IMG/VR virus record: IMGVR_UViG_3300017963_000451
Location: 1-39,447 of that record
Source: a virus
DNA length: 39,447 nucleotides
Direction: 5' to 3' (one strand)
Below the pieces are notes generated by a model, which did not search any database, was not told the DNA's origin, and saw nothing but the letters and a program-made list of their open reading frames with translations. Position numbers and translations under genes: made by a program. Position 1 is the stretch's first letter. The number at the start of each line of letters is the position of its first letter. Below, piece by piece: positions 1 through 39,447 of this stretch.

Positions 1-25
1 AGTCCAACACGTAAGTATTAGTCAT
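1..25 (-). CDS. 5' end of DNA polymerase A gene (joins 39447..37550)
   Basis: Read on the minus strand from 25, this stretch encodes MTNTYVLD, and the next codon is split across the window ends. Joining position 1 to 39447 gives LDLETRLID, which completes the D-x-E-T motif I of a DnaQ-like 3'-5' exonuclease. The start ATG (25..23) follows GGAGG/AAGGA on the minus strand and overlaps the stop of the preceding gene as ATGACTAA. The joined length is 1923 nt, exactly 641 codons. See the entry at 37550..39447 for the rest of the protein. Confidence 0.88.
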
Positions 26-176
26 CTTCCTTCACCTCCGTTAAGGCCACCTCAAGATCAAGGATAGTGCGTCTCACGTAGTAAGACACTTCATCCATCT
101 CCCGCGACATTTTCTCCAACCTGGCAAATTGCTGGTAAATCTCGGCAAGAACCTTCCTAGCGTGGTCTTTATCCAT
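18..176 (-). CDS. Small coiled-coil-like protein, unknown function
   Basis: This is a 52-residue protein, MDKDHARKV to VKEDD, rich in charged and heptad-like leucine/isoleucine positions, so probably a short helical hairpin. I chose the ATG at 176 because it overlaps the stop of the metallophosphoesterase gene as ATGGATAA and has GGGGG about 8 nt upstream. An in-frame ATG at 206 would add ten residues but has no clear ribosome binding site. It lies between the phosphoesterase and DNA polymerase A genes, overlapping both by 8 nt, so it is translationally coupled in the leftward replication operon. I do not recognise the family. Confidence 0.7.
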   Translation of the reverse strand: MDKDHARKVLAEIYQQFARLEKMSREMDEVSYYVRRTILDLEVALTEVKEDD

Positions 177-975
177 AAAGTTTACCCCCAAAGCTAAATA
201 CTCCATCTGTAATCTTGGGTGCGTAAATTGTACTCACACCGTCGATACGATATTCCACGATACCAAACCCAGTAACCCAATTAGTAGGGCGGTTAATCAA
301 GAACTCGCACTGCTTCTCGTCACGCTGTGTACCAAGGCTTATCCCCTGGGTAACACCCCGTGCATTAACCATGCTATAAAGCTGTTGGGTTTCGGTGTGA
401 CCGTAGAGCACATTCTGTCCCATGACCGACACATGCTTCTTAGCATGAGCATCATTGATATACACTCCATGTGTGTGTAGGTTCTCACCGATCTCCAAAG
501 CTTCGTTGTAGCCAAAGACTTCGTACCCCTTATCCCCTAGGCCGGACACGTTAGAGAAGTGCATATCCATTCCAGATTCCTTCAAGAACTTCCGCAGCCC
601 TGGAGCCTGCTTTGAGATCAACTTTTTGTACCACAGCTCATGGTTACCCAGCAACACAGACTTATAAGCCAAGCTATCACCACAGGCCTCCACCATCTCA
701 TCAAGGAGATCAACACCGCCCTCAAGCTCTGTCCGTAGCAACTCGAAGTTAATATTTCCCTGCCAATGACTCACAGGTCCCATTTCCCACCAGTCCCCCA
801 AGGAGATCAAAGCGTGAGGTTGGTAATCCTCAAGGAATTGTACCGTAGCCTCATGGGTCTTCTTACAGTGATGTGGAAAGTGCTTGTCCGGCAGAACCAC
901 AGTACGCAACACGTCGCAATCAGTTAGGTTAGCAGCTTCGAATATGTCTTCCATTTCTAGCGTAAAAATTCTCAT
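169..975 (-). CDS. Calcineurin-like metallophosphoesterase
   Basis: This 268-residue protein carries the metal-binding motifs of calcineurin-like phosphoesterases in order: DKH (residues 30-32), GDW (60-62), GNHE (110-113), an HTH stretch (167-169) and GHT (192-194). Such enzymes hydrolyse phosphomonoesters or phosphodiesters with two metal ions. In phages they may act on DNA ends, RNA caps or nucleotides, and the substrate cannot be told from sequence. The start ATG at 975 overlaps the upstream stop as TAATG and is preceded by GGAGAGG. It is co-transcribed with SSB, primase, helicase and polymerase genes, which suggests nucleic-acid processing. There is no signal peptide, so it should be cytoplasmic. 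Confidence 0.85.
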   Translation of the reverse strand: MRIFTLEMEDIFEAANLTDCDVLRTVVLPDKHFPHHCKKTHEATVQFLEDYQPHALISLGDWWEMGPVSHWQGNINFELLRTELEGGVDLLDEMVEACGDSLAYKSVLLGNHELWYKKLISKQAPGLRKFLKESGMDMHFSNVSGLGDKGYEVFGYNEALEIGENLHTHGVYINDAHAKKHVSVMGQNVLYGHTETQQLYSMVNARGVTQGISLGTQRDEKQCEFLINRPTNWVTGFGIVEYRIDGVSTIYAPKITDGVFSFGGKLYG

Positions 976-1208
976 TATACCTCTCCGTAAAATTGTGTGA
1001 CCATGTGACCCATTAGTTTTATATTTCTCGGCAGGATTTTATTGTCGTCCAAGTCCCAGACATCAACGACTTTAGTTCCATTGAGATCGTATACCTCTTT
1101 AGATATGACTAAGTAAGTAGCACGTGGTCCGCAGTAAACAACCATCCCCTTCGAAAATTCTGTGATACCTCGTAAATTCTCGGTCTGTCTTATTGGTACA
1201 ATATTCAT
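975..1208 (-). CDS. Hypothetical protein, 77 aa
   Basis: This small soluble protein (MNIVPIRQTENLRG at the start, HMVTQFYGEV at the end) is beta-rich in appearance, with the core GMVVYCGPRATYLVISKEVY. It may be an SH3- or KOW-like small barrel, but that is only an impression. The ATG at 1208 follows GAGGAGCAAAA, and the stop overlaps the phosphoesterase start. No family is recognised. Its position in a run of overlapping genes supports it being real. Confidence 0.7.
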   Translation of the reverse strand: MNIVPIRQTENLRGITEFSKGMVVYCGPRATYLVISKEVYDLNGTKVVDVWDLDDNKILPRNIKLMGHMVTQFYGEV

Positions 1209-1387
1209 TTTTGCTCCTCTGTGGTTTCTTGTGCATTTGAAACAATCAAAACTAATCTGGCTATAACACCCTTAGCCGTAGCTAATTCATTAGGTGACTT
1301 CAAGGCCGCCTCAACGTTCTCACCTTCTAGAAACTGGTGTGTCGCCAGCAGCATATCTATTAACTGTTGTTTATTAGTATCCTTCAC
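1205..1387 (-). CDS. Hypothetical protein, 60 aa
   Basis: This 60-residue, probably helical, acidic protein starts at a GTG (1387) with AGGAGG six nt upstream. It overlaps both neighbours by 4 nt, and the GTGA overlap with the upstream stop suggests translational coupling. It contains no recognisable motif. The plus-strand frame opposite it has no ribosome binding site and is a shadow. Confidence 0.65.
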   Translation of the reverse strand: MKDTNKQQLIDMLLATHQFLEGENVEAALKSPNELATAKGVIARLVLIVSNAQETTEEQK

Positions 1388-1623
1388 TTGGTGCCTCCTG
1401 CTGTTGTTTCCTGGAACCGATTAAACGCCACGATCATCGTTTTTATTTGTTCTTGATCTTGAGAAAAATCCAGGTTCATTATCTTCCGCTCTAACAAACA
1501 TAATTCTGCACTGATTTTTAGGTATATATCCCACTCCTCATTAGATACACCGCCTGCTCTTTGTCGAACTAGATGGCAAAAATCCTGTGTCAGATCTCGT
1601 AAAGCATCAATTGATTTAAACAT
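1384..1623 (-). CDS. Hypothetical protein, 79 aa
   Basis: This helical protein (FKSIDALRDLTQDFCHLVRQ at the N-terminus) has no recognised family. Two ATGs lie in tandem at 1626 and 1623. I chose 1623 because AGGAGG sits only one nt from the first ATG but at a workable distance from the second. A strong intrinsic terminator lies directly upstream, with its T-run abutting the ribosome binding site, so expression depends on read-through from the SSB gene or on an unseen promoter. Confidence 0.7.
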   Translation of the reverse strand: MFKSIDALRDLTQDFCHLVRQRAGGVSNEEWDIYLKISAELCLLERKIMNLDFSQDQEQIKTMIVAFNRFQETTAGGTK

Positions 1624-1633
1624 CATTCCTCCT

Positions 1634-1663
1634 AAAAAGAACCCCCCAGACTATGAGGGGTTC
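1634..1663 (-). terminator. Intrinsic terminator after the SSB gene
   Basis: On the minus strand GAACCCC (1663..1657) pairs with GGGGTTC (1645..1639) around an 11-nt loop and is followed by TTTTT (1638..1634). It lies just past the SSB stop codon and immediately before the ribosome binding site of the next gene, so it probably cuts transcription partway and keeps SSB mRNA more abundant than downstream messages. Confidence 0.85.
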
Positions 1664-1669
1664 CGTTGA

Positions 1670-2176
1670 TTAGTTTTCGAAAATATCCTTCGCACTCTTC
1701 TTACCAGCAGCCGCCGGCTTTTTGTCGCCATGCTTGTTCTCAGGCTCTACCAGCTTGTGAATGGTAACACCAGCGAGGGCAAAACTTACGCCGCCTTCAT
1801 AGTGATAGCATGTGAAAGAAACACTTGCCTCAGTGCCGCCCCAGATCAAACCAGGTGCGCGGTCTAACTTCTCACTACTCTTAGGACCTGTTGGCTCAAA
1901 GAACAGAGGTGGACCGAAATCAGAGTTACGCTTCACCGTTAACTCTAACATCCCATCAACTTCCTTGACTGGGCGGTAATCACCTTCGTTCAAGCGGTCA
2001 AAGACGTGTGTGTCTAGTTTCTCCATGAACTCAATCACGGCTTCGTCTTTAGGGTCCAACACTAGGATGGTCTTAAACGAGCTCTTTCCCCTGAATTCAT
2101 CCGGCTTGTTCAACCGTGGGTACTTCAAGGTTCCTACTGGTGAATAATTTACGAATTTTCTCTTTTGTTCTGTCAT
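1670..2176 (-). CDS. Single-stranded DNA-binding protein (T7 gp2.5 / DUF2815-like)
   Basis: This 168-residue protein begins MTEQKRKFVNYSPVGTLKYP and has the KSSFKTILVLDPKDEA stretch typical of phage DUF2815/gp2.5-type OB-fold proteins. A Lys/Ala-rich linker leads to an acidic, aromatic tip (SAKDIFEN), like the C-terminal tails with which SSBs recruit polymerase and primase-helicase. It should coat ssDNA during phage replication and recombination. GGGAGG precedes the ATG. It has its own early promoter at 2201..2229 and a terminator right after the stop, which fits a protein needed in large amounts. Confidence 0.82.
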   Translation of the reverse strand: MTEQKRKFVNYSPVGTLKYPRLNKPDEFRGKSSFKTILVLDPKDEAVIEFMEKLDTHVFDRLNEGDYRPVKEVDGMLELTVKRNSDFGPPLFFEPTGPKSSEKLDRAPGLIWGGTEASVSFTCYHYEGGVSFALAGVTIHKLVEPENKHGDKKPAAAGKKSAKDIFEN

Positions 2177-2200
2177 GGCTTTCCTCCCTTGGTTAGCCTT

Positions 2201-2229
2201 ATGTTAATGTTATCGGTTATTCTTGTCAA
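2201..2229 (-). promoter_or_regulatory. Early sigma70-like promoter for SSB, with CCGATAA spacer element
   Basis: On the minus strand TTGACA (2229..2224), a 17-nt spacer and TAACAT (2206..2201). The spacer contains CCGATAA, and TAAAG lies just upstream of the -35. The same arrangement recurs at other early promoters. It overlaps the end of the 2230..2457 gene. Confidence 0.85.
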
Positions 2230-2457
2230 CTACTTTAGCAAACTCCTGATAATTTCTAGAGATAGTTCGTCAAGTTGTTCAATACCAACACCCTCTATAA
2301 TTACACTGTCGTAAGTTTTTCTTAGATCTAATGCGGATTGTAACCGATCAATACCTAGAAAGTCAACGTGTTGAGAATAACGAAGTCCGATCTCCTCTTG
2401 TTTTAACCTAGCCATGTGTTGGTTACCTGTAACGTATAATCTTGTATACTCCATCAT
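2230..2457 (-). CDS. Hypothetical protein, 75 aa
   Basis: This 75-residue protein (MMEYTRLYVTGNQHMARLKQ at the start) has alternating hydrophobic strands and helices and the segment VIIEGVGIEQLDELSLEIIR, suggesting a small alpha/beta fold. It overlaps the stop of the nuclease gene by 4 nt (ATGA), with AAGGTGAT upstream. Its stop lies at the edge of the SSB promoter. I cannot name a family. Its place between a nuclease and SSB suggests a replication or recombination role. Confidence 0.65.
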   Translation of the reverse strand: MMEYTRLYVTGNQHMARLKQEEIGLRYSQHVDFLGIDRLQSALDLRKTYDSVIIEGVGIEQLDELSLEIIRSLLK

Positions 2458-2687
2458 ATCACCTTCTTAAAAATATGAATCCCGTTCTCAGCTATCCGAT
2501 TAAGTAGCTGGTTGTAAATAAGGTCACCACCTTCGCCATCTCTAACAAAGATCGCCTTGACTTTCTTACTCACTAGGTTTTGCATTACTGCGTCGACTAC
2601 AGCATCAGCCAGGTCAAACTTGATCAACCCTTCAGCTGTAAAGTGCTCTCTTGCTTTGCCAACCAAGGCGTGCAAATCTTCCGGCAT
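2454..2687 (-). CDS. Nested in-frame gene: separate 77-aa C-terminal product
   Basis: This is the C-terminal part of the nuclease frame, from M284 (MPEDLHALVGKAREHFTAEG), and probably also a separate product. A consensus early promoter (2712..2740) lies upstream inside the coding sequence, and AAAGGAG precedes this ATG at good spacing. The peptide looks like a small folded domain: a helix, then KKVKAIFVRDGEGGDLIYNQ. It lies outside the nuclease family core. Either the nuclease has acquired read-through into a downstream gene, or both long and short forms are made. The function is unknown. Confidence 0.65.
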   Translation of the reverse strand: MPEDLHALVGKAREHFTAEGLIKFDLADAVVDAVMQNLVSKKVKAIFVRDGEGGDLIYNQLLNRIAENGIHIFKKVI

Positions 2688-3536
2688 CGTGTCTTCTCCT
2701 TTGTTGCCCTTATTGTAGGACACTTTCCTTTTATTGTCAAGATATTTCTTTTGGCATTCCTTAAAAAAGTTCCAGTGAGGGCAACCCCCAAAGTCCCAAC
2801 GAGTTTGCTCGTACCCTTCGGAATAAAAATGAGCGAATTTCTCTATGCCCATCCTATCATACTCCTCAAGGATCGTGATAGCTTGCAAGGCATCTTGTCG
2901 CACCTGCTCAACCACACTCTCCACACTCTCCCAAGTCAACTCAGCTGTGAGTATGTTCACAGGCTTACGTTTAATCTTTTTAAAGAGTTGGTTGTGTTGC
3001 ACCACAGGGAGTAACTCTTGTTCACCTCTCATAGCCCAGGCATACAGGTTCAATTGAGGATCCGCAGCCAAATCCGCACTTGTCTTAGGTGCATAGGATT
3101 TATTCCCTACCGTCTTATGGTCTTGAATCAACACATGAGTCTCGTTCTGACTCACAACGTCAATCATCCCGATGAAGGGCGGCAACTGGTCATCCAAGGA
3201 AAGAGAGAACTTCTTTTCGATACCGTCTTCACACGGCCAAAAAGGATACAGCCTTCGATACTCCCCCCAGAATTTCAACAACTTAGCATTCCAAGCAACA
3301 ACCCAGAACTCTTTTGCCTCTTCTGAGATGTATATCACCTCTGGTTTCTCGATCTTATCGGCTAACCACCATTCGAAGTTCTCGTGTACAAAGCTTCCGA
3401 AAGTCGTAGCCTCACTAGGAGGGCTACGACGATCAAGGACTTTCTCACAAATCCATGCAAATGGTGATCTCTTTATAGTCTTGACCTGACTAATCGAAAG
3501 ATGTTTCAAGCCGTACTTCTTAAAGAGTTCGTGCAT
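2454..3536 (-). CDS. RecB/Cas4-like PD-(D/E)xK nuclease with an extra C-terminal segment
   Basis: This 360-residue protein has the motifs of RecB-family nucleases: LSISQVKTIKRSPFAWIC at the N-terminus, GSFVH (47-51), FIGMIDVV with D126, LIQDHKT with D139 and K141, and DPQLNLYAW (about 159-167, the Q-x3-Y motif). Cys30, Cys252 and Cys261 resemble a reduced Fe-S cysteine set, but only three are evident. Such enzymes degrade or resect DNA ends in replication-recombination. The family normally ends near residue 265. Here the frame continues through an embedded early promoter into a second module (284-360) with its own ATG and ribosome binding site. Confidence 0.83.
   Translation of the reverse strand: MHELFKKYGLKHLSISQVKTIKRSPFAWICEKVLDRRSPPSEATTFGSFVHENFEWWLADKIEKPEVIYISEEAKEFWVVAWNAKLLKFWGEYRRLYPFWPCEDGIEKKFSLSLDDQLPPFIGMIDVVSQNETHVLIQDHKTVGNKSYAPKTSADLAADPQLNLYAWAMRGEQELLPVVQHNQLFKKIKRKPVNILTAELTWESVESVVEQVRQDALQAITILEEYDRMGIEKFAHFYSEGYEQTRWDFGGCPHWNFFKECQKKYLDNKRKVSYNKGNKGEDTMPEDLHALVGKAREHFTAEGLIKFDLADAVVDAVMQNLVSKKVKAIFVRDGEGGDLIYNQLLNRIAENGIHIFKKVI
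2712..2740 (-). promoter_or_regulatory. Early sigma70-like promoter inside the nuclease gene
   Basis: On the minus strand TTGACA (2740..2735), a 17-nt spacer and TACAAT (2717..2712), lying within the codons for LDNKRKVSYN. Unlike most early promoters here, the spacer lacks the CGATAA element. It is followed at suitable distance by AAAGGAG and an in-frame ATG at 2687. Confidence 0.75.
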
Positions 3537-3769
3537 TACTCCTCCTCTTCTTCAAGATTTAAATCCATTTCGAGCTTCGCATCCATCGAGATCAGCATAG
3601 CCGAATAAGCAATACTCTCAAATTCTTCCTGTACTTCCATCTTCTCCTCAGCTGTCATACCCTCCGCGATCTTAATTAACACCTGGGCTATCTTGTCTAG
3701 CTGCATTCTTGCGTCGCTCACCACATCCATTAACACTGGCTGCACCTCTTGTTCTTCTTGGTTTTCCAT
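3536..3769 (-). CDS. Acidic hypothetical protein, 77 aa
   Basis: This very acidic helical protein (MENQEEQEVQPV at the start, LNLEEEEE at the end) has no recognised family. AGGAGG precedes the ATG six nt upstream, and the stop overlaps the nuclease start. Its composition resembles DNA-mimic or chaperone-like small phage proteins, but nothing in the sequence proves this. Confidence 0.7.
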   Translation of the reverse strand: MENQEEQEVQPVLMDVVSDARMQLDKIAQVLIKIAEGMTAEEKMEVQEEFESIAYSAMLISMDAKLEMDLNLEEEEE

Positions 3770-3770
3770 C

Positions 3771-3953
3771 TTAAACCTCCTGTTTGGTTAGATAATATTC
3801 AACTACTTCCTCAACTTCGTGTGACGACAACCTAGGCACCAACTGCCTTACCGCTCCCGCCATTGCCCTTTCTTCCTGTAGGCTTGGCACTGTCCTTATT
3901 CTTGCTAATACCCTTGCTTCTTCTCTTGTTATGGGGAGTGTCTTTACTGTCAT
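3771..3953 (-). CDS. Hypothetical protein, 60 aa (start at 3953)
   Basis: This protein runs from MTVKTLPITREEARVLARIR to EVVEYYLTKQEV and is helical, possibly a small DNA-binding or ParD-like fold, though no motif is decisive. I chose the ATG at 3953 because AAGGAGG lies six nt upstream and the early promoter at 3980..4008 starts transcription only about 20 nt further up. A longer frame from 3980 would begin upstream of that transcript. It overlaps the 3' part of the 3832..4167 frame in a different reading frame. Confidence 0.7.
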   Translation of the reverse strand: MTVKTLPITREEARVLARIRTVPSLQEERAMAGAVRQLVPRLSSHEVEEVVEYYLTKQEV

Positions 3954-4167
3954 AGCTGGCCTCCTTGGCTCTTTCCCCAATGTTACAATTATCGGCCTTT
4001 TTTGTCAACACTTTAGCAGCTTTTTTTTCTTCGTATGCAATAATTACTCGCATACCGCTATCAGTCATGAACTTAACATCCACGTCCCCTAACTCGGAAA
4101 GTGCGTGTTCGATGACCGCTTCAGCCTCTGGTGCTGATTTCCCTGTGATAATAACCCTAATCTTCAT
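3832..4167 (-). CDS. Hypothetical protein, 111 aa, overlapping the next gene
   Basis: The first 50 or so residues (MKIRVIITGKSAPEAEAVIE, then DSGMRVIIAYEEKK) look like a compact alpha/beta domain. The rest is Lys/Ser/Gly-rich and low in complexity. The tail is encoded across the 3980..4008 promoter and 122 nt of the next gene in another frame, so it may simply be read-through sequence. GAGGAG lies seven nt before the ATG, three nt after the primase stop. Its function is unknown. Confidence 0.6.
   Translation of the reverse strand: MKIRVIITGKSAPEAEAVIEHALSELGDVDVKFMTDSGMRVIIAYEEKKAAKVLTKKADNCNIGERAKEASYDSKDTPHNKRRSKGISKNKDSAKPTGRKGNGGSGKAVGA
3980..4008 (-). promoter_or_regulatory. Early sigma70-like promoter with CCGATAA spacer element
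   Basis: On the minus strand TTGACA (4008..4003), a 17-nt spacer containing CCGATAA, and TAACAT (3985..3980), with TAAAG two nt upstream of the -35. It drives the 3771..3953 gene and those downstream. Confidence 0.85.
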
Positions 4168-4170
4168 TCT

Positions 4171-5019
4171 TCAACTCCTCGTCTGGACCCTGGGGACCTG
4201 TTGATACGCATCTTCAATCGCTCTTTCCTTCAACTCCAAGTCTTCATCACTCCTACCCTGCTCGGCATATATCTTCGCCAGCTTATTGAGTAACAAAAAC
4301 TTAGCTTCGTCTATCGTGTAATAACAATCCCTCATGTTACACGCAGCGATGAAAACATTCTTATGACGAAATCCTTTCCGTCCTCCGGTCTTACAAAAAC
4401 CAATTGTGGCCTTGTGTAGCTTAGCTCGATATCCTGTCTTCTGAATAGCAAAGAACTCATCATCCGCCAACTGCTTAGCGCTCCGAGAAACGCACGCAGG
4501 CTGCTCACAGCGGCTGCTCAGCCACGCAACGAGTTCTTCTTGGCTGACCCTACCCCTAAGCTGCTCAATGTCCTGCTTGGTGCCATTCTTGTGTGTTCCA
4601 CCACCGAGTCTAGTAAACCGTGACGGATTCTTACAAGAAGGGTCAGCATCCGGCACAGCAGCATAGAGCCAACGTACCAGGCGATCATACTCTTTCCTAT
4701 CCTGCAATGGATCCTGCAACGAAATCACAAAATGAAACGATTTATTTCCGGAAAAGACGCAGGTAGTGAAAGGCATCCCTATTTCTTCGACGTGTAATAA
4801 CTGCTTATCAAGAATAAGATCATCGAACTCAACAAGAAAATTCCGAAACTTATCGGTGTTCTTATCGGCTCTAGATGACTCCCCCCGTAGAGGATTAAGT
4901 GTAATGTAGGCATCATCCCTACTAACTCCTTCTAGTTTAGTTACTTTGGTCTCAAACGGATTGTCCGCTGAGCAAACGAATTCTTCAGCGTCGAACAACG
5001 CTTCAAGATACTCCTCCAT
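4171..5019 (-). CDS. AEP-like DNA primase
   Basis: This 282-residue protein has features of archaeo-eukaryotic-type (prim-pol) primases: acidic FLVEFDDL (61-68) for metal binding, SGNKSFHFVIS (90-100) supplying the conserved S-x-H, and DPSCKNPSRFTRL followed by GGGTHKNG (about residues 125-145), the pattern seen in phage and element primases just before the fold ends. It should make primers for phage DNA synthesis. It lies directly after the SF3-type helicase gene (10-nt gap), so primase and helicase are separate polypeptides here rather than one D5/P4-type fusion. The ATG is preceded by AAGGGG. Confidence 0.75.
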   Translation of the reverse strand: MEEYLEALFDAEEFVCSADNPFETKVTKLEGVSRDDAYITLNPLRGESSRADKNTDKFRNFLVEFDDLILDKQLLHVEEIGMPFTTCVFSGNKSFHFVISLQDPLQDRKEYDRLVRWLYAAVPDADPSCKNPSRFTRLGGGTHKNGTKQDIEQLRGRVSQEELVAWLSSRCEQPACVSRSAKQLADDEFFAIQKTGYRAKLHKATIGFCKTGGRKGFRHKNVFIAACNMRDCYYTIDEAKFLLLNKLAKIYAEQGRSDEDLELKERAIEDAYQQVPRVQTRS

Positions 5020-5029
5020 GTCTTACCCC

Positions 5030-6340
5030 TTAAGTTTTTAATCCTGCAATATCACGGTCTAAATTTATCCATCTTGCACGTTTACCGCCGATGGTCTTTC
5101 TCACCGCATCACCGAATCCCAACCCCTTGAGATCCTTAGCAAACTTGGCACTCATACCAGGTTGTTTGCGCTGTAACTCCATCCATTCCCTGTAATGGGC
5201 GAACATCACATTCAGCTCATTAGGTATATCCCCCGGCTCTACCTCAAATTCATCGACCCACTGTTCAAGTGTGGTTGCAGTACGCAACGATTCTTGGTGC
5301 TCGCTCAACTCTTCTTGAATCTCTAAGATCGGATTCAACTGCAACTCTTCGACACTTTGCCAAACCTTTAAGAAGTCGATCGGATTCTTTACCTTAATCC
5401 TCTTACCAGCTAACCACTTCTCACCTGTGATCACTTCTAAGTCTGCTTTTGCTTCAAGCTCCAGCTCAACGAAACGTCTCATTCCCGTGTTATCAAAAAT
5501 AAGATCCGCTAGTGGTCGGTTAGTCGTACCAATGAAAGTACAGTTTTGGGGGATCGTGTCAATGTCTTGTGTCCTCATGCCCCTAGCACTTAGAGTATTA
5601 GCTGTAATGACGTTCTTCATACTCTCAATATCGGTACGTCCTGCACCTTGTAACTCATCGAAGATAACCACAAAGTGTTCACTGAAAGCCTTGCGAAAGA
5701 AAGTGTCTCTGAATACGTCTAGTTGTAGGTGCAAAACAAATTCTTTTAAAGGTGCAACGAGGTTCTCCACGGACACACTCTTTCCAGTACCGTGTGTTTT
5801 ACTGTAAAGAACGGGCATTATGTGGTGTTCAACTGGCAACCCCGCAATCTTCCTCTTGACTTGCCACAAGAAACACTCGAATACCTTCTTAGCAAACCTA
5901 CGTTTATCCTTAGTCGCTTGTGGAAAGAGCGCCTCAATGAACCTGTCCATCTCCTTTTTACAAGCCTCTGGCCGATAACGTACCATGTTCTCAAGTCGGT
6001 GTAGTTTTTCGGCCTTGTTATCATAAAGCAACTCCTTCAATTGGTTCTGCAAATCTGCCCGACTAAGACGGTTAGGACTGGCTATCTTGAACTTAGCCGC
6101 AAAGACCCTGTACTCTTGTTGGATCTTGGTGATGAACACGTCACGGCTAATACTAGGGTTCTCCTTCCAATCAATCGAGCCATCGAACCTTACATTAATT
6201 TTTTTCTGTCTTACGAACTTCTCTACAAAGGCGTTTTGCTCTTCGATAATCAAGAGCTTTTCGTCGCCGCCTTGAGAGGAAACGTCTAACTCACTGAGTA
6301 GTTTCTCTTTAAGCTCGTCTGTCAAGTCGTCGTATGCCAC
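5030..6340 (-). CDS. VapE-like SF3 replicative helicase/ATPase
   Basis: This 436-residue protein has Walker A GTGKS (184-188), Walker B VVIFDEL (224-230), sensor-1 GTTN (271-274) and the arginine-finger region TGMRRF (285-290), in the arrangement of virulence-associated-E / superfamily 3 ATPases. Such proteins form hexameric rings that unwind DNA at the phage origin. Start: a GTG at 6340 with AAGGAGG six nt upstream; no good ATG exists. It is followed by the primase. The last 80 residues could be DNA-binding but lack a clear motif. Confidence 0.82.
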   Translation of the reverse strand: MAYDDLTDELKEKLLSELDVSSQGGDEKLLIIEEQNAFVEKFVRQKKINVRFDGSIDWKENPSISRDVFITKIQQEYRVFAAKFKIASPNRLSRADLQNQLKELLYDNKAEKLHRLENMVRYRPEACKKEMDRFIEALFPQATKDKRRFAKKVFECFLWQVKRKIAGLPVEHHIMPVLYSKTHGTGKSVSVENLVAPLKEFVLHLQLDVFRDTFFRKAFSEHFVVIFDELQGAGRTDIESMKNVITANTLSARGMRTQDIDTIPQNCTFIGTTNRPLADLIFDNTGMRRFVELELEAKADLEVITGEKWLAGKRIKVKNPIDFLKVWQSVEELQLNPILEIQEELSEHQESLRTATTLEQWVDEFEVEPGDIPNELNVMFAHYREWMELQRKQPGMSAKFAKDLKGLGFGDAVRKTIGGKRARWINLDRDIAGLKT

Positions 6341-6455
6341 TAAGTACCTCCTTAAATCCGTCTTTCTTCTTTATGTCCTTACCACTTGTTTTCGTCTTCT
6401 GTTTCTTAGTCTTGTATAAGTGGGTATAGACGGGTATAACTGGTGTGATCCTCAT
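6309..6455 (-). CDS. Small basic protein, 48 aa
   Basis: From an ATG at 6455: MRITPVIPVYTHLYKTKKQK, then a Lys-rich tail. The start is two nt after the stop of the previous gene, and the end overlaps the helicase start by 32 nt. The ribosome binding site is weak. An upstream ATG at 6533 would put the frame inside the 6458..6661 gene, so I used the inner one. It may be a nucleic-acid-binding peptide or a non-functional frame. Confidence 0.4.
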   Translation of the reverse strand: MRITPVIPVYTHLYKTKKQKTKTSGKDIKKKDGFKEVLSGIRRLDRRA

Positions 6456-6457
6456 GA

Positions 6458-6661
6458 CTACGCCCCGAATGTTAGCGTTGCGACTGCGAAAAGTACGGGG
6501 GCGGCTACCATCGCCAACCCCCATAGGATACATTCCACCATGTCAGTAGCGGGACTCAATTCTTCTTTCTTGTAGCAGTAGAGAGGTTTTGACTCTCGAA
6601 CCTCTTTTCTGTTGTCAGCTCTTCTCTGTGCCTCTAGTAGTAGCTTGCGGTAGTTAGACAT
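6458..6661 (-). CDS. Small protein with C-terminal membrane segment, 67 aa
   Basis: A charged N-terminal half (MSNYRKLLLEAQRRADNRKE) is followed by one hydrophobic segment near the C-terminus (ILWGLAMVAAPVLFAVATLT), so it is probably a tail-anchored inner-membrane protein. AGAGGAGG precedes the ATG. It overlaps the upstream gene by 8 nt. It could be part of a lysis set or a host-membrane modifier. Confidence 0.65.
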   Translation of the reverse strand: MSNYRKLLLEAQRRADNRKEVRESKPLYCYKKEELSPATDMVECILWGLAMVAAPVLFAVATLTFGA

Positions 6662-6854
6662 TCTCGGCCTCCTCTAAGGTCTCTGTTATTTCTCTTATAC
6701 TAACATTATCGACCAAACCTGTCAAGTCCTTTAGTAAAAATTTTGCTTCGTCTACCTTTTTCATAATGTCGTGGTATCTATCATCCTCATACCAACGTAG
6801 ATACATCTCGTTAGCTTCATCATAATATTCTGGATAATAATCTCTACACATCAT
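6654..6854 (-). CDS. Acidic hypothetical protein, 66 aa
   Basis: The N-terminus is Tyr/Asp-rich (MMCRDYYPEYYDEANEMYLR), then come two predicted helices ending TETLEEAENV. AAAGGAG lies upstream of a tandem ATGATG start. The 3' part carries an early promoter (6697..6725) within its codons. No family is recognised. Confidence 0.65.
   Translation of the reverse strand: MMCRDYYPEYYDEANEMYLRWYEDDRYHDIMKKVDEAKFLLKDLTGLVDNVSIREITETLEEAENV
6697..6725 (-). promoter_or_regulatory. Early sigma70-like promoter with CGATAA spacer element
   Basis: On the minus strand TTGACA (6725..6720), a 17-nt spacer containing TCGATAA, and TAGTAT (6702..6697), with TAAAG upstream of the -35. It lies inside the 3' end of the 6654..6854 gene and should drive 6458..6661, the helicase and the primase. 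Confidence 0.82.
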
Positions 6855-6863
6855 ATTTCTCCT

Positions 6864-6923
6864 TTAATCTCTGAAATTCTGCATATCAGCCAACCTTAAA
6901 CTTATTGCGTCTGGTTTATTCAT
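6864..6923 (-). CDS. Possible 19-aa peptide
   Basis: An ATG overlapping the previous stop as TGATG opens a 19-codon frame (MNKPDAISLRLADMQNFRD). Only the tight coupling supports it; it may be chance leader sequence before the 6854 start. Confidence 0.25.
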   Translation of the reverse strand: MNKPDAISLRLADMQNFRD

Positions 6924-7030
6924 CACAAAACCCCCTGTATTGATTGATACATCGCATATCCTGCTAGTGCCAGGACAGAGCCTATGAACCACGTAGCAAC
7001 GGCTAGTTCTTGAAGCCTCTTGATACTCAT
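6923..7030 (-). CDS. Small membrane peptide, 35 aa
   Basis: The frame encodes MSIKRLQELAVATWFIG, then SVLALAGYAMYQSIQGVL: a short basic N-terminus and one hydrophobic segment. The ATG overlaps the stop of the upstream membrane-protein gene as TAATG. The pairing of two small membrane proteins suggests a holin or lysis accessory role, but this is inference only. Confidence 0.5.
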   Translation of the reverse strand: MSIKRLQELAVATWFIGSVLALAGYAMYQSIQGVL

Positions 7031-7230
7031 TAGAAGATCCTCACTATTATAAGATAAAACCCGTATAAGGCTGCTGCGGATGTTCCCATGGAGAGCAACC
7101 ACAAGGTTACCACGAAAGGTACAGTAATCATACTCCTGATGAAGGGCATCGCAACATCTTCATTGTCGTCTACCCACTTCCCGATAAAGTACATAACGAT
7201 TACACCTAAGAAACATAAAACCGTTGTCAT
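7030..7230 (-). CDS. Small multi-pass membrane protein, 66 aa
   Basis: There are two or three hydrophobic segments: VLCFLGVIVMYFIGKWV, and then a long stretch after a short charged loop (DDNEDVAMPF), ending in FYLIIVRIF. Size and topology match phage holins, but many small phage membrane proteins look like this. AGAGGAGG sits seven nt before the ATG, and the gene lies downstream of an early promoter at 7302..7330. An early promoter argues against a simple late-lysis role. Confidence 0.65.
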   Translation of the reverse strand: MTTVLCFLGVIVMYFIGKWVDDNEDVAMPFIRSMITVPFVVTLWLLSMGTSAAALYGFYLIIVRIF

Positions 7231-7301
7231 CGTACGACCTCCTCTAGTTGGCCTCTTTCCTTGGCCCGAACAAGTCGAGCCTTGTCTTCCTTCCTGACTT
7301 G

Positions 7302-7330
7302 ATTATACTAGGTATCGGAATTATCGTCAA
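7302..7330 (-). promoter_or_regulatory. Early sigma70-like promoter with CCGATA spacer element
   Basis: On the minus strand TTGACG (7330..7325), a 17-nt spacer containing CCGATA, and a perfect TATAAT (7307..7302), with TAAAG upstream. It overlaps the last codons (KVLDDNSDT) of the 7308..7526 gene. Confidence 0.85.
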
Positions 7331-7526
7331 GGACTTTACCAATAAAAAAATAATCGTTTTCGTCTTCGATTATTTCTCTACCTAAACTCCTCTGTAGCAA
7401 TTCCCTCGGACTCATATTTTTTACAGGTAGATTATTAAACTCCGTCTCTGATCTCAGCTTAGTAACAAGGTAATACACATCTTCCTTGCGCATACGTAGT
7501 ACTAAGTCTCCATTAATTATCTCCAT
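7308..7526 (-). CDS. Hypothetical protein, 72 aa
   Basis: The protein starts MEIINGDLVLRMRKEDVYYL at 7526, overlapping the end of the 7513..7803 gene. GAGGTG lies upstream, and a longer frame from 7574 lacks a better site. It is charged and probably alpha/beta, with no recognised family. The C-terminal residues KVLDDNSDT are dictated by the promoter embedded in them rather than by a protein motif. Confidence 0.6.
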   Translation of the reverse strand: MEIINGDLVLRMRKEDVYYLVTKLRSETEFNNLPVKNMSPRELLQRSLGREIIEDENDYFFIGKVLDDNSDT

Positions 7527-7803
7527 AAGGCGGCACCTCGTATAACACTTCGTCCTCAACCCACTCAACCTCAATGTAAGCTGGCCTCACGGCACAACTA
7601 GAAAGAAGTAGTATTAAAATCGTCATACCTAGGCAGACAAGTGGTATCCTACCTGACATCTTGTGATATTCCTCCATCGCCTCTTTTCGTGGGTTGTAGG
7701 GCTTCTTATTAGCCTCCTTTACAGCATCAGCAAAGTTAAGAATAGTTTCCATGTTGTCACAAGCTTGTTCAAGATTAGATTTTCGTCGTGTCAAATTCTT
7801 CAC
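7513..7803 (-). CDS. Putative lipoprotein / spanin-like membrane protein, 96 aa
   Basis: The full frame starts at a GTG (7803) with GGAGG six nt upstream. Residues 49-65 are hydrophobic and end in a lipobox-like LSSC, followed by AVRPAYIEVEWVEDEV. If translation starts at the internal Met49 (MSGRIPLVCLGMTILILLLS), the product would be a 48-residue outer-membrane lipoprotein resembling an o-spanin. From the GTG, the N-terminal 48 residues would be cytoplasmic and the lipobox unusable. The internal ATG has GGAGG 11 nt upstream, a little far. Lysis function is inferred, not shown. Confidence 0.55.
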   Translation of the reverse strand: MKNLTRRKSNLEQACDNMETILNFADAVKEANKKPYNPRKEAMEEYHKMSGRIPLVCLGMTILILLLSSCAVRPAYIEVEWVEDEVLYEVPPYGDN

Positions 7804-8026
7804 GAACCACCTCCGCGATTTTATCCATCACCTTTTTGTGTGTCTCCAAGGGTACCCCACCTTTCCGGTGCTCGTCCCTTACTGCGATCTGAATCTTGTA
7901 GACCCAGCCCTCTAGGATTTCTCCCTGCATAATCTCAAGTTGCTGCTCTTTCCTATGCTCCTTCATGTATTTAATCACCTGGCCACCGATTGCAGCACCC
8001 AGGCTAGCCATAATGCTAGTCAACAT
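7775..8026 (-). CDS. Hypothetical protein, 83 aa, hydrophobic N-terminus
   Basis: The protein begins MLTSIMASLGAAIGGQVIKY and continues as a charged helical domain (KEHRKEQQLEIMQGEILEGW). The N-terminus is weakly membrane-like. It could be the partner of the lipoprotein encoded next (an i-spanin-like role), since the two genes overlap by 29 nt, but the hydrophobic segment is short and glycine-rich. AGGAGG lies about nine nt upstream of the ATG. Confidence 0.6.
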   Translation of the reverse strand: MLTSIMASLGAAIGGQVIKYMKEHRKEQQLEIMQGEILEGWVYKIQIAVRDEHRKGGVPLETHKKVMDKIAEVVREEFDTTKI

Positions 8027-8453
8027 CTTTTTCTTCCTCCTCTTCGTCTTCAGCCTCTAAGCGTCTTAGTTCTTTCATCATGTCCTGAGCAATGTCCATC
8101 AATTCTCTATCAGCGGGGTTATTCGGGTCCATTGGTGGTATATCTTCAGGCCGAACGTCTTTGTAATAATCTTCAAGGGCACTAAAAGCCTCCTCAAGTT
8201 CATCCGGGGAAAGAGTGTACCTGATCTCTACGAAATACAAGTCAGCGATGCACCTATAAGCTATAACGATGTTTTCTTCTCCGGCATATACCTTATCTAC
8301 CATGACACAAAGTGCCTCAGCCTCTTCCTTGGTATCGAAGCGGGCTATGTCTTCATGACTAGTCCCACTCTCTGGAAAAGCCCTTGCCGTCTCTTGACAT
8401 CTCTCTAGTGCGTCCTGTAAGTCGTCTAGATTCTTTGTGAATATGTAGCTCAT
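8016..8453 (-). CDS. Acidic hypothetical protein, 145 aa
   Basis: This soluble, strongly acidic protein (MSYIFTKNLDDLQDALERCQ at the start) ends in a Glu/Asp run. No catalytic motif is visible. The middle is alpha/beta (IVIAYRCIADLYFVEIRYTL). It overlaps both neighbours and belongs to the same leftward chain. It may be a host-takeover or DNA-mimic protein by composition only. Confidence 0.65.
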   Translation of the reverse strand: MSYIFTKNLDDLQDALERCQETARAFPESGTSHEDIARFDTKEEAEALCVMVDKVYAGEENIVIAYRCIADLYFVEIRYTLSPDELEEAFSALEDYYKDVRPEDIPPMDPNNPADRELMDIAQDMMKELRRLEAEDEEEEEKDVD

Positions 8454-8635
8454 TGTGTTTCTCCACGATAAAAGTTAATAATCTCTTGACTTGATTGGAA
8501 GTAATACCTATCCCAGTTTGTTTCATCCATCGGCTCTAACAGTGTCACCTCTGGTGGATCCTCTTCAGTGATCCGCGTTACTTGCCTTGCCTCTATAATA
8601 TCGGCCGGGTCTGCTACGAACTTTAGTATTTTCAT
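8450..8635 (-). CDS. Hypothetical protein, 61 aa
   Basis: Begins MKILKFVADPADIIEARQVT and ends QEIINFYRGETQ. It overlaps the next gene by 4 nt and the previous one as GAATGA. No family is recognised. Confidence 0.6.
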   Translation of the reverse strand: MKILKFVADPADIIEARQVTRITEEDPPEVTLLEPMDETNWDRYYFQSSQEIINFYRGETQ

Positions 8636-8808
8636 TCTTTAATCCTCTCTAACGTGACTTGGGGCCTGAGGTATACCTCTCCAGTTTCTTCACAAAACTC
8701 CTCTACATAATCAGCTTCTACTACAGTAAACAAAGGATCATCTCCCTTCGGTTCGGGGAGTGTCAAGTTATGGCTACCCCAATCATGGATAAATTCTATC
8801 TGCGTCAT
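8632..8808 (-). CDS. Hypothetical protein, 58 aa
   Basis: I translated this frame directly: MTQIEFIHDWGSHNLTLPEP at the start and VYLRPQVTLERIKE at the end. It starts with an ATGA overlap on the upstream stop and ends overlapping the next start, so it fills the gap exactly in a chain of coupled genes. It is acidic and beta-rich in appearance. The function is unknown. Confidence 0.6.
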   Translation of the reverse strand: MTQIEFIHDWGSHNLTLPEPKGDDPLFTVVEADYVEEFCEETGEVYLRPQVTLERIKE

Positions 8809-8975
8809 TCTTCCACCTCAATTTCTATGTTGTCGTACTCCTCGCACCACCGCTCTTTCCCCTGACCCTCTGATCTAGACTGAGCTATTGATGCGGCACA
8901 CTCCTCAGCCTGCTCCATTGTAGGGTAACAAACCTTGAACCCGTCTAAATGAACCCAATATTGTTTTACTGGCAT
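8805..8975 (-). CDS. Hypothetical protein, 56 aa
   Basis: Starts MPVKQYWVHLDGFKVCYPTM and ends EYDNIEIEVEE. CAAGGAGG lies upstream of the ATG, and the gene overlaps the metallopeptidase stop by 10 nt. The YWVHLDGFKVCYPTMEQAEE stretch resembles small phage domains that look like a beta-hairpin followed by a helix. No function can be assigned. Confidence 0.62.
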   Translation of the reverse strand: MPVKQYWVHLDGFKVCYPTMEQAEECAASIAQSRSEGQGKERWCEEYDNIEIEVEE

Positions 8976-9415
8976 TCGTATACCTCCTTGAAATGTTTAC
9001 TTAAGTAATCAATTATTCTCTCTACCTCTGGTTCTATGTCGTGCTCCCACTCTATCCCCTGAGCATCACACTCAGCGCCTAAGCGATCCATTAGCCGCAT
9101 ACGTGGGTTGAGTCCGAAACTCTTTAGTATGGCCACAGCGGTTGATTCTGCTATCATCTCCTCAACGAGAGCGTAAAGAGTGTTTGAACCATAAGAGGTC
9201 AATGTCTCCCTGTCCAATCTCTCCTTGGATCCTGTGACGTGTGCCAATTCATGCAACAACACATGCGCCCTATGCTCTTCTGGTAAAGAGCTGTCTATGA
9301 TAACCTTGCTATCCCAGTACTCACAAATACCGTGGCAGTGCTCTATCCCTGTATCAGCGAATTCTATTCTAACGCTCATCCTCTTAGCCACTCTGTCCAA
9401 TAAATCGTAGTCCAT
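8966..9415 (-). CDS. Zincin metallopeptidase, ArdC/ImmA-like, cytoplasmic
   Basis: This 149-residue protein has HELAH (55-59), the zinc-binding HExxH motif, followed by TGSKERLDRE and YALVEEMIAES (about 81-91), which supplies the third ligand and matches the metallopeptidase domain of ArdC-type antirestriction and polyvalent proteins. It has no signal peptide. In this family the peptidase is thought to cleave or inactivate a host protein, often a defence regulator. It sits next to a second zincin (9446..9985), from which it differs mainly by lacking a signal sequence. Confidence 0.78.
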   Translation of the reverse strand: MDYDLLDRVAKRMSVRIEFADTGIEHCHGICEYWDSKVIIDSSLPEEHRAHVLLHELAHVTGSKERLDRETLTSYGSNTLYALVEEMIAESTAVAILKSFGLNPRMRLMDRLGAECDAQGIEWEHDIEPEVERIIDYLSKHFKEVYECQ

Positions 9416-9445
9416 GGTCGCCTCCTCTGGCTTTTTCTTATACCT

Positions 9446-9985
9446 TTATCTTAACCCAAGCTCGTTATTTACGTCAACCCTTTTTAAATCTTTTATCAAA
9501 AACATATAAGTGTTTCTTACGCAAGCGTCTATAAGCGCCAACTCAGGATCGTTCAGAGGTCGGTAAGTAGGATGACTCGTCAAATAATGAAGTACATTTT
9601 CGACAGAGTCCGCATAACGTCCACCAAATAGCTTTGTGGATAGCTTCAGAGCCACGTTTTCTGCGATCACTTCCTCAATATAAGTATCGTCAATGTGGCG
9701 GTGCGCTCGATATTCCCTTCCACCTGCCCAGTGTGCTAACTCGTGCAGTATTGTTTGTAGATAGTCGCGGTCAGACTGGAACAACCCCTGCTTCAGAATC
9801 TTAATATCATCGTGCCAACTATTGTATACAGCCGCTATATTTCCAATCCCATCTAAAGGTTTAAGGGATGTATGCTCACTATACTTAACTTCCATCAGAT
9901 CATAGATGCGGAAAAACTTCTTGTTAGCCTCAACTTCACCTATTAATAGGGTAAGGGCTATGGTTAATAGGGTAAAAAGTCTCAT
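9446..9985 (-). CDS. Zincin metallopeptidase with predicted signal peptide
   Basis: This 179-residue protein has HELAH (81-85) followed by WAGGREYRAH and a downstream YIEEVIAEN (about 102-110) as third-ligand region, the same layout as the neighbouring zincin. Residues 1-20 (MRLFTLLTIALTLLIGEVEA) look like a cleavable signal peptide, so this copy should be exported to the periplasm. Possible roles are degradation of an envelope protein, superinfection exclusion or lysis; none is proven. The ATG follows AAGGAGG and overlaps the upstream stop. Confidence 0.75.
   Translation of the reverse strand: MRLFTLLTIALTLLIGEVEANKKFFRIYDLMEVKYSEHTSLKPLDGIGNIAAVYNSWHDDIKILKQGLFQSDRDYLQTILHELAHWAGGREYRAHRHIDDTYIEEVIAENVALKLSTKLFGGRYADSVENVLHYLTSHPTYRPLNDPELALIDACVRNTYMFLIKDLKRVDVNNELGLR
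9448..9477 (-). promoter_or_regulatory. Probable early promoter
   Basis: On the minus strand TTGACG (9477..9472), followed 18 nt later by TAAGAT (9453..9448), or 17 nt later by TTAAGA. The -10 is poor and the CGATAA spacer element is absent, so this is weaker than the other early promoters. It overlaps the end of the 9446..9985 gene. Confidence 0.45.
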
Positions 9986-10302
9986 TGGTTACCTCCTTGT
10001 TGGTTAAAAAAGTGCTCCTCTAATATACTCGCTACCCTCATAACTTTCGGGGAGGCTAGTCTCGCCAACCCGCTCCAAAGTTTTAGAGGGCAGTGTTTGC
10101 CAGTAACTTTATTAAGATTTGACTGCCATTTCTTAGGCTTCAGAAGTGTGATATATTCATCGTAAGCACTGGCGCATTCCTCGGCCGTATCACCTGTATA
10201 TAACAAGGCTTGTACACCGTCAATCTGAGTGTATGCACACCACCCCTCGGTTTTGAAGGGTTTCACCCCCTTATATAAGGCCCATACGTGCTCTTGTGTC
10301 AT
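9982..10302 (-). CDS. Hypothetical protein, 106 aa
   Basis: From the ATG at 10302 (MTQEHVWALYKGVKPFKTEG) the protein has the pattern GWCAYTQIDGVQALLYTGDT, AEECASAYDEY, resembling small phage domains of unknown role. The C-terminal half is basic. I preferred 10302 to an upstream start at 10335 because it overlaps the previous stop as ATGA and has AAGGAT upstream. Confidence 0.62.
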   Translation of the reverse strand: MTQEHVWALYKGVKPFKTEGWCAYTQIDGVQALLYTGDTAEECASAYDEYITLLKPKKWQSNLNKVTGKHCPLKLWSGLARLASPKVMRVASILEEHFFNQQGGNQ

Positions 10303-10472
10303 GATTGATCCTTTAGTACTTTTCGTGTGGCCCAATCAACAATGGTATCATCCATAGAGTAGGGATACTGTCCCCTCCTAAACGCCTTGTTGCCGTAAGT
10401 AACTATTAAGTACGCTCGCCACTCGTCCACCTCTTTATAGATCTGCTCAATCTGTTCTGTAGTAAGTTCCAT
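10299..10472 (-). CDS. First gene of the leftward unit, 57 aa
   Basis: I translated this frame directly: MELTTEQIEQIYKEVDEWRA at the start and DWATRKVLKDQS at the end, a small helical protein. AAGGAGG lies seven nt before the ATG, and the strong promoter at 10499..10527 lies directly upstream, so it is probably among the first phage genes expressed leftward. The family is unknown. Confidence 0.68.
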   Translation of the reverse strand: MELTTEQIEQIYKEVDEWRAYLIVTYGNKAFRRGQYPYSMDDTIVDWATRKVLKDQS

Positions 10473-10498
10473 GGTGTCCCTCCTTGTTGGTTTCCTTC

Positions 10499-10527
10499 AG
10501 TATAATAAATATCGTCTTTTTTGTCAA
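10499..10527 (-). promoter_or_regulatory. Main leftward early promoter
   Basis: On the minus strand TTGACA (10527..10522), a 17-nt spacer containing ACGATA, and TATACT (10504..10499). It is the outermost leftward promoter and faces away from the repeat region. Confidence 0.85.
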
Positions 10528-10551
10528 ACACATTAGCAAAAACTTCTTGCT

Positions 10552-10719
10552 CTGTCCGGTTGCTACCCAGTAGAAATGACGCACTGGGCAGGATAAACTA
10601 CTAAAGGTGACTAGGTTACGAGGTGCTGCCCGGTTGCTGTCCGGTTGCTGCCCAGTAGAAATGACGCACTGGGCAGGATAAACTACTAAAGGTGACTAGG
10701 TTACGAGGTGCTGCCCGGT
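10552..10719. repeat. Two direct repeats of 83 bp, offset 85 bp, with internal hairpin
   Basis: Copy 1 (10552..10634) and copy 2 (10637..10719) differ at one base. Each contains an inverted repeat, TGCCCAGT, 11 nt, ACTGGGCA in copy 2 (shorter by the one mismatch in copy 1). Short TGYCCGGTTGCT units occur three times (10553, 10627, 10638), and a partial third copy of the hairpin arm (TGCCCAGT) follows near 10730. These look like iterons or operators. Confidence 0.9.
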
Positions 10720-10769
10720 CTGCCCTCTCTGCCCAGTAAAATCTCAGTTTGAGGCTCAAATCTTACTCA

Positions 10770-10844
10770 ATACTCATAGTATATTCGGTAAAGAGCTGGT
10801 GTACAGGTGGTTATTGTCTACGTGATGTAAAATACTCATAGTAT
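10770..10844. promoter_or_regulatory. Pair of identical palindromic operators
   Basis: ATACTcatAGTAT occurs at 10770..10782 and again at 10832..10844, spaced 62 bp. A perfect 5+5 dyad present twice in a short non-coding region is a likely binding site for a dimeric regulator, possibly phage-encoded by one of the unknown early genes. Confidence 0.6.
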
Positions 10845-11046
10845 AAAGTAAAAACTTGAGTGCAAACAAAAACACCTGGGTTTTCGTTAAACACCGGGCA
10901 GGAAAGGGGGGTACCTAGTCGAAAAAGCTTAGTTTTGTCCTGACTAACCACTAGGAATCCGCGCAGAAATTTCCGAAGCTAACTCACCTAGCCTCAAGCA
11001 TTAAGGATAAATCCGATAATCCAAGCAAAGTTTTTTACTAAAGCCC

Positions 11047-11075
11047 TTGACAGAAACTCCGATAACTGCTATAAC
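11047..11075 (+). promoter_or_regulatory. Main rightward early promoter with CCGATAA spacer element
   Basis: TTGACA (11047..11052), a 17-nt spacer containing CCGATAA, and TATAAC (11070..11075), with TAAAG three nt upstream of the -35. It is followed by AAGGAGG and the ATG at 11105. Confidence 0.88.
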
Positions 11076-11104
11076 GAAGGTAACCCACTAAGGAGGAGCA
11101 ATCA

Positions 11105-11506
11105 ATGAGCACTAACACCAAGAGACTAGAAAAACACATAGAATTCCTGCCAGACCTCACAGAAGAACTTGATATTTTACTGGACAGGTTCACCCAATCC
11201 CAGGTCGACGAACTGTGCGCCTTACTTACCAAGGTAGAGAAGGTCACTATCAAAGCAACCAAAAGAAACCCCATCGGCGCTTGGATCGAGGGGCACAACA
11301 TAACCCACGGCGACCATTACACAGAGGCAAGCGCACTTTTCAGGCAATACCAAGCAGAAACAAAGGATAATTCCTACACACTTGCAACTTTCTGTAAAGC
11401 CCTGCGGTCGCTCGGTCTACCCACTAAGCGGATCTCTATCAGAGGAATCAGAAAACGCTATGTAAAAATTAATATTAAAGTCCTTGACAATAATTCCGAC
11501 AACTGA
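11105..11506 (+). CDS. Putative stand-alone winged-helix DNA-binding protein
   Basis: This 133-residue protein has no ATPase motifs. Its C-terminal half (EASALFRQYQAETKDNSYTL, then FCKALRSLGLPTKRISIRGI, then RKRYVKINIKV) resembles the winged-helix tail found at the C-terminus of D5/P4-type primase-helicases. It may bind the origin, serve as a helicase loader, or act as a repressor of the nearby promoters. It is the first gene of the rightward early unit. Its last residues, KVLDNNSDN, are encoded by the next promoter. Confidence 0.6.
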   Translation: MSTNTKRLEKHIEFLPDLTEELDILLDRFTQSQVDELCALLTKVEKVTIKATKRNPIGAWIEGHNITHGDHYTEASALFRQYQAETKDNSYTLATFCKALRSLGLPTKRISIRGIRKRYVKINIKVLDNNSDN

Positions 11507-11512
11507 TACAAT
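11484..11512 (+). promoter_or_regulatory. Early sigma70-like promoter inside the end of the 11105 gene
   Basis: TTGACA (11484..11489), a 17-nt spacer containing CCGACAA, and TACAAT (11507..11512), with TAAAG upstream. It drives the 11547 gene and those that follow. Confidence 0.85.
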
Positions 11513-11546
11513 GAAAGGTACAAAGGCAAACAAAGGAGGCCACACC

Positions 11547-11996
11547 ATGAAAGACTACACCCTATTCATCCATCCGATTTGGAAGCACGTATCAAGAAAA
11601 GTCACTGACGAAAAGATCAAAGCTGGGCTACTCAACGCAAGTCTTAACTTCAAGTACGTAACACCTGACAACCTAGAACCCAAAACCCAAGGAGCACAAC
11701 ACGATATGGTGTTGCAAGATGAACTCCAGGACGACGATGCACTCGACGCTATATGTCAGCTAACAAAAGGTTTAAAGGCTTTACCTCTCGACTTCACAGC
11801 AGTAGACCCAGCCACCGCCAACGGGGAGACGCTCTTTCCCCTCACACCAGAGGAGATAGCCAAAGTCAAAGCTACTCGAAGGGCCGACGAATACCAACGT
11901 AACGTCGACGCTCTGGAAGCCGGCCTCAATCGAATCACAGAAGCCCAGTGCGGTGGGGTAGTAAAACCAAGTGAATACAACCAAGGAGAAGACTAA
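11547..11996 (+). CDS. Hypothetical protein, 149 aa
   Basis: The start is MKDYTLFIHPIWKHVSRKVT at 11547, with AAAGGAGG upstream and 34 nt after the promoter. A longer frame from 11484 would start inside the promoter and is not credible. The protein is soluble and mostly helical, with no recognised motif. It overlaps the next gene as TAATG. Confidence 0.65.
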   Translation: MKDYTLFIHPIWKHVSRKVTDEKIKAGLLNASLNFKYVTPDNLEPKTQGAQHDMVLQDELQDDDALDAICQLTKGLKALPLDFTAVDPATANGETLFPLTPEEIAKVKATRRADEYQRNVDALEAGLNRITEAQCGGVVKPSEYNQGED

Positions 11997-12310
11997 TGAC
12001 CAAAGCAATAGTTGACACCAAGCACCGCCGCATCATAGCAATGGCCGAAGATTTTGGTCACTGCTATGCGCAAGCAATAACCTGGCTTTCCATAGCCGAC
12101 CCGGAAACACTGCCAGCTCTCTCCGCGGAACGCAGCGAACTCAACGTGCTCACTCCGCATGCAGCTGAATCACTTGGCCGCCGCTTCTACTGCGCTCAAG
12201 CCACGAAGGAGCTTTACCTCAAGGTGTATAACCTAGCAGAGAAGGACCGCTCTTTCTACCTAAACCCTAAGACTCAACAACTAAGCTGCGAAGCAGGAGG
12301 TGAAGCATGA
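11996..12310 (+). CDS. Hypothetical protein, 104 aa
   Basis: Begins MTKAIVDTKHRRIIAMAEDF and is helical, with an Ala-rich centre. It is coupled on both sides (TAATG at the start, ATGA overlap with the cytidylyltransferase). No family is recognised; co-expression with a sugar-nucleotide enzyme is the only clue. Confidence 0.62.
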   Translation: MTKAIVDTKHRRIIAMAEDFGHCYAQAITWLSIADPETLPALSAERSELNVLTPHAAESLGRRFYCAQATKELYLKVYNLAEKDRSFYLNPKTQQLSCEAGGEA

Positions 12311-13035
12311 ACCTACTAATAATCCAAGCCCGCATGGGGTCGACCCGACTCCCAGGCAAGGTGCTCTATCCACTAGCAACTGATGGCACTACAGTGTTGG
12401 AGCACCTACTCCAACGAGTAGCCCAGTGCAAGCACGTTGACCGTGTCGTTGTCGCCACCACTGACTCACCACTCGATGACCCCATCGCTGACCTCTGCCT
12501 TCGTTGGGCCACCTGCTCCCATCGAGGCCCCGAAGAAGACGTACTAACACGCTACGTTCAAGCAGCCAAGCGTTTCGGTGCTCACGAAGAATCTTGCATC
12601 ATTCGCATTACAGCGGATTGTCCTTTCACTGACCCTCAGCTGATAGACGATGCAATCCTTACGTTTCACCGCACAAACTCAAGGTACTTGTCCAACACCT
12701 CGGCGCGAACATTCCCCAAAGGCTTTGATTTCGAGCTCTTTCCATTTAGCGCGTTGGTAGAAGCCGATGACCACATCATCGATGAACCTTGCGCAGCAAG
12801 GGAGCACGTCACTCCGATGATCCGCACCTATCAAGGCTATCCTCGGGACTTAGTTAAGAATTCACACAACGTCTCATACGTGACACCCTGCGGCGGTGAC
12901 TACTCTAACCTCAGGTGTACACTTGACACACCAGAGGACTACGTGCAACTGCGACGTGCCCTTCGCCGGATGACAGACCCAATCGGTTACACCTGGCGCG
13001 AACTAACCTACGCAATGGAGGAAGTAAGAAGTTAG
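12307..13035 (+). CDS. SpsF-like cytidylyltransferase (CMP-sugar synthetase)
   Basis: This 242-residue protein carries the nucleotide-binding signature IIQARMGSTRLPGKVL (5-20), VVVATTDSP (47-55), RGPEEDVLTRY (73-83) and RITADCPFTDP (100-110) with D104. These are typical of SpsF/NeuA-type cytidylyltransferases that activate nonulosonic or related acidic sugars as CMP derivatives. Later, TFPKGFDFE and AREHVTPMI also fit SpsF. The length is typical. AGGAGG precedes the ATG. It may act with the DUF115/Maf-like protein at 14245..15483 to attach a sugar to a host surface structure or virion protein. Confidence 0.82.
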   Translation: MNLLIIQARMGSTRLPGKVLYPLATDGTTVLEHLLQRVAQCKHVDRVVVATTDSPLDDPIADLCLRWATCSHRGPEEDVLTRYVQAAKRFGAHEESCIIRITADCPFTDPQLIDDAILTFHRTNSRYLSNTSARTFPKGFDFELFPFSALVEADDHIIDEPCAAREHVTPMIRTYQGYPRDLVKNSHNVSYVTPCGGDYSNLRCTLDTPEDYVQLRRALRRMTDPIGYTWRELTYAMEEVRS

Positions 13036-13081
13036 AGGACGCGCACAAGAAACTATACCACAAGGAGTAATCGCCCCACAT

Positions 13082-13106
13082 CGCCTCAGGTTAACAACCT
13101 GGGGCG
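13082..13106. terminator. Strong hairpin after the cytidylyltransferase gene
   Basis: CGCCTCAGGTT, loop AAC, AACCTGGGGCG forms an 11-bp stem with one G-U pair. There is no long T-run, so it may be a transcript-stabilising hairpin or a weak bidirectional terminator. It lies 46 nt past the stop codon. Confidence 0.55.
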
Positions 13107-13349
13107 TTAGCTTACGTCAGGGTCAATTAGAGGCTCTTTCCTAGCTTCCCAAGGACAGTGCCCACTCGCACGTAGTGAGAGAAGTGCCCCCACTTGGTCG
13201 GCGATCAAGTCAACGACCATGAAGTTGTCACTAATTACAGGGTAAAAGGCACAATAATCATCATTTTGTGGACTCATCCCACCGTCGTGCATAGAAAACA
13301 ACGCTTTTGTGTACATGATACACCAAGAAGGAATCAATACTCTGTCCAA
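13107..13349 (-). CDS. Doubtful leftward ORF, 80 aa
   Basis: The frame (ending ARKEPLIDPDVS) has plausible composition, but its longest start is a TTG with a poor ribosome binding site, and no good ATG start exists. It runs against the surrounding genes and ends beside the 13082..13106 hairpin. There is no clear promoter. It could be a decayed or antisense gene. Confidence 0.25.
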   Translation of the reverse strand: MDRVLIPSWCIMYTKALFSMHDGGMSPQNDDYCAFYPVISDNFMVVDLIADQVGALLSLRASGHCPWEARKEPLIDPDVS

Positions 13350-13395
13350 CTACTCCCACGACTCCAACCTCATCGTCTACTTCCCCAGCCTTGAA

Positions 13396-13412
13396 GTACT
13401 ACATTGTAGTAC
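13396..13412. promoter_or_regulatory. Perfect dyad GTACTAC-att-GTAGTAC
   Basis: A 7+7 bp perfect inverted repeat with a 3-bp centre in non-coding DNA. Read on the minus strand it contains TACAAT, but no matching -35 is seen. It is a candidate operator or small hairpin. Confidence 0.5.
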
Positions 13413-13660
13413 CTAACTCCCACGGCTTGTTCTAAGCGCCACCACGAGCATAACGCCTCTAGCCAACGTGTACCATTCCTCCCCCGCTGTAATGCGAACA
13501 CCCCCGACGCTACTAGGGGTCATTCCTTGATAGGGGTATACACCCAAAAGAAATAAACAACATACATGGTCCGATAACACATGTTATGTTGCCTTCGAAT
13601 CAACCATACAATCCCAAGTCGCTAAGCCTCAGTATGCGCTCTAGAAAAAGGCGATTTTAG

Positions 13661-13680
13661 AAAAACCCCTGAAGGGGGGT
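13661..13680 (-). terminator. Leftward intrinsic terminator
   Basis: On the minus strand a CCCC/GGGG stem with a 4-nt loop is followed by TTTTT (13665..13661). It would stop leftward (antisense) transcription entering from the late region. Confidence 0.55.
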
Positions 13681-13835
13681 GGTGTAAATCTATACGTTGC
13701 TGAGCTAAATTTTTTGGTTTTCAACGAGCAACCCCTTAGGGGAGAGCACTTTCCGCTAATTCCACAGGCGCACCTAGAAATGCACCTAGAAGTTATTTTT
13801 GCGCCTTTATTTCCAGGTTACACTCCATACACGTT

Positions 13836-14216
13836 TTGACTCTTTCCCCGAAACTCATCGACATACACCGTTACCTACAAATATGTGACCTTTTTTGCCT
13901 ACTCGACGCGACAAAATATCACCCCCGGTACATAAAAAGAGTGGAGGAATCAACCCTTATTCATAGGTTTAATATGCCCAACCGTTATGTTTGTTCAGCC
14001 CTCGAAGAATTGCGCACCTTCCACGATATCGTATTCCAGAAGTGTGACGTTTCACCCCGAGACCAACTTCATCTCATGAGCCTCACCGAGGAAATCCAAA
14101 CCTACGTCAACCGCATGGAAGCTTCACTCGGCGACAACTGGGACATGCTCCACAAGCAAGAAGAACTCGCAGACCTCAAAGCAGAAGTCCGCAAACTCAG
14201 AAAAAAGAAGAAGTAA
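13836..14216 (+). CDS. Hypothetical protein with C-terminal coiled coil, up to 126 aa
   Basis: This open frame starts at best with TTG (13836) and has no visible ribosome binding site, so the start is uncertain. The protein is helical and ends in a coiled-coil-like, Lys-rich tail (LADLKAEVRKLRKKKK). It lies just upstream of the DUF115 gene. Family unknown; the long open frame and composition support coding. Confidence 0.5.
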   Translation: MTLSPKLIDIHRYLQICDLFCLLDATKYHPRYIKRVEESTLIHRFNMPNRYVCSALEELRTFHDIVFQKCDVSPRDQLHLMSLTEEIQTYVNRMEASLGDNWDMLHKQEELADLKAEVRKLRKKKK

Positions 14217-14244
14217 CGCATATCAAAGAGGGAGGACTCTTTCC

Positions 14245-15483
14245 ATGCACATCAAATTTAAACCAGTCCCGATTAAATTACGCCAACTAAAGAACAACAA
14301 AATCTCTGTAGAAACCCCTTTGGCTTCACTCACTCTTAACCCCGAACAGTTCAACTTTCTCACTCAAGGACTTGCGTACAGTCCCCGCCCTTTCACCCTG
14401 GATGCACCCAATCGCCTCAAAAAGAAGTTCGAAACAATCCTCCGCTCTCAACTCTGCGTCTCTCACCTCAGCGCCAACGTCTCCCCCTTCCTTGCCAACT
14501 ACCTCACCAACAAGACTTTCTCCCCCACAGACGGGCGCTCTTTCCGCTCCCTCCTCGATCAACTTGCTGGCTCAACACAACGGTTGTTATTCTGCGGCGC
14601 AGGCCCCTCGCTCTATGAGTCTTGGGACTTCGTGGAATTCTGCCTCAACACTGGGTATGCTCGTGTCGTCGCTGGTGGCTCTGCCATTAAAGCTTTTGCC
14701 GATCGCGGCCTGTCGCCCGATCTTTGTCTTGTCTGCGACCCCAACCCAAGCGTAGCCTCTCGCGGTGATGTCCCAGAATCCTTTGCAAAGTCCACAATCC
14801 TACTAGCAGGCTCAGGCGTAAACCCCAAACTCTTAGCGAACTGGCGTGGCCCGGTAGCTTTAACAACTGGCCTATCTACTTTCCCCTTTGCTGATTACCT
14901 AGAACCCGGTTCCGAAACCTTACACGAAGGGAATATCGGTGTCTCCACCTTCTCTTTCCGCTTAGCTCAACGGCTTAAGGTAAAAGAATTCCTCCTCCTA
15001 GGTGTGGATCTCAACCCAACAGCAGACGGCGGTGTTTATCCGCAATCCCTAGGCTTCGAATCAGCGATTGACAATCCACGACAAGCCATCTGGGCTAATG
15101 AAGCCGAGTCACTTGGATTTTTAGCTAAAGAATCGTCGTTTTCGGTCAAAAATCTAGCCAAAAATGGCCGAAATATCCCGAATACGGCCAAGTGGTGTCC
15201 AGATACGGCCAACTTAGAGCCAAGCGGCACTATCCGGAAGCTCAACCCAGCAAAGCTCGACGAATCCGACGCCTTTATAAAACGCTTGGCGCAGATGCAC
15301 AAAGACTTGTGCGAGATCGATTACGGAGACCTAAGAAAATCCCCACTCTATACCCCATTCCTAGAAGTTTACTACAACGTCTACCTATCACGCACCCTTT
15401 ACACTGGAGAATTCCCCACTGACTCTATAATCCTGCGAATAGAGTATCTTAAAGCATTTATCGAAGGACTTCTTGTTTTTTGA
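14245..15483 (+). CDS. DUF115/Maf-like (MptE-like) glycosyltransferase family protein
   Basis: This 412-residue protein contains LFCGAGPSLYES (115-126), VVAGGSAIKAFADRGLSPDL (141-160), CLVCDP with D165, and the later segments GNIGVSTFSFRLAQRL and FLLLGVDLN. This is the core pattern of DUF115 proteins, which include flagellin Maf nonulosonic-acid transferases and MptE-like pterin pyrophosphokinases. With an SpsF-like CMP-sugar synthetase nearby, a sugar-transfer role is the better guess. GGGAGG lies before the ATG, separated by ACTCTTTCC, one of the strand-biased motifs of this genome. Confidence 0.75.
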   Translation: MHIKFKPVPIKLRQLKNNKISVETPLASLTLNPEQFNFLTQGLAYSPRPFTLDAPNRLKKKFETILRSQLCVSHLSANVSPFLANYLTNKTFSPTDGRSFRSLLDQLAGSTQRLLFCGAGPSLYESWDFVEFCLNTGYARVVAGGSAIKAFADRGLSPDLCLVCDPNPSVASRGDVPESFAKSTILLAGSGVNPKLLANWRGPVALTTGLSTFPFADYLEPGSETLHEGNIGVSTFSFRLAQRLKVKEFLLLGVDLNPTADGGVYPQSLGFESAIDNPRQAIWANEAESLGFLAKESSFSVKNLAKNGRNIPNTAKWCPDTANLEPSGTIRKLNPAKLDESDAFIKRLAQMHKDLCEIDYGDLRKSPLYTPFLEVYYNVYLSRTLYTGEFPTDSIILRIEYLKAFIEGLLVF

Positions 15484-15484
15484 G

Positions 15485-15511
15485 TGACACATTACTACGA
15501 CTCCTACATAG
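15485..15511 (+). promoter_or_regulatory. Late promoter P1 (divergent copy)
   Basis: TGACAC (15485..15490), exactly 13 nt, CTACATAG (15504..15511). The downstream AGAGTAAG part of the family is not kept. It precedes the first structural gene at 15553. Confidence 0.6.
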
Positions 15512-15552
15512 AGTGTACGGGAGGTAACACCTAATGTAAGGACGCACAGATA

Positions 15553-16335
15553 ATGTCTTCCCACAGTTTTTATCACGATATAGGATATATCAATGAAATC
15601 CACGAGCTTCAGTCGCAAGAAGCTATACCATTCTTTCGCTCAGGCTACAACCCAGTAGTAGGCACAGACCCAACCCACGTATGGACACCCGGCGGTATAC
15701 AAGTATTCCCTTCTGTACCCTCTGTTGTATCAGTAGTAAGTACCTCTGCGGCAGACGCAGTCGCTGGCATCGGAGCGCACACCATCCAAGTTTACGGTTT
15801 GGACACTAACTACCTAAGACAAACCGAGACTGTAACCCTCACAGGTACAACCCCAGCGCTTGGCTTGAAAACGTTTTGGAGAGTAACACGCATTGAAGTT
15901 TTAACAGCCGGATCAAACGGCGCAAACGTTGGACAGATAGATCTTTCAATGTCCGGCGATGTACAAGCATGTATGCCAATAGGAGACAATTCCTCTCAGA
16001 ACGGTAACTACACAGTACCAGGCAACTATTGGTTATTCGTCTCCGAACCCGTCTTTATGGCTGAGACTGGTAGGGACATACGCGCAAGGATAAAGATATC
16101 TAACCCCTTCTTAAACGGCGGCTTATGGAGAACAGAGACAGTTTTCATATCTCCATCACCAGGGGTAAGCCTGAACTCACGACCTTTCCTACAGTTCCCC
16201 CCAGCTACAGACCTTGTACTAGAGGTTACTAAGCTATCTGGTGCAGCAGGAGAAGCGTCGGTTGTGTACACTGGATATCTAGGTACATCAGACAGCATTA
16301 ATACTACCGATCTTACCTTAGAAGATCATTTCTAA
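15553..16335 (+). CDS. Virion structural protein, 260 aa
   Basis: This beta-rich protein contains GAHTIQVYGLDTNYLRQTET followed by VTLTG, a pattern common to structural proteins of aquatic tailed phages. There is no signal peptide and no enzymatic motif. It may be a decoration, tail or fibre-associated protein. AAGGA lies about 10 nt before the ATG. It is the first gene after late promoter P1. Confidence 0.65.
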   Translation: MSSHSFYHDIGYINEIHELQSQEAIPFFRSGYNPVVGTDPTHVWTPGGIQVFPSVPSVVSVVSTSAADAVAGIGAHTIQVYGLDTNYLRQTETVTLTGTTPALGLKTFWRVTRIEVLTAGSNGANVGQIDLSMSGDVQACMPIGDNSSQNGNYTVPGNYWLFVSEPVFMAETGRDIRARIKISNPFLNGGLWRTETVFISPSPGVSLNSRPFLQFPPATDLVLEVTKLSGAAGEASVVYTGYLGTSDSINTTDLTLEDHF

Positions 16336-16355
16336 ACAAAAAAGGAGAATAAAAA

Positions 16356-16922
16356 ATGGCTAATGAATTTAATGCAAGAGATCCGATTTGGAACGCTAAT
16401 AGAAGTAGCCCTGCGGTCGCGGTCGCCGACAACTTCACCAAGATGGGTACATGGGTTGTTCAAGACGCTGTGGAAGCAGCCTCTACCGCCACGGTAATCA
16501 ACGCCACAGGACATGTTGCTTCTGCTGGTGATCAGATCATAATGTCTAGCGGTACTTACGACGGAGAAGGCAGAGAGGTAGCCAGTGTCACCACCGACAC
16601 CATCACTCTTTCAGTTGCCCTTAGTGGAGCACCGACCGCAGCCGACACTTTCGAGATTGTAACACCGATACAACAAAACGCTGTTGCAGGTGCCGCATAC
16701 GCCCATATTCACAACGGGACTAATCAGCCCATAGACATTTCTTTTAACGGTACAACAATCCACACGTCTTTACTGTCTTTAGAAGAGTGGTTTCCTCCAG
16801 GAAGGAATCATAACCTAAACGCCATAGAGCGCGGCGACACCTCGGCTAAAGGGTTTGTCTGGCATAAAGCATCGTCCACGGCTCCATCGTCCGGTTCTAT
16901 AGATTGCTCTAGTTGTATGTAA
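16356..16922 (+). CDS. Probable virion protein, 188 aa
   Basis: The centre is a beta-rich, Thr/Ala-rich domain (DQIIMSSGTYDGEGREVASV) reminiscent of phage structural beta-sandwich modules, followed by NGTNQPIDISFNGTTIHTSL and a Ser/Cys tail (SSGSIDCSSCM). AAAGGAG lies upstream. Its stop overlaps late promoter P2. The virion role is inferred from composition and position. Confidence 0.6.
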   Translation: MANEFNARDPIWNANRSSPAVAVADNFTKMGTWVVQDAVEAASTATVINATGHVASAGDQIIMSSGTYDGEGREVASVTTDTITLSVALSGAPTAADTFEIVTPIQQNAVAGAAYAHIHNGTNQPIDISFNGTTIHTSLLSLEEWFPPGRNHNLNAIERGDTSAKGFVWHKASSTAPSSGSIDCSSCM

Positions 16923-16955
16923 CACATATATGGCCTTCCTACATAGAAGAGTAAG
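16920..16955 (+). promoter_or_regulatory. Late promoter P2
   Basis: TAACAC (16920..16925), 13 nt, CTACATAG (16939..16946), AAGAGTAAG (16947..16955). The -10-like part lies at the edge of the loop of the 16932..16977 hairpin. Confidence 0.85.
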
Positions 16956-16977
16956 ACCTAGTAGGAGGGCCTTTTTT
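16932..16977 (+). terminator. Terminator hairpin overlapping late promoter P2 and the TerS ribosome binding site
   Basis: GGCCTTCCTAC (16932..16942) pairs with GTAGGAGGGCC (16961..16971), 11 bp with one G-U pair, followed by TTTTTT (16972..16977) directly before the ATG at 16978. The 3' arm contains the ribosome binding site GGAGG. RNA entering from upstream would form this terminator; RNA started at P2 would lack the 5' arm. Confidence 0.8.
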
Positions 16978-17499
16978 ATGGACGAATTATCAATATGGAC
17001 AGACGGAACCCCAGGTATCAACGTTTGCGCCGAGCAGAAGCAGGCTCTAGAGTTGTACCTAAGATATAACACTGTAGCAGCCATCTCCGAGATGGTAAAC
17101 AAGCCATTCCCAACAGTCCGTGACTGGGTATACAAACCCCGTAACGGGATGCGCCCCTTTGCAGAGATCCGCAATGAGGTTGAGAAGGATCAAATCCAAG
17201 AACTCACCAAACACAAAATGCCACTCATGAAATCCATTATGGATAACTCCCTACACACCATAAAAAACTCACTCGAAGCGGTTAAAAAATCCGGCGTTGA
17301 ACTCACGATTGACGAAATCAAGAAACTATCCGACATTGTAGGCAACATGGACAAGATCCTGAAACTAGATGACGGCATGGCAACTGATAATATCGCGATC
17401 GCCCGTGTGAACCCAATCAACACAGCCAAAGAGGTTAAGGAGATCCTCGGCGACGTAGACGACTTCGGTATTTTTGACATTACTCCAGAGGAAAACTAA
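16978..17499 (+). CDS. terS: Probable terminase small subunit
   Basis: This 173-residue protein from the ATG at 16978 (MDELSIWTDGTPGINVCAEQ) has an N-terminal helix-turn-helix-like segment (YNTVAAISEMVNKPFPTVRD) followed by a long helical region, the layout of phage small terminases, which bind the packaging site and load TerL. It lies shortly upstream of TerL. A longer frame from 16930 would start inside the hairpin; GTAGGAGG at 16961-16968 supports 16978. No closer family can be named. Confidence 0.65.
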   Translation: MDELSIWTDGTPGINVCAEQKQALELYLRYNTVAAISEMVNKPFPTVRDWVYKPRNGMRPFAEIRNEVEKDQIQELTKHKMPLMKSIMDNSLHTIKNSLEAVKKSGVELTIDEIKKLSDIVGNMDKILKLDDGMATDNIAIARVNPINTAKEVKEILGDVDDFGIFDITPEEN

Positions 17500-17525
17500 G
17501 GAAAGGTCAATCAAAGGAGCCAGAC

Positions 17526-17750
17526 ATGACACCTAGAGAAACAGAATATATCGTAGCGCAGCAGATCCAAAACTCTAAGGAGTACCTAGCGCACAAGAAC
17601 GACGCAGACCGCTACATGCAGGGAATGCTAGACAAGATTTATCAGACGGCAGACGAAAACAGGCTTGACCGCTCTACCCTCAGCGATTTTAGCCTAGAAG
17701 AAGATAACAGCAACTACTTCTTGCGCTTTAAAGGATTAAGAGACACCTAG
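17526..17750 (+). CDS. Hypothetical protein, 74 aa
   Basis: Begins MTPRETEYIVAQQIQNSKEY and is helical and acidic. AAAGGAG lies six nt before the ATG. It sits between the terminase subunit genes. Unknown role, possibly packaging. Confidence 0.65.
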   Translation: MTPRETEYIVAQQIQNSKEYLAHKNDADRYMQGMLDKIYQTADENRLDRSTLSDFSLEEDNSNYFLRFKGLRDT

Positions 17751-17803
17751 GTCTCTAGGGCATACGATGCTACAAAGACAACGCAGGACGCTTCTCTACA
17801 GCA

Positions 17804-17917
17804 ATGGCAGAGCGAGAGGTTTACTTGCAAGTGTTCTCTTATGGAGCCAAGCACAACTATAAACTAGACAAAAACGGAGTACTGCGAGTTGGACGACAAA
17901 CACAAAGCCCAGATTAA
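17804..17917 (+). CDS. Possible 37-aa protein before TerL
   Basis: The frame MAEREVYLQVFSYGAKHNYK, then LDKNGVLRVGRQTQSPD overlaps the TerL start by 29 nt. The ribosome binding site is poor. A competing 31-codon frame starts at 17767. The sequence looks protein-like (a beta hairpin) but support is thin. Confidence 0.3.
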   Translation: MAEREVYLQVFSYGAKHNYKLDKNGVLRVGRQTQSPD

Positions 17918-19451
17918 CGCTACAGCGCAGGTACTCCACGACTTACAAAAAGTCTGGACTCCTTACGAAGGCCGCAAGCTACCCCCAAGCCATCCTTTCA
18001 TGCAAGACCTCAAAACAACTGAGTTCTACCCAGCAGAAGGACAGAAAACCATTGGAAAAGCCATTCTTTCCGGTCAGTTTCGCCTTGTGTTCGTACAGCT
18101 GGGACGACAAACAGGTAAGACAGAGTTAGTTAACGGCGTAGCGTGGTACAAAGGTTTACTATCCCCACGTTCGGGTATGTATTACTTTTGTCCTAAGCAG
18201 AAGCAGGCCAAGGAAGTCGTTTGGTCTAAGAACCGCATCCAAACAATGAACGCCGCCACCGCTCTGGACTTAGAAAAGGTCGATGACTTTGTCAACTACG
18301 GGAAGAAGTACATCAAAGGCAAGCCTAACAATGCAGAAATGCGTTTGAGTTGGGTAAACGATTCCTTTATCAAGATCGACGGTTCAGACAACTACGATGA
18401 ATACCGTGGTATCACTCCTGACCTCGTAATCTTTGATGAATACCGTGAATTCAGACCAGGCGCTTATGATGCGTTCAAAGCCTCAACGACTACCAAAAAA
18501 GCTACAATCGTTATCATATCCACTCCTCCACCTGCGAAAGGTTTCTACACTGAGTTGATGGACTACGCTAAGAATCCAGAGAACACAGACGCCGTCTTCT
18601 TCCAAGCTCCTACTTGGATGAACCCTCACCAAGACTTAGACGAATTAGCCAGCATCCGCGAATCTTATCGACAGAAGGGCGAATTGGACGTTTGGTTCAG
18701 AGAGTATTGCGCCGAGTTCGTAGTCGGTGGCTCAAGATCCATCTTCCCCATGCTCAAAGGTGACGAACGAGTACGCCATGCAAGCGCCATGCAGATGGCC
18801 AGCAAAGCCCAAGACTTTTATTGCATCGCAGACCCTGGCTCAGCTTCCAAAGGCTCAGCGTTTGCAGTACTCTTTGCAAGTGTCAACCCTTACACGAAAC
18901 GACTTGTCCTCATGGATGAGCTCTACCTAACCAAGGAAGGAGAAAAAACTGTAGGTGTAATCGAACCCATGATCCGAGAAAAACTAGCCGAATTAGCTCC
19001 TCACTTAGCAAAACACGACTGGCAATTCTACTATGATGAAGCCGCCACTTGGTTCAAAAATGAAATGGTCGAACGTGGTTACGCTTTCAACCCTACGAAT
19101 AAGAAACAGAAGTCTAAGGACGAAGGCCTTTCTACAATTAAAGATGCGCTCCTAGCCAACAAAGTAACCTGGTCTTCACGCTGTGAAAACCTCATGTGGG
19201 AGATGACCAACTACGTAAAAGACGAACACGGTAAGATACCAAAGAAGGATGATCACTTAATTGATGCGTTCCGCTACTTGATCCAAGTATCTCACTATCA
19301 CATTCGCTACCACGCCATGGAGAAATCTTCAGGTATTGATTCCGAAGGTATGACAAAATGGGTGTCTTTAGATGACGATTTAAGAGCAATGGACGACAAC
19401 AATCTCTTAGATAATGGAAGCAACGACGATTTTCTTTCAGAATTTATGTAA
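17889..19451 (+). CDS. terL: Terminase large subunit
   Basis: This 520-residue packaging motor has Walker A GRQTGKT (72-78), Walker B LVIFDE (179-184), a coupling motif STPP (211-214), and RNase H-like nuclease acidic residues in YCIADPGS (D315), FYYDEAATW (D383) and DDHLIDAFRY (D459). It translocates DNA into the prohead and cuts concatemers. The start is a TTG at 17889 with CGGAG nine nt upstream. It is followed by late promoter P3 and a terminator. Confidence 0.92.
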   Translation: MDDKHKAQINATAQVLHDLQKVWTPYEGRKLPPSHPFMQDLKTTEFYPAEGQKTIGKAILSGQFRLVFVQLGRQTGKTELVNGVAWYKGLLSPRSGMYYFCPKQKQAKEVVWSKNRIQTMNAATALDLEKVDDFVNYGKKYIKGKPNNAEMRLSWVNDSFIKIDGSDNYDEYRGITPDLVIFDEYREFRPGAYDAFKASTTTKKATIVIISTPPPAKGFYTELMDYAKNPENTDAVFFQAPTWMNPHQDLDELASIRESYRQKGELDVWFREYCAEFVVGGSRSIFPMLKGDERVRHASAMQMASKAQDFYCIADPGSASKGSAFAVLFASVNPYTKRLVLMDELYLTKEGEKTVGVIEPMIREKLAELAPHLAKHDWQFYYDEAATWFKNEMVERGYAFNPTNKKQKSKDEGLSTIKDALLANKVTWSSRCENLMWEMTNYVKDEHGKIPKKDDHLIDAFRYLIQVSHYHIRYHAMEKSSGIDSEGMTKWVSLDDDLRAMDDNNLLDNGSNDDFLSEFM

Positions 19452-19484
19452 CACCAATAAGTACGTTCTACATAGAAGAGTAAG
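19449..19484 (+). promoter_or_regulatory. Late promoter P3
   Basis: TAACAC (19449..19454), 13 nt, CTACATAG (19468..19475), AAGAGTAAG (19476..19484). It overlaps the TerL stop codon and lies upstream of the portal block. Confidence 0.87.
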
Positions 19485-19502
19485 GGTCAGGCTAAGCCGA
19501 AG

Positions 19503-19551
19503 GGAGGCACCCAGCTTACATAGCAAAGCCTCCACCCCTAAGGGGGGTTTT
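19503..19551 (+). terminator. Leader hairpins and intrinsic terminator between P3 and the portal block
   Basis: GGAGGC (19503..19508) can pair with GCCTCC (19528..19533). Just after it, CCCC-TAA-GGGG followed by TTTT (about 19535..19551) forms a small intrinsic terminator. Lying 50-70 nt downstream of the P3 start, this resembles an attenuator or a short leader RNA. Confidence 0.6.
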
Positions 19552-19565
19552 AACAAGGGTAATTA

Positions 19566-19802
19566 ATGATCATAGCTTTATCACTAACAGCGCTATTATT
19601 CGCCATCTCAGGATTCGTGCTAGGTCTTCTTGGTTTCATACAGGCCAGAGCAAACGCACTTTCCACCCACACCGTTCAATACCAACCAGCTCAGCAGCAA
19701 GACATTTCACAGTTTTTCGGTGAAGCAGCTCCAGAGCACGACGAAGGGTTTGAAGTCCCTAATGATAAGATAGAAGAAACCATCTTAAAAGGATTTGAAT
19801 AA
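19566..19802 (+). CDS. Small membrane-anchored protein, 78 aa
   Basis: The N-terminal segment IALSLTALLFAISGFVLGLL is a membrane helix, followed by an acidic soluble tail. It overlaps the portal start by one nt (TAATG). It could be a holin or another late membrane protein; its position before the portal does not settle this. Confidence 0.65.
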   Translation: MIIALSLTALLFAISGFVLGLLGFIQARANALSTHTVQYQPAQQQDISQFFGEAAPEHDEGFEVPNDKIEETILKGFE

Positions 19803-21958
19803 TGGAAAAAGAGACAAAGAAACCCCCTTCTATTAGACCTTGGTGGACACACAAGCTTGATAACCCAAACGAGAAGTCATTACTAGAAGCTTTGAACCAG
19901 GCTCACACAGACTTAAAAGAATACGATAAAGGTTTCCGTGACCTCTGTTTACAACACATCGCTCTTTACCAAGGCTTATCCATAGGTAGAGAGATCGACC
20001 GTCAAGGCCGATTATACAGAGATTCAGAGGGTTACGCAAAAACAAGGAAGTTCCGACACCTTATAGTCAACCACATGCGCGACGTCACAGATGCTGCCGT
20101 CTCCAGATTAGCCACTTTCCGACCAGGTGTTACAGTCCTACCCAACCACGGGGTAGAGTTCCAAGACAAAGCTAAAGCAAAAGTAACTGAATCCTGGTTA
20201 AAATCCTACTCCTACGAGAACAACATTGACGACGTACGCCGCAAGCTACAGCGCGACGCTATCATATGTGGAGAGGCTTTCTTATTAGTAGACTGGGATC
20301 CCGAGAGTGGTGACATTCACCCATCAGCTCGCAAACTCCAGAAGACGGTCAAGATTGAAACTGAAGACGGTACAGTAGAGGTTACCAAAGTCAAGAAGAC
20401 CGGAGACGTCGGCCTAACTCCCTTCCTACCATTCCGAGTCTTTCCAGAACCCCATCCCTCTAGAAGATACGAAGAAACCAGTTGGGTAATCACTGAAGAA
20501 ACCGCTTATTTAGAGCAACTTGAGATTGATTTCCCAGACTCTAAAGGCAAGATCAAACCTACCGACAATTGTCGACAAGACGAAGACCTTTACCGCTACG
20601 GCGTCAAAGAAGAGAAGTGCGACAAGGTAACAGTTCTCACTCTTTACCATGCAGCCACCCAAGAACTCCCAGAAGGCCGCATCATCAAATTCACAGAGCA
20701 TACCATCCTTCAAAACGACGATCTCCCTTATTCTCACGGCAAAGTTCCGCTCATTCGTTTAAGCTCAATAGACGTACCGGGTCAAATGAGAGGAATGTCA
20801 CCTTTCATGGACCTAAAAGCCCTTCAAAGCGCGATCAACGCATTGTATACCATCATGTTGCGTGACCGCTCCCTTGCAGCCCCTAAGTTGTTCGTTCCAG
20901 CCGGTTCTATCGATCCTAACCAATCCAAATCAAATGAACCCGGTGTAGTACAATACAAAGGTGGAGTCCCTCCAACATGGTCAGTCCCTAACATGGTTAG
21001 CGGCGACATCATGGCGATGATCGACAAACTCGAAAATACCTTCGAAAAACTCAGCAACTCATCCGGCACCCGTCGTGGCGATGGAATCCCTAACGTAGAA
21101 GCCTTCAAAGCTTTCGGTTTCTTCGAGGAGCAAGCCACCCGCAGAGAATCAACCAGCATAGCCAAACACCGCGACTTCCTTCAAGAGGTATTTCATTTCA
21201 TCACCCTTACAGCCGCAGACTTTTACACTCAGTCTGACGAACGTATGATTAAGATGGTAGGTAAGCACAACCAGTATCTGCTCAAATACTTCAACGTAGA
21301 AGACTTAAACCATTCGTATGACATCCGTGTTCAGAACACATCAGCCTTACCAGAATCAAAAGCGGGTAGAATCTCTACGGTTATTCAGCTAAACCAGGCT
21401 TTCCCCAACATGTTCACACAAGAAAAAGTAGCTGACATGCTAGACTTCTCAAGCCCTGACGCTTTCTTTGACCTCACAACCGCAGCAATCAACGCAGCAG
21501 AAGCCGAGAATGCGGACATGATGTCCGGCAGCGATGTTGCCGAACCACAGAACTTTGAAGATCATATTCAGCATTGGGAAGCACACGTTAAACAATTCAA
21601 TAACCCAACAGTCAAAGCAACTCTACCACCCGAGCCTGCGTTAGCCAACGCAGCAATACAAGAGATTCTTTCCGGAGAGGCAGAGGTTGTAACCAACTCA
21701 CCCGCTCTTTTGTTAGCTAAGCACCTAAATACGACTGAAGGTTTAATGTTCCAAAAAGCATTAATTAATCCTAAATTCGCTCAACGCTTAGCGGATTTCG
21801 AGAATTACCCTGTGTTCTTCCAGCTACCGATGACCATTTCAGAAGTCATCATGAGTCACCAAGCACCGATGCAACCGATACCACCCGATACCGGAGTTGA
21901 TCAAGAAATCGTCCTCCCACAAACACAAGTACCAAATCCGAATGATTTTGTAGGTTAA
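19802..21958 (+). CDS. Portal protein (P22-like)
   Basis: This 718-residue protein matches P22-type portals in length and order after TerL. The N-terminal region (about 80-180, including FRHLIVNHMRDVTDAAVSRL and GEAFLLVDWDPESG) and the helical mid-part (LKALQSAINALYTIMLRDRS) are typical of podovirus portals. It forms the dodecameric DNA entry ring and connects to the tail. It is expressed with the upstream membrane protein from P3. Late promoter P4 follows its stop. Confidence 0.87.
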   Translation: MEKETKKPPSIRPWWTHKLDNPNEKSLLEALNQAHTDLKEYDKGFRDLCLQHIALYQGLSIGREIDRQGRLYRDSEGYAKTRKFRHLIVNHMRDVTDAAVSRLATFRPGVTVLPNHGVEFQDKAKAKVTESWLKSYSYENNIDDVRRKLQRDAIICGEAFLLVDWDPESGDIHPSARKLQKTVKIETEDGTVEVTKVKKTGDVGLTPFLPFRVFPEPHPSRRYEETSWVITEETAYLEQLEIDFPDSKGKIKPTDNCRQDEDLYRYGVKEEKCDKVTVLTLYHAATQELPEGRIIKFTEHTILQNDDLPYSHGKVPLIRLSSIDVPGQMRGMSPFMDLKALQSAINALYTIMLRDRSLAAPKLFVPAGSIDPNQSKSNEPGVVQYKGGVPPTWSVPNMVSGDIMAMIDKLENTFEKLSNSSGTRRGDGIPNVEAFKAFGFFEEQATRRESTSIAKHRDFLQEVFHFITLTAADFYTQSDERMIKMVGKHNQYLLKYFNVEDLNHSYDIRVQNTSALPESKAGRISTVIQLNQAFPNMFTQEKVADMLDFSSPDAFFDLTTAAINAAEAENADMMSGSDVAEPQNFEDHIQHWEAHVKQFNNPTVKATLPPEPALANAAIQEILSGEAEVVTNSPALLLAKHLNTTEGLMFQKALINPKFAQRLADFENYPVFFQLPMTISEVIMSHQAPMQPIPPDTGVDQEIVLPQTQVPNPNDFVG

Positions 21959-21961
21959 TTA

Positions 21962-21997
21962 TAACACAATTAAACAGTAGATACATAGAAGAGTAAG
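21962..21997 (+). promoter_or_regulatory. Late promoter P4
   Basis: TAACAC (21962..21967), 13 nt, ATACATAG (21981..21988), AAGAGTAAG (21989..21997). Positions 21962..21996 are repeated at P6 with one mismatch. It precedes the scaffold and coat genes. Confidence 0.87.
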
Positions 21998-22013
21998 CCA
22001 AGGAGGAAATGGC

Positions 22014-23159
22014 ATGAGCGATGACTTACAAGACCTAGCATTATCAATGATGCACGAAGTCGATCCGACGCAAGGGTTAGCTACGCAAGGAGAACAACCA
22101 GATGAGCCAGTTGAAGAGATTGGAGACGATGTTAAAGATTCAGATGAGCCAACTGAAGATGAAAAAGGAAATGACGAGGCTAGCGACGAAGCCGTCGAAG
22201 AAGTTAACAAAGAAGAGGGTGAAGACAACGAAGAATCTGAGGAGACCGATGAGGTTGAGTCTAGTGAGACCGATGTTGACAACGAGCCTAGCGATGCTAA
22301 TGATGAAGATCTTCATAAGATAACAGTTGACGGGGAAGAAGTTGAAGTATCCCTGCAAGACCTAAAAGACAATTTTGCAGGAAAAGAAGCCTGGGACAAA
22401 AAGTTCACCGAATTAAACACTGAGCGCGAACAGTTCCAAGCTCAACAAGACACATTTAATAACAATGCTAAACAGTTCCAAGAATTAGCAACTACGGGAA
22501 AAGCTCAGGAAGCGTTAGACCTCGTGTGTGAATTGGCAGGCCTTGATAGGAACCAATTTGTCGAGAACTACGTTTCGCAACTGGCTCCGCAGATTGCCGA
22601 ACATTTGGAACTTTCTCCAGAAGAGCGTGAGCAACGCGCTTTGAAACAGCAAGTCGAACACTACAAAACCCGTGAGGAGCGTCGACAGGAACAGCAGACA
22701 CTTTTCGCTCAACAAACCGAGCTGAAAAATCAAGTGCAGTCTGTCCTAGAAACGCATCAAATTGGTGCTGATAGGTTCGAAGAGCTTCAGAAGGAGTTAA
22801 TTGAGTTTGGTGTTGAAAACCTTACGCCTGAAACAGTTGGTCAGTACCATGTGATGATCACACATCAAGACGCAGCTGTTGAAGTACTTAAGGATATCAA
22901 CCCAGACTTAGTAAAGGATAAGTCCGCTATGGATTATCTGATATCGTTGCAACAAAACAATCCTGGGATAAAACAGGAAGAACTAAAAGCGCGTGCAGAA
23001 AAGGCATTCGTGGACGCACTAGCCGAGCGCGTGAAAAGTGATTCCAAAGCGACGAAGCCCAAGAAAAAAGGCTCATCCAAGGCTACCAAGAAGCCAGCCA
23101 AGGAGATTTTAACTTTCGAAGACCTCGAAAACATTAACCCATTTGACTTGCTCAACTAA
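22014..23159 (+). CDS. Scaffolding protein
   Basis: This 381-residue protein has a very acidic, low-complexity N-terminus (about 20-100), a folded part with the segment DLHKITVDGEEVEVSLQDLK, a Gln/Glu-rich coiled coil (about 135-260) and a Lys-rich tail before DLENINPFDLLN. This matches podovirus scaffolds that guide coat assembly with a basic C-terminus. It sits between portal and coat, 20 nt before the coat gene. AAGGAGG precedes the ATG. Confidence 0.83.
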   Translation: MSDDLQDLALSMMHEVDPTQGLATQGEQPDEPVEEIGDDVKDSDEPTEDEKGNDEASDEAVEEVNKEEGEDNEESEETDEVESSETDVDNEPSDANDEDLHKITVDGEEVEVSLQDLKDNFAGKEAWDKKFTELNTEREQFQAQQDTFNNNAKQFQELATTGKAQEALDLVCELAGLDRNQFVENYVSQLAPQIAEHLELSPEEREQRALKQQVEHYKTREERRQEQQTLFAQQTELKNQVQSVLETHQIGADRFEELQKELIEFGVENLTPETVGQYHVMITHQDAAVEVLKDINPDLVKDKSAMDYLISLQQNNPGIKQEELKARAEKAFVDALAERVKSDSKATKPKKKGSSKATKKPAKEILTFEDLENINPFDLLN

Positions 23160-23179
23160 CCATAAGGAGAAATTAAGTC

Positions 23180-24385
23180 ATGGCCGATTACGATCTAACC
23201 AGTGTCAGTGAACTATTTAAAACAGTTTACGGCAAACTCTCGGAAAAAATCTATAACTCAGAGAACGTTCTTCTCTCACGAGTAAAGAAGAATTTCAACT
23301 TCACAGGTTCTGACCTAAAGACAACGATGCCTAAAGGTTTCGGTGGTTCTGTAGGTTCAGGTTCTTTACCAACTGCTAACACCAAGTCTTACCTCCAGAT
23401 GACTGTAACACCTAAGAAAGTCTACGCTCGACTAAACATCGACCGTGAGTCCATGATGGCTTCTAAAGACGACAAAGGTGCATTCGTTCGCTTGCTTCAG
23501 GAATCAATCAAGAACACGGTTGAATCTTACGCACGTAACATGGAACGTATCCTTTTCAGTGATGGTACAGCCGCTCTTGGTACAATGACTAGCGGAGCTT
23601 CTGGTTCTGGTACTGTTGGCTCTCCTTATGTTGTTACTATCAGTGACGCTACTTGGAAGGAAGCTAACCTAGAAGAAGACGACTATGTAAACGTCGGTTC
23701 TGGAACTGACCTCTTCGAGATCACAAGTGTTGAGCCTTCTACTAAGGTTATTAACCTCGTTCTCATCAGCGGTTCTCAGACAATCTCAGCCGGAGAGACC
23801 AGCGTTATTTACATGCAAGGTTCTAAGGACAATGATCCTGAAGGTCTTGAAGGAACAGTTGGTACAGCCACAGGAACTAAGTACGGCATCGACCTAGCAG
23901 CTGAAAGACGCTGGAGATCTTACCGTAAAGACGCTGGTGGAGCCGCAATTTCACAGGATATCCTAAACGACACTGTCCTTCAGATCCATAAGAAGTGTGG
24001 TAAATACCCTAACCTATGTATCACTTCTTACACACAGTATGTTAAGATCGCTAACCTCTTGGAAGACGTAAAGTACATGGAAGTCACTCCTAGGGATAAA
24101 GAGCTTGTTGGCCGCATCGGTTTCAAAGCTGTTGATCTACAGGCTGGACCTGCACGTATACCAATGGTAATTAGCCGATTCTGTGCTGATGATGACGTTT
24201 GGTTGTTGAACGACAACTTCATAGAAATGATGCACCGACCAGGTTTCGGCTGGTTTGACGATGATGGAACAGTCCTTCTTCGTCAGGCTGACAGCGACGG
24301 ATACGAAGCTCGTTACGGCGGATACCTTCAGAACGTTATTAAGCCAGCGTTCCAGGGACAAATCCACAACCTAGCAACTAGTTAA
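23180..24385 (+). CDS. Major capsid (coat) protein
   Basis: This 401-residue protein follows the scaffold gene and has the segments FKTVYGKLSEKIYNSENVLL and VYARLNIDRESMMASKDDKG, typical of an HK97-fold coat protein N-terminal region and E-loop/spine helix. An inserted beta-rich stretch (about 130-220) could be a surface domain. It shows the Lys/Arg-rich, smooth codon use of a highly expressed gene. AAGGAG lies before the ATG. Confidence 0.87.
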   Translation: MADYDLTSVSELFKTVYGKLSEKIYNSENVLLSRVKKNFNFTGSDLKTTMPKGFGGSVGSGSLPTANTKSYLQMTVTPKKVYARLNIDRESMMASKDDKGAFVRLLQESIKNTVESYARNMERILFSDGTAALGTMTSGASGSGTVGSPYVVTISDATWKEANLEEDDYVNVGSGTDLFEITSVEPSTKVINLVLISGSQTISAGETSVIYMQGSKDNDPEGLEGTVGTATGTKYGIDLAAERRWRSYRKDAGGAAISQDILNDTVLQIHKKCGKYPNLCITSYTQYVKIANLLEDVKYMEVTPRDKELVGRIGFKAVDLQAGPARIPMVISRFCADDDVWLLNDNFIEMMHRPGFGWFDDDGTVLLRQADSDGYEARYGGYLQNVIKPAFQGQIHNLATS

Positions 24386-24458
24386 GACACAAATTAACCA
24401 GCAGGGGCAGTTATTAGTACACGTAAGTCCCCCGCCTTAAACATAAGGAGTTTAAGTT

Positions 24459-24806
24459 ATGGCATTTGGAAGAAGTAGACACATCAGAGTAGAACGGCGC
24501 AGAATGCGCGAAGAAATGGCAATCGTTGACGCCTCAGCAGTAGTTAGCGCAGCCACACCTGTAGCAACAGGACTTTCCAGTAACACCCCTAACCTCTTAG
24601 CCAGACGATCAGGCGCTGAAATAATCTTCTCATTTGTGAAGAATTTTGTCGAGGCTCCCAACGTCCAGGTAACCGCTATTGGGTCTCAAGCTGCTGCACC
24701 TTACGTTAAAGTAGCTCCCACGGCTTCAACCTTCACAGTTGTAACAAGTGCCGCTGGTGATGACTTCATCGTTCGACTCGTAGGATCTGACGAACCATCG
24801 GTGTAA
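24459..24806 (+). CDS. Probable head-associated protein, 115 aa
   Basis: A basic N-terminus (AFGRSRHIRVERRRMREEMA) is followed by an Ala/Val/Thr-rich beta-like domain. Position after the coat gene and before a terminator suggests a decoration or head-completion protein. No family recognised. AAGGAG lies upstream of the ATG. Confidence 0.6.
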   Translation: MAFGRSRHIRVERRRMREEMAIVDASAVVSAATPVATGLSSNTPNLLARRSGAEIIFSFVKNFVEAPNVQVTAIGSQAAAPYVKVAPTASTFTVVTSAAGDDFIVRLVGSDEPSV

Positions 24807-24822
24807 CCGAATGAATAGGTTT

Positions 24823-24852
24823 CGCCGTAGAACCACAAAAACGGCGTTTTTT
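24823..24852 (+). terminator. Intrinsic terminator after the head genes
   Basis: CGCCGT (24823..24828), 12-nt loop, ACGGCG (24841..24846), then TTTTTT (24847..24852). It ends the scaffold-coat transcript, and late promoter P5 restarts two nt later. Confidence 0.9.
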
Positions 24853-24853
24853 A

Positions 24854-24889
24854 TAACACCTTACCAACCCGACTACATAGAAGAGTAAG
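24854..24889 (+). promoter_or_regulatory. Late promoter P5
   Basis: TAACAC (24854..24859), 13 nt, CTACATAG (24873..24880), AAGAGTAAG (24881..24889). It lies directly after a terminator, which supports it being a real start of transcription. Confidence 0.9.
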
Positions 24890-24909
24890 CCACTTAAGGA
24901 GCGCACACA

Positions 24910-26058
24910 ATGGCAGGATTCTCAACCACCTCGGGTGGCCTTAACTTCCAGTACCCAAACCGAGACACCGAGAACTGGGATGCTGTCATGGCTAACTCGT
25001 TCACTACCATCTCTTCCCACGACCACGATCGTGACACAGCAGGTCGCGGAAAAGTCTTGAATGACCGCTCTATCCTAGCAACAAATACTGGATGGTTCCA
25101 AGCCACAGATTTCGCCGGAACAGGCACAGTTAACCTCATTCGCGCAAACACCTCAGACTTAATCGAATTAGGCGCAAACGTAGCAACTCTTGGAGTCACA
25201 GGAGCAGTTACCCTTTCCAGTACCCTAGGCGTAACCGGAGCCACCACACTTTCCAGTACCCTATCAGTCACAAGTGCAGCGACTTTCGGAGACCTAGTAC
25301 AGATCTCCGCCAATGACACCTGGTTTCAAGGTAAGAACGCGGCGGACTCGGCGTACATCAACCTACTAAAAGTCAACACTAGCGACGATGCAGAACTCGG
25401 CGCGGATCTAGACATCAAAACAAACGTAATAAAAACCACCACTACAAACGGAGATGTAGAACTAGTCCCAGACGGCACAGGCCGGGTGCGATTAGGTGAC
25501 ACAGGCCCACGAGTAGAAAACGGAGTTGGTGCCCTAGGCCAGTTCTTAATGACAAACGGTGTTGATTCAGCCGATTTTAAAACTCTTGGATGGGAAGTGG
25601 TAGACTCTACAGCAGCAGCAGGCCAAGCGGAAATACTCTTCGACTTATCTACATATTCCGCCGAATTCACATCGTGGGTAATCTATATGACAGGAGTAGG
25701 TGGCTCTGTATCAAGTTACCCTACGGTAGAGCCTAGGACGCCAGCAAGCGGAGCAATTACTAGTATATGGGGAAAGTTCGACGTGGGCGGGTTTGTCATG
25801 GCGTCTGGAAACGCTATTCATGGATCAAGTACCGCAGGAACAGGGACCGCGAAACATTGCCTAGTCTCTTTGAGGTACAACGCAATGCCAAATAATACAG
25901 TAGCGCCAATTATGGAAGGATGGTTCTTAAACACAGCTGGTAACAACATGCCAGTATTCGGCTTCGTAGGATCTATCGTCGGCGAGCTAGCCTTTAAAAA
26001 CGCAGCAGGTACTTTAAACTCAACAGGTACGGTGTATTTACTAGGGAAGAGGTCTTAA
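24910..26058 (+). CDS. Tail fibre-like protein, 382 aa
   Basis: The N-terminal module GFSTTSGGLNFQYPNRDTEN followed by WDAVMANSFTTISSHDHD recurs in the 26320 gene and is probably the virion anchor. A shaft with repeated GVTGAVTLSSTLGVTGATTL units (about 95-115) follows, then a larger beta-rich head from about residue 200 that could bind the host. The shaft repeats are visible as DNA repeats near 25190-25270. It is the first gene after P5. Confidence 0.75.
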   Translation: MAGFSTTSGGLNFQYPNRDTENWDAVMANSFTTISSHDHDRDTAGRGKVLNDRSILATNTGWFQATDFAGTGTVNLIRANTSDLIELGANVATLGVTGAVTLSSTLGVTGATTLSSTLSVTSAATFGDLVQISANDTWFQGKNAADSAYINLLKVNTSDDAELGADLDIKTNVIKTTTTNGDVELVPDGTGRVRLGDTGPRVENGVGALGQFLMTNGVDSADFKTLGWEVVDSTAAAGQAEILFDLSTYSAEFTSWVIYMTGVGGSVSSYPTVEPRTPASGAITSIWGKFDVGGFVMASGNAIHGSSTAGTGTAKHCLVSLRYNAMPNNTVAPIMEGWFLNTAGNNMPVFGFVGSIVGELAFKNAAGTLNSTGTVYLLGKRS

Positions 26059-26059
26059 T

Positions 26060-26320
26060 ATGGAAAAACTTTGGAGAACCCGCAACGGAGTAAAAGAATA
26101 CTTCACAGAGGCAGAAACTGCTCGTCACCTAGAGCAGGAGCGACGAAATATCAACATCTCCCTAATTGGCAATAGAGTCAAAGGCTATGGCCAACTAGGC
26201 GAACAATTAGGCATGATCTTCGACGAACTCAAAGAAACAGGCACTCTTTCCTCAAACGGCCGTTGGTTCAAGCACATACAAGCAGTCAAAGACGCAAATC
26301 CCAAGCCGGAGGCTAACTAA
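26060..26320 (+). CDS. Small protein between fibre genes, 86 aa
   Basis: The C-terminal half (GYGQLGEQLGMIFDELKETG, then WFKHIQAVKDANPKPEAN) resembles a short conserved domain found next to tail-fibre genes in many phages, of the form YPSIxEQLDxxY...IxAVKxxYPKP. The role is unknown, possibly fibre assembly. It overlaps the next gene by one nt. Confidence 0.65.
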   Translation: MEKLWRTRNGVKEYFTEAETARHLEQERRNINISLIGNRVKGYGQLGEQLGMIFDELKETGTLSSNGRWFKHIQAVKDANPKPEAN

Positions 26321-26766
26321 TGGCAGGTGACACCAAGACAACCAGTGGAGGACTCAACTTCACATATCCAGCCAAAGGCCGAGCAAATTTCTCAGCCCTC
26401 TTCGATGTCCTATGGGCTAAGATCTCCAGCCACGACCATAGTGCTAACGGATCAGGTACCCAGATTCAGAATACAGGAATCGCAGACTTAACAATTCGTC
26501 CTGCTAAACTGAACATCCAAAACAACGAATTCCTCGATGCACTTGATAACGCTGGTACTGCTCGCATAGATATGATCAAAGTCAACGCTTCTGACTTAGT
26601 AGAACTAGGGACCGCAGGTGTTATGCCTCACCTCATCATCGACGACGATGGCACAGCCCCAGGCGCAACCGTAGGAAAAGCAAAGATTTATACAGATACC
26701 GCCGATGGTGATCTTAAGGTTATTTTCGGTGATGGAACAGTAAAAACCATTGTAACGGACACGTAA
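26320..26766 (+). CDS. Second, shorter fibre-like protein, 148 aa
   Basis: The N-terminus (KTTSGGLNFTYPAKGRANFS, then WAKISSHDHSANG) is clearly related to that of the 24910 gene, and both share the downstream patterns VNASDLVELG/VNTSDDAELG. It lacks the long shaft and head. It may share the same attachment site, cap the appendage, or be a shortened paralogue. Confidence 0.72.
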   Translation: MAGDTKTTSGGLNFTYPAKGRANFSALFDVLWAKISSHDHSANGSGTQIQNTGIADLTIRPAKLNIQNNEFLDALDNAGTARIDMIKVNASDLVELGTAGVMPHLIIDDDGTAPGATVGKAKIYTDTADGDLKVIFGDGTVKTIVTDT

Positions 26767-26767
26767 G

Positions 26768-27061
26768 ATGAAAAAAGTAGCCCCCATGTTCTTTCAAGCC
26801 CTAGCAGCAGCCGCACCTGTAATTAGCGCAGTAGGCGGTTTATTCGGAGGTGGCGGTGGTCAGACCCATATCGACGATTCTAAAGTTCGCCAGCAGATGC
26901 AAGCCCGTGAAATCGCAGAACGCCAAAAAGAACAAGCCGCAGCTCGCAGTCAACGCGCTGGTGAAGTCGAGTTAAAAACCCAAGAAGCAGCAGCCCGACA
27001 ACGTGTTGAAGCCTTAGACAGGATCATCGGCACTTTCCAGAGTAACTTGAGGATTAGATAA
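26768..27061 (+). CDS. Small virion or ejection-type protein, 97 aa
   Basis: A hydrophobic Ala/Gly-rich segment (FFQALAAAAPVISAVGGLFG) is followed by a Gln/Ala-rich coiled coil (IAERQKEQAAARSQRAGEVE). This two-part pattern is seen in internal or ejected podovirus proteins (T7 gp14-like in style only). It overlaps the next start by one nt. Confidence 0.6.
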   Translation: MKKVAPMFFQALAAAAPVISAVGGLFGGGGGQTHIDDSKVRQQMQAREIAERQKEQAAARSQRAGEVELKTQEAAARQRVEALDRIIGTFQSNLRIR

Positions 27062-28026
27062 TGAGAAGACTAGAGCGGTTAATATCTCAGGTTCGTAGAC
27101 TTACGGACAACGAAGAGTTCGACAACGATCCTGACAACCCTCTAGGTATTACAACTCAGGAGATTGCCGAATACCTCAACGACGCACAAGCAAACATCCA
27201 ATCACAAATCTCAGCTACCCACCCAAAAGTATTTATTGAGACAACCACCATCGATTTGGTGGCCAAACAAGAGCTTTACGATCTTCCTTCAGACTTATAC
27301 CTAGATGGACGCATCGTGAGCATTGAAACAAAGTTCTCCGAGAAGGCATCAGACTATACAAACCTTAGACAGAAGCACATCAAATCACGACTACCGGACG
27401 TAGAAAGCGATATCCCTTACGCCTACATACGTATAGCGAAACAGATAGCAATTCAACCAATCCCATCCCGTAGCTGGACAGACGGACTAAGAATCACTTA
27501 CCAACACAAGTTACCGAGCCTAGGTTTTCGTATCGGTCAAGTCAGTGCAACTCAAACAAGTGGCAGCGAACTCACACGTATAGACCTCAACGCATCTCCT
27601 ACCAAAGCCCAAGATTCCACACTCCCTACACTGGCAGAGCATTACATTGAGCAGTTTGACGAACTCACAGTGGTTGACAAGAACGGAGTAGCTAAGGCCG
27701 TAGGTATCCCGGTTAGTACTTATGACCCAACGACTGGGTACATTACACCCGAAAGCGGTCACGAACTAGGTGCTTTAGAAACCATTTCAGCAGGTGATTA
27801 CATCGTAGGCGGCGAAAATTCAACAACACATTCAGAATTACCAGATACATGTGAGCGATACCTTATAGCCTATGCAGCATGGAAAGTTCTTAAAGCTGAT
27901 TCGATGGTTGATTCTAAAGACCAAGAGCGCGAGTTAGGGCTGATGCTTCAAGAGATAATTAACGCCTTTAGAGAGATAGACGAAGATCAGATCGAGTTAG
28001 AACTTAGCGAGGAGTGGATGATCTAA
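27061..28026 (+). CDS. Head-tail adaptor / tail accessory protein, 321 aa
   Basis: The helical N-terminus with TTQEIAEYLNDAQANIQSQI and ELYDLPSDLYLDGRIVSIET, plus a C-terminal CERYLIAYAAWKVLKADS, match the phage adaptor (P22 gp4-like) layout that binds below the portal. It lies directly before the large tail protein, with a one-nt overlap. Confidence 0.7.
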   Translation: MRRLERLISQVRRLTDNEEFDNDPDNPLGITTQEIAEYLNDAQANIQSQISATHPKVFIETTTIDLVAKQELYDLPSDLYLDGRIVSIETKFSEKASDYTNLRQKHIKSRLPDVESDIPYAYIRIAKQIAIQPIPSRSWTDGLRITYQHKLPSLGFRIGQVSATQTSGSELTRIDLNASPTKAQDSTLPTLAEHYIEQFDELTVVDKNGVAKAVGIPVSTYDPTTGYITPESGHELGALETISAGDYIVGGENSTTHSELPDTCERYLIAYAAWKVLKADSMVDSKDQERELGLMLQEIINAFREIDEDQIELELSEEWMI

Positions 28027-30650
28027 TGGCAGTAACTCACGGCATACGCAAATTTTACTCATCCTTCAAAGGTCTTAATGAGATCGTTGATGACATCACA
28101 CGCGATGCCGGATTCGCCACCGCTGCGGAGAACGTCAAGATTCTAGATGACGGTGCTCTGTCCAAACGCAGAGGATACAAGATCTTTGCAGACGAAGCCG
28201 GAGGCTACGGTGTACTAGGGTTTGACAGAATTGATCCAGAGGACGGCACCACAACCAATGAAATTCTCGTTCTTTCCGATACAATCCACCGCCTAAAAAC
28301 CGCGACTCTAACAATAACCAACTCTAATGCCAACGGACAAGACGTAACCATCTCAGTTTCTGGCGACTCCTCTTCCGGTACCGGGACATCGGGATGGGGT
28401 TCAGCTCCTTGGGGTGCTTTCCCATGGGGAGACCCAGCAGGTAGAGGATTCATCTTAGGCTTAGACGTAGCCCAGCTGATAGACAACAACGGTAATGAAC
28501 TTTACCCAGCTGAAACGGTAGCTTTCTACCTTGGTGATGAAATCGAGAACGAAGGTCTTACAATTGCTGCCCTAGTATCAGGCTTAAACTCTAATCCATC
28601 GCTTACAGCCTCTGCCACAGTAGAAACAACCACACCTTCCCCCTTCCTTGAATTACTAAATGGGACAACACTTGCAGACGGAGAATCTGTAGAGCTGACG
28701 TACTATTACACTGAAGAAGTTGCAAAAGACTCAGGTGCAGGACTTACCAACGGTTTCGCAGCCTTCCAAACAGACTCAGCCGCTAGCCACCTTGACCATT
28801 CAATATTCAACAGATCTGTATATTTCACAACTGGGTTAGACCCACTTCAACAGTACGACGGGCAAGCTCTTTTCAGAGCCGGCATGGAAGCAGGAACACA
28901 ACCCACCACAACCTCAGCCGCTTCTGGCGTTCTTACAGGCGATTACCTTCACAAGGTTCAGCCATGGTTCAGAGATCGCAATGGCCAAGTCCATCGTGGC
29001 GCGATCAGTTCAGCAAGCACATCACTCACTCTTTCCAGTGAGAAAGCCGTAGTCACAGTAACCAACATACAGGATGGCAACGGTTTCGATGCTCGCGGCG
29101 CTTATTCAGACGGTATCCAGTCCAATTCTCCAGTATCAGGCTTGGTTACGTTAACTGTAGACGACGGAGCAGGTGGAGCACACACAGTAGTTGCTGGTGA
29201 CAAGATTCGAGTATTTAACAGTGACGTAGCGACAAACGCTTACGCTGAGTACGTTGTATCATCAGTCACAGCCACCACAATTGTAGTTGAATCCTCTGTT
29301 GACATCGACTTAACAGACAACCTAATAATCTCCACTGGTATCTTTCTTGACGTATTCCGCACAAAGACAAGTGGTTCAACTTACTTCCTGATCGAGACGC
29401 TCAACAACGACCCCTTCAACGCTACACAATCGTACACAGATAACACGGCAGACGCTTCCGTAGGCGCACGTTTCTTAAATCCAATCAGAGATCCAGCGGA
29501 GCCACCTCAAACAAAATATGTCACGAACTTCAACAACTCCCTTGTCTTAGGTAATAAGAAGACTGACCCTAACGCTGTGTACTACTCCGAGCCTGACGAA
29601 CCTACTAACTTCCCAGTACTAAACTTCTTCTTAGCAGAGAACAACGACGGTGGATCGATTACTGCCCTGACTCAATCTAACGAGACTCTTGTTATCTTCA
29701 GAGAATCCAGTATCTTCTTGATGACAGGTGACTTCTCTCGCTCCAGAATCAACGTCACCGCCCTTAGCACTGGCGGAGTAGGTTGTACTTCACACACATC
29801 AATAGCAGACATCAACGGTGTTCTGTTCTTCCTCGGTAACCGCGGTGTGTACGCCATGGCAGGTGCGGCACTCCCTAAACTCATCTCTAATCAGATCATC
29901 AAAACCTTAACCTCTAGACGACCAAGCACAGAGGAATTACAATTCAGCCGAGCGCTAGCAGTCCACCACGAACAGGACAAGCAGTATATTCTTTACATTC
30001 CCTCAGAGTCTACGGACTCAGGTAACCTATACTCCGATGAATACTCCCTCTGTGTGGTCTACGATTACGCACAAGATAACTGGACAGAGTGGAAGAATAT
30101 TCACTTCTCCACTGGAGCGACCTATTCCAACAAAAAACTCTGGTTTGCCTCACGAGAATTACGCACAGCAGATTCAGCAGTAACATACAGAGTGTGGAAA
30201 CAACACAATGACGGTGAACTCCACGACTACGGAGACCAGTTAGACCCAATCGAATTTAAGTACGGCAGTGGTTGGGAATCAGTAGGTAACCCATCGATAG
30301 CGAAGAAATTCTTACGTGTGAAGCTCCAGTCATACACAGACCTCGACAACCCAATCCCCCTATCCGATTTTACCGTAGACGCTTCAACAGAGATTGACTA
30401 CAAAGAACACACACCACACAGTATATTCTCTTTCACATTCCCAGATAGAGGCTCTACTTGGGACTCTAGACCTTGGGACACATTCACTTGGGGTGGTGCA
30501 CAGCAACCGACTTATAAGACGAAACTTCGCAAAGGACAAGCTCGTTCCCTGCGCCTACTTTTTGAAAACACAGAGTATGACACCAACGTAATTTTTTCTG
30601 GCTTCGAGCTAGAATATGCAGCTCCACAAGGTAACACAATTAAACAGTAG
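28026..30650 (+). CDS. Large tail hub / stabilisation (nozzle-like) protein, 874 aa
   Basis: From the ATG at 28026 (MAVTHGIRKFYSSFKGLNEI, a TAATG overlap; an upstream GTG at 28014 is less likely). The segments NETLVIFRESSIFLMTGDFS and FFLGNRGVYAMAG are typical of podovirus tail-nozzle (P22 gp10-like) proteins with beta-propeller repeats. Two Trp-rich inserts, GWGSAPWGAFPWGDP and TWDSRPWDTFTWGG, share a pattern. The last codons overlap late promoter P6. Confidence 0.78.
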   Translation: MAVTHGIRKFYSSFKGLNEIVDDITRDAGFATAAENVKILDDGALSKRRGYKIFADEAGGYGVLGFDRIDPEDGTTTNEILVLSDTIHRLKTATLTITNSNANGQDVTISVSGDSSSGTGTSGWGSAPWGAFPWGDPAGRGFILGLDVAQLIDNNGNELYPAETVAFYLGDEIENEGLTIAALVSGLNSNPSLTASATVETTTPSPFLELLNGTTLADGESVELTYYYTEEVAKDSGAGLTNGFAAFQTDSAASHLDHSIFNRSVYFTTGLDPLQQYDGQALFRAGMEAGTQPTTTSAASGVLTGDYLHKVQPWFRDRNGQVHRGAISSASTSLTLSSEKAVVTVTNIQDGNGFDARGAYSDGIQSNSPVSGLVTLTVDDGAGGAHTVVAGDKIRVFNSDVATNAYAEYVVSSVTATTIVVESSVDIDLTDNLIISTGIFLDVFRTKTSGSTYFLIETLNNDPFNATQSYTDNTADASVGARFLNPIRDPAEPPQTKYVTNFNNSLVLGNKKTDPNAVYYSEPDEPTNFPVLNFFLAENNDGGSITALTQSNETLVIFRESSIFLMTGDFSRSRINVTALSTGGVGCTSHTSIADINGVLFFLGNRGVYAMAGAALPKLISNQIIKTLTSRRPSTEELQFSRALAVHHEQDKQYILYIPSESTDSGNLYSDEYSLCVVYDYAQDNWTEWKNIHFSTGATYSNKKLWFASRELRTADSAVTYRVWKQHNDGELHDYGDQLDPIEFKYGSGWESVGNPSIAKKFLRVKLQSYTDLDNPIPLSDFTVDASTEIDYKEHTPHSIFSFTFPDRGSTWDSRPWDTFTWGGAQQPTYKTKLRKGQARSLRLLFENTEYDTNVIFSGFELEYAAPQGNTIKQ

Positions 30651-30667
30651 ATACATAAAAGAGTAAC
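30632..30667 (+). promoter_or_regulatory. Late promoter P6
   Basis: TAACAC (30632..30637), 13 nt, ATACATAA (30651..30658), AAGAGTAAC (30659..30667). It overlaps the end of the tail gene and is almost identical to P4 over 35 nt. It drives the ejection-protein block. Confidence 0.85.
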
Positions 30668-30681
30668 CAGAGAGGGCGAAA

Positions 30682-31017
30682 GTGGAGTTCAGAGCAATAA
30701 AACCATTTACCGGTGGCCAAGTAGAAGATTACTTACAATCTTCACTTAGGGCTGACTTCAGAGAGCTGATAGATGGTTTGCATAGGATAACACTAACCGA
30801 GAATTTCGAGTCATTTAGTTATGAAGGCACTATTGAAGCAGGTACAGAGGTCGAGATCCGCAACGAATTACCAAATCCTCCAAGCGGTAGACTGGTTATT
30901 AAACATTCTGGTAGCCCATCAATTGTGGATGGTGATACGGAATGGACTAGCGACTTTGTCTACCTAAAAAATGCGGGCGCTTCGGCAGCCACAGTAAAAG
31001 TTATTTATTTCACCTAG
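30682..31017 (+). CDS. Hypothetical virion protein, 111 aa
   Basis: Starts at a GTG (30682; MEFRAIKPFTGGQVEDYLQS) with GAGGG upstream. A helical N-terminus is followed by a beta-rich C-terminal half. First gene after P6 and probably a tail component. No family recognised. Confidence 0.6.
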   Translation: MEFRAIKPFTGGQVEDYLQSSLRADFRELIDGLHRITLTENFESFSYEGTIEAGTEVEIRNELPNPPSGRLVIKHSGSPSIVDGDTEWTSDFVYLKNAGASAATVKVIYFT

Positions 31018-31026
31018 AGGTACAGC

Positions 31027-32226
31027 ATGACTTCCCCTGAAATCCCTGAAATCCAATTCCCTACGGAAGAGGAATTAAGAGCTTCGGCACAAAAACGTTT
31101 CATGGATATTCGCCAGCAACAAGAGCTTGACCGAGCAGCAGCCCAGCAGCAAGCACAACAAGTCTTTGGAGAAGGCTCATTGGGCCGAGTAGAGCAAGGA
31201 CGTGCTCCAGAAGTCGCTAATATCTTAGCCCTTCAAGGACAACAAGCTACCAGTGGCGCAGCCGGACTCGAAGCAGCCGCAGCGCGTCGACAGCAGACAA
31301 TCGCAGAGGGTGGCCGAGACCCAGCGTTCCAACAGATCGAAGAAGCAGCCCAACGCGCCCAAGACGTACAAACACAAACTTCTCTCCGTCAACTACGTGG
31401 CGACCTAGGAGCACAAGGAGTCCGCGGAGGCGTCAACATCCAACGACAGCTTCAAACACTCGGTGGCGCAAACTTAGCCGAGTCTCAACTCCAAGCTCAA
31501 CTCGCACAAGCACGTTTAGGAAGAGTAAGTGAAGCCGAAGCAGCGGAAGAAGGCCTACAGCGTAGTATAGCACAGCAACGCGCATCGGGGCTGCAACAAG
31601 CAGGACAAGGACTCTTCCAGGCTCGCGCAGAGGAAGCCGCCCGAGCAGAAACCAACACCCAACGCGCTTTGCAAGAACGGCTCGGACGATTACAACTCAC
31701 CGAGTCTCGCGCACAAGCTGGAACACTCGAAAGGGCTGCCGCCACACAAGAAGTCAGCTCTCAAGCTCAACTCCAAGCCCAGCTCGAACAAGCCAACATC
31801 GCGAACAAGATCGCCCTCATCGAAGCCAACAAACCACCTGCGCAGACAACAGTACACGATTCCGGTAAGATCATCTGTACTGAACTTCATCGACAGGGTT
31901 ACCTCTCTGATGAAGTATATCAAGGCGACTGCCTCTACTCTGTACGGGTACCTCTTGAGACTAAGATCGGTTACTGGTTCCTAGCTTCACCTCTAGTGAA
32001 GAGAATGCCTACATCCAAAGCTCTTACCCTCCTAGCATTACCGATTGGAAAAGCCTGGGCAACTGAGATGGCTCACCGAGTAGGCAAATCTGAGAAGGGT
32101 TCAATCTTAGGTAGATTAGTATCGTGGATAGGAGAGCCTTTGTGTAACCTAGTAGGCCGTGGATTAATTCGATTTAATCTTGTTAATCCCCAACACATAC
32201 AGGCACCAGCTACATATAAGAGTTAA
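31027..32226 (+). CDS. Ejection/internal virion protein with Cys-containing C-terminal domain, 399 aa
   Basis: Residues 1-275 are Gln/Ala/Arg-rich coiled coil. From TVHDSGKIICTELHRQGYLS a compact domain starts, with ETKIGYWFLASPLVKRMPTS, a pattern found at the ends of other podovirus internal proteins. The combination suggests a protein delivered with DNA through the envelope. P7 lies over its last codons. Confidence 0.7.
   Translation: MTSPEIPEIQFPTEEELRASAQKRFMDIRQQQELDRAAAQQQAQQVFGEGSLGRVEQGRAPEVANILALQGQQATSGAAGLEAAAARRQQTIAEGGRDPAFQQIEEAAQRAQDVQTQTSLRQLRGDLGAQGVRGGVNIQRQLQTLGGANLAESQLQAQLAQARLGRVSEAEAAEEGLQRSIAQQRASGLQQAGQGLFQARAEEAARAETNTQRALQERLGRLQLTESRAQAGTLERAAATQEVSSQAQLQAQLEQANIANKIALIEANKPPAQTTVHDSGKIICTELHRQGYLSDEVYQGDCLYSVRVPLETKIGYWFLASPLVKRMPTSKALTLLALPIGKAWATEMAHRVGKSEKGSILGRLVSWIGEPLCNLVGRGLIRFNLVNPQHIQAPATYKS
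32191..32226 (+). promoter_or_regulatory. Late promoter P7
   Basis: CAACAC (32191..32196), 13 nt, CTACATAT (32210..32217), AAGAGTTAA (32218..32226). It departs from the others at three bases and overlaps the end of the 31027 gene. Confidence 0.72.
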
Positions 32227-32240
32227 CGAGGAGCAAGTTT

Positions 32241-33866
32241 ATGTCATCCCCCCTTATCGGTCCTGGAAACGAGGCCTTATTAAGACAAATCGAACAAGAA
32301 AGAGCGAAACGCCAAGCAACCCCACCTCCGCAGCGTTTGCCAAGTCAACCCCCAGCAGCTTCTAGCCCTCCTCCCTCAGAAGCTGCGACTACGGCAGACG
32401 CTGCACTTTTAGCAGCCCAACAATTCGCCCAAAACCGACAGGCTAACACCGCCAAGCGCGAACAAGAATCAGCCCAAGCCTTACAATCCGTAGACGAAGC
32501 CGACCGCTTCGCTCAAAACGCCCAAGTGGCGCGACAAGTCGCTGACGAGTCAGAAGCTCTTTCCCAGCAGCAACGCGCTGAGGCCGATCAACTTGCGCAG
32601 ATCCACCAACAAGAAGAAGCTCAGGAAGCCCAAGAAGAGGCCCAAGTCGTACAACAAGCAAAAGACGCTGAGGTAGTTAGAGTCCTTCAAGACCCACAAG
32701 TAATCAAAGAAACCAAGCCGGACATGGCTCAAGCTCTAGGTGTCAACGTCAAAGAAATCGACGACGAAGTAGAAAGCATCTACCGAGAGACTCAAGGTAT
32801 CTTCTCTGGACAACTCGACACAAACAACGCACGTCAAGTCGCCCTTGCTGAGAAGATCAAAACAGGTGAAGGTTTCTCCAAGAAAGAGAAGATCGCCATG
32901 GGAATCGCCATGTTACTACCTATTGTCATCGGTGCAGCCACAGGCAACACAGGCAGAGGTCTTCAGGCCGCAGGCCAAGCGATAGGAGCTATTTCCCAGC
33001 AACGTGAGCAAGCTCAACAAGGTTTGCTAGGTGAACGTGGAGCACTCGAAGATCGTCAACTAGCTCTAGCACAAGGTAAACTAAGTAACGTAGGCGAGTT
33101 TGTCGACCAGAAAGGGAAGATTTCAGATATCGACATTAGGCAACAGAAGGCAGGACGCGACGCAGCGACTCAAGCACTTACTGACAAGGGTGAGAAATTA
33201 AAAAACCTGGTAGGTCTTAAAAGAGTCCAACAGGCAGATATAGCGATAGACACAGCACGCCTAAAACTAGAGAAGATAGCAGAAGGTGAGCCAGAAGGCG
33301 ACGGTAGGCCTCCCTCAGAAGCCCAAACCAAAGCAGCAGGGTTTGCCCTCAAGATGAAGGAGGCGGTGGATATTTTCTCAGACCTTAAGGCCAAAGGATT
33401 CGAACCAAAGAGAGGAGAATTTACCTCGATAGCTCCTGAACTTAAATCTCCTGAACGTCAGTTATATGAACACTCCGTAATATTATTCGGACTATCTCAG
33501 TTACGAGATGAATCAGGCGCAGCCATCGGGGAGCACGAGTTTGATAAGATCGAAAGCCTATACTTCCCACTAGCCGGAGAAAGCGCAGCTAAGAAGAATG
33601 CAAAACTTCGCGCAAGAGTAATCGCCACCGGAGCAATGGAGGCCAAGGCTGGCAAGCTCGCACTAAAGAACGCTCGGCAGAGGATGCAAGAATTAGCCGA
33701 CGAGCTGGGGGTAAATATGGACGTGTCGGCTGTAACCGAAGCAGATATGCAAGCCGAACTCACGAAAGTAAGAGAAGCAGTGAATAGTGAAGATCCAGGA
33801 GGAGCATTCGCAGGAATGAGCGAAGAGGATTTAAAGAAAAGATTTAACGAGCTGGGGGGCGAATAA
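32241..33866 (+). CDS. Internal virion / ejection protein, 541 aa
   Basis: Pro/Ala-rich N-terminus, then a long Gln/Ala/Glu coiled coil (about 55-145), a hydrophobic Gly-rich segment (IAMGIAMLLPIVIGAATGNT, about 217-236) and a helical C-terminal half. Such alpha-helical proteins with one membrane-active stretch fit podovirus ejection proteins that form a conduit across the periplasm. GAGGAG precedes the ATG. Confidence 0.7.
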   Translation: MSSPLIGPGNEALLRQIEQERAKRQATPPPQRLPSQPPAASSPPPSEAATTADAALLAAQQFAQNRQANTAKREQESAQALQSVDEADRFAQNAQVARQVADESEALSQQQRAEADQLAQIHQQEEAQEAQEEAQVVQQAKDAEVVRVLQDPQVIKETKPDMAQALGVNVKEIDDEVESIYRETQGIFSGQLDTNNARQVALAEKIKTGEGFSKKEKIAMGIAMLLPIVIGAATGNTGRGLQAAGQAIGAISQQREQAQQGLLGERGALEDRQLALAQGKLSNVGEFVDQKGKISDIDIRQQKAGRDAATQALTDKGEKLKNLVGLKRVQQADIAIDTARLKLEKIAEGEPEGDGRPPSEAQTKAAGFALKMKEAVDIFSDLKAKGFEPKRGEFTSIAPELKSPERQLYEHSVILFGLSQLRDESGAAIGEHEFDKIESLYFPLAGESAAKKNAKLRARVIATGAMEAKAGKLALKNARQRMQELADELGVNMDVSAVTEADMQAELTKVREAVNSEDPGGAFAGMSEEDLKKRFNELGGE

Positions 33867-35608
33867 TGGCACTTTCCGAAAAAGAACAAATCGAAAAAGA
33901 ACTAATCCGCAGAGAACTAGAGAAACGACAGGCCGCAGCCCAACCCCGACCAGCCGCCGCACCAAGTCAACTCGAAGCAGGGGTAAGAGGCTTAGCACAA
34001 GGAGTTTCTTTCGGATTTGCCGACGAAGCCTCGGGAGCCATCGGCGCAGCAGTAACAGGCCTTTCCGATACCGTAGCTAACTTCGCTTCCGGCAAACTCG
34101 AATTCGGCGACTTCGTAGGAGAATACCAACGCCAAGTAGAAGAGGCTCGCGCAGCAGATGCCGCCGCACAAGAGGCATTCCCTAAGACTTTTACAGCCGG
34201 AGAAATCGGAGGCGCTTTAGCATCTGGAGTAGCAACCGGAGGAGCTGGCCTAGCCACCAAAGGTTTAGGCGGAGTCCTCAAAGTAGGTGCAGGCCTAGGT
34301 GGACTAGCAGCAGCGGGTAAATCAGAAGCAGACCTAACACGAGGAGAAATAAAAGAGTTCGCCGGAGACGTGGGCATTGGCACCGCGATCGGAGCAGTCA
34401 CAGGACTAGGAGGAGAAGCACTTTCCAAGAGTCTCGGTGCAGTGGGTAGAAGGGTCCTTCCTCAGAAAGCCCAAGACATTGCAGCCAACGTAATCAAACC
34501 CAAGGCTATAGCCGCTGATCTACGTAATGCCGCCAAAGCTAGTACCAAGAAAGCCTTTGACCAACGTACGAATAAGAACCTAGTAAAAGGCGTAGAAGGT
34601 CTACAAAACAGAGGGGTCTTACCTACAGAGCGAGCAGCATTCCAGTCCATGGACAAACGCGAGATGTTCAAGGCTGTCAGGAAAGAATCTAACCTCTTAG
34701 GAGAATCAATAGAAAACATCACCAAAGCCGCCGATGAAGCAGGCGTTGATTTTGGTTCCAATCAACTAGGCATCGCTAAGCTTCGCGAAGTCACTAAAGC
34801 AGTGAAGAAAGGCTCAACCAACGACGAATTCATCACAGCGGTAGGCAACGTCGAAGATCTCCTACAGAATCAGCAGTTTAAAGCCTCAGACCTTTTTGGA
34901 CTCAAACAAGAACTAGACGGACTCATTAAGACGGGTTCAACCCTCAAGGCTGTAAAGAAATCACAGATGAAGCAGCTCATGGGTGTTCGCACACAAATCA
35001 AGGAAGCTCTAGAAGACAAGATCGATGATGCTGCTCTTAAGTCTCCAGAGTTACGCGCTACCTTAGACAAACACGGCACCAAAGACTTTGCAGAACTCAA
35101 CGACGCTTTCGGAGACACAGTAGTAGTAAGAGACACTTTAGCAGACGCAGCAGCGATTGCCGAATTCGAGGAAGGTGCAGCCCTAGCAAGCCCACTATCC
35201 GAGCAAATCGCAAACCTCACACGACAAGAAGGTGTAGTCTCTGCCATTACGGGTGGTGCTGGCCGAGTAGTAGGAGGAGTAAGCGAAGGAGTAGTAAGAG
35301 GTGGTGCAGCCCTTGGAGGAGCCTTACGCAAGGCCGAACAACAAGGAGCGGTCATAGCACGTCAGCTGTACCAATCTCTCGACGAAGACAACATCATCAA
35401 CGATGAAGCCGATCGCAAAGCTCATGCAGGCCGAGTAATGAACAACAACACTCTCTCCCATGCTCAAAAGTTTAGGGAGATAAACCAGCTTCAGACAACA
35501 GGAAAAATTAACCCCGAGTCGATTCCTCAGAGAGACAAGCGACAAGTTCTCAGGGACTTGGAAGCTCAGCGTAAAGCAATGGAAGCCGAAATACTTCAAG
35601 GGCTATAA
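33866..35608 (+). CDS. Internal virion / ejection protein, 580 aa
   Basis: The segment VRGLAQGVSFGFADEASGAI followed by GEYQRQVEEARAADAAAQEA and an Ala/Gly-rich hydrophobic region (GEIGGALASGVATGGAGLAT) is a common pattern in podovirus ejection proteins. The rest is helical. It overlaps the 32241 gene by one nt and is the last large late gene. Confidence 0.72.
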   Translation: MALSEKEQIEKELIRRELEKRQAAAQPRPAAAPSQLEAGVRGLAQGVSFGFADEASGAIGAAVTGLSDTVANFASGKLEFGDFVGEYQRQVEEARAADAAAQEAFPKTFTAGEIGGALASGVATGGAGLATKGLGGVLKVGAGLGGLAAAGKSEADLTRGEIKEFAGDVGIGTAIGAVTGLGGEALSKSLGAVGRRVLPQKAQDIAANVIKPKAIAADLRNAAKASTKKAFDQRTNKNLVKGVEGLQNRGVLPTERAAFQSMDKREMFKAVRKESNLLGESIENITKAADEAGVDFGSNQLGIAKLREVTKAVKKGSTNDEFITAVGNVEDLLQNQQFKASDLFGLKQELDGLIKTGSTLKAVKKSQMKQLMGVRTQIKEALEDKIDDAALKSPELRATLDKHGTKDFAELNDAFGDTVVVRDTLADAAAIAEFEEGAALASPLSEQIANLTRQEGVVSAITGGAGRVVGGVSEGVVRGGAALGGALRKAEQQGAVIARQLYQSLDEDNIINDEADRKAHAGRVMNNNTLSHAQKFREINQLQTTGKINPESIPQRDKRQVLRDLEAQRKAMEAEILQGL

Positions 35609-35611
35609 CCG

Positions 35612-35740
35612 ATGAAACAGAAACTAGAGAAGATCTTTAGAAAAGCCGCAATATTCTTCGTACTAAAATGGGTAGCCTCTAAGTCGAAGTCTACCCATGA
35701 CGTTCTTTCGGCCTTGTTTAATTTACTTGACGATATCTGA
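35612..35740 (+). CDS. Last rightward gene, 42-aa amphipathic peptide
   Basis: I translated this frame directly: MKQKLEKIFRKAAIFFVLKW at the start and ALFNLLDDI at the end. It has a basic N-terminus and a short hydrophobic patch. It starts three nt after the ejection-protein stop and runs 18 nt into the convergent kinase-sigma gene. It could be a lysis peptide or a small virion protein. Confidence 0.5.
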   Translation: MKQKLEKIFRKAAIFFVLKWVASKSKSTHDVLSALFNLLDDI

Positions 35741-36778
35741 GTATAGATCATGGAGTAACACCCTAAGTTTCCTGTGGATAAAATACAAGCGTTGTCGAGA
35801 GTAATTTTCGTTGATGTCTAGCTCGGCGGCTAATTCCTTATGCTTCCATCCATCATGCCGTAGAGTAAACAACTTCTGATCAAATTCCGACAGCGTAGCC
35901 ACAGCGTCGAGGAGTCTTTTTCGCAGGAGAGGAGCACTTTCCACATCCTCCAAAGCTTTCAGATCTTCCAACCCAGAACCTAATACCACATGTTTGCTAT
36001 ACGTCTGAGCCTTCCTAACACGATTCTGAATCTCAAATCCGATGACTGAGTACATGAACGTCCAAGGCGTACAACTAAAATCATATTTACGTCTCATTTG
36101 TTTGAGGGCGTAGTAGAACAACTCCTGTGCCTGGTCATCGATATCAACCTGGTAGAACCATTTCCTACTACACACGCCTTTGATCCTAGGCAGTAACTTA
36201 GTATACAAAGAACCAATTGCAACACTCTGTCCAAGCATTACACTCATCGCTTCCGCTTTGTTTGAAAGAAACTGTAGAGTTCCTCTGTTAATAATAAGGT
36301 GGTCAAAATTATGGCTATCAAGCGCACACTCGGATTCGTGGGATGACCGCAGAGTACTGTTCCCCACAACACGCACCGTAGTAACTTTCGCCCCTTCGTC
36401 ACAATCGTTCGAAAAAGCCTCCTTGATAGCTTCCATTTCATTTGGGAATCTCCAGTCTGTTATTACAAAATACTCTCCTTGTGAAGCTTGTATAGTCTCA
36501 ACAACTTTACGGACCCAGCGTTTGGGATCCATCTTACTATAAAAATCATGCATGAAAAGCAATACGTCTCTAGGTGTTTGATACTTCCACCCAATCCATA
36601 TGACAGAGTCCTTTAACTCAACATCATGGAAATACCGCAAAGGCAGTCCAACGAATTTACTGGCTTCTTCCTTTATAAAATCACCAAAGGCCACTCTTTG
36701 CCAATCACCTTGTAGCATACCTGCAAAGGTGTCTTTACCAGACCCCGCCTTTCCAGATAACATTAGAATATTCTTCAT
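35723..36778 (-). CDS. Deoxynucleoside monophosphate kinase fused to ECF-type sigma factor
   Basis: This 351-residue fusion has two parts. Residues 1 to about 185 are a dNMP kinase: P-loop SGKAGSGKDTFAGML, ITDWRFPNE and a HESE segment before DHLIINRGTLQFL. Residues about 190-351 look like an ECF sigma factor. Region 2 is LYTKLLPRIKGVCSRKWFYQ, then DIDDQAQELFYYALKQMRRK, then CTPWTFMYSVIGFEIQNRVR. Region 4 is LDAVATLSEFDQKLFTLRHD, then WKHKELAAELDINENYSRQR with an HTH. Kinase makes dNDPs for phage DNA; the sigma part should direct host RNA polymerase to the late promoters. There is no stop between the parts. Internal ATGs (codons 178, 181) lack good ribosome sites. Confidence 0.88.
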   Translation of the reverse strand: MKNILMLSGKAGSGKDTFAGMLQGDWQRVAFGDFIKEEASKFVGLPLRYFHDVELKDSVIWIGWKYQTPRDVLLFMHDFYSKMDPKRWVRKVVETIQASQGEYFVITDWRFPNEMEAIKEAFSNDCDEGAKVTTVRVVGNSTLRSSHESECALDSHNFDHLIINRGTLQFLSNKAEAMSVMLGQSVAIGSLYTKLLPRIKGVCSRKWFYQVDIDDQAQELFYYALKQMRRKYDFSCTPWTFMYSVIGFEIQNRVRKAQTYSKHVVLGSGLEDLKALEDVESAPLLRKRLLDAVATLSEFDQKLFTLRHDGWKHKELAAELDINENYSRQRLYFIHRKLRVLLHDLYSDIVK

Positions 36779-36790
36779 ACCATCCCCCGA

Positions 36791-36812
36791 GAAACCCCCT
36801 CCGAAGAGGGGG
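36791..36812 (-). terminator. UUCG-loop terminator/attenuator before the kinase-sigma gene
   Basis: On the minus strand CCCCCTC, TTCG loop, GAGGGGG (36812..36795), then TTTC. It lies between the 36821 gene and the fusion gene, whose ATG is only 12 nt further. It should lower expression of the sigma factor relative to upstream genes. Confidence 0.75.
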
Positions 36813-36820
36813 GACTATTG

Positions 36821-37024
36821 TTAACGTTTGATTAGCTTCTTTAGTACAGCTGCGATCTTTTGGTTGATCGATTCCTTGTTCTTCTCTGCAAACTCAACGA
36901 CTTGATCATCAATCTTGTTTTCAGATTTAGCAGCCTGCTTCCTGACAAATACCAACAAGGCACCCATCGCGAAACCAACTAACAACAACATGTTCTCAGC
37001 TAAGAGATTCAATACTTCTTCCAT
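36821..37024 (-). CDS. Small inner-membrane protein, 67 aa
   Basis: From the ATG at 37024: one N-terminal membrane helix (LLLVGFAMGALLVFV) and a charged helical tail ending AAVLKKLIKR. AAGGA precedes the start, one nt after the RuvC stop. A longer frame from 37084 would overlap that gene without a ribosome site. Shape fits an i-spanin- or holin-like protein but not uniquely. Confidence 0.62.
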   Translation of the reverse strand: MEEVLNLLAENMLLLVGFAMGALLVFVRKQAAKSENKIDDQVVEFAEKNKESINQKIAAVLKKLIKR

Positions 37025-37025
37025 C

Positions 37026-37553
37026 TTATTTTTCCTTCTTTTGGTTGTACATCCAAAGAGCCATACCAACTGCATCGATGGCATGCTCGTAGTTACTCGC
37101 CGTTACTTTGTGCACCCACGGCCAGGTGGCAGGATCTTTGTTTTCGATCCCAGCAAAAATTCTAGGGTGGTTCTGCTCCTTACTACGGGACTCGTTCCAC
37201 GTCTTAGGAAGCACGAAGCACTTTTCCTTTGCATCTACCATGGTGTAGAACGCCCCGGCTACTTTACCCATCCTTATGAGTACGTTAGCGTTAGCGCCGG
37301 ATCTACCAGCACGCCTAGGGTAGCTCTCTTGTGCCTCTACGACTAGCATATCACAAACAAAGAATTGAGGAAAGTCTTTTTTGTATTTTTCTAACCCGGC
37401 GATCATTGCATCCACCTTTTGCAAGCTCTTTCCTGGAGCCTGCCAAGCGGGCAAGATGAAACCAGCGTGTTCTACAAAGATTCCATCCTCAAAAACTTCG
37501 ATTTGTGCTATCCCGGCCTTGACATAACCTGGATCAAATGCGGTGATTATCAC
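37026..37553 (-). CDS. RuvC-like Holliday junction resolvase
   Basis: This 175-residue protein has the RNase H-fold catalytic pattern: D7 in TAFDPG, E73 in VVEAQESYP and the C-terminal EHAIDAVGMALW with D160. It should cut branched DNA and so clear recombination and replication intermediates before packaging. The start is a GTG overlapping the polymerase stop (GTGA), so translation is probably coupled. Confidence 0.8.
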   Translation of the reverse strand: MIITAFDPGYVKAGIAQIEVFEDGIFVEHAGFILPAWQAPGKSLQKVDAMIAGLEKYKKDFPQFFVCDMLVVEAQESYPRRAGRSGANANVLIRMGKVAGAFYTMVDAKEKCFVLPKTWNESRSKEQNHPRIFAGIENKDPATWPWVHKVTASNYEHAIDAVGMALWMYNQKKEK

Positions 37554-39447
37554 GCTGTCACCCCCTTAGGTTCGATTGACTTACTAGTAGAATACACAAA
37601 AGGTCCAGCCTTCACCCATCTTTCCATGGCATCAGCTTCAACCGTGATCCTTACATCCGGTAGTACTTCTTGCATACCCTTTAACATTAATGTACATGCT
37701 AGGTCAATTCGTTCGTGTAGTTTATCATCATTCGGCATTTCTATAATATATTCATCGTGAATGAAAGCTAGTAAGTCACAGTCGCTTAGTTCACCTACTT
37801 CACACGCTTCAGCCAATAATAAACCAGCACCTTTTGCACCATCTGCTGAACGTGATTGCAAGCCGAGTCCATTCAGTCCATCGCAATAACCACACCGAGC
37901 ACGCCATCTACCACTTGAGGAGTAACCCCAACCGTCTACACCTTCCTGATACGCATACCACCGAAAGAGTTTAGCAACTTCAGGGTATGTATCCAGGAAG
38001 ACTTTCCTCAATTCTCGTGCAGCGTCTTCCGTCATATCCTCAATGCCATAAGTCTTCTTAGCATAATCGGTCATTCTAGCCGGCCCAAGTCCTCCAGGAA
38101 ACCCGAAGTTAGCAGCCTTGGCCATTTGACGAAAGAATTTAGCATCTTTGTCTCCACCCTTCATAGCTGCCATGAACTCATCGTAGCTGATATCCTCGTG
38201 TTTCTTCAGACTCATCAGCTGGGCACCCATAACACAATGAGGATCTTTACCCGCATTGATAGCGTCCATCATCCTAGAGAATCCAAACATCTCGAACGTT
38301 ACTTGTGCCAAGCAATCTAACTCCAAGTGCCCATAGTCGATACCGACCAACACTTTCCCAGGCCTAGCAATATGAGCTTCTCTGATATTACCACCTCTAG
38401 GCAGGTTCTGCACGTTTTCACTAGGTAACCTCTCACCCCTGTCTTTAGGTTTCACCCCGTGACTACTGGTGCGACCAGAGGTTACCAGTACATTGAACTG
38501 AGGATGAATAGTCTTATCCCTGAGCAGATTCGGCAGGTAAGTACTGAGCATCTTCCTATACCCCTGGTATTCCTTAAGAGCATCAATAACCGGGTCTTTA
38601 GGGTAATCCGCAATAGCATCAGCAGCTAGGCTAACCTGTCCATTAGGGAAGGATTTACTAGGTTCTGAATACTGCACAGACTCAGGATATAACTCAAGGA
38701 TATAAGCCCTAAGCTTCTTCTCCCCGATAGAAACCTTCCCTGCCTTCTTCCCCTTCGCTGCCACAGTAGCAAACCCAGCGTCGACTAGCGCAGCGAGAGG
38801 CTCTTTCCCCTTCTCCTCAAGCTCAGCCTGTGTGTCTAACACCAACTGTGTGTCTATCAAGAATCCTTTCTCAGTCATCAATCCACCGACGAAATCAAAG
38901 AATGTCTGTAGGTTCTCGGTGCCCATGGAACACTCACCTTCTGGGTTGGCTAGCTCCGCTTGTCGAGCGTACACTTTCCATCCCCACTTAGTGTCGTCCA
39001 GGGCGTAATCGATAGCAGCTTGCGGCCAATCTACAATCTCGACGTCCTCTAACTCAGAGTAACGCAATCGCCAAGCGTTAGGATCGGTCTTAGCGTCACT
39101 GATATCTTCTTGGAAATAACGCATTACACAAGCAGCTAACGATTTAGGGTTGTTCAAATGACCCACCACCGAGAGATGTAACAAGGCTTCTCGAATCTTG
39201 GTACACCTGATGCTTCCTCTCTTGTATGCCTCAAAAATCAGCGGACGCAAGCCAGCAAAGTGTTTGTATAATACAGTCATATCAAATTTAGCATTGTGCC
39301 ACACCATCGTATGCCCTTCTCTGAGCATCATCTCGATTGTCTCAGCAATCTCCTTGGTGAGGAAGTGTCCCCCTGTGTCGGGGCAGTAGACGGAAAGAAC
39401 GATCGGCTTAGGCGCGAACGTCGTCTTGTCTATCAACCTGGTTTCTA
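37550..39447 (-). CDS. DNA polymerase A (family A) with 3'-5' exonuclease; 5' end continues at 25..1
   Basis: Joined across the window ends this is 640 residues. Exonuclease motifs: DLET (8-11), then HNAKFD. Polymerase motifs: A LVGIDYGHLELD (about residue 375), B RQMAKAANFGF (about 450; Phe at the position of E. coli Phe762), and C FIHDEY (about 570). It replicates the phage genome together with the VapE-like helicase, AEP-like primase and SSB. The part in this entry lacks its first 9 residues. The leftward frame ends overlapping the RuvC start. Confidence 0.92.
   Translation of the reverse strand, partial: ETRLIDKTTFAPKPIVLSVYCPDTGGHFLTKEIAETIEMMLREGHTMVWHNAKFDMTVLYKHFAGLRPLIFEAYKRGSIRCTKIREALLHLSVVGHLNNPKSLAACVMRYFQEDISDAKTDPNAWRLRYSELEDVEIVDWPQAAIDYALDDTKWGWKVYARQAELANPEGECSMGTENLQTFFDFVGGLMTEKGFLIDTQLVLDTQAELEEKGKEPLAALVDAGFATVAAKGKKAGKVSIGEKKLRAYILELYPESVQYSEPSKSFPNGQVSLAADAIADYPKDPVIDALKEYQGYRKMLSTYLPNLLRDKTIHPQFNVLVTSGRTSSHGVKPKDRGERLPSENVQNLPRGGNIREAHIARPGKVLVGIDYGHLELDCLAQVTFEMFGFSRMMDAINAGKDPHCVMGAQLMSLKKHEDISYDEFMAAMKGGDKDAKFFRQMAKAANFGFPGGLGPARMTDYAKKTYGIEDMTEDAARELRKVFLDTYPEVAKLFRWYAYQEGVDGWGYSSSGRWRARCGYCDGLNGLGLQSRSADGAKGAGLLLAEACEVGELSDCDLLAFIHDEYIIEMPNDDKLHERIDLACTLMLKGMQEVLPDVRITVEADAMERWVKAGPFVYSTSKSIEPKGVTA

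Follow-up and report, generated by a model that had tools for sequence, protein, structure and literature searches.

Does a single phage protein both handle nucleotides and direct RNA polymerase to late genes? The question is raised by one gene of the window, by which we mean the whole stretch of viral DNA analysed here (39,447 bp). The preliminary description had reported an uninterrupted 351-codon frame in which a dNMP kinase is joined to regions 2 and 4 of an ECF sigma factor. The frame was found as described, on the minus strand, with the following parts.

35723..36778, minus strand: kinase-sigma fusion gene, 351 aa (open frame, profile matches, relatives, structure model).
36230..36778, minus strand: N-terminal dNMP-kinase domain, residues 1-183 (phrog_139, PF21448, structure matches to 1dek and 7xnd, residue table), with the motifs SGKAGSGKDT (P-loop, 8-17), TDWRFPNE (107-114) and HESE (147-150).
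35993..36211, minus strand: sigma region 2, residues 190-262, core binding and -10 recognition (PF04542, model helices).
35744..35935, minus strand: sigma region 4, residues 282-345, -35 recognition helix-turn-helix (PF08281, 3hug match).

Profile searches of each half and a structure prediction had been proposed as checks, and both bore out the in-frame join. Residues 1-180 match the phrog_139 dNMP kinase profile (E 3e-32; 1e-32 for the N half alone), and the whole protein matches PF21448 with 33.3 bits against a gathering score of 27.1; profile scores beyond threshold together with the fold place this half among phage dNMP kinases. Residues 188-341 match the sigma70-ECF profile TIGR02937 with 51.6 bits, above the curated cut-off of 42.9. 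The Pfam scores lie close to their cut-offs: Sigma70_r2 (PF04542) reaches 24.3 bits versus 24.0, and Sigma70_r4_2 (PF08281) reaches 25.3 bits, just below 25.7, or 26.8 when the C half is searched alone. With regions 2 and 4 co-linear and TIGR02937 above its cut-off, the C half classifies by sequence as an ECF (group IV) sigma factor; it comprises about 165 aa and lacks regions 1.1 and 3, which is the minimal ECF architecture also seen in the model (region 2 helices, linker, region 4). Given these matches, both halves are real and not a product of reading by eye.

The structure model built from 40 sequences (pLDDT 88.1, pTM 0.72) superseded a first one from 3 sequences (pLDDT 62), which was too weak for the kinase half; region 4 of 3hug was matched by the first model with a TMt of 0.81. 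Foldseek returned E. coli sigma-E (1or7) as the top match (E 5e-5), as well as T4 dNMP kinase with dGMP (1dek, E 1.9e-4). With VIA-align, residues 1-183 matched phosphomevalonate kinase 7xnd (Z 16.9, 152 residues, 2.5 A) and T4 dNMP kinase 1dek (Z 15.8, 172 residues, 2.6 A). Region 2 is modelled as three helices (185-203, 210-231 and 238-263), followed by a low-confidence linker at 272-280 between the two sigma regions. In the model, about 3 residues separate the final helix of the kinase (168-181) from the helix that opens the sigma part (185-203).

The fusion is not an assembly artefact. A second assembly of the same phage, the IMG/VR contig L001, is 100% identical over 13.9 kb with the frame intact, and the same fusion occupies the same locus in three diverged environmental phage contigs, L004, L026 and L064 (48%, 44% and 41% identity to the window protein by tblastn; 42-51% as an overall range). 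The intact frame in the second assembly and in the three relatives excludes chance or a sequencing frameshift concealing two genes. One further hit, in L023, was discarded as an antisense false match. The relatives share the gene order DNA polymerase, 175-aa protein, small gene, fusion, the last convergent with a late gene; L064 differs in having two extra small ORFs. The DNA polymerases of L004 and L026 are about 70% identical to that of the window, so the fusion has been maintained for a long time. Where finite, dN is well below dS, dN/dS being mostly not computable with synonymous sites saturated. The relatives score 72.8, 63.3 and 55.2 bits against TIGR02937, all above the window copy, whose region 2 departs furthest from the canonical form among the four; region 4 is 67% identical between the window and L004.

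Outside this clade the combination was not encountered. Among about 70 dNMP-kinase ORFs from viral contigs, a sigma domain is present only in the four fusions; in searches that gave kinase matches in 363 and 657 phage records, query coverage stayed below 80% throughout, and 19 bacterial loci matched the kinase part alone. The claim of the preliminary description that no such fusion is known stands, as no earlier description was found; a nucleotide-kinase domain on a sigma factor was likewise missing from the literature searched, although such absence is no proof.

The position of the gene bears on when it would be expressed. Contig L001 joins the window ends (1/39447) base to base, with the DNA polymerase gene spanning the join, and the genome is therefore a 39,447-bp circle or circularly permuted. 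The leftward unit consequently extends from about 10.3 kb across the 1/39447 junction to 35.7 kb, and the fusion is its last gene, as previously stated. The relevant features are as follows.

10499..10527, minus strand: sigma70-like early promoter TTGACA-17-TATACT (11/12), reading into the leftward unit.
37550..39447, minus strand: family A DNA polymerase, crossing the circular junction into window positions 1-20.
36821..37084, minus strand: small gene before the fusion, with a hydrophobic N-terminal stretch, at the same place in relatives; no family match.
36795..36812, minus strand: GC-rich hairpin with UUCG loop just upstream of the fusion start, with a weak U-tract.

The fusion had also been said to follow a terminator. 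A hairpin does precede it, with equivalents in all four phages, but its U-tract is weak, and the label "terminator" is reasonable but unproved. Compared with shuffled sequences, the window hairpin is not more stable (z 0.74), and those of the other phages have z from -2.0 to -2.4.

Several other loci of the window deserve mention. The 175-aa protein (37026-37553) is 83-86% conserved in the relatives and looks RuvC-like by eye (FDPGYVKAGIA), with no Pfam or PHROG match. Two adjoining genes encode zincin-like metallopeptidases (PF18818; 8966-9415 and 9446-9985); by eye, the N-terminus of the second looks signal-like. The divergent intergenic region contains two near-identical 83-nt direct repeats (10552-10719), possibly a replication or packaging site. 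A cytidylyltransferase (PF02348, 12307-13035) and an MptE-like protein (PF01973, 14245-15483) are unusual auxiliary genes located shortly ahead of the late cluster.

No RNA polymerase or second sigma factor was recognised among the window ORFs scanned, so the virion genes probably rely on the host core enzyme. A family of sites unlike sigma70 promoters was found upstream of these genes. Repeats of TACATAGAAGAGTAA among intergenic regions were spotted by eye and then tested, the second element emerging from the aligned upstream DNA. The resulting motif is bipartite, GTAACAC-N14-TACATAGAAGAGTAA, with the variable form [GA]T[AG]ACAC, 14 bases and TACATAGAAGAGTAA. Written as RACAC-N14-TACATA, the motif has 7 occurrences in the window, each of them on the plus (late) strand and shortly upstream of a late-gene start; 300 dinucleotide shuffles gave a mean of 0.017 and a maximum of 1.

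15484..15519, plus strand: predicted late promoter 1, variant GTGACAC-N14-TACATAGAGTG.
16919..16954, plus strand: predicted late promoter 2, GTAACAC-N14-TACATAGAAGAGTAA.
19448..19483, plus strand: predicted late promoter 3, ahead of the portal gene group.
21961..21996, plus strand: predicted late promoter 4, ahead of the scaffold and capsid genes, ATAACAC variant.
24853..24888, plus strand: predicted late promoter 5, ATAACAC variant, with equivalents in genomes G001, G002 and G004.
30631..30666, plus strand: predicted late promoter 6, with equivalents in the same three genomes.
32190..32225, plus strand: predicted late promoter 7, the weakest, inside a coding end.

Spacing is constant. AACAC and TACATA are separated by 14 bases at six late-strand sites, and by any other spacer of 5-30 bases only once. 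Pooled over four genomes, GTAAC-N17-ACAT occurs 15 times on the late strand versus once on the other, with at most 3 occurrences for any other spacer. In the relatives the -35 element is likewise GTAAC and the -10 element drifts (ACATATAAG, ACATATATT, ACATTAAT). Equivalent sites precede the genes at 24910 and 30682 in all four phages, and the gene at 19566 where covered. A predicted non-host promoter motif lies upstream of late genes in the window and its relatives alike. Sites 3, 6 and 7 overlap coding ends, and part of their conservation may therefore be coding; at promoter 6 the -35 element overlaps the end of the upstream gene, encoding its conserved GNTIK terminus. The ATG at 16930 (ORF 16930-17499) falls within predicted late promoter 2; for this reason, and as the match in the relative G004 begins at 16978, the latter is the likelier start. 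Another repeat, AATACTCATAGTATA (10769, 10831), was considered as a phage promoter and dropped, having only two copies, which is chance level.

We consider it probable, with good confidence, that the fusion serves as a late sigma factor of the phage and carries a dNMP-kinase domain at its N-terminus. Conservation in four phages, the TIGR02937 scores, the fold matches and the constant-spacer promoters on the late strand favour this reading, and the precedent of phage 7-11, discussed below, points the same way by analogy. The promoter family fits the sigma half of the fusion and was absent from the preliminary description. In the proposed scheme, the leftward early and replication unit would be transcribed by host RNA polymerase with its own sigma70, and the fusion, lying behind a leaky hairpin, would be made last. 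The ECF sigma at its C-terminus, with regions 2 and 4, would join the host core RNA polymerase and direct it to the late promoters GTAAC-N17-ACATA, which would drive the virion genes. We infer both this recognition and its timing, as well as any role of the kinase domain. The latter, held by a few-residue linker, may either phosphorylate dNMPs, in which case a single protein would serve both late transcription and the supply of nucleotides, or act as a nucleotide-responsive regulatory domain.

We compared the kinase half with 36 stand-alone viral kinases; the set was fetched by P-loop pattern, and the conservation of its P-loop is thus partly by construction. The preliminary description had expected intact core residues, which is true in part. 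The fusions retain the P-loop, R70, D108, R110, E150 and N164 (36/36 stand-alone kinases), plus W88 and E114. However, Q74 (33/36), T78 (28/36) and R137 (35/36; alignment uncertain at this column) are absent from all four fusions, and the window copy, unlike its three relatives, has in addition lost G77 (36/36) and R81 (35/36). ATP is likely still bound through the intact P-loop, whereas dNMP specificity may be altered or lost, judging from these substitutions; the loss of near-invariant residues makes dNMP kinase activity uncertain. Stand-alone phage dNMP kinases, such as T4 gp1 and Arthrobacter phage Liebe gp24, share the fold and core motifs with the fusion, but are separate enzymes of about 185-240 aa; the fusions differ from them in lacking Q74, T78 and R137. 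Phage 7-11 gp033 (L139 3735-4010) was considered as an unfused counterpart and dropped: although annotated as a dNMP kinase, it has 91 aa and no P-loop, and the annotation is probably wrong.

An active dNMP kinase and an active sigma factor may simply be joined for co-production, without cross-talk, a serious contender to which we give somewhat less than an even chance. All four proteins retain the kinase catalytic core together with a full sigma, and many phages encode a separate dNMP kinase of about 190 aa. Such an arrangement sits less well with the residue changes at the likely nucleotide site, with the very short linker, and with a fusion kept at 42-51% identity though separate genes would suffice. 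A possible but rather unlikely alternative, in line with the sensitivity of late transcription to nucleotide state raised in the preliminary description, is a sigma factor whose kinase domain has lost or narrowed its catalysis and gates the sigma by binding ATP, dNTP or dNMP, so that late genes would follow the nucleotide state. The linker of only about 3 residues in the model, the retention of the P-loop and the five 36/36 residues alongside the loss of Q74, T78 and R137, and the additional loss of G77 and R81 in the window copy are consistent with it; regulatory N- or C-terminal extensions in at least 26 ECF groups, e.g., ECF41 and CorE, provide a precedent (PMC8999054). On the other hand, the R137 column depends on the alignment, T4 dNMP kinase apparently lacks R81 too, and the conserved catalytic residues speak for some residual activity.

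A sigma-like half that no longer binds RNA polymerase, tethering the kinase to DNA or serving as a DNA-binding regulator while another factor reads the motif, seems to us quite improbable. Region 2.2 of the window copy (DIDDQAQELFYYAL) is indeed less canonical than that of L004 (DLKDVTQEALLQVI), and about 30 small window ORFs have no assigned function, so another factor could read the late motif. Yet regions 2 and 4 are co-linear and conserved in four phages, and a bipartite motif resembling -35 and -10 elements is the expected target of a two-region sigma. Internal initiation yielding a separate sigma besides the fusion is very unlikely: three of the four phages have ATG codons close to the domain border, but L004 offers a TTG at codon 171 and no ATG there, nor a convincing ribosome-binding site.

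If the fusion is a late sigma factor with a kinase domain, it joins a nucleotide-metabolism domain to a late regulator in one chain, kept across a diverged clade, with every genome also carrying promoters that are its predicted targets. Late transcription in phages has to be timed to follow DNA replication. We speculate, only tentatively and against our own expectation, that the domain with the kinase fold senses the pool of nucleotides (ATP, dNMP or dNTP) and thereby gates the late genes; virion production would then start only once DNA precursors or replication reach a given state. Metabolic control of the late switch would lend itself to a direct test, for which a single purified protein, core RNA polymerase from a commercial source and short templates would be enough. 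The fusion and its late promoters would also constitute a small, orthogonal sigma-promoter pair.

Among the closest known systems are the ECF-type sigmas of phages 7-11 (SaPh711_gp47) and phiEco32 (gp36), which act with host core RNA polymerase on late genes. In phage 7-11, gp47 with E. coli core has been demonstrated to use late promoters GTAAtg-(16)-aCTA, with transcription starting 6-9 bp from the promoter element (PMC8948821). These share the GTAA core and spacing with the window clade, both being GTAA-18-A when counted alike; as in the window, the 7-11 sigma gene lies in a leftward replication cluster with late genes on the opposite strand (PMC8948821). Unlike the fusion, gp47 has 185 aa and no kinase domain, and phiEco32 gp36 promoters are single-element, in contrast to the bipartite motif of the window. 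A direct comparison of the fusion with gp47 shows no significant similarity in sequence (hhalign probability 1.4, E 0.038); both match TIGR02937. ECF41, ECF42 and ECF238/CorE resemble the fusion in that a minimal sigma made up of regions 2 and 4 carries an additional domain on one polypeptide, but they are host genes and their extensions are mostly C-terminal (SnoaL, TPR, cysteine-rich). A nucleotide kinase is not among the ECF extensions described in the literature examined. With no earlier description found, the kinase extension is apparently new, on a protein that otherwise resembles known kinds, phage late sigmas and extended ECF sigmas.
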